NCBI RefSeq assembly: GCF_028687615.1
Contig: NZ_JAQTZU010000007.1
Coordinates: forward strand, 93,447-157,446
Length of the DNA: 64,000 bases
Direction: 5' to 3'
Source of the DNA: Methylovulum sp.
Lineage (GTDB): Bacteria; Pseudomonadota; Gammaproteobacteria; Methylococcales; Methylomonadaceae
Position 1 is the first letter of the stretch. The number at the start of each line of letters is the position of its first letter. The notes under the pieces were generated by a model. It did not search any database and had not been told where the DNA came from. It worked only from the letters and a program-made list of their open reading frames with translations. Both the position numbers and the translations under genes were made by a program. Below are positions 1 to 64,000 of the stretch, piece after piece.

Positions 1-1
1 T

Positions 2-277
2 GCCGATTCCACGTTGGTCGAAGCGTCGCCCAAAACGGGGCGCACCCACCAAATCCGCGTCCATGCCGCCACCAGTTTGGGCCATCCGATAGTCGGCGAC
101 GAGCGCTATGGTCAAGATGAAGTCAACAAGGCTTTCCGTAGCCGTGGTTTCAAACGGATGTTTTTACACGCCGCCATTTTGCAATTTGAACATCCGGTCA
201 CAGGTGAAATGTTGACCACTTCAGCCCCATTACCTCAACAACTAGATAATTTACTAATTTATGAAGAAAGCATTTGA
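2..277 (+). CDS. rluC: 23S rRNA pseudouridine synthase RluC/RluD family, C-terminal part (5' truncated by window edge)
   Basis: Frame open from base 2; ADSTLVEASPKTGRTHQIRVHAATSLGHPIVGDERYG matches the RluA-family motif. Confidence 0.85.
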   Translation, partial: ADSTLVEASPKTGRTHQIRVHAATSLGHPIVGDERYGQDEVNKAFRSRGFKRMFLHAAILQFEHPVTGEMLTTSAPLPQQLDNLLIYEESI

Positions 278-908
278 TTTGATCATATTCGATTGGGACG
301 GCACTTTAATCGATTCGATAGACTGGATAGTCCATTGTTTACAAAAAGCGGGGGCGTTGAGCGATTGCGCCATCCCCGAACAGCAGGCCGCCAAAGATGT
401 GATAGGGCTTAGCATTGATAAAGCCATGCAGGCTTTGTTTCCCGAAGCCGACGATCAAAAAATCGAAAAACTGGTGCGCCATTACAGGGAAGAATATTTT
501 TCCAAACAACCCAGCCCGGATGATTTGTTCACGGGTGTTTATGACATGTTGGTGCAGCTAAAAGCGGACGGGTATTTACTTGCCGTCGCCACTGGCAAAG
601 CCCGCGCCGGTCTTGATCAAGCACTGGCTGGTACCGGCACGGGGGACTTGTTCATCACCACGCGTTGCGCTGATGAAACGGCCTCCAAACCAGACCCGCG
701 CATGTTGCATGAAATCATGGCGCACACCCAAGTCGATAAAACACGGGTGTTGATGGTCGGCGATTCCATCCACGATTTGCAAATGGCCCAAAATGCGCAA
801 ATTGCGTCCATCGCCGTGGCTTGTGGCGCACATAGCGAAGACTTCTTGCAACAATACAAGCCCTTGCGCTGTCTACAATTGCCTACGCAATTACTGGATT
901 TAATTTAA
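261..908 (+). CDS. HAD-superfamily hydrolase (phosphoglycolate phosphatase-like)
   Basis: DWDGTLIDS motif I and VLMVGDSIHDLQMAQNA motif IV. Confidence 0.85.
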   Translation: MKKAFDLIIFDWDGTLIDSIDWIVHCLQKAGALSDCAIPEQQAAKDVIGLSIDKAMQALFPEADDQKIEKLVRHYREEYFSKQPSPDDLFTGVYDMLVQLKADGYLLAVATGKARAGLDQALAGTGTGDLFITTRCADETASKPDPRMLHEIMAHTQVDKTRVLMVGDSIHDLQMAQNAQIASIAVACGAHSEDFLQQYKPLRCLQLPTQLLDLI

Positions 909-920
909 GGTTAAAATTTA

Positions 921-1889
921 ATGAAAAATCAACAAGATAACTTGAAAAATACTGCTGACGGAACCAATTGGGAGCGGGCAGTTTTAGAAAAACTGGCGTT
1001 TTCAGCACTTTCCGAACAAAAAGCCACCCGTCGCTGGGGGATTTTTTTTAAATCCTTAATGTTTTTATATTTGTTGGTGTTATTGGGGGTGGCGGTTTAT
1101 CCAAAAATTAAATTGGATCATAATTCATCCAGCCAGCATACCGCTGTCATTGATCTGGTCGGCATGATCGCCGAAGGTAAGGATGCCAACGCAGAGGATT
1201 TGATTGAAAGCCTGCGAGATGCCGTTAAAGATGAAAATACCAAAGGGATCATCATCCATGCCAATTCCCCCGGTGGTAGTCCGGTGCAATCGGCTTATGT
1301 TTACGATGAAATCCGCAAAATCAAAAAAGAGCATCCGCAATTACCAATTTATGCTGTCGTTAGCGATATTTGCGCATCCGGTTGTTATTACATAGCTTCA
1401 GCCAGCGACAAGATTTTTGTCAATCCTGCGAGCTTGATCGGCTCCATCGGCGTGTTGATGGACGGCTTCGGTTTTGTTGATGCCATGAAAAATCTCGGCG
1501 TAGAACGACGCTTGTTGACGGCCGGGGCGCACAAAGCCATGCTTGATCCGTTCTCGCCGCCTAAAGAAGATGAAACTGTCTACATGAAAGACTTGCTGAA
1601 CCAAGTCCATCAGCAATTTATCACCGCCGTAAAAGCCGGACGTGGCGACCGCTTAAAAGAAACGCCGGATATGTTTTCCGGTTTGGTCTGGACCGGGGAG
1701 GCCGGCGTAAAATTGGGTATCGCCGATGATTTTGCCAATGAAGACACCGTCGCCCGCGAAATGATTGGCGCCGAGAAGCGGGTTGATTTTACGCAACGGG
1801 AAGCGTTGATTGACAAATTGGCGGGGAAATTGGGTGCGGCATTTGAACGTGCGATCAGTAGTGTGTTGCAAACACCGTCTTTGCGCTGA
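921..1889 (+). CDS. S49 family peptidase (SppA/SohB-like)
   Basis: One N-terminal TM segment; HANSPGGSPVQSAYVYDEI and DICASGCYYIASASDKIFVNPASLIGSIGV. Confidence 0.85.
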   Translation: MKNQQDNLKNTADGTNWERAVLEKLAFSALSEQKATRRWGIFFKSLMFLYLLVLLGVAVYPKIKLDHNSSSQHTAVIDLVGMIAEGKDANAEDLIESLRDAVKDENTKGIIIHANSPGGSPVQSAYVYDEIRKIKKEHPQLPIYAVVSDICASGCYYIASASDKIFVNPASLIGSIGVLMDGFGFVDAMKNLGVERRLLTAGAHKAMLDPFSPPKEDETVYMKDLLNQVHQQFITAVKAGRGDRLKETPDMFSGLVWTGEAGVKLGIADDFANEDTVAREMIGAEKRVDFTQREALIDKLAGKLGAAFERAISSVLQTPSLR

Positions 1890-2041
1890 GGGCATACGCG
1901 CCTTATGCTTATTTTATGCGTGCAATTAAGTTATGTGTGCAATTAAGCGCGGGTTCAGGGTCATCGGATACCTTGTTGCAACAACAGAAAGAATAAACCG
2001 TTCTTTATGTATGGCTCCAACTAACCATTTCAGGAAATTTT

Positions 2042-2317
2042 ATGAAAAACCTCATTCAAACCACCATACTGGTGCTGTTACTGGGGAATAACTGTTTTGC
2101 CGAAGACGGTAACATCAACCCCTTACCCGCCGCCCAAACCATCAGTCTGGAGAGGGCCGCCAACCAAGTGATCCAGGACGAACATAACCGCCTACTGGGT
2201 GCTGAAACCGAACAAATTGACGACAAATCCGTCCATGTGATTAAAGTCCTGACCGAACAAGGCCATATCCGCCACTATAAATTTGATGCCGTAACTGGCC
2301 AATTGCTTGGCAACTAA
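2042..2317 (+). CDS. PepSY-domain secreted protein
   Basis: Signal peptide; ISLERAANQVIQDEHNRLLGAETEQIDDKSVHVIKVLTEQGHIRHYKFDAVTGQLL. Confidence 0.7.
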   Translation: MKNLIQTTILVLLLGNNCFAEDGNINPLPAAQTISLERAANQVIQDEHNRLLGAETEQIDDKSVHVIKVLTEQGHIRHYKFDAVTGQLLGN

Positions 2318-2341
2318 CTCCACAACACACGGTTACCTACT

Positions 2342-3016
2342 ATGCGTATTTTAGTTGTTGAAGATGAAATAACCCTTTGCGAACAAATCCAACATTTTTT
2401 TGCCGAACGGGGGTTTGCCGTCGACACCGCCCATAACGGTGCCGACGGTTTTTACATGGGCAAGGAATTCCCGATTGATGCGGCGGTGATAGACATCGGC
2501 TTGCCGGATTTTTCCGGCATCGAACTGATCAAACGCCTGCGTAAAAATAAAATCATCATACCCATTTTGATTCTGACGGCGCGTAGCCGTTGGCAGGAAA
2601 AAGTCGAAGGCCTGGAAGCCGGCGCCGATGATTATCTGGTCAAGCCTTTCCATTATGAAGAATTGCTGGCGCGGATCAACGCGCTGATCCGCCGTTCGGC
2701 GGGGCAGGCGCATCCGATCCTGACCCATGACAATATCGAACTCGACACCGTCGCCCAGGAAGTCAGCGTCTCCGGTATTAAACTGGAACTCACCGCTTAC
2801 GAATACAAGGTGTTGGAATACCTGATGTTCCGCAAGGGCGAGCTGATTTCCAAATCGGTGTTGACCGCGCATATTTACGATGAAGATTTTGACCGCGACA
2901 GCAACGTCATCGAAGTGTTCATCGGACGCTTGCGTAAAAAACTCGACCCCGACGGGACCCGCAAACCGATAGAAACCCTGCGCGGACGCGGTTACCGCAT
3001 TCCAGCCACATCCTGA
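2342..3016 (+). CDS. OmpR/PhoP-type response regulator
   Basis: Receiver domain plus winged-helix domain. Confidence 0.9.
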   Translation: MRILVVEDEITLCEQIQHFFAERGFAVDTAHNGADGFYMGKEFPIDAAVIDIGLPDFSGIELIKRLRKNKIIIPILILTARSRWQEKVEGLEAGADDYLVKPFHYEELLARINALIRRSAGQAHPILTHDNIELDTVAQEVSVSGIKLELTAYEYKVLEYLMFRKGELISKSVLTAHIYDEDFDRDSNVIEVFIGRLRKKLDPDGTRKPIETLRGRGYRIPATS

Positions 3017-3030
3017 CGCAGGTATCGCAC

Positions 3031-4374
3031 TTGCGCCTAAAATCCTTAAGTTTCCGCCTGCTCATCGCCGAGGGCTTGGCGCTGACCGTCTTTTTTGCAC
3101 TGGTTGCAGTCATCCTCGAACAAGGCTTTCGTGACAGTGCCGAAAAAGCCTTGGAAGAACGTTTGCAAGTGCAAATTTATTCCTTGCTGTCATCGGCGGA
3201 AATCAATAATTCGGGCGAGTTGAAAATGCCCGAACATTTGCCGGAGCCGCGTTTTATCAATCCGGGTTCCGGGCTTTATGGCTTTATCCAGCAGAAAAAA
3301 AACCAATTGATCTGGCGTTCACCGTCCGCCATCGGTTTGGATGTCATCACCCCGCCGCCGTTAAATGTCGGCGACTCGTACTTTTCTTTCGACAAACATG
3401 GGCGGTATGTGCTGCATTACGAGGTGTATTGGCAAAACATCGCGGGCATTGAGCGCGAATATACGTTTACCGTCGCCGAAGACGCCCAGTTCGTCAGGAA
3501 CCAGGTCGAACAATTACAGGAGACCTTGCGCGTCTGGTTGTTGTTTATCGGCGTGGTCTTGGTCACCATCCAATTTACCTTGTTACGTTGGAGCTTAAAG
3601 CCTTTGCGTTCCATCGCCACCGATCTGGAAGCTATTGAAAAAGGGAATAAAACCCATCTGGACGGCGAATATCCCAGTGAATTGAAAGGCTTGGTCGGCA
3701 ACCTCAACGCTTTTATCAGCATGGAGAGGGCGCATCTGGAACGCTATCGCAACAACCTTGCCGATCTCGCGCATAGTTTAAAGACCCCGCTGGCGATTTT
3801 GCGCGGTTGTGTGGAATCATTCAGCGCCAATACCGAAACGGTCAAAGAACAAATCTCGCGCATGGATGAAATTGTCGAATACCAACTGCACCGCGCCGCC
3901 GCCAAAGGTGGGCAGAAAACCATCAAAACCGTCGATTTGCCGGAGATAACCAATAAAATCATCGCGTCGTTAAACAAAGTCTATCTGGATAAAGGCATCA
4001 CCATCACCGCCGTTATGCCGGAGTCTTTGCCGATTTATTGTGAAGAAGGCGATATGTATGAAATTATCGGTAACTTGCTCGACAACGCCTGTAAATGGTG
4101 CAAGCAGAACGTCAAAATCAGCGTCTTGCTGAACATCCGCAATAACCGCCGGAATTTTTCCGTGTTGATACAAATTGAAGACGACGGCCCTGGAATCCCG
4201 CCTGGTAAATTTAACGAAATACTAAAACGCGGTGTCAGGGCGGATGAAAATATCCACGGCCACGGCATTGGCATGAGCGTGGTTTATGAACTGGTCAATT
4301 TGCTGGGTGGTAAATTGGAAGGCGGTAAAAGTGCGGCCTTGGGCGGGATGAAATGGGGGGTTTATTTGCCTTGA
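3031..4374 (+). CDS. Sensor histidine kinase (PhoQ-like)
   Basis: H-box LADLAHSLKTPLAILRG, N-box NLLDNACKWCK, G-boxes DDGPGIP and GHGIGMSVV; adjacent to the response regulator. Confidence 0.88.
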   Translation: MRLKSLSFRLLIAEGLALTVFFALVAVILEQGFRDSAEKALEERLQVQIYSLLSSAEINNSGELKMPEHLPEPRFINPGSGLYGFIQQKKNQLIWRSPSAIGLDVITPPPLNVGDSYFSFDKHGRYVLHYEVYWQNIAGIEREYTFTVAEDAQFVRNQVEQLQETLRVWLLFIGVVLVTIQFTLLRWSLKPLRSIATDLEAIEKGNKTHLDGEYPSELKGLVGNLNAFISMERAHLERYRNNLADLAHSLKTPLAILRGCVESFSANTETVKEQISRMDEIVEYQLHRAAAKGGQKTIKTVDLPEITNKIIASLNKVYLDKGITITAVMPESLPIYCEEGDMYEIIGNLLDNACKWCKQNVKISVLLNIRNNRRNFSVLIQIEDDGPGIPPGKFNEILKRGVRADENIHGHGIGMSVVYELVNLLGGKLEGGKSAALGGMKWGVYLP

Positions 4375-4424
4375 AATAGATCGTTTCAAGGCGTTGTTTT
4401 TATTTAAGATTGTTATCACTTCCT

Positions 4425-5040
4425 TGCTTGGGAAACCAACAGGAAAGGGTCGGACAGGTTTTCTCAATCGATACAACGCCGATATGTCTTCATCCCCATA
4501 GCCTTCCGCCATCAACCGTTCGTAGTCGGTAACGGTCATCGCCGACAAAGGGATGGCGACATGGGCTTTTTCCGCCATGCGTTGGCAGATTTTCAAATCC
4601 TTATGGTGTAAAGCCAGCTTAAAGCCCGGCGCAAACGCCAAGGCTTCTGTCACCGCTTGGTTGATGCCCGCACATAAGACTTGGTTGACCGCTTTGGTCG
4701 CTTGCCCGGAACCAGTAGGGCCGATATGGATAATGCGTGAAGACATGGCTTCCAGCACCGGGCGCACTTTGTCCAACGTATCCGCATCGCCTCGCTTGAG
4801 CTGTGCTTCGAGTTTTTCGCTATGCCCATACGGCAACGCGCTGTGCCGCAGGGCATTGGCGTCTATCTTTTCGCCATCCAGGCCGGCTTGGGCATTTTCA
4901 TCTCGTGCGCAAGCTTAAGGACTTGCCCAAACACCCCGGCCAATCCATTCAAAAAACGCCGCCGGCAGGTCGCCAAGGTGTCATGGTCGGGATGGCGGCC
5001 CGCTGCGATAAAACGAAACGCCACCGAAACGCGTCAACTG
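4425..5040 (-). pseudogene. Chimeric remnant: IS1182-like transposase fragment joined in frame to the C-terminal half of a 3-hydroxyisobutyrate dehydrogenase-family enzyme
   Basis: Minus-strand reading FRFIAAGRHPDHDTLATCRRRFLNGLAGVFGQVLKLAHEMKM, shift, LDGEKIDANALRHSALPYGHSEKLEAQLK followed by RGDADTLDKVRPVLEAMSSRIIHIGPTGSGQATKAVNQVLCAGINQAVTEALAFA. Confidence 0.8.
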
Positions 5041-5068
5041 ATGATATTAAATGTTTTTAAATCCTTCC

Positions 5069-6052
5069 TTATTTTCCCGCTATAAACGCATCGGCATAAA
5101 TGTCCTTAAGCGACGCACCTTTTAGATAAGCCATTTTTTGGCTGTGTTTGACCATTTCTGGATGTCCGCACAAATATACCCGCCAACCTTTGAGGCTGTC
5201 CTTGTCCGCCAAGGCGAGGTCATGGGCACGGCCTTGTGCAAAGCCAGGCTTGCTGTGTTTCTCAGATAGGCAGGCGGTGTATTGGAAGTTGGCAAATTTT
5301 TCTTCCAGCTTGCGTAGTTCATCGCTTAGATACAAACCATCCGCATTACGGCTACCGTGGAATAAATGGATAACACCATTATGCCCTTGGTTAAGTGCGT
5401 CGTTGATGATGCCATATAGCGGGGCCAGGCCGCTGCCCGTGCCAATCAATAGCAGCGGTTGCCCGTGGTTTCCTGGCAGGTAATAACAATTGCCTTGCGC
5501 TTGTGACAGGGTGACGGGGCTGCCAATAGCCAGTTCATCATGTGCCCAGTTGCTGAATTGTCCTTGCGGTAAGCGGCGGATGTGAAATTCTAAAAGATTC
5601 CCTGTTTGGGGGCTGATGGCGATGGAATAACTGCGCGTCAAGCCGTCGCCGCGCCGCAGGTTAATAAATTGTCCGGCGTAAAATTCCAGTGGGGTTTCGT
5701 ATTGCAACACCAAGCGCAGAATATCCGGCGCGAGTAGTTGTTTTTTGATGACTACGGCATTAACGGCAAACGTTTGCTGGTCGGGCAGGGCGACGGTCAT
5801 GTCCTGTTCGGGGTAACAGCGGCAAGCCAGGAAATAGTTTTGCCGCTGCAACGTGTCTTTAAGTCCGGTCTGGGAATTGGCGGGTGGAGCCACATTGAGG
5901 CAACGCATCAGGCAAGATTGGCAAACGCCTTGCCGGCAGCTATAGGGAATGCGGAGATTGGCTTTTAACAACGCATCCAGCAAGGTTTCATCGCCAGGGC
6001 AGGCGAATTGGGTTTCGCCTAAGCTAATTTGCGGCATGTGGCCCCCATCCAA
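5069..6052 (-). CDS. 2Fe-2S ferredoxin/FAD/NAD oxidoreductase
   Basis: CRQGVCQSC...C ferredoxin motif; RSYSIA FAD motif; LLIGTGSGLAPLYG NAD motif. Confidence 0.85.
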   Translation of the reverse strand: MDGGHMPQISLGETQFACPGDETLLDALLKANLRIPYSCRQGVCQSCLMRCLNVAPPANSQTGLKDTLQRQNYFLACRCYPEQDMTVALPDQQTFAVNAVVIKKQLLAPDILRLVLQYETPLEFYAGQFINLRRGDGLTRSYSIAISPQTGNLLEFHIRRLPQGQFSNWAHDELAIGSPVTLSQAQGNCYYLPGNHGQPLLLIGTGSGLAPLYGIINDALNQGHNGVIHLFHGSRNADGLYLSDELRKLEEKFANFQYTACLSEKHSKPGFAQGRAHDLALADKDSLKGWRVYLCGHPEMVKHSQKMAYLKGASLKDIYADAFIAGK

Positions 6053-6055
6053 TGC

Positions 6056-6442
6056 TTATTTGCCTAATACGTCATTGCGCGTGGTTTCTGCCAGCGTGGC
6101 GACTTGGGTCACCAAGTTTTCAGGGACATTCAATTCGCGTAAAGTGGCGGTCAGGTTTTCCATCACGGCATCAAAATGGCTGTCGTCCAGCCCCATTTTC
6201 ACGAAACGGGCATGGGCGTCACGCATGTCTTGCCCGGTGTAGTTGTTGGGGCCGCCAAAGGCCATCGTCAAAAAGGCTTTTTGTTTGGCGGCCTGTTGTT
6301 CCATGTCAACGTTGTCGAAGAAACGGTTGATACGGTAATCCGCCAGCACTTTGCGGTAAAAAATATCGACTGCCGCGTCGACTGCCGCCACGCCGCCGAG
6401 TTGGTCAAATAGGGATGCTGTGGTTGCTTGTGCTTCACTCAT
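6056..6442 (-). CDS. Truncated hemoglobin (group 1-like)
   Basis: SLFDQLGGVAAVDAAVDIFYRKVLADYRINRFF; FLTMAFGGPNNYTGQDMRDAHARF. Confidence 0.88.
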   Translation of the reverse strand: MSEAQATTASLFDQLGGVAAVDAAVDIFYRKVLADYRINRFFDNVDMEQQAAKQKAFLTMAFGGPNNYTGQDMRDAHARFVKMGLDDSHFDAVMENLTATLRELNVPENLVTQVATLAETTRNDVLGK

Positions 6443-6591
6443 GGTCTGCTCCTCTTGTTGTGTTTATTGTTATAGGTTTAGTTTGGTTTGGCTAAGCTGG
6501 TCCGCTTACCGTCAGAAAGTGTATCTTAATGCAAAAACTTATGCAATATTTAACTTATAAAAGTTTTTTATGACATAATCGTTACCAATCA

Positions 6592-7254
6592 ATGATTATC
6601 GGATGTACACAAATGTCACGGAAAATAAGTCCCCGCCAACATGAAATTCTTGAACAATTACTGGAAAACCGAGGTGGATTAAGTATGGATGCGCTGGCGA
6701 TGGCATTGGATATTTCCCGGACCGCGATACAGCAACATTTTGTGACGCTGGAAGGGGACGGTTATATCAGGAAAACGACGCTGAATAAAACAGCCGGACG
6801 GCCGGTGACGATTTATGGCATTACCGATAAAGGCATTAATTATTTTCCCAAGCAATATGCGTGGTTTGCCGAATTAATCATCAGTGATTTGCAGGAAGAA
6901 ATGGGCGAGGAGGCGTTTGCGGCTTATATGCAGCGTCTAGGCGGCAAATTGGCGGATAAATTAACAGCTCAGTTTGCAGGTAAAACGGCGGATGGACGCT
7001 TGCAGCAATTGTTACGGATCATGGCGGAACTGGGTTTTCAGGTGCAACAGGAAGTGGGGGCGGAAACAGGACAATCGGTGATTAAAGCCAGCAATTGCAT
7101 TTATCACGATGTCGCCCAACAACATCCGGCACTGTGCCAGTTTGACCGGGCTTTGATGTCTTCGTTATTGGCAAAAGAAGTGCAGCAGTTAAGCTGTATG
7201 GCGAAGGGCGATTGTGTGTGCCGGTTTAGCATCGACACGGATTTGGGGAGTTAG
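6592..7254 (+). CDS. SufR-like transcriptional regulator with conserved cysteines (putative Fe-S binding)
   Basis: N-terminal winged HTH; C-terminal NCIYHDVAQQHPALCQFDRALMSSLL...LSCMAKGDCVCRFSI. Confidence 0.75.
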   Translation: MIIGCTQMSRKISPRQHEILEQLLENRGGLSMDALAMALDISRTAIQQHFVTLEGDGYIRKTTLNKTAGRPVTIYGITDKGINYFPKQYAWFAELIISDLQEEMGEEAFAAYMQRLGGKLADKLTAQFAGKTADGRLQQLLRIMAELGFQVQQEVGAETGQSVIKASNCIYHDVAQQHPALCQFDRALMSSLLAKEVQQLSCMAKGDCVCRFSIDTDLGS

Positions 7255-7258
7255 GCGG

Positions 7259-7294
7259 TTTGTCCTCGTCTGGGTTGCCGCCGGCGAGGACAAA
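7259..7294. terminator. Bidirectional hairpin between convergent genes
   Basis: TTTGTCCTCG / CGAGGACAAA perfect inverted repeat between the regulator and clpX 3' ends. Confidence 0.65.
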
Positions 7295-7307
7295 AAGTAT
7301 TTTCAGG

Positions 7308-8588
7308 TTAAAGTGTGGAACCGGTTTTTTTCTGCTCGGATTCGTAAACCAAGTAGGGTTCGGAATGCCCAAGCACGACACTTTCATCGACGACCACTTT
7401 GGAAATGTCGTCAGATGAAGGCAGTTCATACATGGTGTTCAACAAGATGTTTTCGACGATAGTCCGCAAGCCACGGGCTCCGGTTTTGCGCTCCATCGCC
7501 TTACGCGCAATCGCGCCTAAGGAGTCTTCACGGAATTCCAATTCTGTGCCTTCCATGTCAAACAAATGCTTATATTGTTTGATCAACGCATTTTTAGGTT
7601 CGGTCAAAATTTGTATCAACGCGGCTTCATCCAATTCTTCCAGCGTTGCCACGATGGGCAGACGGCCGACAAACTCAGGGATCAAGCCGTATTTGATCAA
7701 ATCTTCGGCTTCCACTTCGGCGAATAATTCGCCGATATTTTTGCTGTCATCTTTGGATTTGACATCGGCTGAAAAACCGATGCCGCCTTTTTCGCTACGC
7801 GCCTTGATAACTCGGTCAAGTCCGGCAAAAGCACCACCGACGATAAATAAGATGTTTGCGGTATTGACATGCAAAAACTCTTGATTTGGGTGTTTGCGTC
7901 CGCCTTGAGGAGGTACGGAAGCAATCGTGCCTTCAATCAGTTTTAACAGGGCTTGCTGGACACCTTCGCCGGAGACATCGCGGGTGATCGACGGGTTTTC
8001 AGATTTCCTGGAAATTTTGTCGATTTCGTCGATGTAAACAATGCCGGTTTCGGCTTTTTCGACATCGTAATCACATTTTTGCAGGATTTTTTGGATGATG
8101 TTTTCGACATCTTCACCCACATAACCGGCTTCGGTCAACGTGGTCGCATCGGCAATCGTGAACGGCACATCCAGCAAGCGGGCCAAGGTTTCAGCCAACA
8201 AGGTCTTGCCAGACCCGGTTGGGCCAATCAGCAAGATATTGCTTTTAGCCAGCTCGACCGTGTCTTTTTTGCTTTTGTTACGCAGGCGTTTGTAATGGTT
8301 ATAAACCGCCACGGCGAGAATTTTTTTAGCTTTTTCTTGGCCGATGACGTAATTGTCCAGATTCAGTTTTATATCTTTGGGCTTGGGTAACTCGGTATTG
8401 CCAGCGGTGTTGCCGGATTCGTCGGCCAGTTCATCCTTGATGATGTCGTTGCACAATTCAACGCATTCGTCGCAAACATAAACTGACGGCCCTGCAATCA
8501 GTTTACGTACTTCATGCTGGCTTTTGCCGCAGAAAGAGCAATACAGCAGTTTATCGTCATCTTTGTTACTCATAATCGGCTCCCGCAA
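7308..8588 (-). CDS. clpX: ATP-dependent Clp protease ATP-binding subunit ClpX
   Basis: Zinc-binding N-terminus, [15 protein letters not shown] Walker A; start probably at [19 protein letters not shown]. Confidence 0.97.
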
Positions 8589-8626
8589 GCATCGAACGAA
8601 CAGTACTATTTATCGAAATATCCAAC

Positions 8627-9274
8627 TTACTGCTCAACAGCCATTGCGCGGTTAGCCAGGACTTTGTCGATTAGACCATAAGCCACGGCATCATTGGAAC
8701 TTAAAAAATTGTCCCTATCGGTGTCTTGCGCAATTTTTTCGATGGGCTGGCCGGTATGATGGGCGAGGATTTTATTGAGTTTATCGCGGATGGATAAAAT
8801 TTCCCGTGCGTGGATGTCAAAATCCGACGCTTGCCCTTGGAAGCCGCCTAAAGGTTGATGGATCATCATTCTGGAGTGTGGCAGGCAGAAACGTTTTCCC
8901 GCCGCGCCGCCCGTCAATAACAATGCGCCCATACTGGCGGCCTGGCCGATGCACAAGGTGCTGACATCGGGTTTGATGAACTGCATGGTGTCATAAATGG
9001 ACATGCCCGCAGTGACTGAGCCACCGGGTGAATTGATGTATAAGTGGATGTCTTTGTCAGGGTTTTCTGATTCCAGAAACAGCAATTGCGCGACCACCAG
9101 ATTCGCCGAGTAATCTTCAACTTGACCCACCAGAAAAATGACGCGCTCTTTCAGCAGCCTGGAATAAATGTCGAAAGAACGCTCGCCCCTGGCGGTTTGC
9201 TCGACAACGATGGGGACCAGCCCGCCCGCCGCTTGAATTTCATTGCTTGGGTTTGTTGCAATATGTTTGTACAT
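8627..9274 (-). CDS. clpP: ATP-dependent Clp protease proteolytic subunit ClpP
   Basis: [11 protein letters not shown] and [14 protein letters not shown] catalytic motifs. Confidence 0.97.
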
Positions 9275-9283
9275 AATTAATCC

Positions 9284-10585
9284 TTACCGTTGGTATTTTT
9301 CCATGACATCGCTAAATGGCAGGGTTTCTTCAGAGACTTTCGCTTGGGCCACCAGCCAATCCACCGTTTGATTTTCCAGCACCATTTGCTGGACATCAGC
9401 GAGGCGGCTTTTGTCGGCATAATACCAGCTTACGACTTCTTCGGGTGATTCATAACTTTTCGCCATGTCTTCAATGGTTGAACGGACTTTATTCTCATCC
9501 AATGCCAGATTGTTTTTTTGTATGACTTCGCCCAAAATCAACCCTAAAGCGACGCGGCGTTTGGCTTGCGCTTCAAACACATCACGCGGCAATTGTAAAT
9601 CTTCGAGGCTTAGTTTTTGCCGTTTTGCCGTTTCGACATACGGTTTCATCAGGTTCTCGACTTCTTCATCGATCAACGTGCTAGGCAGGGTGATTTGGAC
9701 TTTTTCGTACAAGGCATCCATAACCGAATTTTTCAGCCGGGCTTGCAGGGCGTTGGCCAGTTCCCGTTCCATATTGGTTTTTACGTCGCTACGGAAGGCT
9801 TCCATCGTGCCTTCTTCTATGCCGTAGCTTTGGATAAATTCGGCATTAATTTCTGGTAATGTCGGCTCTTCAACTTTGATGGCTTCGACTTCGAATTCAG
9901 CGGTTTTGCCTGCCAGTTTGGTATTGCCGTATTCTTCAGGGAAAGTGGCGGTAAAGGTTTTGCCGGCACCGGCTTGAAGGCCGATAAGATTTTCTTCAAA
10001 GCCAGGGATCATTTGCTTGGTGCCAATTTCAACCGAATAATTTTCGACTTTGCCGTTAGTGAAATTTTCATCATCGGCTGTACCGGAGAAATTGACGGTG
10101 ATGCGGTCTTTTTCTTGGGCTGGACGTTCCACTTCTGTCCAGGCCAGTTTTTGTGTGCGTAATTTTTCAATCATCGCATCGACATCGGCTTCTTCGACAG
10201 AGGACAAGCTACGGACAACTTCCATTTGCTCCAAGCCTTCCAGGGATATTTCGGGATAGACTTCAAATATGGCGGTGTATTTAAAACCTTCGCTTTCATC
10301 GACTGAGTCAATAAAAGGGTTTCCGGCAGGCTTTAGATCCTGATTCTGTAGGGCTTCGTAATAAGTTGATTGGATCAAGTCACCGGCGATTTCGCCACGG
10401 ACACGGTCGCCGTAGAGTTTTTTTACGATGTGTGAAGGGACTTTGCCAGGACGGAAACCGTCGACTTTGACTTCGCGGGCCAACGACTTGAAGCGTGTCG
10501 CCATTTTTTCCTGAACCACGGATTCTGGTACGCTGACTGTCATTTTCCGGCTTAATTCTGATGTCTTCTCGACAGAAACTTGCAT
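9284..10585 (-). CDS. tig: Trigger factor
   Basis: Full-length trigger factor homology, order tig-clpP-clpX. Confidence 0.97.
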   Translation of the reverse strand: MQVSVEKTSELSRKMTVSVPESVVQEKMATRFKSLAREVKVDGFRPGKVPSHIVKKLYGDRVRGEIAGDLIQSTYYEALQNQDLKPAGNPFIDSVDESEGFKYTAIFEVYPEISLEGLEQMEVVRSLSSVEEADVDAMIEKLRTQKLAWTEVERPAQEKDRITVNFSGTADDENFTNGKVENYSVEIGTKQMIPGFEENLIGLQAGAGKTFTATFPEEYGNTKLAGKTAEFEVEAIKVEEPTLPEINAEFIQSYGIEEGTMEAFRSDVKTNMERELANALQARLKNSVMDALYEKVQITLPSTLIDEEVENLMKPYVETAKRQKLSLEDLQLPRDVFEAQAKRRVALGLILGEVIQKNNLALDENKVRSTIEDMAKSYESPEEVVSWYYADKSRLADVQQMVLENQTVDWLVAQAKVSEETLPFSDVMEKYQR

Positions 10586-10691
10586 TTCTTTACTCCACGC
10601 ATTTAATAAGGATTTTTAGAGACGGGTAACGGCTCAACAGAATTGAAAAATGGCCGTTTGATAAAAAAACGGTCATTTTTTATTGAATAAG

Positions 10692-10776
<85 letters not shown>

Positions 10777-10915
10777 ACTTTGATTGAACTTGGCATTATA
10801 TAGGCTTAACTGTATTGGCAACAAGCTATTATTTTGAAAATAACACTAGTTTCATTAATCAAGCCATTAAATATGTTATGCTTAAAAGTTATTACATAAT
10901 CGCCTTTCTTAAGAT

Positions 10916-10985
10916 TGTTTCATAAGTGCTTGCATAGAAATGGAATGCCCTGCCCAAGCTTTTTGGGCAAGTGCTTATGGGGAAA
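10916..10985. repeat. Solo hairpin related to the palindromic MITE-like family (see 45918 and 55533)
   Basis: GTTTCATAAGTGCTTGCA...AAATGG...TTTTGGGCAAGTGCTTATG resembles the hairpin-B half of the other copies. Confidence 0.65.
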
Positions 10986-11121
10986 AATATATCAGGGGCG
11001 ATATACCTATAAAAATCCAGCCATCCCCCGATCATTCAATATCGACACTGAAAATTAGATTATCGTGCCGCCTAGATTTGTGCAGATCGTTTAAATTCCA
11101 CAGAAGCTAAATATCAATATC

Positions 11122-12516
11122 ATGTCCAATAACTATATGTACGATAGCGATGACGCCTTGGACGCGCTAAAAGTCCCGCCCAATTCCATACAGGCCGAGC
11201 AGGCGGTTTTAGGTGGTTTGATGCTGGATAACCAAACCTGGGATTCGGTCGCCGATAAGGTGTTGGAAACGGATTTTTATCGTCGTGACCATCGCTTGAT
11301 TTTTAAAGTGATCGCGCAACTTGCCGAAAAACAATCACCTTTTGATATTATCACCATTTCCGAAGCCCTGGCGGCGGTCGGGGAGTTGGAAGACACCGGC
11401 GGTTTGGCGTATTTGGGTTGGTTGGCGAAAAACACCCCCAGTGCGGCAAACATTGTCACCTACGCCAATATCGTCCGCGACCGCTCGGTATTGCGCCAGT
11501 TAATCCATGTCGGCACGGGTATCGCCGACTCGGCGTTTAATCCCGAAGGGCGCGAAACTGCCGATTTGCTGGAAAGTGCCGAACGCGAGGTGTTTAAAAT
11601 CGCCGAGCAAAAACAGCGTGGGCAAGGTGGCTTTGTACCGATTAAAACTTTGCTTGCCAGGGCGGTTGACCGCATTGAGACGCTGTTTGAGCAGGATGGC
11701 AATATTACCGGGGCGGCGACCGGATTCTCGGATTTTGACCAATTGACATCGGGTTTGCAGCCCGCTGATTTGATTATCGTTGCGGGTAGGCCGTCGATGG
11801 GTAAAACCACCATCGCGATGAACATGGCGGAAAATATCGCCATCAAGGGTGACAAGCCCGTCGCCGTGTTCAGTATGGAAATGCCGGGTGATGCGTTGGC
11901 GATGCGGATGATGTCGTCTTTGGGGCGTATTGACCAGCATAAGGTGCGTACGGGTAAGTTGGAAGATGACGAATGGCCCAGATTGACCTCGGCGATCAAT
12001 ATGCTGGCGGAAACCAAATTGTTCATCGATGATACGCCGGCATTGACACCTACCGAAGTGCGTTCTAGGGCGCGCCGTTTGACCCGCGAACACGGGCAGC
12101 TCGGCTTGATCGTGCTGGATTATTTGCAATTGATGCAATCACCTTCCAGTGGCGAGAACCGTGTCCAGCAAATCTCCGACATTTCCCGTGGCTTAAAGGC
12201 TTTGGCGAAAGAATTGAACGTGCCGGTCATTGCCTTATCGCAGCTTAACCGGAATCTGGAGCAACGCCCCAATAAACGCCCGGTCATGTCCGATTTGCGC
12301 GAATCCGGCGCGATTGAGCAAGATGCCGACTTGATCGTGTTTGTTTACCGTGATGAAGTTTATAACGAAGACAGCCCCGATAAAGGCATTGCCGAAATTA
12401 TTATCGGCAAACAGCGTAACGGTCCGTTGGGGACGGTCAGGCTGACCTTTTTAGGCCAATACACTCGTTTTGAAAATTTTGCCGGACACGGTTACGGTGC
12501 GGAGGATTACGAATGA
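11122..12516 (+). CDS. dnaB: Replicative DNA helicase
   Basis: VPPNSIQAEQAVLGGLM; AGRPSMGKTTIAMNMA; LDYLQLM. Confidence 0.97.
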   Translation: MSNNYMYDSDDALDALKVPPNSIQAEQAVLGGLMLDNQTWDSVADKVLETDFYRRDHRLIFKVIAQLAEKQSPFDIITISEALAAVGELEDTGGLAYLGWLAKNTPSAANIVTYANIVRDRSVLRQLIHVGTGIADSAFNPEGRETADLLESAEREVFKIAEQKQRGQGGFVPIKTLLARAVDRIETLFEQDGNITGAATGFSDFDQLTSGLQPADLIIVAGRPSMGKTTIAMNMAENIAIKGDKPVAVFSMEMPGDALAMRMMSSLGRIDQHKVRTGKLEDDEWPRLTSAINMLAETKLFIDDTPALTPTEVRSRARRLTREHGQLGLIVLDYLQLMQSPSSGENRVQQISDISRGLKALAKELNVPVIALSQLNRNLEQRPNKRPVMSDLRESGAIEQDADLIVFVYRDEVYNEDSPDKGIAEIIIGKQRNGPLGTVRLTFLGQYTRFENFAGHGYGAEDYE

Positions 12517-13610
12517 CCCCAGCCGCGTATGCCGTGCTTGATTTAAACGCGTTGCAACATAATCTCCAAAAAGTCCGCGAATGCGCACCGGACGCCAACA
12601 TTATGGCGGTCATCAAGGCCAATGGCTATGGTCATGGCCTGTTGCGGGTCGCTGAAACTTTATCCCACGTTGATGCCTTTGCCGTGGCGCGGGTGCAGGA
12701 AGGCATCCGTTTGCGCAAAGCGGGCCTGCAAAATCGGGTTGCCGTGCTGGAAGGCTTCACTTGCATTGAAGAACTGGATGATTTGTTGCACTACCAGCTA
12801 GATGCCGTGGTGCACACGGCAAGCCAATTGGATTTGCTGGAGCAGCACACTGGGCGGACGCAAATCGCCGTGTGGCTGAAACTGGATACGGGCATGAACC
12901 GCTTGGGGTTTCACGCCAACGAATTTCCAGGCATTTATCAACGCTTAAGCCGTTGTGTATTAGTCAAACAGCCCGTCAACCTGATGACCCATTTGGCGAA
13001 CGCTGATGATATGCAGGATGACATGACGATTAAACAAATCAATTTGTTTAATCAAACCCTGGGGATGTCGCAAGGTGAGCGTAGCATTGCCAATTCCGCA
13101 GGCATTTTGGGTTGGCAAGCGGCGTTGGCGGATTGGGTGCGCCCTGGCGTGATGCTCTACGGTATTTCACCATTTCCTGGCAGCACCGGTGCGGAGTTGG
13201 GATTGAAGCACGTCATGGGCTTGCATTCGCGCTTGATCGCCGTCAAACCCTTGGCGAAAGGTGGTACGGTCGGTTATGGCTGTAGTTGGGTTTGTCCGCA
13301 AGATACGACTTTGGGCGTGGTGGCTATTGGTTACGGAGATGGTTATCCACGTTACGCCAAGCCGGGTACTCCGGTGCTGGTCAACGGCCAGCGTGTGCCG
13401 CTGATTGGACGGGTGTCTATGGATATGATCACCGTTGATCTGGCAAGCCAGCCTGATGCCAAACCGGGCGATGCGGTGACTTTGTGGGGTGACGGTTTGG
13501 CAGTGGAAGAGATTGCCTTGTGTGCGGACACCATACCCTATACGCTGGTCTGTGGCGTGACCCAGCGGGTGCGCTTGGTTGAAGCAGAAGAGCGTAATTC
13601 GCCGTTATGA
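12513..13610 (+). CDS. alr: Alanine racemase
   Basis: AVIKANGYGHG PLP-lysine motif; 4-bp overlap with dnaB. Confidence 0.97.
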   Translation: MTPAAYAVLDLNALQHNLQKVRECAPDANIMAVIKANGYGHGLLRVAETLSHVDAFAVARVQEGIRLRKAGLQNRVAVLEGFTCIEELDDLLHYQLDAVVHTASQLDLLEQHTGRTQIAVWLKLDTGMNRLGFHANEFPGIYQRLSRCVLVKQPVNLMTHLANADDMQDDMTIKQINLFNQTLGMSQGERSIANSAGILGWQAALADWVRPGVMLYGISPFPGSTGAELGLKHVMGLHSRLIAVKPLAKGGTVGYGCSWVCPQDTTLGVVAIGYGDGYPRYAKPGTPVLVNGQRVPLIGRVSMDMITVDLASQPDAKPGDAVTLWGDGLAVEEIALCADTIPYTLVCGVTQRVRLVEAEERNSPL

Positions 13611-14402
13611 ACGGTGCAGGATCAGCTCCAACACCAACTTGCTGCCAAAATAAGCCAATAAAAGCAAAACAAACCCGCAGATAGTCCACTGTATTGCGGT
13701 TTTACCACGCCAGCCATAGCGTTTCCTGCCTATTAACAAACTCGAAAAAATCAGCCATGCCAGCAGGGACAGCACGGTTTTATGCACCAAATGCTGCGCG
13801 AATAAATCTTCAATAAACGCAAAACCACTGATCAGCGAAAAGCTCAGGAAAAACACCCCGGCGGCTATCATCTGGAACAGCAACGATTCCATCGCCTGCA
13901 ACGATGGTAGCGATTGGATGAAGCGTTTCGGCGGATGGCTTTTCAGTTGCTGGTCTTGCAAATACAGCAACAGGGCTTGCAGGGCGGCGATATTTAACAG
14001 GCTAAAGGCAATAATCGACGTGAGTATGTGCGCGGTCATTGCCCAACTGTGGTTTGATAAAGGCTGGGTGGGTTCGGAAAAATTGCTTTCCAGGCCCAGC
14101 ATGATCGCGGCGATGGGGAATAATACAACGCCGAGTTTTTCAACGGGTTTGTTGAGTGCTGCGATAAGCAGCAATAAGGCGACAATCATCGCAACCAGCG
14201 ATGCGGTGCTAAAAAAATTGAAACTGAAAGCTTGGTGCTGATGGAATGCCGTGGCGATAAAGGCGATATGTGCAAAAACCGCCGTCCAAGCCAGATAAAT
14301 GAGGGTGCGGGGTAAGGTATTTTCGCGGATATGCCTAATAATTGACAACGTGCTTACCATGTAAGAAAAAATGGCAATAGTGGCGAGGGCGATGGAAATC
14401 AT
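13605..14402 (-). CDS. CcsA/YpjD-like inner membrane protein (cytochrome c assembly family)
   Basis: Multi-TM; SNHSWAMTAHILTSIIAFSLLNIAALQALLL; next to ffh. Confidence 0.8.
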   Translation of the reverse strand: MISIALATIAIFSYMVSTLSIIRHIRENTLPRTLIYLAWTAVFAHIAFIATAFHQHQAFSFNFFSTASLVAMIVALLLLIAALNKPVEKLGVVLFPIAAIMLGLESNFSEPTQPLSNHSWAMTAHILTSIIAFSLLNIAALQALLLYLQDQQLKSHPPKRFIQSLPSLQAMESLLFQMIAAGVFFLSFSLISGFAFIEDLFAQHLVHKTVLSLLAWLIFSSLLIGRKRYGWRGKTAIQWTICGFVLLLLAYFGSKLVLELILHRS

Positions 14403-14572
14403 TGGCTTAGTTTAAAGGCGACGAACTCAGGATGGTGTAAGCGGGAATAGTCAGGCTATGACGGCAAAGTGCAAAGCCATCAATGGCTATGTTAATATAA
14501 CAGGTTAAATAGTCCTAGCGCATTTATGCCAGCGGACGCACCTTGCCAACATCAGAATAAAAATTAGCCGAT

Positions 14573-15928
14573 ATGTTTGATAATTTAACCGACCGCTTAA
14601 GCGACACACTTAAAAAATTAAAAGGCCAGGGTCGCCTGACCGAAGACAACATTAAAGAATCCTTGCGTGAAGTGCGTATGGCGTTGTTGGAGGCGGATGT
14701 CGCGTTGCCTGTTGTCACTGATTTTATTGAACGGGTAAAAATTGGTGCATTAGGCCAGGATGTGCAGTCCAGTTTGACACCAGGCCAGGCCATGATCAAG
14801 TTGGTGCAGGCCGAATTGGTCAAGGTCATGGGGGATGCCAATGAAGGTCTCAACCTTAAAGCTGTACCGCCCGCAATCATCCTGTTGGCGGGTTTGCAAG
14901 GTGCAGGTAAGACGACGACGGTTGCCAAACTGGGCCGCTGGTTGAAAGAAACCCAAAAGAAAAAAGTCGGCGTGGTCAGTGTCGATGTCTACCGCCCGGC
15001 GGCGATCAAGCAATTGGAAACCTTGGCGCATGATTTGTCCTTGGATTTTTTCCCTAGCGACATTTCCCAAAATCCCGTCGATATTGCCAAAAACGCCATA
15101 GACGCGGCGAAGAGAAAATTTTTGGATGTCATTATCATCGACACCGCAGGCCGTTTGCATGTCGATGATGAGATGATGGTAGAGATCAAAGCCCTGCATG
15201 CGGCGATCAATCCCATTGAAACCCTGTTCGTTGTCGATAGCATGACCGGGCAAGATGCGGCGGTCACTGCCAAGGCTTTTAATGACGCGCTGCCATTGAC
15301 GGGCGTGATCCTGACCAAAGCGGACGGCGATGCGCGTGGCGGGGCCGCCTTGTCTATCCGCCATATCACGGGCAAGCCCATCAAATTTATCGGTGTCGGC
15401 GAAAAGACTTCTGCTCTGGAGCCGTTTTATCCTGACCGTATCGCCTCGCGTATTTTGGGTATGGGCGACATCCTCGGCTTGATTGAGGAAATCGAGAAAA
15501 AAGTCGATAAGGAAAAAGCCGAAAAATTTGCCAAAAAAATGCAAAAAGGCAAGGGCTTTGACATGGAAGACTTGCGCGAGCAGCTCGTGCAAATGCAAAG
15601 CATGGGCGGCATTGGTTCGATGATGGAAAAGATGCCGGGCATGAACAAAGTGCCGCAAGAAATCAAAGAAAAAATGAATGACAAAATGCTGGCGCGGCAG
15701 ATTGCCGTGATCAATTCCATGACCATGAAGGAACGCCGCTTTCCCGATCTGATCAAGGGCAACCGCAAAAAACGCATTGCCGCAGGCTGTGGACAGGAAT
15801 TGCAGGATGTCAACCGGATCTTGAAGCAGCATTTGATGATGCAAAAAGTCATGAAGAAAATGAAAAGCGGCAACATGGCGAATATGATGCGCGGACTTAA
15901 AGGCAATGCAAAGAATATGAAAAGGTAG
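14573..15928 (+). CDS. ffh: Signal recognition particle protein Ffh
   Basis: GLQGAGKTTTVAKLG; C-terminal Met-rich M domain. Confidence 0.97.
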   Translation: MFDNLTDRLSDTLKKLKGQGRLTEDNIKESLREVRMALLEADVALPVVTDFIERVKIGALGQDVQSSLTPGQAMIKLVQAELVKVMGDANEGLNLKAVPPAIILLAGLQGAGKTTTVAKLGRWLKETQKKKVGVVSVDVYRPAAIKQLETLAHDLSLDFFPSDISQNPVDIAKNAIDAAKRKFLDVIIIDTAGRLHVDDEMMVEIKALHAAINPIETLFVVDSMTGQDAAVTAKAFNDALPLTGVILTKADGDARGGAALSIRHITGKPIKFIGVGEKTSALEPFYPDRIASRILGMGDILGLIEEIEKKVDKEKAEKFAKKMQKGKGFDMEDLREQLVQMQSMGGIGSMMEKMPGMNKVPQEIKEKMNDKMLARQIAVINSMTMKERRFPDLIKGNRKKRIAAGCGQELQDVNRILKQHLMMQKVMKKMKSGNMANMMRGLKGNAKNMKR

Positions 15929-16034
15929 TTTCCTAATTTAAGGAATGGTACGCAAGCCGCTGGTTTTTAAGGACAGCCAATTGTGGAGGATAAGGCCGTC
16001 ATCCGGACAATTTAATATAACCAATATATTCAAA

Positions 16035-17117
16035 ATGAAAATCCATTTTATCTTCCCTTCCGCACAATATGATTGGCCTCTGGTTAATTTTTTAAGGGAA
16101 ACGCTTCCTGATGCCACATTCGATTGCGGCGCCGCTTCTGGATTTGGTAGATATCACTATGGCATCCAGTTGTTGGCAAAAATACCTTGGTTGGCTTGCT
16201 ACGCATTTAACAGTTGGATGGCACGGATAAAGCAAGGCCCGTTACCTGATTATATTTGTGTAGGCACAGACATTGAGGTTATAGGTTGTTTACTGGCACA
16301 GTTTTTTTCCGGCATAAAAATCCCCATCATTTTCCTTGGTTTCATTTATACCCCAAGGAAATCCTTATTGTTGACCAAAATCAGGTGGTTATATTTTCGT
16401 ATCCTACTGGCACAAATAACAGCGGTGATATGCTACTCAAAATATGAGAGCGACTATTTACCGAAACTGTTTCGATTGAAAAAAACGCTGTTCGTGGCAA
16501 CTCTGTTTGGCGGCAATTTTGATGTGCCTAAGGATTGGGTGGCTAAAAATGAAGGCGGGCCTGGTTATGTGGTTTCTGCGGGCCGTTCAGGGCGGGATTA
16601 TCATTTACTTTGCGACGCTGTGCGGGGGTTGCCTGTAGAACTGCATATAATTTGTGATTCCAGCCACCCGTTACAGGGGCTGGATTGTCCTGCCAACGTC
16701 ACCATTCTTCGTAATTGCTACGGGGACAAGTATGTAGAAGAGCTTGCCGGAGCGGATATGGTGCTGCTGATACTTAATAATGACAACCTGTCATCGGGTC
16801 AAATGGTACTGCTTAATGCAATGGCATTGGGCAAGTTGGCTATCATCACCAGGACAGCAACAACAATGGAGTACGGCGAGCATTTAAAGACCTGTTATTT
16901 TGTCGGGCCTGATTCTGTGGAAGAGATACGCTCTGCTATCGGGATTTGCAGTAAGCCGGAAATTAGAGAGTCTATCGGAGCTGAAGCGCACCGTTATTTT
17001 ATGGAGAATCATTCCCTCGAACCTTATGTCCAGTCCTTGGTAAAAGCGTTTGAAAAAATAGTCCAACATAATGGGCATGGACAAAGCATTGCAAAAGTGG
17101 ATGATGCAAAGCACTAA
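16035..17117 (+). CDS. Putative glycosyltransferase (GT-B/GT4-like)
   Basis: Start at MKIHFIFPS; C-terminal GT-B-like segment VVSAGRSGRDYHLL...LLILNNDNLSSGQMVLLNAMALGKLAIITRTATTMEY. Confidence 0.65.
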   Translation: MKIHFIFPSAQYDWPLVNFLRETLPDATFDCGAASGFGRYHYGIQLLAKIPWLACYAFNSWMARIKQGPLPDYICVGTDIEVIGCLLAQFFSGIKIPIIFLGFIYTPRKSLLLTKIRWLYFRILLAQITAVICYSKYESDYLPKLFRLKKTLFVATLFGGNFDVPKDWVAKNEGGPGYVVSAGRSGRDYHLLCDAVRGLPVELHIICDSSHPLQGLDCPANVTILRNCYGDKYVEELAGADMVLLILNNDNLSSGQMVLLNAMALGKLAIITRTATTMEYGEHLKTCYFVGPDSVEEIRSAIGICSKPEIRESIGAEAHRYFMENHSLEPYVQSLVKAFEKIVQHNGHGQSIAKVDDAKH

Positions 17118-17297
17118 AAATGAAAATCCGGCAAATTAAGCTATAGTGCGTGGCTTAACAAGCAATGCAATAATGCAAGAAAAGCTGGCAAACAGTTTGA
17201 TTGAATCATAATAAATGCTAATTTCTCTTCACTTATCAATAAAATCGCGTAGAATAGACGGATTAACAATTACTGAAAGTTTTTTCGAGGAAATTAG

Positions 17298-17549
17298 ATG
17301 GTAACCATTCGTCTTTCAAGAGGTGGTGCAAAAAACCGCCCTTTTTACCACGTCGTTGTAACCGATAGCCGCAGTTCGCGTGACGGTCGTTATATTGAAC
17401 GTCTCGGTTTTTTTAACCCATTGGCGCGTGGCAATGAAGAAAGATTACGTTTAGACAGTGAGCGTGTTGCTTACTGGCAATCAAATGGTGCACAACCTTC
17501 TGACCGCGTTGCAAAATTGATTAAAGACGCAGCTAAAGCGGCTGCCTAA
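17298..17549 (+). CDS. rpsP: 30S ribosomal protein S16
   Basis: [31 protein letters not shown]. Confidence 0.97.
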
Positions 17550-17554
17550 TCCGT

Positions 17555-18061
17555 TTGCCAGATAAAGAACTGATCAACGTCGGCGAAATTTCCGGCGTTT
17601 TTGGTATAAAAGGCTGGGTAAAAGTTTTTTCTTATACCGATAAGCGCGAAAATATCCTTAGATACGCGCCTTGGCTGCTAAAAAAAGCCGACGAGACGAA
17701 GACAGTTAATGTTCTTGAAGGTGCTTTGCAAGGTGGGGCGGTGGTTGCCAGGCTTGACGGAATAAATGACAGGGATCAGGCTGCAGCCCTGATGGGTTGG
17801 ACTATTTTCATAAGGTTCGGGCAACTGCCTAAAACAGCCGAAGATGAATATTACTGGTCGGATTTAATTGGCTTAACTGTCGAAACCGTCGAAGGGATAC
17901 CGCTAGGCAACGTCGAAAACCTGCTCGAAACGGGGGCCAATGATGTGGTCATCGTCAAAGGCGAGCGTGATCGGGCCATACCGTTTTTACAAGGCCAAAC
18001 AATTATCCGTATTGACTTGCCAAGCCAAAAAATGATCGTCGATTGGGATCCTGATTTTTGA
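17555..18061 (+). CDS. rimM: Ribosome maturation factor RimM
   Basis: [19 protein letters not shown]; position between rpsP and trmD. Confidence 0.95.
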
Positions 18062-18807
18062 TGGTGCTGACACGATTTGATATTGTCACCTTATTTCCTG
18101 AAATGGTTACGGCGGCGGCAAATTACGGCGTAACAGGCCGTGCCATCGAACGGGGCATCGTCAGTTTGTCGGTGTGGAACCCAAGGGATTACACCCATGA
18201 CCGACATAAAACCGTCGATGACCGTCCCTACGGCGGCGGGCCAGGGATGGTCATGAAATACCAACCCTTGCATGATGCCGTTATGGATGCCAAGCAAGCC
18301 CCTGTTGGCAACAGCAAAGTGGTTTGTTTAAGTCCGCAAGGCAAACCCATTACGCAAGCTTTGCTCAAGGATGCCAGCCAGCTTTCGCAATTGGTATTGG
18401 TGGCGGGTCGTTATGAAGGTATGGACGAACGCTTTGTCGAACTGGATTGTGACGAAGAATGGTCGCTAGGCGATTATGTCATCAGCGGCGGTGAACTTGC
18501 CGCGTTGATAGTGATTGATGCCATCACCCGTTTGTTGCCGGGTGTGCTCGGCGATGCCGATTCGGCAGAACAAGATTCCTATATGGCAGGACTGTTGGAT
18601 TGCCCGCATTACACGCGGCCTGAACAGATTAATGGCCGTGCCGTACCCGAGGTGTTAATGGGCGGAAACCATGCGGACATAGCCCGTTGGCGTCTGAAGC
18701 AATCTCTGGGAAGAACCTGGCAAAGACGGCCAGATTTATTAAAAAACAATAATTTAGATGCAGACCAGGAAAAGCTGCTAAAAGAATTTATAGTCGAATT
18801 GAATTAA
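18061..18807 (+). CDS. trmD: tRNA (guanine-N1-)-methyltransferase
   Basis: [41 protein letters not shown]. Confidence 0.97.
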
Positions 18808-18816
18808 ATAGGTGTA

Positions 18817-19161
18817 GTGATGAGCAATATTATTGATGAATTGGAAGCCCTGCAATTAAAACAAATCCCTGAATTTAACTCAGGTGACACGGTTGTAGTG
18901 CAAGTAAAAGTAAAAGAAGGCGAGCGTGAACGTATCCAGGCGTTTGAAGGCATCGTGATTGCAAAACGTAATCGTGGTTTGAACTCTGCATTCACCGTCA
19001 GAAAAATTTCCCACGGCACCGGTGTTGAGCGTGTTTTCCAAACCCACAGCCCTATGATCAGCGAAATTATCGTTAAACGCCGTGGTGATGTGCGCCGCGC
19101 CAAACTGTACTACCTGCGTAATTTGACTGGTAAGGCGGCGCGTATTAAAGAAAAACTGTAA
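18817..19161 (+). CDS. rplS: 50S ribosomal protein L19
   Basis: [32 protein letters not shown]. Confidence 0.97.
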
Positions 19162-19183
19162 ACGCTTGTTTATCCCGTTTACG

Positions 19184-19211
19184 AAAAAAGGCAGCTTGGG
19201 CTGCCTTTTTT
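19184..19211 (+). terminator. Rho-independent terminator after rplS
   Basis: AAAAAAGGCAGC TTGG GCTGCCTTTTTT. Confidence 0.85.
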
Positions 19212-19299
19212 GTGCCTGTTGTTTTGCCGTCAATTCAAAGCAAAGTAGCCCGTATGCAGCGATAGCGAAATACGGGGAAGGAACTTGAAATATCCAATT

Positions 19300-20940
19300 T
19301 CAAGAAAAAAACTTGCCCACATTCAGCACCGTCTTATAAATCCCCCAAGACAAGGGGATAATGACGATGGCCCAGGCCAACACCGCCACGATAATATTTA
19401 CGGCTTTGTGTTGCACTGGCAATGCTTCCATCGTTGCCAGCGGAATTTTTGTATCGCCAGGTATCCTCTCCGCCAGCAATTCTTCTTCTTTCATAAACCA
19501 TTTATCAGCAACCGGACGCACCAATAAATTGCAAACCAAACCCACCATCAACATGCCCGCCAAAATCATCATGGTTTGGTTGTAGATTTGCTCGCGCGGC
19601 AAACCTAGGCTGAGTTGGTATTCGCGCATGTAATTGACGATCACCGGGCCTAAAATCCCCGCAGTTGCCCACGCGGTGAGCAGGCGTCCGTGGATTGCGC
19701 CGACATTTAAGGTGCCGAACAAATCGGCGAGATACGCCGGGATGGTGGCGAAACCGCCGCCGTACATGCTTAAGATCAAACAAAACGCACCGACAAACAG
19801 CAGCTTGTTGCCGGAAGCCGCGCTTTCGGGGATGCTCAGGTACAGCAAGCCACCGATGACAAAAAACACGATGAAGGTGAGCTTGCGCCCCAGTTTGTCC
19901 GACAAGCTCGCCCAGACGAAACGTCCGCCGATGTTGAACAGGCTCAACAAGGCGGTAAAGCCCGCCGCGATGCCGGCAATGGCGGCGAGCTGGGTTTTAT
20001 CGAGTTCGCTGTAAGTTTTTGTGATGCCAAGCAATTGCCCGCCAAACACTTCTTGCAACATCGGCGAGGACATGCCGATTACGCCGATTCCGGCGCTGAC
20101 GTTCATGCACAACACCCCCCACAATAACCAGAACTGTTTAATCTTAAAGACATTTTTGGCGTGGATGTGATGTTCGGTAATCATGCGTTTTACTTTCGGG
20201 TTGCTAGTCGGTGTCCAACCCGCTGGCTGCCAATTTTCCGGCGGAATGCGGTAGCTGAGTGCGCCTGTCATCATAAACACAAAGTAAACCGCCGCCATGA
20301 CGATGAACGTGGGCATCACGCCAACATCAGCGGTATTGGCAAATAATTTCATCAATTCGGTCGCCAAAGGGGAGCCGATCATCGCGCCACCACCGAAACC
20401 CATGATTGCCATACCCGTCGCCATGCCGCGCCGGTCTGGGAACCATTTAATCAGCGTCGACACGGGCGAGATGTAGCCCAAGCCCAAACCCATGCCGCCA
20501 ATCACGCCGGAACCCAGCAACATGATCCAAAATTGGTGCAGATAAATGCCCAAAGCAGACAATAACATGCCGCCGCACCAGCAAAACGCACTGACCACGC
20601 CCGCTTTACGTGGGCCGACGTGCTCCAGCCAACCTCCCCACACCGCCGCCGATGAACCCAGGAACACGAAAAACAAGGTGTACATCCAGCCTAAGGTGGA
20701 GATTTTCCAATCACAAGTGGTGATGAATAATTCTTGAAAAAAACCGACGTCAGCAGGGCAGGCGATGCTTTCTTTGATGCCGATGGCTTTCGACAAGGGC
20801 AACCAAAATACCGAAAATCCGTAAGCCATGCCGATACACAAATGGATGGCCAAGGCGGCAGGAGGGACTAGCCAGCGGTTAAATCCCGCTTCGGCGATGA
20901 TGCGTTTTTTGTCTAGGAAAGGGTAATGGGCTTGTGTCAT
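19300..20940 (-). CDS. OFA-type MFS transporter (oxalate/formate antiporter-like)
   Basis: 12-TM [41 protein letters not shown]-type motif (sequence [20 protein letters not shown]). Confidence 0.85.
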   Translation of the reverse strand: [546 protein letters not shown]

Positions 20941-21181
20941 GTCAGGTGATGGGTCAAGTGCAAAATTGTGCGATAGTTTATGCTAATCAGCGGATATTTT
21001 CATTGAATTGATCATCCGGGCTGTTCAAGAAAATGAACCTGAAATTCTAATATAAGCTTACGAATACGCCTTTAATTCAAAAATGTGTGACATGGCAAGC
21101 GCATATAAATTGGCCTAAAATGAGATACTACGCATTTTGGGAATATGCCGTTGGCCTTAATTACAGGAAGCCTTTTCAACC

Positions 21182-21388
21182 TTGGAAGACCCGCGTATAG
21201 AACGGCATAAGCGGCACCAGCTGCTTGAGATCATCATTTTGACGATAGGCGCGGTGATCAGCGGGGCGGCAGGCTGGGAAGCCATAGAAGCGTTTGGTAG
21301 GGTTATATTTACTGTGATACGGCGGGTAGTAAACCAGCACGCAACAAGGAACCATTCTAACCGGAAAACTCAGTCAGGCGCTTCATAA
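21182..21388 (+). pseudogene. ISAs1-family transposase N-terminal fragment
   Basis: DPRIERHKRHQLLEIIILTIGAVISGAAGWEAIEAFG. Confidence 0.75.
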
Positions 21389-21953
21389 ACTGGGTTCGCT
21401 GGCTGGAGTTGTTCGGCCCGTTATCCAAGTTGATGACTAGTTGCTTGATAGCGCCGTGCTTGTCCTTATTGCGTTTCCACCAGTGTTCAAGGGCATCAAC
21501 AATAAAATCACTGGTCTCAAATGACACGCCAAAAACTATCGTGAGCAATCCGGCCATCACCTCCAGAATACTGAAAGGCACGAGCTTGGATTTAACACCC
21601 ATATCATCGTCGTCGGCCTGTACCGGCTTTTGACAACGCGATGTGCCGCCATGTGAGGAATCGCACAAGTCCACTTCGGCTGGTGTCGATGGAAATACGT
21701 AAGCCAATACGCGCCAAAACTCGGCCACGTTATGCTCAACGATTACTAAATTCTGCAACCGGGCCAGATCGGCATTGGACAAATTATGTGCAAGACCCGT
21801 TGTGCTTGCCGGGGCGGGTGAAACCGCAATTGACTTTGGAGCATCCGGGGATGCCATTATGTTGGCCTCTTGGGAAAATGCCGTAAAGGTGGATGTGCTA
21901 AATTGCCAAGCTTCGATGCTGCCTGGCACGGATTTTTTGCTGGGGTTTGTCAT
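21357..21953 (-). pseudogene. ISAzo13-like transposase fragment joined to an unrelated N-terminal segment
   Basis: VDLCDSSHGGTSRCQKPVQ...SKLVPFSILEVMAGLLTIVFGVSFETSDFIVDALEHWWKRN...KQLVINLDNGPNNSSQRTQFMKRL. Confidence 0.65.
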
Positions 21954-22222
21954 GGTGTTCTCCTAATTGGTGTTGAAAAATTACTGAACGGTGTTGGGTT
22001 TCTCGGTGGCTGCCGCCCGCTCAAACGACGCAACCAATTCTCTGATTTTAAGCTCGATCTGCCGCCAGTTTTTCAACAAATTAAAGTCAAATTCATAGCG
22101 GACATAAATCTCATCGTTATATCTTAAAAAACTTTCGCAATGTTGGCTTGTTCATGGCGAATGATCGCTTTCTGCTCCATCACATCTAACAGAATAAAGG
22201 CAATGTCCCTTGTCTATAACCG

Positions 22223-22314
22223 CATATTTATTAGTCCGTAGTAAGGTTGAAACCACCGTAAGCGCCGATGTGGTTGCCGCTATCCGTAGCGAGATTTTAG
22301 GGGTTGCCGGGTAA
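22223..22314 (+). pseudogene. C-terminal remnant of a Mu gp27 (DUF3486)-like small terminase
   Basis: TAYLLVRSKVETTVSADVVAAIRSEILGVAG*, stop overlapping the gp28 start. Confidence 0.5.
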
Positions 22315-23867
22315 TGTCTGAATTACCATCCGCCCTTTTGCCTTACCAACAACGTTGGATTGCCGACACTGCGCCCTTCAAGATCGCCGAAAAAGGCCGC
22401 CGCACGGGCTTGACCTGGGCGGAAGCGGCGGATGATGTGCTGATTGCCGCCGCTGCCAAATCAGCCGGAGGCCAAAACGTGTATTACCTCGGCACTGACA
22501 AGGAAATGACCGAAGAATACATTGATGCTTGCGGCATGTGGGCCAAGCAATTCAACCGCGCGGCCTTGGCGGTTGAGGAAGGCTTATGGGCCGAAGATGC
22601 CGAGGATAAGCACATCAAAATGTTTACTATCCGGTTTCCTGATTCGGGTCATAAGATTATTGCTTTGGCTTCGCGCCCTCGCAAATTGCGGGGGCGGCAA
22701 GGGGTTTTGGTGGGTGATGAATCGGCGTTTCAGGATGATCTGCCTGCCTTAATAAAAGCCGCGATGGCTTTTTTGATTTGGGGCGGCAAGGTACGGCTGA
22801 TTTCCACCCATGATGGTGACGATAACGCCTTTAACCAACTCATTCAGGAAATCCGCGCAGGCAAGCGTAAGGGCAGCATCCACCGGATACCTTTTCGTGA
22901 AGCGGTTAAGGAGGGTTTATACCAGCGCGTTTGTATGCGGATGGGCAAGGTCTGGACGCAAGCCGATGAAGATGCGTGGGTGGATGAAACCTATGATTAT
23001 TACTCGGAAGATGCCGACGAGGAGCTGGACTTGATCCCCTCAAAAGGCGGCGGGGTGTATTTGTCGATGGGCTTGATCTTATCGCGCATGGCGCACGGCA
23101 TCCCGATTGTACGGGATAGCTGGAAGCCTGAGTTTGCTTATGAATCGGAAGAATCGCGTTATCTGACCATTAAAGATTGGTGTATTGAAAACTTGTTGCC
23201 GCATTTGCAAGCCCTAGACCCGACTTTGTATACCGCGATTGGCGGCGACTACGGGCGGGTGGGCGATTTGACGGTGTACCCGATTTTGCAGGAAGGCAAG
23301 GATTTGGTGCGCCGTTGCAAGCTGTGGGTGGAGCTAGGGCAATGCCCCTACCGCCAGCAAGAGCAGATTTTCAATTTCATTTGTGAGCGTCTGCCTAAGT
23401 TTAAAGGGGCTGGACTAGATTCCTTGGGTATTGGTTCGGCCTTGGCGGAATTTGCGCGGCAAAAGTATGGCTCGATCATTGAAGAGGTAAAATTGTCTGA
23501 GACGTTTTATCTGGAGAACATGCCTAAGTTTAAAGCGGCGTTTGAGGATGGTTTGCTGGATGACATCCCTCAAGATGACCAAATCCGTGATGATTTACGC
23601 GCTATCAAGAAAATCAATGGCGTCCCTAAAATGCCCAAGGAAAAAAGCCAGCAAAAAAGTAAGGATGGCAAGCGTATACAACGGCATGGCGACGGGGCGA
23701 TTGCGTTGTTTTTGGCGGATCGGGCATTATCGTCTGAGGTGGTGCCAATAGAGTTTGAGTCTAGCGGGGCTAGGGCGTCTTGTCGGTATTTGGAGGATGT
23801 CCGCAAGTTACATGAGGACAGAGGTTATGGCTCAGTGTCGGGCGGCAATGATTTTAGGGGTTGGTGA
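22314..23867 (+). CDS. Mu gp28-like phage terminase large subunit
   Basis: LLPYQQRWIADTAPFKIAEKGRRTGLTWAEA; RGRQGVLVGDESAFQDDL. Confidence 0.87.
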   Translation: MSELPSALLPYQQRWIADTAPFKIAEKGRRTGLTWAEAADDVLIAAAAKSAGGQNVYYLGTDKEMTEEYIDACGMWAKQFNRAALAVEEGLWAEDAEDKHIKMFTIRFPDSGHKIIALASRPRKLRGRQGVLVGDESAFQDDLPALIKAAMAFLIWGGKVRLISTHDGDDNAFNQLIQEIRAGKRKGSIHRIPFREAVKEGLYQRVCMRMGKVWTQADEDAWVDETYDYYSEDADEELDLIPSKGGGVYLSMGLILSRMAHGIPIVRDSWKPEFAYESEESRYLTIKDWCIENLLPHLQALDPTLYTAIGGDYGRVGDLTVYPILQEGKDLVRRCKLWVELGQCPYRQQEQIFNFICERLPKFKGAGLDSLGIGSALAEFARQKYGSIIEEVKLSETFYLENMPKFKAAFEDGLLDDIPQDDQIRDDLRAIKKINGVPKMPKEKSQQKSKDGKRIQRHGDGAIALFLADRALSSEVVPIEFESSGARASCRYLEDVRKLHEDRGYGSVSGGNDFRGW

Positions 23868-25468
23868 TGGCTAGATTTGTCCAGTTAAACAGCGGTATTG
23901 TTATCCCTGAAGCACAGTATAGCGAGGCAATCGGCACCAAGCCCAGCCTGAACGAAATCGCCACATCAAACGATGGCCGCGACATCACGCGCGGTTTTAT
24001 CCCACAAGATTTGTTGATGCAGCCATCTGATTCGGTATTGATGAGCAAAGGCAGTGGTAATTTTAAGATTTATGAAGAGATTGCCCGTGATGACCAAGTA
24101 AAGACGTGCCGCCAACAACGCGAGTTGGCGTTGATCGGCAAAGAATGGAAGGTAGAACCTGCCGATAACACCCGCAAGGCCAAAGTTGCCGCTGACCGTT
24201 TAAGGACGGTGCTGGAACGTATCTGTTGGGATGATAAAACTCAAAAGATGATGGCGGCCTTGCTCTACGGCTATGCGGTGGCCGAGGTGATTTGGGCGAC
24301 GGATGGTTCGGAAATAACCATTGATGCCATCAAAGTCCGTAACCGTTCACGTTTTGGCTTTTTGCCGACCGGCGAGTTGCGGATGATGACCTCTGGCGAG
24401 ATGACCAAGGGCGAAGCCTTGCCCCCTGCTAAGTTTTGGGCGTTTGCCTGTGGTGCTGACCACGATGACGAACCGCATGGTTTGGGGCTTGGGCATTATC
24501 TGTATTGGCCGACATTTTTTAAGCGCAATGGCATTAAGTTTTGGCTATATTTTTTGGAGAAGTTCGGACAACCGACCGCATTGGGTAAGTATCCGGTCAA
24601 TGCTTCGGAAACCGAGAAAAAGCGGTTGCTGCAAGCGTTGATGGCCATCCAAATGGACAGCGCCATCCGTATCCCTGATGGGATGCAGGTGGAACTGCTG
24701 GAGGCGGCACGTTCCGGTACCGCCGATTACACGGCGTTGATTGACCGGATGAACGCGGCGATATCTAAAGTTTGGCTGGGGCATAGCGGGGCGGCGGACA
24801 GTACGCCTGGCAAGTTGGGCGGAGAGGACAACGCGGGCGAGGTGCGTGAGGATTTGGTCAAGGCGGATGCGGATTTGGTTTGCGGCTCGTTTAATGAGTC
24901 GGTATCGCGTTGGTTGACGGCCTATAACGACCCGACCGCGCCGCCGCCTAAGGTTTGGCGTAAGGTTGAACCGCCCGAAGACCTGAAAGCCGCCGCCGAG
25001 ACCGATAAGGTTATTTTTGATATGGGCTATCGCCCGACGTTGAAATACGTTAATGAGCGGTATACAGGCGAGTATGAGCCTAATCCCTCCGCTGCTGAGC
25101 CGTCGGCAATGCTTCAGGGTGCAAGCCAGGGTAATACTGCAACGGCCGGTGATGCGGATGGGGAGGCCCCGGTGGTGGATAATCCGCCGGGTCCGGCTAA
25201 TTTTGCCGAGGCGGGGCAGGATGCCAATGTGGATGTTACGCCCATTTCTTCACAAGTTGACCAACTAGCGGCAGATGCGGCGCCCGCCATTAAAAGCTTG
25301 GTGGATGTGATCAAGGCCAAAGCCGATAAAGCGGAAAACTTGGAGGCATTACGGGATGATCTGCTGGCAAGTTATGGGGATTTGGATGCGTCTGATTTGG
25401 TTAAGGTGATGACCTTTGGCTTCGCGGCGGCGGATTTGGCTGGTCGGTTTGATGTTAAAAATGAGTAA
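23861..25468 (+). CDS. Mu gp29-like portal protein (DUF935)
   Basis: YEEIARDDQVKTCRQQRELALIGKEWKVEPA; LGHYLYWPTFFKRNGIKFWLYFLEKFGQPTALGKYP. Confidence 0.87.
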   Translation: MVMARFVQLNSGIVIPEAQYSEAIGTKPSLNEIATSNDGRDITRGFIPQDLLMQPSDSVLMSKGSGNFKIYEEIARDDQVKTCRQQRELALIGKEWKVEPADNTRKAKVAADRLRTVLERICWDDKTQKMMAALLYGYAVAEVIWATDGSEITIDAIKVRNRSRFGFLPTGELRMMTSGEMTKGEALPPAKFWAFACGADHDDEPHGLGLGHYLYWPTFFKRNGIKFWLYFLEKFGQPTALGKYPVNASETEKKRLLQALMAIQMDSAIRIPDGMQVELLEAARSGTADYTALIDRMNAAISKVWLGHSGAADSTPGKLGGEDNAGEVREDLVKADADLVCGSFNESVSRWLTAYNDPTAPPPKVWRKVEPPEDLKAAAETDKVIFDMGYRPTLKYVNERYTGEYEPNPSAAEPSAMLQGASQGNTATAGDADGEAPVVDNPPGPANFAEAGQDANVDVTPISSQVDQLAADAAPAIKSLVDVIKAKADKAENLEALRDDLLASYGDLDASDLVKVMTFGFAAADLAGRFDVKNE

Positions 25469-25472
25469 TGGA

Positions 25473-25730
25473 ATGAATAAGAAATTGAAAACAATAATAT
25501 CTTTTTTGTTACGTTTGTTTTTATTTACTCCATTTTCACTTGCAGCGTACTTTTTTGATGGGTTGGGCGATTTTTTTAAACGGTTGGCAGATGGTTTGTT
25601 CGATATTTCTACCGCCATGCGAGAAATTACCGAAGCACCTTATATAAAGGATATTTCCCGCAAAATAGATGAATTAAAAGCGGATAATAAACTAAAGATT
25701 ATGGAAAATATGCGGGAACATTTGAAATAA
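25473..25730 (+). CDS. Small membrane-anchored protein of unknown function between gp29 and gp30
   Basis: ATG at 25473: MNKKLKTIISFLLRLFLFTPFSLAAYFFDGLG then charged helix; tight spacing with neighbours. Confidence 0.55.
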   Translation: MNKKLKTIISFLLRLFLFTPFSLAAYFFDGLGDFFKRLADGLFDISTAMREITEAPYIKDISRKIDELKADNKLKIMENMREHLK

Positions 25731-25731
25731 G

Positions 25732-26898
25732 ATGCCGTTAATCCTATCCCCCTCTCAATTAGCATTCAACGCCCGTGGTGACGGCAAATTCAATAAGCCG
25801 TTTGAAGAACAACAGGCGTTCTTTCGGCAAAAAGAGAACCTGCCTACCCAATGGTGGGATGATATTCTTTCTTCAGCCCATGACCGCGCCTTTATTGTCG
25901 CCGGTGCGGCTAAAGCGGATTTGCTGGCGGATTTTCGCGGCGCGGTGGATAAGGCGATTGCGGAAGGGAAGTCTATCCAAGCGTTTAGGCAGGAGTTTGA
26001 CAGCATTGTTGAAAAGCATGGCTGGCAAGGGTGGACAGGCAGCGATACCCAAGCAGGGCGAGATTGGCGGACGCGGGTGATTTATGACACCAACATGCGC
26101 ACCAGTTATGCAGCAGGGCGTTACGCGCAATTGACCGACCCTGATCTGTTAAAAAACCGGCCATATTGGAAATATATCCACAGTGACTTGGTGGCGCATC
26201 CGCGCGAACTGCACCAAAGCTGGAACGGTGCGGTGCTGCGTTATGACGATCCGTGGTGGCAGGCGCATTATCCGCCGAACGGCTTTGGTTGCCGTTGCCG
26301 CGTTAAGGCGGTTACCGCTGATGAGTTTAAAGGCCATGCTGCTCCAGATGATGGCGATTATACGAAAACTGTGCGGGGCGAATCCGTTGTGCTGCCTAAA
26401 GGGGTGGATTATGGGTGGGATTATGCGCCTGGACAGGCCAATGCCGAGTTGGTTCGGCAAGTTATCAATAAGCAAGAGGGGGCGGCGTGGCAATTGGCAC
26501 GGGCAAATACCCAGTATTTGGTCAATAGTGAGGTTTTTACTCATTTTTTTAACGGTAAATTGGCAGGTGAATTTCCGATTGCGGCATTGGATGATGCGGA
26601 ACGGTCACTGCTGGGTTCTGACAGTAATACGGTGTTGCTGTCCAGACAATCCATCGATGATCATATTGCCAAGCACCCTGAAATTACGGTGGATGATTAC
26701 CGCAAAGCCCAAGAAATAATAGACCGTGGCGACATTTATCAAGTGGGTGATAGCCGTTTGGTTTATTTGCTGATGGATAAGGTATGGTACAGGGCGGCGT
26801 TAAAGCGGACGGGCGATGGGAAGAAAAACTATTTTTTGACGCTATTCAAAAATGAACGCGGAAAGCCGCCAGGCGGTGCAGTAAAAATTGATCGGTGA
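25732..26898 (+). CDS. Mu gp30/MuF head morphogenesis protein with C-terminal nuclease/toxin-like domain
   Basis: MuF-like WRTRVIYDTNMRTSYAAGRYAQL...HPRELHQSWNGAVLRYDDPWWQAHYPPNGFGCRCRV; distinct C-terminal domain with DKVWYRAALKRTGDGKKNYFLTLF. Confidence 0.82.
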   Translation: MPLILSPSQLAFNARGDGKFNKPFEEQQAFFRQKENLPTQWWDDILSSAHDRAFIVAGAAKADLLADFRGAVDKAIAEGKSIQAFRQEFDSIVEKHGWQGWTGSDTQAGRDWRTRVIYDTNMRTSYAAGRYAQLTDPDLLKNRPYWKYIHSDLVAHPRELHQSWNGAVLRYDDPWWQAHYPPNGFGCRCRVKAVTADEFKGHAAPDDGDYTKTVRGESVVLPKGVDYGWDYAPGQANAELVRQVINKQEGAAWQLARANTQYLVNSEVFTHFFNGKLAGEFPIAALDDAERSLLGSDSNTVLLSRQSIDDHIAKHPEITVDDYRKAQEIIDRGDIYQVGDSRLVYLLMDKVWYRAALKRTGDGKKNYFLTLFKNERGKPPGGAVKIDR

Positions 26899-26984
26899 CC
26901 CACCGCACGGAAGGCATCCGCGCTTGCCCTCATCAACCGCACAAGCGGAAGGGGTCGGCAGCCGAGCCGATGGTGGGTATCTGA
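26896..26984 (+). ncRNA. Candidate structured RNA between gp30 and gpG
   Basis: ACCCACC (26898-26904)/GGTGGGT (26972-26978) closing stem; CGCTTG/CAAGCG and TCGGC/GCCGA internal stems. Confidence 0.4.
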
Positions 26985-27006
26985 AGTATAGTTTTAAGGG
27001 GTTGGT

Positions 27007-27456
27007 ATGGCAAGTATTGAAATTGATGATGCCGAGATACTGAGGGTATTACGCCGCCTACAGGATGCAAGCAGTTATTTACGGCCCGCGCTTTTAGAAA
27101 TTGGCGAGGATTTGGTTGAATCGACTAAGCAACGGTTTGAAACGTCAACAGCACCGGATGGCAGCGATTGGTTATTAAATAGCGCGTTGTCCACCTTATT
27201 ATATAAGGCCGGTGACAAACCGCTGGTGGATGGCGGAACCTTAAGCCATCAAATCAATAAAGATGTGACTGGGGATACGTTGGAAGTCGGCAGCACGATG
27301 GAATATGCCGCTATGCAGCAATTTGGTGGCACAAAAGAGGAGTTCCCATATCTATGGGGAGATATTCCAGCAAGGCCGTTTTTGGGCGTGTCGCAGGAAG
27401 ATAAAGATAATATTTTGGCTGTTTTGAATCGCCATATTGAAGCAGTATTGCGGTAA
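27007..27456 (+). CDS. Mu gpG-like phage virion morphogenesis protein
   Basis: Size and position after gp30; SSTKQRFETSTAPDGSDW-type motif (ESTKQRFETSTAPDGSDWLLN) and FGGTKEEFPYLWGDIPARPFLGVS. Confidence 0.82.
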   Translation: MASIEIDDAEILRVLRRLQDASSYLRPALLEIGEDLVESTKQRFETSTAPDGSDWLLNSALSTLLYKAGDKPLVDGGTLSHQINKDVTGDTLEVGSTMEYAAMQQFGGTKEEFPYLWGDIPARPFLGVSQEDKDNILAVLNRHIEAVLR

Positions 27457-27461
27457 AAAAG

Positions 27462-27575
27462 AGAGCGTCACGGATATGTTAGCGCATACCCATGACCTCA
27501 ATACACAGTGAAGTTACCACCGTGAACCGAGCAAGGCTCCCTGCCAGTCGACCGGCAGTGTAAGCCTAGCAGTTT
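27462..27575 (+). ncRNA. Candidate structured leader/attenuator RNA upstream of the Dam-like gene
   Basis: TCACGG (27468-27473)/CCGTGA (27520-27525) stem; AGGCTccCTGCC...GGCAGtgtaAGCCT hairpin followed by GTTTTTTT. Confidence 0.45.
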
Positions 27576-27599
27576 TTTTATAAACTTAAAGGTGTTCAC

Positions 27600-28379
27600 A
27601 TGATTAAAAGTCCGTTGTCAGGATGGATTGGTGGTAAATATCAGTTATCAAAACAGACTTGTGATTTGATTCCGGCTCATGAATGTTATTGCGAGCCGTT
27701 TGCGGGCGCAGCGTGGGTGTTTTTTCGGAAAGACCGTTCAAATGTGTAGGTATTGAATGATATCAATACCAATATCATCACTTTATATAGAGTGGTGCAG
27801 CATCATTTAGAAGAGTTTATCCGTTATTTTAAGTGGGTTTTGGTTAGCAGAAATGAGTTTGATCGGCAGCTTAAATCAAAACCTGAAACTTTGACGGATA
27901 TTCAAAGGGCGGTCAGGTTTTTTTATTTACAGAAAACGTCGTTTGTAGGGCGTATCGATAAACCAACGTTTGGCTATGCTCCATCTAGTGCGTCAAGGCT
28001 AAATTTGCTTCGGGTTGAAGAGGATTTATCTCAGGCGCATTTGAGGTTATCACAGGTTTATATCGAAAACCTTGGCTATAGTGATCTGATCAAACGCTAT
28101 GACCGGGATAAGACGTTTTTTTATATTGATCCTTCCTATTACGATTGTGAGAATTACTACGGTAATGGGGTTTTTGCTAAAGCGGATTTTTATTTGTTGG
28201 CGGTTCAATTAGCTAAGATCAAAGGTAAGTTTTTATTAAGCTTGAATGACACCCCAGAGGTGCGGAGTATTTTTTCTGAATTTATTATTGATCCTGTTTC
28301 TCTTCGCTATTCGTGCGGAAAAAAGAACACGATTGCAAGAGAGGTGTTGATTCGTAATTACGAACTCGAAGTCGCTTAA
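27600..28379 (+). pseudogene. DNA adenine methylase (Dam-like, D12 class) interrupted by an in-frame TAG at 27747-27749
   Basis: MIKSPLSGWIGGKYQLSKQTCDLIPAHECYCEPFAGAAWVFFRKDRSNV*VLNDINTNIITLYRVVQHHLEEF; FYIDPSYYDCENYY. Confidence 0.85.
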
Positions 28380-28610
28380 TGATATGAGAAATGGTGGTAA
28401 TTAATACCGCCATTTTATATTTTATATTTTGAAAATTATTTTTATTTTACCGTTTCGTTTTATTTCTATTTGTACCTTTTCATTTCATTTATGTCACCGT
28501 TGCTGGTTTAAATATCTCACTCCCGTTTACCACCGACTTTTAGTCGGTCAGATTTATCTATGATTTTTTGACGTATGATATTGCCCTGAATCGAAAAGAA
28601 GGGGGGGCTT

Positions 28611-29034
28611 ATGGATTACCGTTATGGAAGCCATACAGTATTTAAAATTCAATATCATTTTGTCTTTGTCACAAAGTATCGCTACAAGGTATTGAAAGGT
28701 GATGTTGGCTTGAAAGTTCGTGAGCTGATTAGGCAGACGTGTGAAGCCTTTGAGATAGGGATTCTGAAAGGGGTTGTCAGCCAGGGCCATGTCCAGTGTT
28801 GGTTTCTGCGCCGCCCAATCTGGCACCGAGTGAAATAATGAGGCGGATTAAGGGAAGAAGTTCGAGAGTTTCCCGGATTTGAAAAAACGCTATTGGGGGC
28901 GTCACTTCTGGGCGCGGGGCTACTTTTGCGTGACTTCTGGTGAATTGACAGAAGAGATGATAAAAAATTATCTGGAGCATCATTTCGAGCCCAAAGGGGA
29001 TGATAATTTTAGGGTAGTCCTGCAATCGGAATGA
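28611..29034 (+). pseudogene. IS200/IS605-family TnpA (frameshifted)
   Basis: GSHTVFKIQYHFVFVTKYRYKVLKGDV...LKGVVSQGHV, then shifted frame RVSRIFPDLKKRYWGRHFWARGYFCVTSGELTEEMIKNYLEHHFEPKGDDNFRVV; upstream hairpin CCGACTtttAGTCGG near 28530. Confidence 0.85.
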
Positions 29035-29149
29035 TTTGTAAAAAGTCAAGCCTACCGATTTATTGGGTCGAATGCCCGTACTTCAAGGCGTACAGTCATC
29101 GCAATATTTTATTGACAAATCTATTATCATTCCGATTGCAGGACTACCC
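29012..29149. repeat. 24-bp perfect inverted repeat, one arm being the 3' end of the IS200 tnpA
   Basis: GGGTAGTCCTGCAATCGGAATGAT at 29012-29035; reverse complement at 29126-29149. Confidence 0.85.
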
Positions 29150-29388
29150 GCCAGCGAAAGTTTAGCCCGCGCTTATAGTGATGAAGCGCCTGAATATTCG
29201 CCCGCACCGGGGCATATCCTGGCCTTGCCGCTGTACCTGAGCTTTTTTGAGTTTGTCCATAATGTCAGGATGCGGTAAAGGCTTACTTTCTTCGTCACCG
29301 GCTGTTTTGGTTAAAAAGACCCCGAAACCCATATAGAGCCTTGAGTTTAATTAGTCGTAGCCTGTATGAAGCGCGAGCGGAATACAAG

Positions 29389-30863
<1,475 letters not shown>

Positions 30864-30873
30864 AGTAGGGTGT

Positions 30874-31116
30874 TTAAAGCTGGCTGTTGAGTAATTCATC
30901 AAGCGTTGGCAATTCAGGGTCGGCGTTGCAGCGTACTTTGTAAATATCAATAAACTCCATAAAAGCCTGTTCCAGATCAGCCAAAATGTCTTCTTCATTT
31001 TCGCGTTCATCTTCAGGAACATCATCGGATTCCAGATATTCGCGTTGTAAGGCCACTTCACTGTTCAGGGCGAGGGTCGCATAAATGACGGCGTTATTTG
31101 AGATAGTGTCGCTCAT
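30874..31116 (-). CDS. Conserved hypothetical protein (acidic, about 80 aa)
   Basis: MSDTISNNAVIYATLALNSEVALQREYLESDDV; compact spacing upstream of arsC-like. Confidence 0.6.
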   Translation of the reverse strand: MSDTISNNAVIYATLALNSEVALQREYLESDDVPEDERENEEDILADLEQAFMEFIDIYKVRCNADPELPTLDELLNSQL

Positions 31117-31418
31117 AATCGTTAGCTCCAAGGTTGGGAAGGTGATTTATCGCATTAGTGTAGCGTAACTGGGTATTTTTAGTATGAGTTTATTGGTGCA
31201 AATTCGGGATATGCGGCATTGCCCGGTTACAACATCTGCTGTAGCGGTTGAAATCAACCGGCTATCGGTGGATTTGCCCGTAAGTTTTCTTTTTTACCAG
31301 ATAATGATACGGAATTTATTAAAAATACTATTTAAAATCATGTTGTTAAAAAAATAATGACAATTGGCACATAAATCGCTTATTGCACAAGTGACATTTT
31401 ATAAATGAGGAAACAGTC

Positions 31419-33080
31419 ATGAGTGAAGTTAATTTATCCGTTTTACCCAAAACCGGTTTGGCCGGTTTGAAAGAAAATTGGCGCAGTGATTTGCTGTCGG
31501 GTTTTCTGGTTTTTTTGATTGCCATGCCTTTGTGCCTTGGCATTTCTATGGCTTCCGGTTTTCCGCCGTCGGCAGGCATCATTTCGGCGGTGATCGGTGG
31601 TGTGTTGGTTTCGCGTATCAACGGCTCGTTCGTCACCATCAATGGCCCGGCGGCGGGTTTGATCGTCGTGGTGTTGGGTGCGGTGCAAGAGTTGGGCGAA
31701 GGCGATGCGATGGCGGGTTACCGCTATACCTTGGCGGCGATTGTGATAGCCAGCGCGTTCCAAGTTTTGATGGGCTATTTTAAATCAGGCCGCCTCAGTT
31801 CGTTTTTTCCGGCTTCGGTAGTCCACGGTATGTTGGCGGCTATCGGCATCATTATCATGGCGAAACAAATCCATGTGGTGTTGGGTAATGCACCGGAAAA
31901 AGGCAGCAGTCTGTTTTCGACGATTGCCCAAATACCGCATAGCCTGATCAATATGAACCATGAAATAGCCATTATCGGTTTTTCGGGGTTGGCTATTTTG
32001 ATCCTTTGGTCTGTTGTAAAGAACAAGTATTTAAAAATGATTCCCGCGCCGCTGATCGTCGTGTTGGTGGGTATCGGCCTGGGTAAACTGTTCGATCTTG
32101 ACCACGAGCACATCTATCTGTTTTTGCCTGACGCGACGTTTTTGCCGCATCATGAAGAAACCGTCGGGCCGAAATTTTTAGTGTCCATTTCCGACAATTT
32201 TATGTCCAGCTTTTATTTCCCTGACTTTTCTAAAGTCGCCACCTTGGAGTTTTGGGAAGCGGTGGTCAGCATTTGCTTGGTCGGCAGTTTGGAAAGCCTG
32301 TTGAGTGCGATGGCGGTTGACAAGTTAGACCCGTATAAACGCCAATCAAATTTGGATAAGGACTTGATGGCGGTGGGTACGGGTAATTTGGCGGCGGGTC
32401 TGGTCGGTGGCCTGCCGATGATCGCAGAAATTGTCCGCAGTTCCGCCAACGTCACTAACGGCGCGAAAACCAGTTGGGCGAACTTCTTTCATGGCTTGTT
32501 CTTATTGATTTTTGTCGTGGTGTTCCCGCGTTTGATCCACAGCATTCCCTTGGCGGCTTTGGCTTCCTTATTGGTGTTCACGGGCTTTCGTTTGGCTTCG
32601 CCAAAAGAATTTGGCAAAGTGTTTGAATTGGGTAAAGAACAGTTTTTTATGTTCGTCATCACTATTATCGGCGTGATCGCCACCGATTTGTTGATTGGTG
32701 TTGCTATTGGTATTGTCGTCAAGTTGCTGATCCATATCAGCCGTGGCGTTAAGTTGAACAATTTGTTCAAAATCCATTTTGAAATCCAACAACCTGACAG
32801 CAACACCGTGTTGGTGAAAATCAGCGGGGCGGCCATTTTCTCCAACTTCATGGCGTTAAAAGATGCGATGATGGCTGTGGAACCAGGCAAGATGGTTATT
32901 TTCCAGTTAAACGATGCCTATTTGCTTGACCATAGCGTCATGGAATTCATGCACCATTTTCAGCACGACTATGAAGCGCAAGGTGGAAAGTGTGACTTTT
33001 ACGGTCTGGAATATCATGATGCCTACTCAAACCATCCGTTAGCGGCACGCAAGCAAAAAATGGTTTCTGGATATAGCTAG
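31419..33080 (+). CDS. SulP family inorganic anion transporter
   Basis: GLAGLKENWRSDLLSGFLVFLIAMPLCLGISMASGFPPSAGIISAVIGG; multi-TM; C-terminal STAS-like region. Confidence 0.9.
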   Translation: MSEVNLSVLPKTGLAGLKENWRSDLLSGFLVFLIAMPLCLGISMASGFPPSAGIISAVIGGVLVSRINGSFVTINGPAAGLIVVVLGAVQELGEGDAMAGYRYTLAAIVIASAFQVLMGYFKSGRLSSFFPASVVHGMLAAIGIIIMAKQIHVVLGNAPEKGSSLFSTIAQIPHSLINMNHEIAIIGFSGLAILILWSVVKNKYLKMIPAPLIVVLVGIGLGKLFDLDHEHIYLFLPDATFLPHHEETVGPKFLVSISDNFMSSFYFPDFSKVATLEFWEAVVSICLVGSLESLLSAMAVDKLDPYKRQSNLDKDLMAVGTGNLAAGLVGGLPMIAEIVRSSANVTNGAKTSWANFFHGLFLLIFVVVFPRLIHSIPLAALASLLVFTGFRLASPKEFGKVFELGKEQFFMFVITIIGVIATDLLIGVAIGIVVKLLIHISRGVKLNNLFKIHFEIQQPDSNTVLVKISGAAIFSNFMALKDAMMAVEPGKMVIFQLNDAYLLDHSVMEFMHHFQHDYEAQGGKCDFYGLEYHDAYSNHPLAARKQKMVSGYS

Positions 33081-33089
33081 AAACAAGGG

Positions 33090-33121
33090 ATTGGGCTTTG
33101 ATGCATGCATCAAAGCCCAAT
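33090..33121. terminator. Perfect 32-bp palindrome just downstream of SulP
   Basis: ATTGGGCTTTGATGCA|TGCATCAAAGCCCAAT; no convincing T-run, so function uncertain. Confidence 0.5.
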
Positions 33122-33314
33122 TCATCCGGTCTATGCCATCACAATTGTAGTGCCGGGGTCTTCCAAAGACTGGCTTATGAGATTCATATCCCGGCAATGC
33201 CCATACTCAGGGGCAAGCACTTCGTGTCGCCTTTCGTAAGCTTTTAAGCATACGCCATACGCCCCCATCACATCACTTAAGTAGTGAAAACCAGAAAAAA
33301 ACAGGTAAAACCAT

Positions 33315-34034
33315 ATGAAAAAAATTAAACGTTTGGCAATGATCATTATGTGTTTGGACATAATGTTCTTATCATCTACAGCAATGGCGGATGATGGCAA
33401 TTTAGTTGAAAATGACGGCAGTTGGCTGCAAATGGTCGGCGAAGGCAGTTTAAAAATCCTCGATCCAAGATTGGAAAAAACCCGTATCTGGCTGGAAGGG
33501 CAGTCCCGTTACGATGGTGATTTCAGCCATTGGTATCAAGGTTTGGCGCGGGCCGCCATCGGGTATTCGCTGAGTGAGCACGCCACAGTTTGGGCCGGTT
33601 ATACTTGGTTGCCCACCCAAAACCTTCCTGCTAATAAATTTGTTTCCGAACAAGATGTGTGGCCTGGTTTCCGTTATGTGTTGCCGACCAGTTTCGGTAC
33701 CTTGTCCTATAGGATACTGATTGAAAGCAATTTTTTACAGGATAGCAATGTGCGTGTCCGGCCACGGCAGATGTTGCGTTTCATGCACCCTATGGCATTT
33801 GAGCCGCGCTTGAGCCTGATCGCTTGGGATGAACTTTTTATCCGTGCCAATTCCACGCCTTACGGCGGCCAATCCGGTTTTGACCAAAACCGTGCTTTTG
33901 CGGGTCTGGGCTGGACGTTTAATAAAAACGTGCGTACTGAATTGGGTTATTTGAACCAATATTTGGATGATGCCTCGCATACCAACAATACCATGCACAA
34001 TTTGGTCATGGGTTCTATCTTTATTAATTTCTAA
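33315..34034 (+). CDS. DUF2490-like outer membrane/secreted protein
   Basis: Signal peptide; EKTRIWLEGQSRYDGDFSHWYQGLARAAIGYSLSEHATVWAGYTW. Confidence 0.7.
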   Translation: MKKIKRLAMIIMCLDIMFLSSTAMADDGNLVENDGSWLQMVGEGSLKILDPRLEKTRIWLEGQSRYDGDFSHWYQGLARAAIGYSLSEHATVWAGYTWLPTQNLPANKFVSEQDVWPGFRYVLPTSFGTLSYRILIESNFLQDSNVRVRPRQMLRFMHPMAFEPRLSLIAWDELFIRANSTPYGGQSGFDQNRAFAGLGWTFNKNVRTELGYLNQYLDDASHTNNTMHNLVMGSIFINF

Positions 34035-34337
34035 CAAGCTTAGGCGATTTCCAAGAATGAATGCACTGAATGCACTCAAATCACGCAGGTTTTTTGTTCA
34101 TTTTCAACGACTGCAAGGATGCCACCACAAGGGTGGTTTATGGACGGAGCGGTTGCCGAGGCGTAAAAATAGGCGCATAGCAAGCTATGTAACTATTTTT
34201 ACAACGCAGACGCTGTTCATGGATGAACAAGGATCGCGGGAGGCAGGACGCCGTAAGCGACAAATAAACAAAAAGACCAGTGAGTTGGGTATATTCTTCG
34301 CCGGAAATCGCCTTAGTGTTGGACACGGACAGAAACC

Positions 34338-34487
34338 TTGCGCATTCTCTGTATTTTAGTGCTAATTGTTATCACGCTACTCGAAATTGGCCCGATACCG
34401 ATTTCTGGAATCATGTTGCTTTGGATTGTGCTGTTTCGGCCTAAGTGGTTTTATCAACTGGTGCAAAAAATATACAAAATAAAATAA
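34338..34487 (+). CDS. Possible 49-aa small membrane protein (TTG start), absent from the ORF track
   Basis: MRILCILVLIVITLLEIGPIPISGIMLLWIVLFRPKWFYQLVQKIYKIK*. Confidence 0.45.
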   Translation: MRILCILVLIVITLLEIGPIPISGIMLLWIVLFRPKWFYQLVQKIYKIK

Positions 34488-34815
34488 GTCCGTGTCTGCC
34501 ATACCCTCAGTGGTCAAGTTTTCTTTTTGGGGGCGAGGTCATCTTGACCGCAACCAGTAGGCAGGATGCCTTTATTAAGGGGGCGGCAAACCCGCCAAGC
34601 CGCCGACCAATCGGAGCGCGTACCCTTCAGTATCTTACTCACCATCATGGCTGGCACCCTCCAAATGTTCGGACAAGTTGTAGCAGGTGTAGTTGAGGGG
34701 GGGCTGATCAGGTATCCTATGTATCTTTGCTTCGTTATCATATCCCTTAAAATATGCTATTTTGCCCAGGGTAGCGAAAGTCTTATATTTATGTACACAT
34801 AATTTGGAGTTAGAA

Positions 34816-36468
34816 ATGATTCAGTTGAAAAAGAATCCGGCTTTTGCCGGCCCGGAAGGCCCGGTGGTATTGGTGATTATGGATGGGGTAGGCATTGGTA
34901 AAAATCCTGAAAGCGATTTTGTGAAACAGGCAAATACGCCGAATCTCGACTGGCTGCATGACAATGCCCTGTATACCGAGTTGCAAGCGCATGGCGTGGC
35001 GGTAGGACTGCCGGATGACGGGGATATGGGCAATTCGGAAGTGGGGCATAATGCCATCGGCTGCGGTCGTATCTTTGAACAAGGCGCGGCCTTGGTCGGC
35101 AAGGCGATAGCGTCGGGCGCGATGTATGCCGACGGTTCCGTCTGGCAAGAACTGATAGCTAACGTCAACGCCAAATCGTCTACCTTGCATTTTATCGGGT
35201 TGTTGTCGGACGGCAATGTCCATTCCAATATCAACCATTTGGAATCCATGTTACGCATGGCGAAAGCGCAGGGTGTAAAAAAAGCACGTATCCATGCCTT
35301 GATTGACGGACGCGACGTGCCGCCAACTTCCGCACTGGAATATATTGACCGTTTCGATGCGTTCTTGAATGACATCAATGCCGATGGCACTGTCGATTAT
35401 TGCGTGGCCTCCGGTGGCGGGCGTATGAACATCACGATGGACCGTTATGATGCCAATTGGGATATGGTCAAACGCGGCTGGGCAACCCATGTCAAAGCTG
35501 AAGGCCGGATGTTTGCGTCGATGAAAACAGCGGTGGAAACCTTCCGTAGCGAAAATCCAGGCATTTTAGATCAGGATTTGCCCGCGTTTGTTATTGAACG
35601 CGACGGGCAGGCGGTAGGGCCGATTATGGATGGCGACAGCGTCATTTTCTTTAATTTCCGTGGCGACCGCGCCTTGGAAATTACCAAGGCTTTTGAAGCC
35701 GATGAGTTAAAAGAATTTGACCGTGGCGGCAAACCGGATGTGCTATACGCGGGCATGATGCAGTATGACGGCGATTTGGGCGTTCCAGCCCGTTATCTGG
35801 TTACGCCGCCAGCGATTGACCGCACCATGAGCGAATATCTCTCGAATGCAGGTGTCAAGCAATTGGCTATTTCAGAAACCCAAAAATATGGTCACGTCAC
35901 CTATTTTTTCAACGGCAATAACTCTGGTAAATTTGCGACCGAGACATGGCAAGAAATTCCGTCCGATGTCTGTCCGTTCGAGGATGCGCCACGGATGAAA
36001 GCGGATGAAATCACCGATGCCGTGGTGCAGGCGATTGAAAGCGGCGACTATCAATTTATCCGCCTGAATTTCCCGAATGGCGACATGGTGGGCCATACGG
36101 GCGTGGTGGGCGCGGTCAAATTGGCGGTTGAAGCGGTGGATGAAAGTGTCGGCAGGATTATGGACGCGTTGAAGAAAGCCAATGGGATTATGGTTTGCTC
36201 GGCTGATCATGGCAATGCGGACGATATGTGCGAACTGGATAAAAAAACGGGCGCATTGGTATTGGACGGGCAAGGCAGATGTAAACCCAAGACGGCGCAT
36301 TCGTTAAATCCGGTGCCCGGCATTGTTTACGATCCGTCCGGGGCAGCTAACGCCCGTTTGGCGGATGTGCTGGGAGCGGGCATTGCCAACCTGTCGGCGA
36401 CCTGCATCACCTTGTTGGGCTTTGAACCGCCCGAAGATTATGCGGCGAGTATTGTGGAAGTCGGTTGA
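34816..36468 (+). CDS. gpmI: 2,3-bisphosphoglycerate-independent phosphoglycerate mutase
   Basis: VVLVIMDGVGIGKNPE; DDGDMGNSEVGHNAIGCGR; HALIDGRDVPPTSA. Confidence 0.96.
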   Translation: MIQLKKNPAFAGPEGPVVLVIMDGVGIGKNPESDFVKQANTPNLDWLHDNALYTELQAHGVAVGLPDDGDMGNSEVGHNAIGCGRIFEQGAALVGKAIASGAMYADGSVWQELIANVNAKSSTLHFIGLLSDGNVHSNINHLESMLRMAKAQGVKKARIHALIDGRDVPPTSALEYIDRFDAFLNDINADGTVDYCVASGGGRMNITMDRYDANWDMVKRGWATHVKAEGRMFASMKTAVETFRSENPGILDQDLPAFVIERDGQAVGPIMDGDSVIFFNFRGDRALEITKAFEADELKEFDRGGKPDVLYAGMMQYDGDLGVPARYLVTPPAIDRTMSEYLSNAGVKQLAISETQKYGHVTYFFNGNNSGKFATETWQEIPSDVCPFEDAPRMKADEITDAVVQAIESGDYQFIRLNFPNGDMVGHTGVVGAVKLAVEAVDESVGRIMDALKKANGIMVCSADHGNADDMCELDKKTGALVLDGQGRCKPKTAHSLNPVPGIVYDPSGAANARLADVLGAGIANLSATCITLLGFEPPEDYAASIVEVG

Positions 36469-36547
36469 GACTTCCGGGTGGCGGGACCGACAAGGTGATT
36501 TTCGAGAAAGAACAGACCATCAAAAATCTGATTGGTAGAATAACTAA

Positions 36548-36880
36548 AGTCCACGAAAATCACGAAAGGCACGAAAACTTAACAACCACCTGCTAAAAGC
36601 AGGTGGGTTAGCGCGGGACACAGAGGACTAAAGTCCACCCAGATTGTGTCCCGCGCTGTCGAGTTGTTTTTTTGAACCTTGATGCTAAAGCTAACCGGCT
36701 AAAACCGATGGTTTTAACCTTAAGGATGGAAATAACTTGGAGACGTTTTTTTCGTGTTTTTTGTGTCTTTCGTGGACAGATTTTTTGGGTAAATTCATCG
36801 CAGCTCAGAGGTTGTGGTGAGGTAAGAACCCCAACAATCCCAAATGCAACCTTCGTTGGGGTTCCTGTAGTCACCCCAAC
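36548..36880. repeat. Cluster of intergenic inverted repeats
   Basis: GTCCACGAAAatCACGAAAggCACGAAAAC with inverted counterpart near 36747-36780; CACCTGCTaaaAGCAGGTG; GCGCGGGACACA/TGTGTCCCGCGC; ACCCCAAC/GTTGGGGT. Confidence 0.75.
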
Positions 36881-36916
36881 CCACAGATCTTTTTATAGAT
36901 AAAATACGGTGACATT

Positions 36917-37906
36917 TTGGACTTAAAACCCGATACCAGCATGATCATGAAATGCGTCGCTTATAAACACGGCGTCAGCCAGGGGGATGTCACCATTGAA
37001 GACATCAGCGAAGCCGTCAAACAACCGGATACGTTTGTCTGGCTGGGCTTGCGTGAGCCAGACACCGAATTACTGCTGAAAATCCAAGAAGAATTTAGCC
37101 TGCATGAATTATCCATAGAAGATGCCTGCACCGCGCATCAGCGGCCCAAAATAGAAGAATACGGTGATTCGATATTTATAGTGTTGCACACCGCCAGCTT
37201 GACCGAAGACAGTGTTGATTTTGGCGAAACCCATATTTTTGTCGGCACCCACTTTGTCGTGACGGTTAGGCACGGTTCCTTGCTCGACCACCATAAAATC
37301 AGGACAAAATGTGAAGCCATACCGCATCAGTTAGCCAAAGGTCCGGGGTTTGTGTTGTACGCGATCATGGATTTCATCGTTGACAATTATGTCCCGGTCA
37401 TTGACGGATTGCAGGCACGTTTTGAACTGCTGGAGCTGGCGATTTTTGAGAACCGCCCCAGCCGTAAAACGATGGAAGATTTATACGAACTAAAGCGCGA
37501 ATTGCTGCTGTTAAAAGGCGCGATCATGCCCGTGATTGATATTTGCAATGAATTGATGCGCTTCCATAGCGGCATCATCCCCAAAGACGTGCGGGTTTAT
37601 TTCCGCGACGTCGCCGACCATATCAAACGCATAGACCAGGCCATTGATAGCACCCGCGAAATGCTGATCTCGGCAATGCACGTCCATTTGACCTTTGAAA
37701 CTGTCAGGCAAAACGAAGTGGTCAAACGGCTGGCGGGCTGGGGGGCGATCCTCGCCATCCCGACGATGGTGTTCAGTTGGTACGGCATGAATTTCAAACA
37801 CATGCCGGAACTGGATTGGGAATATAGTTACCCCTTGGTCGTAGGTGGTGTCATCGTTGGCAGCGCACTGTTATTCCTGCGTTTGAGGCGGGCCAGATGG
37901 TTGTGA
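36917..37906 (+). CDS. CorA/ZntB-family divalent cation transporter
   Basis: C-terminal YGMNFKHMPELDWEYSYPLV with GMN motif and two TM helices. Confidence 0.9.
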   Translation: MDLKPDTSMIMKCVAYKHGVSQGDVTIEDISEAVKQPDTFVWLGLREPDTELLLKIQEEFSLHELSIEDACTAHQRPKIEEYGDSIFIVLHTASLTEDSVDFGETHIFVGTHFVVTVRHGSLLDHHKIRTKCEAIPHQLAKGPGFVLYAIMDFIVDNYVPVIDGLQARFELLELAIFENRPSRKTMEDLYELKRELLLLKGAIMPVIDICNELMRFHSGIIPKDVRVYFRDVADHIKRIDQAIDSTREMLISAMHVHLTFETVRQNEVVKRLAGWGAILAIPTMVFSWYGMNFKHMPELDWEYSYPLVVGGVIVGSALLFLRLRRARWL

Positions 37907-40141
37907 TTGGCCGCTTTGAACGTCGCTGACTGATGCTATGTCCGAATAAAACCGGACTTTTCCCGTTTCTATGTCGTACATGCCGCCAACAATACCAATT
38001 TCCCCGCTTTCTAACATGCCATTGAGCAAGGGGCTGCGGGTTTTAATGTGCTCGACGGTCAACAACACATTTTTATCCGCCACTAACTGCACCAATCCGT
38101 AATCGTCCGCCGTAATGTCACAACCCGTTTCGGCTTGCACCGCCGCCACGGCGGGTTGGATTTTCTCCAGCAAGCCCGTGAGATGGTCGAGCTGGACATG
38201 GTTGCAAGCCCCTTTGATCGCACCGCAGTGTGAGTGCCCCAATACCACAATCAGTTTGGAACCGGATATTTTGCAGGCAAATTCCATGCTGCCAAGGATG
38301 TCGTCGTTGATGATATTGCCCGCCACCCGTGCGCTGAATATGTCACCTAAGCCTTGGTCGAAAATCAGTTCGACCGAGGTGCGTGAATCCATACAACTTA
38401 AAATAATCGCGATGGGGAATTGGCCTTGGCGGGTGTCGTTGACTTGTTCCAATAAGTTGCGGTTGGATTCCAGGTTATTGACGAAATGTTCGTTGCCCTC
38501 CTTGAGTATTTCCAGCACTTTGGCAGGGGTCAACGATTGCTGCGAATCTAGCGTCTGTGGCCTGGCGTTGGTCACCGGCGGCAATGGGCCGTAACCGCGC
38601 AGGTTTTGCAAGGTCAATTCGATGTGCCTAAGAGGTGCTTCCTGGCGGAAGTTTTCGATCATTTCATAAACGTCATAATCAATGTATTTTGAGCGCGTGG
38701 CGTCAATGACGACTTGTGAATATGCCGGCAAGTCTTGAAAAGTTTGCTGGATATTGGCTTTGTTCAGGAAGGAGACGTGTTCGGACAAGCGCAGGATGAT
38801 CTTATTGCCGATGCGCATTTCTTGGAAATATAGCGAGCTTTTATAGTTTTCCAGCAGTATCGAAATCAGTGCGGTACTTAAACCAATGGCTAAACCGAGC
38901 AAAATATCCGTCAACACCATGCCCAGAATCGTCGCCCAAAAGGGGATGAAATGGTAAACACCGGCGCGGTACATATTTTTAAAAATTTGCGGACGCGCCA
39001 TTTTGTAAGCGACAACGATCAGGATCGCGGCAAGGCAGGCCAGCGGGATTTTATGCAGCAATTCGGGGATCAGGATCACGGTCAGCAACAGCAAAAGGCC
39101 ATGCAGGAAAGCCGAGGCTTGGGTCTTCGCACCGGATTGGAGATTGAAAGAACTGCGGACAATCACCTGGGTCATCGGCAAACCTCCCATCAAGCCGGCG
39201 CTGATATTGCCTATGCCTTGCACGATCAATTCGCGGTTGGCGGGCGTGGTGCGTTTATAGCTATCGAGTTTGTCGATGGCTTCCGTTGCAATCAAGGTTT
39301 CCAGGCTGGCGACGATTGCCAGCGTGAACGCAACCAAATACACTTTAGGTTGGGTGATTGCGCCAAAATCAGGGGCGTTGAGTTGTTTGATAAAATCCTG
39401 CATGCTGTCCATGATGGGCAAAATGACTAAATGACCACCGCTTAAGGCCAATTCTGGCGAATGTTCCAGCAAGATTTGGTTAATGGCGACGGCGGCAATA
39501 ACAGAGGCTAAAACCCCTGGGAACAACTGGAAAAAGCGGTGACGTTTGATGAACGGCAATTCCCAAGCAATCAGGATCACCAGCGAGATGAAAGCAATGA
39601 ACATCGCGGTGGGCGAAGTGAATTCGAGCATGTGCAACAATTCACTGAACGATGAATAGTTATCCGACTGCACGAACCTGAAATCACCTTCAAAATCACG
39701 GTCATAACCTAGGGCATGGGGGATTTGTTTAAGAAACAGGATAATGCCGATGCCGGACAACATGCCGTTGATGACCGAGGACGGGAAATAATAAGAAATG
39801 ACCCCCGCCCGAATCACGCCCATCAGGATTTGCAGGCAGCCTGCGAGGATGACCGCCAGCAAAAACGCATGGAATCCTAAATCTTGTATTGACGACAGCA
39901 CCATGACCGCAAGCCCCGTAGCGGCTCCGCTGATGCCCAGCGCGGAACCGCTCAATGGTGCGACGACCATGCCGCCGATGATGCCGGTGATCAAACCGGA
40001 AAACAGCGGTGCGCCAGAAGCCAAGGCGATGCCCAGCGATAGCGGCACGGCGACCAGAAATACGGCGACCCCGGCGGGGACGTCATCTTTCAGATTGGCG
40101 AAGACATTGCCATTGAATGTGGCGCGGTGTTTGTCAAGCAT
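37871..40141 (-). CDS. SulP transporter fused to a beta-carbonic anhydrase
   Basis: N-terminal SulP (from MLDKHRATFNGNVFANLKDDVPAGVAVFLVAVPLSLG); C-terminal SCMDSRTSVELIFDQGLGDIFSARVAGN...VVLGHSHCGA. Confidence 0.92.
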   Translation of the reverse strand: MLDKHRATFNGNVFANLKDDVPAGVAVFLVAVPLSLGIALASGAPLFSGLITGIIGGMVVAPLSGSALGISGAATGLAVMVLSSIQDLGFHAFLLAVILAGCLQILMGVIRAGVISYYFPSSVINGMLSGIGIILFLKQIPHALGYDRDFEGDFRFVQSDNYSSFSELLHMLEFTSPTAMFIAFISLVILIAWELPFIKRHRFFQLFPGVLASVIAAVAINQILLEHSPELALSGGHLVILPIMDSMQDFIKQLNAPDFGAITQPKVYLVAFTLAIVASLETLIATEAIDKLDSYKRTTPANRELIVQGIGNISAGLMGGLPMTQVIVRSSFNLQSGAKTQASAFLHGLLLLLTVILIPELLHKIPLACLAAILIVVAYKMARPQIFKNMYRAGVYHFIPFWATILGMVLTDILLGLAIGLSTALISILLENYKSSLYFQEMRIGNKIILRLSEHVSFLNKANIQQTFQDLPAYSQVVIDATRSKYIDYDVYEMIENFRQEAPLRHIELTLQNLRGYGPLPPVTNARPQTLDSQQSLTPAKVLEILKEGNEHFVNNLESNRNLLEQVNDTRQGQFPIAIILSCMDSRTSVELIFDQGLGDIFSARVAGNIINDDILGSMEFACKISGSKLIVVLGHSHCGAIKGACNHVQLDHLTGLLEKIQPAVAAVQAETGCDITADDYGLVQLVADKNVLLTVEHIKTRSPLLNGMLESGEIGIVGGMYDIETGKVRFYSDIASVSDVQSGQSQPSGPPQTQE

Positions 40142-40169
40142 GGTGCGGTATCCTTTTCCAGATGTCGGA

Positions 40170-41756
40170 TCAACTTTTGATAATGATGGTTTGATGTTCA
40201 CGTATTTTTTCTTTTCCATATAAATCAACCAGCTCTACACTGATATTGTCGTCTGTTGCGGCGATCAGGAACTCCTCCAGGGTTTCCATAATGTCATGGT
40301 CGATAAACTGGGCCCTGCTGGCATCAATGGTGACGTTGCTATTGGCGGGAATATGCAAAATCAGTTTTCTGAGCAAAGCCTTATTGATGAACGACACGTC
40401 TTTGTTCAAGCGTAAAGTGAGCTTGCCACCCTCTTGAATCAAGGTGATGGCGGTGTGGTAATCGGCTTTGATGACAAAAAACAGGCCAATGACCAAACCT
40501 ATCGCCATGCCTATCAACAAGTCCGTAACCAAAATCGCCATGACGGTTATGGCAAAAGGTAAGAATTGGTTCATGCCTTTTTGGTAAAAATGCTTAAAAA
40601 TACTGGGGTTGGCAAGTTTAAAACCGGTATGTAGCAAAATCGCCGACAAACAGGCCAGCGGGATAAAGTTTAAATAGTAGGCCAGATAAACGATGCTTAA
40701 CAACAAAAACAGGCCGTGGCTGAAACTGGCAATGCGGGTTTTGCCGCCCGCATTGATATTGGCGGCGCTGCGGACAATCACCGCCGTGATCGGCAATCCG
40801 CCCAGCAAACCGCTAAGGATGTTGCCGACACCTTGCGCCTTTAGCTCACGGTTAGTCGGCGCCAGCCGTTTCATCGGGTCGAGCTTGTCGGTCGCCTCCA
40901 GGCTTAATAAGGTTTCCAGGCTGGCGATGATGGCGATGGTGGCCGCCGTCATATAAACCTTTGGATTCACCAAATGCACTAAATAGCTGCTGTCGGGCAG
41001 TGCCAAATAAGTGAAAAAATCACTGGGTTTTGCCGATATGGGCAAATTGACCAAATGTTTATCAGTCACCGCCCACTCAGGTGCATACTGGGTGCTGAGC
41101 AAATGGTAGCCCACGCCCCAGACGACGGCGACCAATGCGCCGGGTATTGATTTTAAAACTGGCAGGCGTTTTATCAACGGTGTCGTCCACAGGATCAACA
41201 GCAATAAAGCGACGGAACTGATGATAACCGCGCCCGGGGTGACGCCATTGAATGCGGCAAAAAATTCTTGCAAGCTAGACCTAGCGGTTTCATTCATATA
41301 ACTTTCATCGCCCTCGAAGCTGGTATCGTAACCCGTGGCGTGGGGCAACTGTTTGATAATCAAGATTAAGCCTATCGCCGCCAACATGCCTTCAATGACG
41401 GAGACAGGGAAAAAAGCCCCGATGATGCCCGCCCTCAAATACCCCAAGGCGAGCTGGATCATGCCCGCCAACACCCCGGCGACCAGCAGGGCCTGGAAGC
41501 TGCCCAAGGTTTCGATGGCGGTCAAGACAATGACGGTAAGGCCAGCCGCCGGGCCGGACACGCACAATTGCGAGCCGCTCAGCCACGACACCACCAAGCC
41601 GCCCACCAAACCTGCAATCAGGCCGGAAAATAAGGGTGCACCGGAAGCCAGGGCGATGCCTAAGCACAGCGGCAAGGCGACCAGAAACACGACAATACCT
41701 GCCGGAATATCGTCTTTTAAATGCTGTAAATAATACCGGGTGTGTTTGTGTATCAT
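40170..41756 (-). CDS. SulP family inorganic anion transporter
   Basis: LKDDIPAGIVVFLVALPLCLGIALASGAPLFSGLIAGLVGG; C-terminal STAS-like region. Confidence 0.9.
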   Translation of the reverse strand: MIHKHTRYYLQHLKDDIPAGIVVFLVALPLCLGIALASGAPLFSGLIAGLVGGLVVSWLSGSQLCVSGPAAGLTVIVLTAIETLGSFQALLVAGVLAGMIQLALGYLRAGIIGAFFPVSVIEGMLAAIGLILIIKQLPHATGYDTSFEGDESYMNETARSSLQEFFAAFNGVTPGAVIISSVALLLLILWTTPLIKRLPVLKSIPGALVAVVWGVGYHLLSTQYAPEWAVTDKHLVNLPISAKPSDFFTYLALPDSSYLVHLVNPKVYMTAATIAIIASLETLLSLEATDKLDPMKRLAPTNRELKAQGVGNILSGLLGGLPITAVIVRSAANINAGGKTRIASFSHGLFLLLSIVYLAYYLNFIPLACLSAILLHTGFKLANPSIFKHFYQKGMNQFLPFAITVMAILVTDLLIGMAIGLVIGLFFVIKADYHTAITLIQEGGKLTLRLNKDVSFINKALLRKLILHIPANSNVTIDASRAQFIDHDIMETLEEFLIAATDDNISVELVDLYGKEKIREHQTIIIKS

Positions 41757-41862
41757 GTCATCGCTCCTGAAATGTATGGGGGATTATGTCCGTTGCGGGA
41801 CAGACCATTGCCACCGAGTGAAATCATCTTAATGTGTAAACCTTTCAAGTACCTTTCAACCC

Positions 41863-42534
41863 ATGAACATTTTATTGATAGAAGACGATGCCGTATTAAC
41901 CGATGGCTTGTTGCACACGCTAGGGCGTGGCGGTTATTCGGTCAGTTGCGCCACGACGGCAATGGCTGCCGGGCAACTTGTCGAGAGCCAGGATTTTGAC
42001 CTTATCGTCATGGATTTGGGTTTGCCGGATATGGACGGCTTGCAATTGTTGCGTAATTTCCGGCATCGTAAATTGTCGCTGCCTATCCTCATTCTGACGG
42101 CAAGGGATAGTGTCAATGACCGGATAGATGGCATCGAACAAGGGGCGGATGATTATTTGACCAAACCGTTTGAATTGCGGGAGCTGGAAGCACGAATCCA
42201 GGCTTTGATCCGGCGTTGTTACGGGGGGTTTGACCGTCATATCCGCATCGGGCGTTTGAGCTTGGACACGCTACAGCAAACGATTTTAGCGGATGGCAAG
42301 GCTTTTATCTTGTCGGCGCGGGAATATGGGGTGCTGGAAATACTGATGATGCAGGCGGGGAAAGTCGTTGCCAAAGACCGGATAGCCCAACGCTTGTCCA
42401 ATGACGGCGAGGGTTTGAGTGATAACGCCATTGAAATCAACATCCATCGGCTGCGTAAACATCTGGAAACTTATGGTGTGGTGATACGCACGCTGCGTGG
42501 TTTGGGTTATTTACTGGAGTGCGCCGATGGATAA
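41863..42534 (+). CDS. OmpR-family response regulator (QseB-like)
   Basis: MNILLIEDDAVLTDGLLHTL; DLGLPDMDGLQLL; C-terminal winged helix. Confidence 0.92.
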   Translation: MNILLIEDDAVLTDGLLHTLGRGGYSVSCATTAMAAGQLVESQDFDLIVMDLGLPDMDGLQLLRNFRHRKLSLPILILTARDSVNDRIDGIEQGADDYLTKPFELRELEARIQALIRRCYGGFDRHIRIGRLSLDTLQQTILADGKAFILSAREYGVLEILMMQAGKVVAKDRIAQRLSNDGEGLSDNAIEINIHRLRKHLETYGVVIRTLRGLGYLLECADG

Positions 42535-43900
42535 GCTGCAAATGCATAAGACCAAAAGCCTGAAAACCGAAATATTGTCCCGTCTGGTTATCCCGCTGAT
42601 TTTTTTTGTCATGGTCGATGCCGTGCTCTCGTATTTTGTCACCGTGCATTATGTCGATCAGGCGTATGACCGCTGGTTGCTCGATTCAGCCCGTTCGTTG
42701 ATCCAGGAAATCAAAGTCCGGCAAAACAAGGTCGTGGTTGATTTGCCCCAGGAAGCGTTGGAAATTTTCAAATGGGACGAACAAGACAAAACCTATTTTA
42801 AAATCATCTCGTCCGGGCAGGAGATGCTGGCAGGTGATGCCCAAGTGCCGGAACCCTTGTCAGTAGCAACCGATTGGTCGTTGCCGGTCTATATTGATGA
42901 GTCCATGTATGGCGAACCGGTGCGGGTCATATCGATGCGGGCCAGTCCTAGCGGCACCCAGGAACAAGTATTTATCCATGTCGCTGAAACCTTGAATAAA
43001 CGCCGTGCCATGATGACCGATATATTGTTGGCGGATTTGATCCCGCAAATCGTGTTTGTGGTACTGACGGGGATTTATTTGTTGTCAGGTCTAAAACGTG
43101 GCTTACACCCCTTGCATACCCTAGCCCAACACATCGCCGGACGTTCTTCCCGAGATTTAAGCCCTATCCCTGAAAGCCATGTGTTTTTGGAAGTGCGCAC
43201 CTTGACCGACACCATCAACGATGTTTTGGAACAATTGACGCTGGCGATAGCCACCCAGCAACGTTTCATCGCCAATGCCGCCCATCAATTGCGTACGCCG
43301 TTGGCGGGTTTGAAATTACAAGCGGAACGGGCCTTGCGTGAGCAGGATATTGCCGCCATGCAACCCGCTTTGATGCAGGTGCAAAGCAGTGCCGACCGCA
43401 TGTCGCACCTGACCGCCCAACTTTTGGTGCTGGCCCGTTCTGAACCTATTGGTGGCGAGTATGAATTAAGTCCGGTTGATTTATGCGCCTTGGCTAAAAA
43501 AACCTGCATCGATTGGGTGCCCAAAGCCTTACAACGGGATATGGACATCAGTTTTGAATCTAGCGAAGAGACATTGTGGGTGCAAGGCGATGAGGTGTTG
43601 TTGCGCGAATTGTTGGTCAATTTATTGGATAACGCTGTGGCCTATGGACAAGGCCAGATCACGGTCAGTTTGCAGCGGGAACCGGAACCGGGTTTGACGG
43701 TGAAGGATGAGGGGCCGGGCATACCCGATACTGAAATCGCCAAGGTGTTCGAGCGTTTTTACCGCATTCCCGGCAGCCCTGGTAACGGTTGCGGTTTGGG
43801 CCTGGCAATCGTCAAGGAAATCGCCGAACTGCATAATGCCCAATTGAAATTGGCTGGGGCAGGGGGGACGAGTGTCCAGTTGCTGTTTAATTGTTCTTAA
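42527..43900 (+). CDS. Sensor histidine kinase (QseC-like)
   Basis: FIANAAHQLRTPLAGLKLQAE; NLLDNAVAYG; DEGPGIP; overlaps the response regulator 3' end. Confidence 0.92.
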   Translation: MDKLQMHKTKSLKTEILSRLVIPLIFFVMVDAVLSYFVTVHYVDQAYDRWLLDSARSLIQEIKVRQNKVVVDLPQEALEIFKWDEQDKTYFKIISSGQEMLAGDAQVPEPLSVATDWSLPVYIDESMYGEPVRVISMRASPSGTQEQVFIHVAETLNKRRAMMTDILLADLIPQIVFVVLTGIYLLSGLKRGLHPLHTLAQHIAGRSSRDLSPIPESHVFLEVRTLTDTINDVLEQLTLAIATQQRFIANAAHQLRTPLAGLKLQAERALREQDIAAMQPALMQVQSSADRMSHLTAQLLVLARSEPIGGEYELSPVDLCALAKKTCIDWVPKALQRDMDISFESSEETLWVQGDEVLLRELLVNLLDNAVAYGQGQITVSLQREPEPGLTVKDEGPGIPDTEIAKVFERFYRIPGSPGNGCGLGLAIVKEIAELHNAQLKLAGAGGTSVQLLFNCS

Positions 43901-43978
43901 CGCATTTTACGCTAACAATACTTCGGACAGTTTTTGAAAAGATAGGGGGAAAATGTCACTGGCTTTAAATATACTTTA

Positions 43979-44329
43979 AACGGTCAAGTTTTCGGCTTTT
44001 AAGTAGGTGTGCATAAGTCTTTTAACATTTTTAAAAAGAAGCCGTCATTCCGGCAGGGATTGCCGGAATCCAGATTACAGGGATGTATACGCGTGTAGAT
44101 TGCCGTCCGTGGCCCTTGGATTCCGGCAATCCCTGCCGGAATGACGATGCTTTTCTTGGCTTTATGGTGAAGGTGTAGGCACCGGATTTTACAAATTGTA
44201 ATGTTAAAAGACTTTTGCACTACTACTTATTAAGGAGGGGGGCAAACCCGCCGACCAATCGGAGCGCGGGCATCCTGCCCGCTGTGCGGTCAAGAGACCT
44301 AAGCTCCAAAAACCGAAAACTTGACCGTT
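43979..44329. repeat. Three-level nested inverted-repeat element
   Basis: 30-bp perfect arms 44043-44072/44117-44146; about 29-nt imperfect arms 44001-44029/44200-44228; 17-bp perfect arms 43979-43995/44313-44329. Confidence 0.85.
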
Positions 44330-44402
44330 CAGAGTATCATTTTAAGTCCCCCCAGCTTTGCTGGAGGGTAAAGATTGGCTTTACGCAGTGATTCTTGCGA
44401 AA

Positions 44403-45731
44403 TTAAGAACCATGATAATAACCACCAGATGAACCCTTACGGTTTTGCACCTGTTTGATACTGGTAGGTTTAACCGCTGTTTTGGCTTTGGTCAGTTTTA
44501 CCGCTGGAGCTTTGGTGTTGCTTGGCTTGGTTTTTGCTTTTTTAGCGGTAACGGATGCGGTAACGGATTTCGTTGCAAGGGCCTTGGCTTTTGCTGGTTT
44601 GACGGCAACAGCTTGGTTTTTTGCAAGTTTGGCTGTCTTCCCCAGTTTGGCTACCGCTGGTTTAGAGGCGGGAATAGATTTGGCTTTGACCGGCAAAGGC
44701 TTGGCTGGTGCTGGCTTCACTGGAGGCAATGTAACCGGCAAGGGTGCGGTAAGGCTATCTGGAGCGGATGGCATGACTTCTTCCAGCGGCGGTAAGCGTT
44801 CGAACAACGCGACCGGATCGCCGTCCAGTTTTTTCAGTGCTTCGTTGAGGATGGTTTGGTCGAAGTCGGGTATTTCGTTGTTATTGGCTTTTTGGATCAA
44901 GTCCAATGCCACGGCATAACGTTGGTCCAAGGTCATTTCTTCGCCTTCCAGATCAGGATGGGCTTCGATATACAGCACATTATCCAGCCAGCCGACTTTA
45001 ATCGGTTGCTTGACCAGATAAACCGGAGTCCCTACCGATACGGTTTTGTACAATTCTTCAATATCTTCAGGATACATACGCACACAACCGTGGGTGATCT
45101 GCATGCCAATACCGTAGATTTTGTCGATGTCCGTACCGTGGATACGATATTCGCCAGGCAGGTTCAGATACAGCGCGTAAGCACCGAGCGGATTGTGCGG
45201 GCCGGGCAACACGGTTGCCGGGAGTGGGTCGCCATTAGCCGCGTGTTCGCGGCGGATGGATTCTGGCGGATGCCAAGCCGGGTCTTTGACTTTGCGGGCG
45301 ACACTGGTTTTGCCTAAAGGTGTTTTCCAATCTTGCCTACCTACGCCATGCGCAAATGACATCACGACCCCAGGTTGGCCCGCTGGATAATAATACATGC
45401 GGTATTCGGAAATGTTCAGCGTGATGCCTTCGTGCGGGGTATTTGGCAAGATGCGTTTGTTGGACAAACGCACTATTTCACCTTTTTTGACATGCCAACG
45501 GTCCAGATCCTGGTTAAGCCTGACGATTTCGGTTTGGCCTAACAAAAAGCGTCTGGCGAAATCCAGCAGGGTTTCATCCTGATTAGCGCGTGCCAAGGGC
45601 ACATCGTCATGGTATTGCGTAATTACGGTGTCACCTGGTGTGGGTGGCAACGTGTAAGTGGACGCATAAGTATTGCCGACGGTGACGCAATAAAATAGCG
45701 CACAGGCAAAAAGTTTGCATATTTTCATCAA
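44403..45731 (-). CDS. L,D-transpeptidase (YkuD) with LysM-like segment and Ala/Lys/Pro-rich tail
   Basis: HGTDIDKIYGIGMQITHGCVRMYPEDIEELYKTV catalytic HGxD...HGC motif. Confidence 0.92.
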   Translation of the reverse strand: MMKICKLFACALFYCVTVGNTYASTYTLPPTPGDTVITQYHDDVPLARANQDETLLDFARRFLLGQTEIVRLNQDLDRWHVKKGEIVRLSNKRILPNTPHEGITLNISEYRMYYYPAGQPGVVMSFAHGVGRQDWKTPLGKTSVARKVKDPAWHPPESIRREHAANGDPLPATVLPGPHNPLGAYALYLNLPGEYRIHGTDIDKIYGIGMQITHGCVRMYPEDIEELYKTVSVGTPVYLVKQPIKVGWLDNVLYIEAHPDLEGEEMTLDQRYAVALDLIQKANNNEIPDFDQTILNEALKKLDGDPVALFERLPPLEEVMPSAPDSLTAPLPVTLPPVKPAPAKPLPVKAKSIPASKPAVAKLGKTAKLAKNQAVAVKPAKAKALATKSVTASVTAKKAKTKPSNTKAPAVKLTKAKTAVKPTSIKQVQNRKGSSGGYYHGS

Positions 45732-45917
45732 GATAGTTTCTCAAGTGGTGGTGAAGATAACATTAGCCGGGTGGCCTGTGTTGTTGAAAAGTGTTGAAGA
45801 AGCGTTAGCTAATTGAAAGGCTTACATTTTATCATGGGTCAACGTATTTAACCATTACCGATAGTGGCAGGGTATTTCGTACCGGTTGCCAAAACCAACA
45901 TTCGATTTTATATACGT

Positions 45918-46082
45918 TATTACAATCCCATAAGTTCTTGCACTACATCCTAATAATACTAAAGCAAGAACTTATGGGATTGTAATATCCATTCAATAAG
46001 TTATGTGTGTTTCATAAGTGCTTGCCTCAAAAGTTTGGTTAATAAATATTATGCCCAATGCAATCACTTATGAAACAATCAA
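45918..46082. mobile_element. Palindromic MITE-like element, two-hairpin copy 1
   Basis: 24-bp perfect hairpin arms 45918-45941/45964-45987; second hairpin GTTTCATAAGTGCTTGC 46009-46025/46060-46076; inverse orientation of the 55533 copy. Confidence 0.85.
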
Positions 46083-46117
46083 TATAATCGCTTAACTTCA
46101 ATTCACAGGGATTTACC

Positions 46118-47542
46118 ATGTCTTTGCAATCTTTCCGCGCGCTACAGATTTTCCGCACCAAGCATATTTCATACGATCTGCCTGAACATGGGCTGAAGCG
46201 TTGCCTTTCTTCCTGGGATTTGGCTTTTCTGGGCATAGGCGCGATTATCGGTACGGGCATTTTTGTGTTGACCGGGATTGCCGCCGCTACACAGTCCGGC
46301 CCTGCGATTGTTTTGTCATTTTTTATCGCCGGTTTTGCCTGTGCCTTTGCCGCCTTGTCTTATGCGGAACTGGCGGCTGCCGTGGGTGGTTGCGGCAGTG
46401 CTTATGGTTACAGCTATGCGGCTTTTGGTGAATTGGCGGCGTTTATCATCGGTTGGGATTTGTTGCTGGAATATGCCATTTCGGTAGCCGCCGTTGCCAA
46501 TGGCTGGTCGGGTTATCTCAACAACGCCTTGACCAATATGGGTTTTGGCCTACCAGACGTATTGACCAAAGCGCCGCAATTGGGCGGCATCATCAACCTG
46601 CCGGCGGCGGGGATTATTTTATTGCTGATGTGCGTGTTGATCATGGGGGTGAAACAGAGCGCCAAAGCGAACAATGCGATGGTCGCCGTCAAGCTGATCA
46701 CCATCCTTATCTTTATCTGCGTCGCCGCGTTTAACGTCAATCCCGACTTGTGGCATCCCTTCATGCCGTTCGGTTGGTTCCAAACCTTACCCGATGGCAA
46801 AACCACGGGCGTATTGGCGGGGGCGTCGCTGGTTTTTTTCGCTTATGTCGGCTTTGATGCCGTTTCAACCGCCACCGAAGAAGCGCAAAATCCACAACGG
46901 GACTTGCCGTTTGGCCTGATTGGTTCGCTGGCTTTTTGTACGTTCATTTATATTGTGGTTTCCGCTTTGTTGACCGGTGTCGTGCCCTATACTGATTTGA
47001 ACGTCTCTTCGCCCGTTGCCCATGCCCTGACTTTGCTGGGTTTTACTTGGGCGTCGGCATTAATTTCCACCGGCGTGATCGCCGGGTTGACCACCGTGAT
47101 GTTGGTGTTGTATTACGGTTTGACGCGGATTATTTACGCCATGTCGCGTGATGGTTTGCTATCACCGTTTTTTAGCCAAGTTCATGAGAAAACCCAAACG
47201 CCAGTGCGGGTGATCGTCCTTTGCGGTGTGCTCATTTCCTTGATTGCGGGCTTGATTCCCTTGGGTGAATTGGCTGAATTGGTCAATATCGGCACCTTGG
47301 CGGCGTTTGTGCTGGTTTGTTTTGGCGCGATTGTCTTGCGTATCACCCAACCGGATTTGCCGCGCCCGTTCCGCACCCCGTTCAGCCCCTTGCTGCCGGT
47401 GTTGGGCATGTTGTCCTGCGGGGCATTGATGGCATTTTTGCCAGCGATAACGTGGTTGCGTTTTGTGGTTTGGCTGGTGATTGGCCTGATCGTGTATTTC
47501 GTGTATTCCATCCATAACAGCAAATTGGCGAAAGCGTCTTGA
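46118..47542 (+). CDS. APC-family amino acid permease
   Basis: LKRCLSSWDLAFLGIGAIIGTGIFVLTGIAA. Confidence 0.92.
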   Translation: MSLQSFRALQIFRTKHISYDLPEHGLKRCLSSWDLAFLGIGAIIGTGIFVLTGIAAATQSGPAIVLSFFIAGFACAFAALSYAELAAAVGGCGSAYGYSYAAFGELAAFIIGWDLLLEYAISVAAVANGWSGYLNNALTNMGFGLPDVLTKAPQLGGIINLPAAGIILLLMCVLIMGVKQSAKANNAMVAVKLITILIFICVAAFNVNPDLWHPFMPFGWFQTLPDGKTTGVLAGASLVFFAYVGFDAVSTATEEAQNPQRDLPFGLIGSLAFCTFIYIVVSALLTGVVPYTDLNVSSPVAHALTLLGFTWASALISTGVIAGLTTVMLVLYYGLTRIIYAMSRDGLLSPFFSQVHEKTQTPVRVIVLCGVLISLIAGLIPLGELAELVNIGTLAAFVLVCFGAIVLRITQPDLPRPFRTPFSPLLPVLGMLSCGALMAFLPAITWLRFVVWLVIGLIVYFVYSIHNSKLAKAS

Positions 47543-47599
47543 GCCACGTCTGGCGCGGTTTGCTATCATAGCCAGCTTTTACTTTTATCAGGAACATTT

Positions 47600-48103
47600 A
47601 TGCACAACCGCGTTGACCGTCAACAATTGCAAACTGATCTTAGGCTGCCGTGGCTGCTTGTGGCGGTTATGGCAGTGATGCTGTTAGTGTCAGTGACCAT
47701 TTGCCAAACCCAGGGTGAAAGCTTGCAATACGCCTTGCCGGACGCCTTGTCGGATTCCCGGCGTGAACTGATTAGGACGCTGCTGTACAGTGTCGCCATC
47801 GTAACCTTCCCTTTCACCAATTTGCTCCGGCATATCCAGTTGCGCTTGAACCAAACCATGCCGATAGGGCAGGTGGCTTACGATAAAGCCGCCAAAAACC
47901 GTTATCTAGTCACGGTATTGGTTTCCATGTCATTAATCCAAAGCCCTGGCATCTATGGTTTTGTCATGTTCCTGCTCGGCGACCAATTTAACACCTTAAC
48001 TATCTTCACCCTGATGTCCGTCTTGGGCTTGTATTTGTACCGCCCCAAACTGGACGAATATACACAAATCATGGACGCACTCGCCAATCAACATCATGAA
48101 TGA
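47600..48103 (+). CDS. Hypothetical membrane protein
   Basis: Predicted TM segments; overlaps the glcF-like start by 8 bp. Confidence 0.65.
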   Translation: MHNRVDRQQLQTDLRLPWLLVAVMAVMLLVSVTICQTQGESLQYALPDALSDSRRELIRTLLYSVAIVTFPFTNLLRHIQLRLNQTMPIGQVAYDKAAKNRYLVTVLVSMSLIQSPGIYGFVMFLLGDQFNTLTIFTLMSVLGLYLYRPKLDEYTQIMDALANQHHE

Positions 48104-49295
48104 TTTACTGAAAGACGCGGATCTATGCGTGAAGTGTGGCTTATGCTTGCCGCATTGCCCGACTTACACGCACACGCAGAACGAAAACGAATCACCACGC
48201 GGGCGTATCGCCTTGATCCAGGCATGGGCGGGGCAAAAATTGGCAAGCTCGGAAAAACTGGTCGAACATATCGATAATTGCCTGTTATGCCGGTCTTGTG
48301 AACGGGTGTGTCCGGCTGTCGTGCCATACAGCCGTTTGATCGACAATTTCCGCAACCAAATCCAAACAGGGCGCAAAAGCTCGGTGCGGGTGTCGCTGAT
48401 AAAAAAAGTCGCGCATAATCAAAACGCCAGGCGTTTGCTGCAAAAATCCTTGCGGTTTTATCAAACCAGCCATTTGCAATCCAGCGCACGCTGGTTGAAA
48501 CTGCCGCAATTATTGGGCTTCCAGCCAATTGAACGCCTGTTGCCTGAAACTAAGCAGCCCGCCGTGCTAGCAAACTTTTATCCGGCAAGCGGTGAAAAAC
48601 ACGGCAATGTCGGCCTGTTTGTTGGCTGCATGGGCGCATGGCTAGATCAAAAAACCATCCATGCCGCCATCCAGGTTTTGACCACTGTCGGTTGCGATGT
48701 GTATTTGCCCAAGCAACAGACTTGTTGCGGTGCCTTGGCTTTGCATGACGGCGACCAAACCATCGCCGCACAATTGGCGGAAGACAATGTCCGCAGTTTC
48801 GGCGGGCTGGAATTGGATGCAATCATCAGCATCGCCAGCGGTTGCGGTAGCCAGTTGCGTGAATACTCAAATAGTGGTTTTGCCGGTAAAGTCATGGACA
48901 TCAGCCAATTTTTAAGCCAATTCGCCAGTGATTTATCGAAACGGCTTAAGCCCTTGCCCAAAACCGTCTGTGTACACACGCCTTGTTCCTTAAAAAATGT
49001 CCTGCGTAGCGAGCAAAGCGTTTTCAAACTATTAGGGCAAATCCCTGGCCTCACCCTCGCCCCCTTGCCGGAAACCGTGCAATGCTGCGGTTCGGCGGGC
49101 AGTTATATGCTCGACCATCCCAAGATGGCGCAAACCTTGTTGAACGATGTGTTGGAGAGTGTTTTGCAAAAGCAGCCGGACATCTTGGTCAGTTCCAATA
49201 TGGGTTGTGCTTTGCATATCGCGGCAGGATTGCGGGAGCGGGGAATTAAACTGGACGTGGTGCATCCGGTGGTGTTGGTTGCCGGGCAGTTATGA
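48096..49295 (+). CDS. glcF: Glycolate oxidase iron-sulfur subunit (GlcF-like)
   Basis: CVKCGLCLPHCPTY and CLLCRSCERVCPAVVPY; two cysteine-rich CCG domains. Confidence 0.9.
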   Translation: MNDLLKDADLCVKCGLCLPHCPTYTHTQNENESPRGRIALIQAWAGQKLASSEKLVEHIDNCLLCRSCERVCPAVVPYSRLIDNFRNQIQTGRKSSVRVSLIKKVAHNQNARRLLQKSLRFYQTSHLQSSARWLKLPQLLGFQPIERLLPETKQPAVLANFYPASGEKHGNVGLFVGCMGAWLDQKTIHAAIQVLTTVGCDVYLPKQQTCCGALALHDGDQTIAAQLAEDNVRSFGGLELDAIISIASGCGSQLREYSNSGFAGKVMDISQFLSQFASDLSKRLKPLPKTVCVHTPCSLKNVLRSEQSVFKLLGQIPGLTLAPLPETVQCCGSAGSYMLDHPKMAQTLLNDVLESVLQKQPDILVSSNMGCALHIAAGLRERGIKLDVVHPVVLVAGQL

Positions 49296-49481
49296 GTTGA
49301 GCTATGTAAGGAATGTGCATGGAATAAATTCGCGGATCAAGACCTGCCAGGTTTTTTGTGCCCCAGAGATACAGCGTACCCTACTTAAAAAAACCGAAAA
49401 CGTGATGGAAAAATTAATAATAACTGCGGTTAAGTTATGAACGGCTACCTACTACTTCTACTCCGCCTTGGATTGTGACCC

Positions 49482-51398
49482 GTGTCCATCAAACCACCCC
49501 CAGCATCTGAACATAGCGCCCGGAATCCCCGTAAATTAATGTCTCGTCTGGTCATGGCGGGTGTCATTGTCCTGATGATTATTGGCTTGGCGGTCTGGTG
49601 GAAGCGTTCGTTTATGATGCAGTTGGCATTGCAGCAATTTCTCGACCGGACGGCTTTGTTATCGCCGAAAATTTCGGGTTTCCAGTTGGGTTTTACCCAG
49701 GCTGGACTGTCAGAAATGGAATTCGGCATTGAGACGGGGGCAGGGTTGTTGGTTGCCAGGCTGGAAGATGTAAAGATTGGCTACCACTTCAATGTCTATG
49801 ACTTCAGTGTTCCCAAAGTAAAGGCTATTTCCGTGGGCCATGCACGGCTGAGGTTGGCATTCCCGTCGGCTGGAAAGCCTGCCGCTAAAGGCGGTAACGG
49901 GTCTGGTGCAATGGTTTTTCCGCTCGACCAATTGACCATCGAAAACCTCGATTTTGAAGCCAGCACCGCATTGGGTTTGACCCGCTTTGCCGGAAGTGCA
50001 CAAATCAAGCGCGGAACAGCGGAGGTGATCGAAGCAAAATTTGAAGATGCCAAACAATCCATCCAAATTGAACTGGAATCCGGTTTCCGCACCGCCAAGG
50101 TAGTTGTCGAACAACCACCGGGCGGCAAGGTTTTTGAGTTAATTACCGAACAGTTGGATCAACCCGTCCAGCAAGCCAGGGTACATGCCGGCGTTGGCGC
50201 ACTCGTCCAATGGTTGGGCACAAGTTCCCTGCTACCGGAGACTTTGCAAGCGGCAATAACAACATCGGTTAAACCCTGGATAATGCCCAACATAGCGATG
50301 ATGCAACTGGATTTTAACGGCAGGGCATCTGACCATTTCGGTATTGTGCAAGGTAAGGCATTCCTGTCCCGGGACAACCGCTATCTCGCCAACACGGACT
50401 TGTCGATGGCTAAATCCGGTGCAGTTGTTGTCGATGGGCGACTGGATATGGCTGCTACGGAAGTGCTCGAATTGGTGCAGCCGTGGTTGCCCGAAATGAC
50501 CCGTGAGTGGCATCTTTCCAGCGGACAAATCCAGGGCGTGATCAAGTTGCGCTGGCAAACTGGGCGCATCGTTTCAGGGGCGGCGCACTTCAAAGCTTTT
50601 GATGTGGCTTTGGCAACGGGTTCGGTGCAAATTGAAAATGGCACTATCAATGTCGATAGTGATGACCTTGCCAGCCGTTCCGTGGCTTTGTTTGCGGATG
50701 TCCCCAGCCTTGCCATCGGCAAGGGGATGACCGCCCGCAATCTGATTGCCAAAGTACGCTATTCGGGGCACGAATTGACGGTGGAACAAGGTATGCTGTC
50801 GATTTATGATGGTCTTGTGGAGGTGTTGCCAGCTACGGTCAATGTCGGTCAACGTCCGGTATTGTTGACGTTGCGGGTGAGGAACGTCGATTTGTCGCAA
50901 TTGTTGTCCAGCCTTCACTACAAAGATTTGACCGCCACGGGCACGGTCAATGGGGAACTGCCGTTAAAACTCGGCGTGGATTCCATTGAATTGCTGGCCG
51001 GCTCATTGAACGGAACGCGCCCCGGCGTGTTACGCTACCAAGGGCCGGTTGCCGATAAGGAAAATCTGGCTTTTAGGGCTTTGCGCAATCTGGAGTACCA
51101 TAGTTTGCAGGCCAAGGTAAATTATCGGCCCAATGGCGACTATCATCTGGGTTTACGCATGGAGGGCGGCAATCCTGAAGTGTTATCAGGGCATCCGCTC
51201 GCATTCAACCTGAACCTTAGCGGGCATTTGCCGGAGCTTCTACAAAGAGGCTTTATGGCAGGCGATTTCGAGCGGGTCATTTTGGAAGAGGCGAAACCTA
51301 AGCCGGCCAAGACTAAAAAATCAGCAAAACCGCTGCTGAACCCCCCGGTCGGGGAACAACAACCTAAGCCGCCGCCAGCGGATCGGAGAAGTCAATGA
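49482..51398 (+). CDS. ydbH: YdbH-family (AsmA/TamB-like) envelope protein
   Basis: Single N-terminal TM, long beta-rich body; followed by ynbE- and ydbL-like genes. Confidence 0.75.
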   Translation: MSIKPPPASEHSARNPRKLMSRLVMAGVIVLMIIGLAVWWKRSFMMQLALQQFLDRTALLSPKISGFQLGFTQAGLSEMEFGIETGAGLLVARLEDVKIGYHFNVYDFSVPKVKAISVGHARLRLAFPSAGKPAAKGGNGSGAMVFPLDQLTIENLDFEASTALGLTRFAGSAQIKRGTAEVIEAKFEDAKQSIQIELESGFRTAKVVVEQPPGGKVFELITEQLDQPVQQARVHAGVGALVQWLGTSSLLPETLQAAITTSVKPWIMPNIAMMQLDFNGRASDHFGIVQGKAFLSRDNRYLANTDLSMAKSGAVVVDGRLDMAATEVLELVQPWLPEMTREWHLSSGQIQGVIKLRWQTGRIVSGAAHFKAFDVALATGSVQIENGTINVDSDDLASRSVALFADVPSLAIGKGMTARNLIAKVRYSGHELTVEQGMLSIYDGLVEVLPATVNVGQRPVLLTLRVRNVDLSQLLSSLHYKDLTATGTVNGELPLKLGVDSIELLAGSLNGTRPGVLRYQGPVADKENLAFRALRNLEYHSLQAKVNYRPNGDYHLGLRMEGGNPEVLSGHPLAFNLNLSGHLPELLQRGFMAGDFERVILEEAKPKPAKTKKSAKPLLNPPVGEQQPKPPPADRRSQ

Positions 51399-51592
51399 AC
51401 TGCAATGCAATAAAGTGTACAGGCATCTTATGGAGTGTTTGTTACCTGTCAGGATGTACGCCATCCGTCAGGTTTGAAGCACCGGAGAAACCCATTGAGA
51501 TTAATATGAACATAAAAATCGATCACGAGATCCGCTTGAAAGTGGAAAAAGACGTGGATGAACTGATTTCCAACAAGAAAGGGCTGTTTTAG
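51395..51592 (+). CDS. ynbE: YnbE-like lipoprotein
   Basis: Lipobox LSGCTP; PEKPIEINMNIKIDHEIRLKVEKDVDELI. Confidence 0.8.
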   Translation: MNCNAIKCTGILWSVCYLSGCTPSVRFEAPEKPIEINMNIKIDHEIRLKVEKDVDELISNKKGLF

Positions 51593-51601
51593 GAGAGATT
51601 G

Positions 51602-51943
51602 ATGAACAACAAAAAGTTGATGGGGTTTCTGGCCCCGCTGTTTCTAGGCTTAATACTGGTCTCTATGGATGTCCTTGCGGTCGATCTGGCCCAGGCTAAA
51701 TCCTCTGGTATAGTGGGCGAGCAGATGAACGGTTACTTGGGGCTGGTTAATCCTGACGCGCCTGCCGATGTAAAGGTGCTGGTACAAGACATCAATGCCC
51801 AACGGCAGGCGGAATACCAGCGCATAGCCGCCAAAAATGGCGCATCTGTGGAAGATGTCGCACGGCTCACCGCGCAAAAAGTCATAGGACAGACGCCGTC
51901 AGGGCAATATGTGCAGACCACTTCCGGTTGGCAGAGGCGTTGA
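51602..51943 (+). CDS. ydbL: YdbL-family protein (DUF1318)
   Basis: DLAQAKSSGIVGEQMNGYLGLVNPDAPADVKVLVQDINAQRQAEYQRIAAKNG. Confidence 0.85.
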   Translation: MNNKKLMGFLAPLFLGLILVSMDVLAVDLAQAKSSGIVGEQMNGYLGLVNPDAPADVKVLVQDINAQRQAEYQRIAAKNGASVEDVARLTAQKVIGQTPSGQYVQTTSGWQRR

Positions 51944-52133
51944 TTTTGTCCGCGCGGTTGGAGCGCAAACTTCCAGTCCGCCTAGTGTGGTCAGGATGAC
52001 CGCGATTCAAACCCAAACCTGATAAGCACAGACTCGGGGTCGAAACTAAAAATCATGGTAAACAAACCTTTTTCGTTTTTTTTCGCGCCTTTAAAACACG
52101 TTCTAAGTCTCAGCTACTAAACCAAGGTCCCCC

Positions 52134-54476
52134 ATGCGCAACTTACTGCTATTTTCCCTGTTATTGTTGCTGGCAAGTTGTGCAGCTTATACCCGCCACC
52201 TACTCGACCAACAATACGGCGTTGCCGATCCCGCCCGTTTCGACCATCCCATCACCAGCCTTACCACCGTCAGCTACCGACGTGATGTCAAACCCATCAC
52301 CGATAGCCGTTGCGCGGTCTGCCACGGCTGTTTCGACGCGCCTTGCCAATTGCAAATGGGCAGTTACGAAGGCATCACCCGTGGCGCGAGTAAAGAAAAA
52401 ATTTATGATGAAGTAAGATTGTCGATGATGACACCGACACGGCTGTTTACCGATGCCCAGGACAACAGCCAATGGCGGCTAAAAGGCTTTGGCCCGGTAC
52501 TTAATGAACGCAACGACGATCCGGCCACGAATCGGGAAGCCAGTGTCATGGCGAAAATGTTGCAACTGAAAAAGCAGCATCTTTTCCCGAAAGCAGGCTT
52601 ACTGCCCGCCGAGCATTTCGATTTTGACTTGTACCGGGACGAATCCTGTCCGGTGCTGGAAGAATTTGCCGATTACGCCGAAGACCATCCAGAATGGGGG
52701 ATGCCTTATGGTTTGCCCGCACTGACCAACAAGGAACAGCAAACCTTGGTGCGTTGGCTGGAAGCGGGTGCGCCTATTGAAAAACCTCAGCCCCTGGCAA
52801 AAAAACAACGTGATCGCGCCCTTAAATGGGAAGTGTTTTTAAACGGCGATAGCCTCAAAGCGCAATTGATGGGCCGTTATATTTACGAACACTGGTTCCT
52901 CGCGCATTTATATTTCGATGAGCTGCCAGAACACAATTTTTTTGAACTGGTGCGTTCGAAAACGCCGCCAGGCCAACCCATCCAATTGATTAACTCACGA
53001 CGACCGTTTGCCAATCCGCAAGTGGCACAGGTTTACTACCGTCTGCGTCCGGTGCGGGGTACGATTTTGGCAAAAACCCACATGCCTTACGCGCTGAATG
53101 ATGCCAGGATGCAGCGTATCAAAAGCTGGTTTCTTGACGCACCTTACGAAGTCACGCACTTGCCCTCCTATCAACCGGAAGTCGCCACTAATCCGTTTGT
53201 CGCCTTTGAACAAATCCCGGTGCGTTCGCGTTATCGGCTGATGCTCGATGAGGCCCAATTCACCGTGATGGGGTTTATCAAAGGCCCGGTTTGCCGTGGG
53301 CAAGTGGCGATCAATGTCATCAATGATTATTTCTGGATAGGTTTTGTCCATCCCGACCATCCGGCTCAAGAAAGCCAAAATTTTTTGGCGAGCGCACTCA
53401 AGCAAGTTGACCTGCCGATTAGCGACCAGGATTTGACCAGTTTGTTGAAATGGCAATCGTTCGCGGATCAAGAGACACGCTATCTCCGTGCCAAAAGTCA
53501 ATTGTTAAATAAAGTGCTGGTCGGGCAAAACCTGCCCAATCTTTCCCTGTTATGGGATGGTGACGGCAACAACCAAAATGCCGCGCTGACCGTGTTTAGA
53601 AATTTCGACAATGCCAGCATCGTCCACGGTTTGGTGGGCGAACAGCCACAAACCGCGATGATTCTCGGCTACCCCTTGCTGGAGCGCATCCATTACTTGC
53701 TGGTGGCGGGTTTTGATGTCTTCGGCACGACCGCCCATCAATTGCAAGCCCGCTTGTACATGGATTTTTTGCGCATGGAAGGCGAACAAAATGTCCTCGC
53801 ATTTTTGCCGATGTCAATGCGGGAGACGGTACAGAATAAATGGTACCGCAATGCCCCCGATACCGTGTTTGAGCATTTGCACGATAGCCAGCGTTTGTAT
53901 TTTCAAAACACGGGCATCCTCTATAAAACCCAAGACCCGTGGCTTGAATTTACCGGACTGTGGAAACAGCATCTCAAACCCGTGCTGGATAACCGTTACG
54001 AATTGACGGAAACATCGTTGCCAGACGCATTGGGTTTGCTAAAACAGCTCGCCAGTCTTAAAGGCAAAGCCGTTTCGTACCTGCCTGAAACCGTGTTCAT
54101 CACCCTCATCGACACGCAACAACAAAGCCACCACTTCACCTTGTTACGCAATAGTGCGCACAGCAATGTATCTGAATTATTCAAAGAAGAAGACCGCCGT
54201 TTGTTGGACGAAGATACCTTAACGCTAGTGCCAGGTTTTCTGGGAGCTTACCCGAACGCGTTTTATCGCTTGGGTGTTTATCAATTGCCAATGTTTATCG
54301 AGACGGTGAAAAAGCTAAATTCCAAAGCGGCTTATACCGATTTGAGCGCACGGTTTGCAATTAGGCGGACGAACCCGCAATTTTGGGCGCATACCGACAC
54401 GCTACATGCGGCGTATCGCAAGAAGTTTCCGATTGAGGCGGGGTTGTTTGATTTGAATCGGTTTGAGAATAGGTAA
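52134..54476 (+). CDS. Fatty acid cis/trans isomerase (CTI)
   Basis: Heme-binding CAVCHGCFDAPCQL; full-length CTI-like organisation. Confidence 0.9.
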   Translation: MRNLLLFSLLLLLASCAAYTRHLLDQQYGVADPARFDHPITSLTTVSYRRDVKPITDSRCAVCHGCFDAPCQLQMGSYEGITRGASKEKIYDEVRLSMMTPTRLFTDAQDNSQWRLKGFGPVLNERNDDPATNREASVMAKMLQLKKQHLFPKAGLLPAEHFDFDLYRDESCPVLEEFADYAEDHPEWGMPYGLPALTNKEQQTLVRWLEAGAPIEKPQPLAKKQRDRALKWEVFLNGDSLKAQLMGRYIYEHWFLAHLYFDELPEHNFFELVRSKTPPGQPIQLINSRRPFANPQVAQVYYRLRPVRGTILAKTHMPYALNDARMQRIKSWFLDAPYEVTHLPSYQPEVATNPFVAFEQIPVRSRYRLMLDEAQFTVMGFIKGPVCRGQVAINVINDYFWIGFVHPDHPAQESQNFLASALKQVDLPISDQDLTSLLKWQSFADQETRYLRAKSQLLNKVLVGQNLPNLSLLWDGDGNNQNAALTVFRNFDNASIVHGLVGEQPQTAMILGYPLLERIHYLLVAGFDVFGTTAHQLQARLYMDFLRMEGEQNVLAFLPMSMRETVQNKWYRNAPDTVFEHLHDSQRLYFQNTGILYKTQDPWLEFTGLWKQHLKPVLDNRYELTETSLPDALGLLKQLASLKGKAVSYLPETVFITLIDTQQQSHHFTLLRNSAHSNVSELFKEEDRRLLDEDTLTLVPGFLGAYPNAFYRLGVYQLPMFIETVKKLNSKAAYTDLSARFAIRRTNPQFWAHTDTLHAAYRKKFPIEAGLFDLNRFENR

Positions 54477-54758
54477 GTCTTTGCATTTTGCATGGCAAAG
54501 TGGATTGCTGCAACATGCCGTTTGAAGGCAGTTGGATTGATTATTTGAACCTGGGCTTCCAATCCTGGGAATTGACTGACACCTCCGTTCAAGCCTATTC
54601 CGTCGCCGAATACGGGTCAGAAGCAGTGGCCAATGGGACACTAACAATGCCCAGCCGTATTCTGTGGCATCAAAATATTCCCTAACAGTAATATTGTTTT
54701 GTGAAAGTTAAGTTATTCTATAAAATATTACTTATCGGTAATAATCGTAGGCATTAAC

Positions 54759-55004
54759 ATGGATTCAGATAATAAAATACCTTACGGGAAGGTCTCAACG
54801 GCGGAAGAATTAGGGGCGCTGATACGCCGTCATCGTAAAAGCCAACAGGTACGCATTAACGACGTGTCTGAAATTTCCATGCTGGGCGAACGGTTTATTG
54901 GCGAATGTGAACGCGGCAAAGCCACCTGCCAAATTGGCAAAATATTCAAATTATTGGCCTGCCTTGGGCTTGAAATACGCGTGGTGCCGAGGGGCGGCAA
55001 GTAA
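54759..55004 (+). CDS. HipB-like XRE family antitoxin/regulator
   Basis: AEELGALIRRHRKSQQVRINDVSEISMLGERFIGECERGKATCQIGKIFKLLACLGLEI. Confidence 0.85.
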   Translation: MDSDNKIPYGKVSTAEELGALIRRHRKSQQVRINDVSEISMLGERFIGECERGKATCQIGKIFKLLACLGLEIRVVPRGGK

Positions 55005-55264
55005 TGGATGATGAGCTGAATGTATGGTTTGAAGATCAGTTAGTCGGCTATTTATGGCGGAATAGCTTTAATATCATGGCCTTCCGCTATGCAGAAGAAT
55101 GGCTTGCCAGCGGTTTTCCCCTATCTATCAGCTTGCCGTTGCAAAATGCAGCCTTTTCAGCCCAAGCATTCATTGCCCATCGTTTTTTTGCCCATTTGTT
55201 ACCGGAAGGGCAGGCGCGGGAACGGCTTGCGTTAAGCATCGGCCAGCAGAAGAATCCTGATAAT
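55004..55264 (+). pseudogene. HipA N-terminal domain fragment, fused in frame to a Phd-like antitoxin
   Basis: DDELNVWFEDQLVGYLWRNSFNIMAFRYAEEWLASGFPLSISLPLQ...FFAHLLPEGQARERLALSIGQQKNPDN then MGITTVSSREFNQ. Confidence 0.8.
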
Positions 55265-55522
55265 ATGGGCATCACAACCGTTTCTAGCAGGGAATTTAAC
55301 CAAGATGCGAGCAGGGTAAAACGGGCTGTCGTGAATGGGCCTGTCTTTATTACCGACCGGGGTCATCCGTCGCATGTTTTAATGACCATTGAAGACTATC
55401 AAAAAATCACGGGCAAGCAGGAAAGCATTGTCGAGCTACTGGCAATGCCGGACGCTGCCGACATTGATTTTGAACCGCCACGCTTAAATAAAGGGCTTCA
55501 TCTGCCAGCGGACTTGTCTTAA
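55265..55522 (+). CDS. Phd/YefM-family antitoxin (probably starts at the internal ATG)
   Basis: MGITTVSSREFNQDASRVKRAVVNGPVFITDRGHPSHVLMTIEDYQKITG; stop overlaps the original vapC ATG (TAATG). Confidence 0.82.
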   Translation: MGITTVSSREFNQDASRVKRAVVNGPVFITDRGHPSHVLMTIEDYQKITGKQESIVELLAMPDAADIDFEPPRLNKGLHLPADLS

Positions 55523-56128
55523 TGGTCATGTATTAATTGTTTCATAAGTGCTTGCACTGGAAATGGTCTGTGTTCGCTAAATTTTTTGGCAAGCACTTAT
55601 GAAACACACATAACTTATTGAATGGGTATTACAATCCCATAAGTTCTTGCTAACAGTACCATCAACATACTGTGCAAGAACTTATGGGAAAATTAATACT
55701 TGCTGGACACCCACATCGTTTCTGAATTGAGAAAAGCGAAGTCAGGTAAAGCGGATAAAAACGTGGTGGCGTGGGCCAATACTGTTTCGGCAGCCAGCCT
55801 TTTTCTATCGGTGATTTCTATTTTGGGAATCGAAACAGGTTTGCTTTTGGTTGAACGGCGGGATCCGGCACAAGGGGCAATGCTCCGTTCCTGGCTCAAC
55901 AGCCAGGTATTGCCGGCGTTTTCTGAACGCATTCTTGCGTTTGACACCGCTGTCGCATTTTGTTGCGCCAAACTTCATGTGCCTGATCCCCGCTCAGACC
56001 GAGATGCCATCATCGCAGCCACGGCGCTGGTTCATGGGATGACTGTGGTGACCCGAAATGTGGGTGATTTTGAGTCTACCGGTGTTGGACTCTTGAATCC
56101 CTGGGAATTTATCGGTTCCGTCGAATAG
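55522..56128 (+). pseudogene. VapC/PIN toxin split after codon 3 by the MITE-like element; remaining ORF 55700-56128
   Basis: Excision of 164 bp plus one TA restores ATG GTC ATG TAC TTG CTG GAC ACC CAC ATC = MVMYLLDTHIVSELRKAKSGKADKNV. Confidence 0.82.
55533..55696. mobile_element. Palindromic MITE-like element, copy 2, inserted in the vapC start codon region
   Basis: TTAATTGTTTCATAAGTGCTTGC...GCAAGAACTTATGGGAAAATTAA terminal inverted repeats, flanked by TA (55531-55532) and TA (55697-55698). Confidence 0.82.
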
Positions 56129-56190
56129 GTAAAGCAAGTCCTGGCAGTTCAAGTATCTGGTAAGGATAACGCTGGAAACCGTCCGGCTAT

Positions 56191-59100
56191 TTGGGTCGAA
56201 TCCAACTAAAAGCCAACAAAACCCATTCTATTTTTCTGTTTTACGCATTCATGAATATCATCCATGGCATCTGGTTGCCACAAGCCACTCAAGATTTTAT
56301 CCAATCCGGCGCGTTTTATCTGTGGATAGAAAGCGACGAGGTTCGCACCAAAGTCCCCGATACCGAACATCCCCAGCATTTAAAAGAAAAAGCCTGCCTG
56401 GCGTATTTAACAACCGAACTGGCGGTGGTTGGCGTCAAGCCGAATCTGGGGGCGATGGTGCCGCTGTTATTGCCGACTTACGCAGGCAAACCTTTGCCGT
56501 CGCCTGAATTGCAAACTGTCGATAGTGATGGCGCAATCACTTTGCAAGCGTGGCAGGTCTACGCCTATCCTTTGTCCAACCCGCTGAAGACCATCAACAA
56601 CATCCATTTCTTGTCCTGTTACCAAGTCAGCAATGTCCGGCTGGGTAGTGATTTTTTATTTTGGTATTGGTTTAGCCAATCCTTGAAACCATTTCTGGCA
56701 AAAGACCAATACCTGCCGATGCTACTGAGCCAGAAATCGGGCAAAAACATCAGCTTCTATCGGCGCTGGCAAATCGTATCCAGCGGCTACGAAAGCCTGA
56801 TCCAAAGAGCGGTTGCTTCCATGCCTTTGGTTTGCAGCCAACAACTCGAACCCGAATCCCTGTTGCGGCATTTTGCCGAGGTGCTGGTTGACGACATACT
56901 GGCGGCTGCCGCTAAAGACATGCCGGACGTGTTTGTGAAAAAAGTCCGCTATGACTTTTTGGAAACGATGTTGTTTCATAAATTAAGCGAGGGAACTATC
57001 AAGACCTGCCAGCAAGTGCCGGATGAGTTTACGGCATGGCGGCAATGGCAACAAAAACTGCTGGGGACACCGTCGCAAAATACTTTGCAGCTAGGTTTGC
57101 AATTAATGGAAGCGGATGCCGAGCGCGTTGACCACTGGAGTTTGGGGTTCTTTTTGTCTTCGCAGCAAGACCCATCCCTGAAAATCGATTTGGCGGATTT
57201 TTGGGCGCATAAAAGCCACTTTTATCAATTCTTGCAACCAGCTTCCGGGGCAACGCTTGAACAACAGATATTGGTCAATTTGGCGCAAGCCGCCCGCATC
57301 TATCCCAAACTCTGGCAAGGCATGGAAGGCAGCGAACCGGACAGCGTGCAACTGACTTTGGATGAGGCGTTTGAATTTCTGCAAGAAAGCGCGTGGCTAC
57401 TGGAAGATGCCGGATATAAAATCATTATTCCGGCCTGGCTCACGCCCAAAGGCCGCCGCCGCGCCAAGATCCGGCTGCGTACCGGGAAAAGTACAAGCAA
57501 GCCAGCGGCGGCAAAGGGCTATTTTTCCATGGACACCCTGACCGACTACCAGTACGAGCTGGCTTTAGGTGATGAGACCTTAAGTCCCGAAGAATGGCAA
57601 CAATTGGTCGAGTCCAAAACGCCGCTGGTGTATTTCCGTGGCCAATGGATGCAATTGGATAGGGATTCCATGCAGGAGATGCTGGCGTTTATGCAGCAAC
57701 CTCAAGATAGGCCGGATTGGGCTATGCAGGATTTGCTCAAAAAATTGGCGGAAGAGGCCGATAGTTTTGAATTGGATGTCCATGACAGCTTGGCGCAAAT
57801 GCTGGCGAAATTGTCCGACACCAGCCAGTTGGAGTTGATAGACAATCCGGCAACCCTCAACGCCCAGTTGCGCGATTATCAAAAGCGCGGTGTGGCGTGG
57901 TTGCGCTATTTAGAGAGTTTAGGGCTGAATGGTTGCTTGGCGGATGACATGGGCTTGGGGAAAACCATGCAAGTCATTAGTTTATTGCTGTTAGAGCGCG
58001 AACAAGAGCAAGATAAACCCGCCCCGTCCTTGCTGATCGCCCCCACTTCGGTGATTGGCAATTGGCAAAAAGAACTGGAAAAATTCGCCCCGCAGTTGAC
58101 CGCTCTGATCCACCACGGCAGCCGCCGCGAACAAAATACCGCCGCTTTCACGGAATTATGCGGGCAGCATGATGTGCTGATCACCTCGTACACCTTGGCC
58201 CGTAAAGACAACAAACTGCTGGAAGCGCAGAACTGGCGGCGGATCGTCTTGGATGAAGCGCAAAACATCAAAAACCCCACCGCCGCGCAAACCAAAGCCA
58301 TCTTAAAACTGCCCGCCAAATCGCGTCTGGCCTTAACGGGTACGCCTGTGGAAAACCGCCTGATGGATTTATGGTCGATATTCAACTTCCTAAATCCCGG
58401 CTATTTGGGCAAACAGGCGCAGTTCCGCAAAATCTATGAATTGCCCGTGCAGCGTGACAATGACCCTATCCAATCGGCGGTACTGAAACGGCTCATCCAG
58501 CCATTTATTTTACGGCGTTTGAAAACCGATAAAAACATCATCAAAGACTTGCCGGACAAAATCGACAATAAAATTTACTGTAACCTCAGCAAGGAACAGG
58601 CTTCGTTGTATGAAGTGGTGGTGCAGGACGTGGTCAAACAATTGGAAGCAAGCGAAGGCATCCAACGCCAGGGCTTGATGCTGTCCACCTTGATGAAACT
58701 GAAACAAATCTGCAACCATCCCATGCAGTTTTTACAAGATGGCAGCGCGTTTACGCCGGAGCGTTCGCATAAACTGGAGCGCATCGGCGACATGCTCGAA
58801 GAAGCGATGGCGGAAGGCGACAGCGTCCTGGTATTTACCCAATTCACCGAAATCGGCGAGCATCTGAACCGTTACCTGAGCCGCGACAAACACCATAAAA
58901 CCTATTATCTGCACGGCGGCACGCAACGTAACAAACGTGAACAAATGATAGCCGACTTCCAAAACCCCGACAGCGAGCCAGCGGTGTTTATCCTCTCGCT
59001 GAAAGCGGGCGGCGTGGGCATCACCTTGACGCGCGCCAACCATGTCTTTCATTTTGACCGCTGGTGGAACCCCGCCGTCGAAAACCAGGCCACTGACCGC

Positions 59101-59310
59101 GCCTTCCGTATCGGCCAGCAAAAAAATGTCTTCGTGCATAAATTCATCACATTAGGGACGCTGGAAGAACGCATCGACCAAATGATCACTGACAAACAAA
59201 AAATGGCGGACAGCATCGTCGGCAATGACGAAAGCTGGCTGACCAAGCTCGACAACCGGGCCTTTAAAGAACTGATCGCCCTTAATAAACACAGCATTAT
59301 GGAAGACTGA
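56191..59310 (+). CDS. SNF2-family DEAD/DEAH helicase (start possibly 56251)
   Basis: LADDMGLGKTMQVISLL; LDEAQNIKNP; C-terminal HFDRWWNPAVENQATDRAFRIGQ. Confidence 0.93.
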   Translation: MGRIQLKANKTHSIFLFYAFMNIIHGIWLPQATQDFIQSGAFYLWIESDEVRTKVPDTEHPQHLKEKACLAYLTTELAVVGVKPNLGAMVPLLLPTYAGKPLPSPELQTVDSDGAITLQAWQVYAYPLSNPLKTINNIHFLSCYQVSNVRLGSDFLFWYWFSQSLKPFLAKDQYLPMLLSQKSGKNISFYRRWQIVSSGYESLIQRAVASMPLVCSQQLEPESLLRHFAEVLVDDILAAAAKDMPDVFVKKVRYDFLETMLFHKLSEGTIKTCQQVPDEFTAWRQWQQKLLGTPSQNTLQLGLQLMEADAERVDHWSLGFFLSSQQDPSLKIDLADFWAHKSHFYQFLQPASGATLEQQILVNLAQAARIYPKLWQGMEGSEPDSVQLTLDEAFEFLQESAWLLEDAGYKIIIPAWLTPKGRRRAKIRLRTGKSTSKPAAAKGYFSMDTLTDYQYELALGDETLSPEEWQQLVESKTPLVYFRGQWMQLDRDSMQEMLAFMQQPQDRPDWAMQDLLKKLAEEADSFELDVHDSLAQMLAKLSDTSQLELIDNPATLNAQLRDYQKRGVAWLRYLESLGLNGCLADDMGLGKTMQVISLLLLEREQEQDKPAPSLLIAPTSVIGNWQKELEKFAPQLTALIHHGSRREQNTAAFTELCGQHDVLITSYTLARKDNKLLEAQNWRRIVLDEAQNIKNPTAAQTKAILKLPAKSRLALTGTPVENRLMDLWSIFNFLNPGYLGKQAQFRKIYELPVQRDNDPIQSAVLKRLIQPFILRRLKTDKNIIKDLPDKIDNKIYCNLSKEQASLYEVVVQDVVKQLEASEGIQRQGLMLSTLMKLKQICNHPMQFLQDGSAFTPERSHKLERIGDMLEEAMAEGDSVLVFTQFTEIGEHLNRYLSRDKHHKTYYLHGGTQRNKREQMIADFQNPDSEPAVFILSLKAGGVGITLTRANHVFHFDRWWNPAVENQATDRAFRIGQQKNVFVHKFITLGTLEERIDQMITDKQKMADSIVGNDESWLTKLDNRAFKELIALNKHSIMED

Positions 59311-59311
59311 C

Positions 59312-60151
59312 ATGGGCAAAGCCGCAAAAACCTGGTGGGGACAAAAGTTTATCGCCGCCCTAGAAGATTTTACCGACAGCGGACGCTTGCAGCGCGGACG
59401 TTCCTATTCCACCGACAACCGTATCAAACACTGGCTGGTGCACGACGGAAAAGTAGAGGCCAACATACGCGGCAACGTCAATCCCTATTTTGGCGTGTAT
59501 AAAGAGCCGACCTATAAAGTCAGCGTACAAATGTTGCATTTGAGCGCTGCGCAATGGCAAGCGATTATCCAAAAGCTCACGCAACGGGCGAGCTTTATCG
59601 CCAAATTGTTATTGGACGAAATTCCCGAAAACATCGAAACCGTGTTTGCCGAAACGGGCGTGCATTTATTGCCGAACAGCTATAAAGATTTTAAAGTGGC
59701 TTGCAACTGCCCTGATTATGCCGTGCCGTGCAAGCATATCGCCGGGGTCTGTTACCGTCTGGCCGGGTTATTTGATCAAGCCCCGTTTTTGCTGTTTGAA
59801 ATGCGCGGCCTGGCACCGGAAAAACTGGTGCAAGAACTGGCGAAATCGCCTTTGGGCAAGGTGCTAAGTGACGCTAAAAGCGGTGCGGAGGCAGAACTGG
59901 TCCCTGTGGACAGTTATTACACCCGCCCCGTTCCCACTGATCTTCCCCAAGCCATAGCCATTAAACAGTTCTGGCAAGGCCAACAGCCGCTACCCAATAG
60001 CATAGACCCCGCCCAAGCCGCGCTTATCCCCGCCATGCTGGTCAAAAAAGGTGGTGATTTTCCGGCTTTTTGGCAAAAACAAGGTTCATTTATTGACGTG
60101 ATAGAAGATTTTTATCTCAGGATGCGCAAGAGTATTTTGAAAGGTTTGTGA
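59312..60151 (+). CDS. SWIM zinc finger protein
   Basis: KVACNCPDYAVPCKHIAGVCYRLA (CxC...CxH); adjacent to the SNF2 gene. Confidence 0.9.
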   Translation: MGKAAKTWWGQKFIAALEDFTDSGRLQRGRSYSTDNRIKHWLVHDGKVEANIRGNVNPYFGVYKEPTYKVSVQMLHLSAAQWQAIIQKLTQRASFIAKLLLDEIPENIETVFAETGVHLLPNSYKDFKVACNCPDYAVPCKHIAGVCYRLAGLFDQAPFLLFEMRGLAPEKLVQELAKSPLGKVLSDAKSGAEAELVPVDSYYTRPVPTDLPQAIAIKQFWQGQQPLPNSIDPAQAALIPAMLVKKGGDFPAFWQKQGSFIDVIEDFYLRMRKSILKGL

Positions 60152-60230
60152 TTTTTCAGCGGGATACGGGATGAACAGCCGTGTCGTAAATATTTCAAGC
60201 TTGAGAGATAATCAGCCAATTTGAAAAGAC

Positions 60231-60476
60231 ATGAGTTATTTAATTAAAAAAACTCTAAAATCTGGAAAATATCTGGGGAAGCATTCAGATTATGGCAGGC
60301 TCGCTGCTTCAATGAGGCATTCAGATTTAGGGTTTACATTAGATGATTTTATTGAAGTTACCCCTCATGTCAGCAAATCAAAGACAGCTAAGGATGCCAA
60401 AAGGGCATGGGACAAATGGGATAGATATTCAGCCGTTACAAAAGGGACGCTGATGTATTTGATTAATAATAGGTAG
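60231..60476 (+). CDS. Small hypothetical protein
   Basis: 81-aa ORF with ATG start; no family recognised. Confidence 0.45.
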   Translation: MSYLIKKTLKSGKYLGKHSDYGRLAASMRHSDLGFTLDDFIEVTPHVSKSKTAKDAKRAWDKWDRYSAVTKGTLMYLINNR

Positions 60477-60619
60477 TGGAGCGGAAGTATAGGTGGGAAT
60501 GTCCTGAGAAGTTCAAAGAAATACAGTTACAGCTAGAATACTAACTAGGACTAAATTGATAAAAATTAACGATAGACATAAAAATGCCTAGGTGAAAACG
60601 CCTAAGCCTTTGAATTCTT

Positions 60620-60672
60620 TGGAGCCGTAGATGGGGCTAGAACCATCGACCGGCTGATTACAAATCACATTA
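60620..60672 (-). pseudogene. tRNA-Thr(UGU) 3'-half fragment, possible att site
   Basis: Minus strand TGATTTGTAATCAGCCGGTCGATGGTTCTAGCCCCATCTACGGCTCCA; 5' acceptor and D arm missing. Confidence 0.65.
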
Positions 60673-61047
60673 TTACAGCGTAGCTAATTGTTTTTATTGG
60701 TATTATATTATGGTTTTTTGCGTGATTGGCATAACTGAGCACCACGAAATACAAGCGTTACACGCATATTTCACGCAAGAATCACGCAGTCACTGATGGT
60801 ATATGGTGTTTACCATTCACTATCATGGTCAATCAGTGTCGAATTATCACTATGTTATAATCACACACAGAGCTAATTTCCATGCCCATTCATAGACCTC
60901 GCCCAAAAACATGGAAATTGGTAGAACCAGTCAACGCCTTTAAGTCGATTCTTTGGTAACAGCAACCATGACCCCTGGTTATCTGTTTGATACAAAATTT
61001 GGGCTATCTGTTTAATAAAAGGTTACTTGTTTTATAAGGATAATCAT

Positions 61048-61290
61048 ATGCAATTAGCGATAGAGTTACCTGATGAGTTAGGTCAAGAGTTATTACAACA
61101 TCCAAATGCACAGGAATTTGTATCCCAAGCCATACGGAAAATGTTATCGGAAGAAAAAAAGCAACTACAAGCCAAGCAGGAGCTATTGTCGCTTATGGCA
61201 ACCATCCCAAAAACAGTCAGTTTGGCGGATGAGTTGATTCAGCAAAGAAGGGTTGAGGCGAAAGCTGAGCAAATGGATAACATCCAATGA
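61048..61290 (+). CDS. VapB-like antitoxin
   Basis: MQLAIELPDELGQELLQHPNAQEFVSQAIRKML; 4-bp overlap with the PIN gene. Confidence 0.7.
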   Translation: MQLAIELPDELGQELLQHPNAQEFVSQAIRKMLSEEKKQLQAKQELLSLMATIPKTVSLADELIQQRRVEAKAEQMDNIQ

Positions 61291-61661
61291 TCTTGGATGC
61301 CTCTGCATTACTGGCTTATTTACAGCAAGAACAAGGTTGCTTGCTGGTAGAACACGTTTTGCCAGTGGCTTTTATGTCAACGGTGAATTGGTGCGAGGTT
61401 GTCCAAAAATTACACGCTAGGTCAATCGATGATAAGGCCATATACAAAAACCTAGAAATTTTAGGTCTTCGGTTTGTCGCCTTTAATATGCAACATGCGG
61501 ACACAGCAGGTGAATTATGGCCGATGACTGCGCCTTTTGGCCTATCGTTAGGCGATAGGGCTTGTTTAGCAACGGGGTTGATCGAAAAAATGCCGATTAT
61601 GACCGCTGATAAAATTTGGCAAAATTTGCCGTTGTCTTTAGAAATTCAATTGATTAGATAA
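61287..61661 (+). CDS. VapC/PIN-domain toxin
   Basis: MILDASALLAYLQQEQG; STVNWCEVVQKL; LSLGDRACLATGL; IMTADKIW. Confidence 0.88.
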   Translation: MILDASALLAYLQQEQGCLLVEHVLPVAFMSTVNWCEVVQKLHARSIDDKAIYKNLEILGLRFVAFNMQHADTAGELWPMTAPFGLSLGDRACLATGLIEKMPIMTADKIWQNLPLSLEIQLIR

Positions 61662-61724
61662 AATAGCCAATCCACTGCTCCCTCCATCCTAACTTAGTTT
61701 TTTGGTGGTCATTGAAAGGCGAAT

Positions 61725-62325
61725 TCAACTCATAAATGCAACACCCAGCAAATCATCGGTCTTAAGTGAAGCCATTTCACAAAACACTTCCCAGGGTGTT
61801 TTGTAATTTAATTTTTTTCTAGATCGTGGGTTTTGCCCCGCTAAGGCTTTGTTAGCGTCGTCTTGGGTCACCTGATCCAAGGGTTGATTCTTAGGGAAAT
61901 ATTGCCTCGGTAAGCCGTTATGATTTTCATTCAAACCCCGTGCCCATGAATGATAAGGCTTAGCGAAATAAGTCTTATAATCCAATTACTTGGCTATCTC
62001 GCTATGCCGACAAAACTCACGGTCATTATCAGCAGCAAAAGGCTTTAGGGCTTGAATAATAGCGTCTTTGGTCAGCTCGGCTTCCTTACGGATAATAGGG
62101 ATAACCAGATTCAATTTGGAGACTCGTTCCGTCAGGGTTACCAAAACCCCTTGATGGCCTTTACCTATGACGGTATCGGCCTCCCGCCTAAGCGGTTTTT
62201 TTCGTCCACTATAGCGGGGCGCTCATCAATGTCCACGCGGGCAGGAATGGTGCCTCGGTAGCCATTTTTACCATAGTGCTTACGATAAGGCTTGGCCTGA
62301 TGTCTCAGGTGGGTATATGATCGCA
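61725..62325 (-). pseudogene. IS30-family transposase remnant with frame disruption
   Basis: YRGTIPARVDIDERPAIV...DTVIGKGHQGVLVTLTERVSKLNLV...DNDREFCRHSEIA * DYKTYFAKPYHSWARGLNENHNGLPRQYFPKNQPLDQVT...RKKLNYKTPWEVF. Confidence 0.85.
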
Positions 62326-62330
62326 CGGAA

Positions 62331-63005
62331 CTATACATCTAGCCTTAATGTGCCGCGTTTGCTGTCGTATTGCCAGCGGCCGATTTGATCGAATTGATTG
62401 GACGCCGGTTTGTCCAGGTAGGTTCTGCGCAACTGGTACTCGCCACGGGGAAGCAAGTCCAGGTGCCAGCGGATCAGGCTGTTCGCCCCCGGAACCTCGT
62501 GTTCGTAGGAGGCGGGCAACCGCGCGAAGAACGCCGGCGGCTTCAGGTCGGCCGCGGACACCAGCATTATTTGGAGGGGAGCCTCGACACAAGTAAAGAC
62601 CAGGCGTCTTTGGCGAGTGGTGAAAAGCAGGCGCCCCCCGCGTTTGATGGTGGCGGTTACGGTATAGTGCGTATCCGGCTGTACGGCTGCTTCGTCGTAG
62701 CCTATCTGGAAATGGAACGGCGACTGCCCGGCGGGATCGACGATTGTCCGGCCCAGCACTTGCGGTTGCGCATCGGCTCCCGGAATATCCTGTAGTACGG
62801 CCTCGAACACCGCATCGGGCGGTAGCGCGATGCGTTCGCGGTAAGCGGCCGTTCCTTCCAGTGTGGCGGCCCGCGCCACCACGTTGCAGGTCAACGCCAG
62901 CAGGATCGGCAGCGCAAATAGGGCGGGAATGCCCTTTAGGAGGCGCATCTTTATGGCGGGTAAATACGGTTGTTGTTGAGGAGTCATTTCTTCTCCTTTG
63001 GTCAA
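62331..63005 (-). CDS. YbaY/YscW-like lipoprotein-family protein, probably 3' truncated by the IS30 remnant
   Basis: Signal-like N-terminus; LEGTAAYRERIALPPDAVFEAVLQDI. Confidence 0.55.
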   Translation of the reverse strand: MTKGEEMTPQQQPYLPAIKMRLLKGIPALFALPILLALTCNVVARAATLEGTAAYRERIALPPDAVFEAVLQDIPGADAQPQVLGRTIVDPAGQSPFHFQIGYDEAAVQPDTHYTVTATIKRGGRLLFTTRQRRLVFTCVEAPLQIMLVSAADLKPPAFFARLPASYEHEVPGANSLIRWHLDLLPRGEYQLRRTYLDKPASNQFDQIGRWQYDSKRGTLRLDV

Positions 63006-63017
63006 GGTTTTATGGAT

Positions 63018-63330
63018 TCATTGCGTTGTTGTAGTTGCTTCTTTGGCTTTGGGAATGGAAGCGAGAAAAGCGAGCATCCCCTTCAGTGCTTCCTGCCCGG
63101 CGGCCGTATCGAGGTTGAACTGGTATTCATGCCCAAGCGCCGGAGCATGGCTCGGAAAGAACAGCGTATCAACTCGAACCCCTAGGGCATCGAGCTGCCT
63201 CGCCAACGCAACCGCCTGCGGTTCGAGCGGATCACCATTGCCACTGGAAATGAAGCTCGGCGGGAAGGCCGTGGTGACATGAGGAGTGACCGACATCAGT
63301 CGGAACCGCTGGTCTTCCAGGAATTTCTCC
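63018..63330 (-). pseudogene. Alpha/beta hydrolase (esterase-like) C-terminal fragment
   Basis: SVTPHVTTAFPPSFISSGNGDPLEPQAVALARQLDALGVRVDTLFFPSHAPALGHEYQFNL. Confidence 0.65.
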
Positions 63331-63701
63331 GCGCCAGCATGGCGCCAAGGCCGCCTGCCTGATTGCCAAGCTACACCGGGACGGCCCGACAGTCCTTGGC
63401 ACGAGCTGGAAGATGCCGGGCGGGCATTGCATGCGGCGTGAAGATGAGCTGCATCAAAGTCAGTACCGGTGCAACCTAAACCGTTTGGAAGCGGCGTTGA
63501 GCCGGAACTGCTGGCGTTATTGTCCATTGGTCAACGTCACGCTGGGAAACCGGCTACTGCATTGACCCAGCTAATTGGTGTACCGAACTCAACCGCACGG
63601 ATTCGCCCTCGGCCATCGCCGCCGCCCAAAGTACGATAGGCCAACCGTGCCTGAACTCTAAACGCCTTTATTGTTAAGCCTTGGCGGCAGAATTACGTCA
63701 C

Positions 63702-63771
63702 CGCCGCCAGCATTGCTAAACCGCTAAACAACACAACGCCGCCAGCATTGCTAAACCGCTAAACAACACAA
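63702..63771. repeat. 35-bp tandem duplication (two copies)
   Basis: CGCCGCCAGCATTGCTAAACCGCTAAACAACACAA x2. Confidence 0.9.
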
Positions 63772-63917
63772 CGCCGGGGCGTCGAACGTTCTTCCGTCTG
63801 GTTGGAGAAGTGCCGTAGGCTTTGGAAAAATACCGAACGTCAGCTCAACGCCAGTCTATAGTGTTTAGTCCCACATTTAAATGGTTTACTATATCCTAAA
63901 CTCAAGGAGCAAAAGCT

Positions 63918-64000
63918 ATGGGGCAACTACTACACGGAACAGCCACGACCACGCACGCCGTCCGAGAAAAAATACAAAACGCTGAAGGGAGCCTCGCAAA
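63918..64000 (+). CDS. IS481-family transposase N-terminus (cut by window edge)
   Basis: MGQLLHGTATTTHAVREKIQNAEGSLAK. Confidence 0.75.
   Translation, partial: MGQLLHGTATTTHAVREKIQNAEGSLA

What the first reader, a model, noticed from the sequence alone, without database searches (positions are those of the whole stretch)
55522..55705. 164-bp MITE-like element inserted at a TA dinucleotide inside the start of a vapC toxin gene
Removing 55533-55696 and one TA copy restores ATG GTC ATG TAC TTG CTG GAC ACC CAC ATC, giving MVMYLLDTHIVSEL, with the usual TAATG overlap to the antitoxin. The element ends are imperfect inverted repeats (TTAATTGTTTCATAAGTGCTTGC versus TTAATTTTCCCATAAGTTCTTGC). TA duplication is typical of IS630/Tc1-mariner-type transposition, so this looks like a non-autonomous element silencing or re-wiring a toxin. 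The only in-frame start left is TTG at 55700, right after an in-frame TAA.
Basis: partly seen in the sequence, partly recalled or inferred. Interest (0 to 1): 0.72.

Follow-up and report, generated by a model that had tools for sequence, protein, structure and literature searches.

The report
Two-hairpin mobile element disabling toxin gene
A 164-bp mobile DNA element with no genes of its own, present in dozens of copies in this methane-oxidising bacterium, has jumped into the first codons of a self-targeting toxin gene and most likely switched it off; this is a clear example of a familiar kind of event.

Summary
The window lies in a Methylovulum genome (GTDB genus, Methylococcales). A same-genus genome (G010) holds the uninterrupted phd-vapC pair, with one TA where the window has TA-164 bp-TA. 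The element belongs to a family with about 40 places in this genome. Full copies are two hairpins joined by a short linker, bounded by TATTAAT...ATTAATA, and 13 of 18 have TA on both sides. The stems are kept by compensatory changes. Other copies also have natural empty sites in relatives. The own genome has no recognisable IS630 (DDE_3) transposase. A 1050-bp IS630 transposon in another assembly carries ends that match the element at 18-21 of 25 positions, so IS630-type mobilisation in trans is well supported but the actual enzyme is missing. The insertion leaves VapC with only a TTG start, whose SD-like GGGA is buried in a hairpin. The window's VapC also carries Gly at the position of the catalytic Glu42 of FitB/VapC and His in the DTN motif; two relatives have Glu and Asn. 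So it is a dead or dying toxin with an intact antitoxin. I find no support for 're-wiring'. New member of a known kind (RUP/Correia-like TA MITE).

The parts
55531..55532 (+). TA target, left copy of the duplication
   Evidence: single TA at the same place in empty-site relative G010
55533..55696 (+). 164-bp two-hairpin MITE-like element
55538..55606 (+). hairpin 1 (arms 55538-55555 and 55589-55606, 18 bp perfect)
   Evidence: covariation in 18 copies, 98.0% of cells paired
55635..55689 (+). hairpin 2 (arms 55635-55650 and 55674-55689, 16 bp perfect)
   Evidence: covariation, 92.2% of cells paired
55697..55698 (+). TA target, right copy of the duplication
55522..55530 (+). original start of vapC (ATG GTC ATG); reading now ends at TAA 55534-55536 inside the element
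   Evidence: same start in G010
55700..56128 (+). remainder of vapC (PIN domain, FitB-like), only a TTG start left; Gly at the FitB Glu42 position
   Evidence: PF01850 1.7e-6
55004..55522 (+). chimeric ORF: HipA N-terminal part fused in frame to a complete Phd/YefM antitoxin (Phd from about 55265)
   Evidence: Couple_hipA 3.4e-17 and PhdYeFM_antitox 5.5e-12; 409-aa hipA intact in G009, G012, G018
54759..55004 (+). small ORF preceding hipA; no Pfam hit; its equivalent precedes intact hipA in relatives (HipB-like by position)
45926..46084 (-). second copy of the element family in the window
   Evidence: 82.5% identity

Best explanation
A non-autonomous TA-target element (a MITE made of two hairpins) inserted at a TA nine bases into vapC, duplicated the TA, and put a stop codon after MVMY. 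Transposition was most likely carried out in trans by an IS630/Tc1-mariner-family transposase that recognises TTAATTGTTTCATAAGT-type ends and is no longer found in this genome. The Phd antitoxin upstream is untouched. VapC can now be made only from TTG 55700, uncoupled from phd, with its SD-like GGGA inside hairpin 2, and the protein carries Gly in place of the catalytic Glu. The net effect is a disabled toxin beside an intact antitoxin, now drifting. Shown: insertion, TA duplication, copy number, conserved hairpins, empty sites, loss of start, residue changes. Inferred: the IS630 enzyme, loss of toxicity, and whether the insertion or the catalytic change came first.
For: Empty vapC site with a single TA in same-genus G010. 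39 family places fetched from this genome out of the BLAST list and 100 end-motif matches against 0 in the control. 13 of 18 full copies have TA on both sides. A second site (proA-nadD) is spanned without the element in most same-genus genomes, and two further sites in at least two genomes each. Stem covariation: 52 double-changed cells against 16.6 in shuffles, 0/500. A 1050-bp IS630 element in G061 has DDE_3 at E 2.9e-28, and its ends and those of sister copies are 18-21/25 identical to the element's left end, where unrelated positions in the same assembly's contigs nearly all stay at or below 15. Glu to Gly at the FitB E42 position and Asn to His in DTN are window-specific; G010 and G017 keep Glu and Asn. 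Glu42 is one of the catalytic acids in VapC (PMC3384007).
Against: No IS630 transposase (DDE_3) in the own genome, and none of the 20 same-genus DDE_3 loci examined carries these ends. The cousin with matching ends lies in another assembly (MAG BP5.bin93), and its best transposase copy is not proven intact. A TTG start could still give some protein. The window branch is only mildly enriched in amino-acid changes (7 N: 7 S against 3 N: 12 S on the G010 branch), so the gene has not decayed far.
Confidence: 0.85

Rival explanations
1. The element is not an IS630 MITE but a repeat moved by another enzyme (for example a TA-targeting IS5/IS427-type transposase or a single-strand HUH/RAYT enzyme acting on the hairpins); the TA flanks would be recombination cores rather than a duplication.
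For: No IS630 transposase in the own genome. The element is dominated by hairpins kept by covariation, as REP/BIME-type elements are. From an empty site alone, TA duplication and TA-core joining cannot be told apart.
Against: A real IS630 transposon, TA-flanked, carries closely similar ends at both termini. IS630 transposase inserts almost only at TA and duplicates it (PMC2170065).
Confidence: 0.12
2. The insertion re-wires rather than kills the toxin: VapC is still made at low level from TTG, with the hairpins tuning or processing the phd-vapC mRNA (as proposed for Correia/NEMIS and RNase III).
For: The frame after TTG 55700 is fully open for 142 aa. The transcript hairpins are very stable (-64.6 kcal/mol, z -9.85). 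Pairwise pN/pS of 0.14 with G010 shows no gross decay.
Against: Catalytic Glu replaced by Gly and DTN by DTH on the window lineage only. The SD-like GGGA (55686-55689) lies in the hairpin 2 arm. No promoter-like or terminator-like site.
Confidence: 0.05
3. Assembly artefact or mis-joined contig.
For: The genome is a 56-contig draft assembly.
Against: The element has base-exact boundaries with a TA duplication, the two flanks are collinear with G010, and the family is scattered through this genome and relatives at other sites.
Confidence: 0.01

Closest known systems
RUP (repeat unit of pneumococcus), proposed to be mobilised by IS630-Spn1 (PMC2229807)
   Same: Small, no coding capacity, TA target, ends similar to those of an IS630-family element, many copies
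   Different: 107 bp, with an IS630 partner known in its host; here 164 bp with two hairpins, and no IS630 partner in the genome
Correia/NEMIS elements of Neisseria (PMC2229807)
   Same: TA-flanked, terminal inverted repeats, long stem-loops in the transcript
   Different: Different host and different ends; here two separate conserved hairpins (comparison of layout rests on my own knowledge)
IS630/Tc1-mariner family (ISY100; PMC2170065)
   Same: TA insertion and duplication; about 25-bp ends suffice; G061 IS630 ends match at 18-21/25
   Different: No transposase inside the element; own genome has none
VapC/FitB PIN-domain toxins (FitB 2h1c/2h1o)
   Same: Intact G010 relative aligns over its whole length with FitB, E 7e-17
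   Different: Window copy lacks MVMY, has Gly at the Glu42 position and His in DTN; antitoxin is Phd-type rather than FitA

Membership tests
TA-type bacterial MITE | small, no protein gene, many copies in the genome | tested here: met
   164 bp; about 40 BLAST places, 100 end-motif matches
TA-type bacterial MITE | terminal inverted repeats | tested here: met
   31-nt arms 84% complementary
TA-type bacterial MITE | 2-bp TA duplication shown by empty sites | tested here: met
   vapC site in G010; proA-nadD and others; 13/18 copies TA on both sides
IS630-derived MITE | ends shared with an IS630-family transposon | tested here: met
   G061 IS630 elements, 18-21/25 identical for most ends
IS630-derived MITE | mobilising transposase in the same genome (supporting, not obligatory) | tested here: not met
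   no DDE_3 match in G000; same-genus DDE_3 loci examined lack these ends
IS630-derived MITE | moved in trans by IS630 transposase | not testable with these tools
   needs in vitro or in vivo transposition
REP/BIME (RAYT-mobilised) | no target duplication and association with a RAYT (Y1) transposase | tested here: inconclusive
   TA flanks at both ends argue against; RAYT in the genome was not searched
active VapC/FitB toxin | four conserved acidic active-site residues | tested here: not met
   Gly at the FitB Glu42 position (PMC3384007)
active VapC/FitB toxin | ribonuclease activity / growth inhibition | not testable with these tools
   needs expression assay

The most novel reading that the evidence does not exclude
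The two-hairpin element is a composite of two single-hairpin MITEs that transposes as a unit, and its covarying hairpins have a selected role in mRNA processing at operon junctions; the vapC copy would then be a selected toxin-off allele rather than a chance hit.
Probability: 0.07. Interest if true: 0.5.

Novelty: new member of a known kind. Interest (0 to 1): 0.27.

Why it matters
It documents a MITE family in Methylovulum for which I found no earlier description in the open-access papers searched. It comes with natural empty sites, stem covariation and a candidate IS630 source, so mobilisation can be tested directly. It also shows the expected asymmetry in toxin-antitoxin decay: the toxin is hit while the antitoxin is kept, here beside a second wrecked toxin (HipA).

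Tried and rejected
Rfam at gathering threshold: nothing. DDE_3 in the own genome: none. Long TIR pairs as candidate autonomous elements (L077, L107-L109) hold ordinary genes, for example one that reads like hfq followed by one that reads like hflX, not a transposase. The 20 same-genus DDE_3 loci checked lack the ends. Exact end pattern in viral contigs: 0. Plasmid tblastn: only IS630 relatives under 60% identity. Promoter/terminator scan: none. Several deleted forms (hairpin 1 plus linker plus only the last bases of hairpin 2: L022, L031, L034, L041, L045) and single-hairpin forms in other genomes (L087, L128, L129) were seen but their origin was not worked out.

Full report
What is there. The window (contig C19 of a 3.49-Mb, 56-contig draft genome) belongs to the GTDB genus of Methylovulum: the same-genus handle G019 has a contig of 4,687,143 bases, identical in length to Methylovulum miyakonense HT12 NZ_KB913025.1. 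At 55531-55698 the sequence reads TA-164 bp-TA. The element has 31-nt outer arms and two perfect internal hairpins. It folds far better than shuffled sequence as RNA (z -9.85) and as DNA (z -9.27).

Empty site. A search of 60 relatives with the phd-vapC stretch found in G010 (same genus) two pieces that overlap by exactly one TA (query 262-529 and 694-1105; G010:C58 1683-1950 and 1949-2360). The natural G010 sequence runs from phd through the TAATG overlap into an open 141-aa vapC.

The family. The own genome gave 111 BLAST pieces, 39 places of which were fetched, and 100 matches to the end motif against none for its reversal. In full copies the order is hairpin 1, a linker like ACTTATTGAATGG, then hairpin 2. 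Subfamilies differ in the stem tips (for example TGCTTGC/GCAAGCA against TAATCGC/GCGATTA), on both sides of the stem. Counting pairs on 18 full copies gave 94.7% paired cells, 15 pairs and 52 cells changed on both sides (shuffles: 6.9 and 16.6; 0/500), and slid structures collapse. Relatedness of copies inflates shuffle statistics, but the slid controls and the double changes between subfamilies still show that the stems are kept. 13 of 18 full copies have TA on both sides and the other five have it on one side. Judged by mechanical ORFs and my reading of the neighbouring proteins, the other 17 appear to lie between genes, such as proA and nadD; the vapC copy is the one clearly inside a gene.

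Other empty sites. A query of flanks from three other, non-toxin copies (one TA kept) found the proA-nadD site spanned without the element in most same-genus genomes, and the other two spanned in at least two genomes each.

Who moves it. IS630/Tc1-mariner transposases insert at TA and duplicate it (ISY100, PMC2170065), and RUP of pneumococcus is the precedent for a MITE sharing ends with an IS630 element (PMC2229807). The exact end pattern over 84,980 species genomes hit 39 stretches, mostly methanotroph assemblies. In one assembly of another kind, MAG BP5.bin93 (G061), the ends enclose IS630 transposase remnants (L093, L082, L099) and one 1050-bp TA-flanked element with a 327-aa open frame (L164) that matches DDE_3 at E 2.9e-28. 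Its ends and those of its sisters match the window element's left end at 18-21 of 25 positions; in a scan of the same assembly's contigs nearly all other positions stay at or below 15. One end in that table (L093 R) was printed as 19 bases only, so its 16 matches are out of 19. The own genome has no DDE_3 protein, and the 20 same-genus DDE_3 loci checked do not carry these ends. So the link is to the family, by its ends; the actual enzyme was lost, or lies elsewhere.

Effect on the toxin. Reading from the original ATG 55522 now stops after four codons, at TAA 55534. The only in-frame start is TTG 55700; the SD-like GGGA (55686-55689) lies in the right arm of hairpin 2, and coupling to the phd stop is lost (sequence; inference on expression). 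The remaining frame matches PIN and, in G010, FitB. The window has Gly where FitB has Glu42, and DTH for DTN; G010 and the more distant G017 have Glu and Asn, so the changes are on the window's lineage. Glu42 is one of the catalytic acids in VapC (PMC3384007). Branch counts (window 7 N: 7 S; G010 3 N: 12 S) hint at relaxed constraint but are too few to prove it.

Surroundings. The ORF just upstream (55004-55522) is an in-frame fusion of about 75 residues of the HipA N-terminus, about 13 further residues of HipA, and a complete Phd antitoxin. In G009, G012 and G018 hipA is an intact 409-aa gene with the same small ORF before it. So two neighbouring toxin genes are wrecked here while the antitoxin side survives.

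Verdict. Observation confirmed and interpretation supported: a TA-type, IS630-related MITE, with an uncommon two-hairpin layout, has inactivated a vapC. Ordinary in kind, well documented, modest interest.

Noticed in passing
window 55004-55522: In-frame chimera of a truncated HipA (about 75 + 13 residues) with a complete Phd antitoxin; hipA is intact (409 aa) in three same-genus genomes.
   Followed up: yes
window 45926-46084 (minus strand) and 10914-10979: Another copy (82.5% identity) and a partial copy (77.6%) of the same element family.
   Followed up: partly
L022, L031, L034, L041, L045: Copies with hairpin 1 and linker but only the last 9-12 bases of hairpin 2, as if hairpin 2 had been cleanly deleted.
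   Followed up: no
L035 (495-656), L023, L021, L026: Several copies lie a few bases from the start codon of a neighbouring gene (for example between proA and nadD), so the element end forms the 5' untranslated region.
   Followed up: partly
L087, L128, L129, L073: Single-hairpin relatives with similar ends (TATTAATCGT..CATAAGT) in other assemblies; the two-hairpin form may be a fusion of two such units.
   Followed up: no
L108 (G000:C19:2300-5500): Two copies of the family flank genes that read like hfq and hflX, about 2 kb apart.
   Followed up: no
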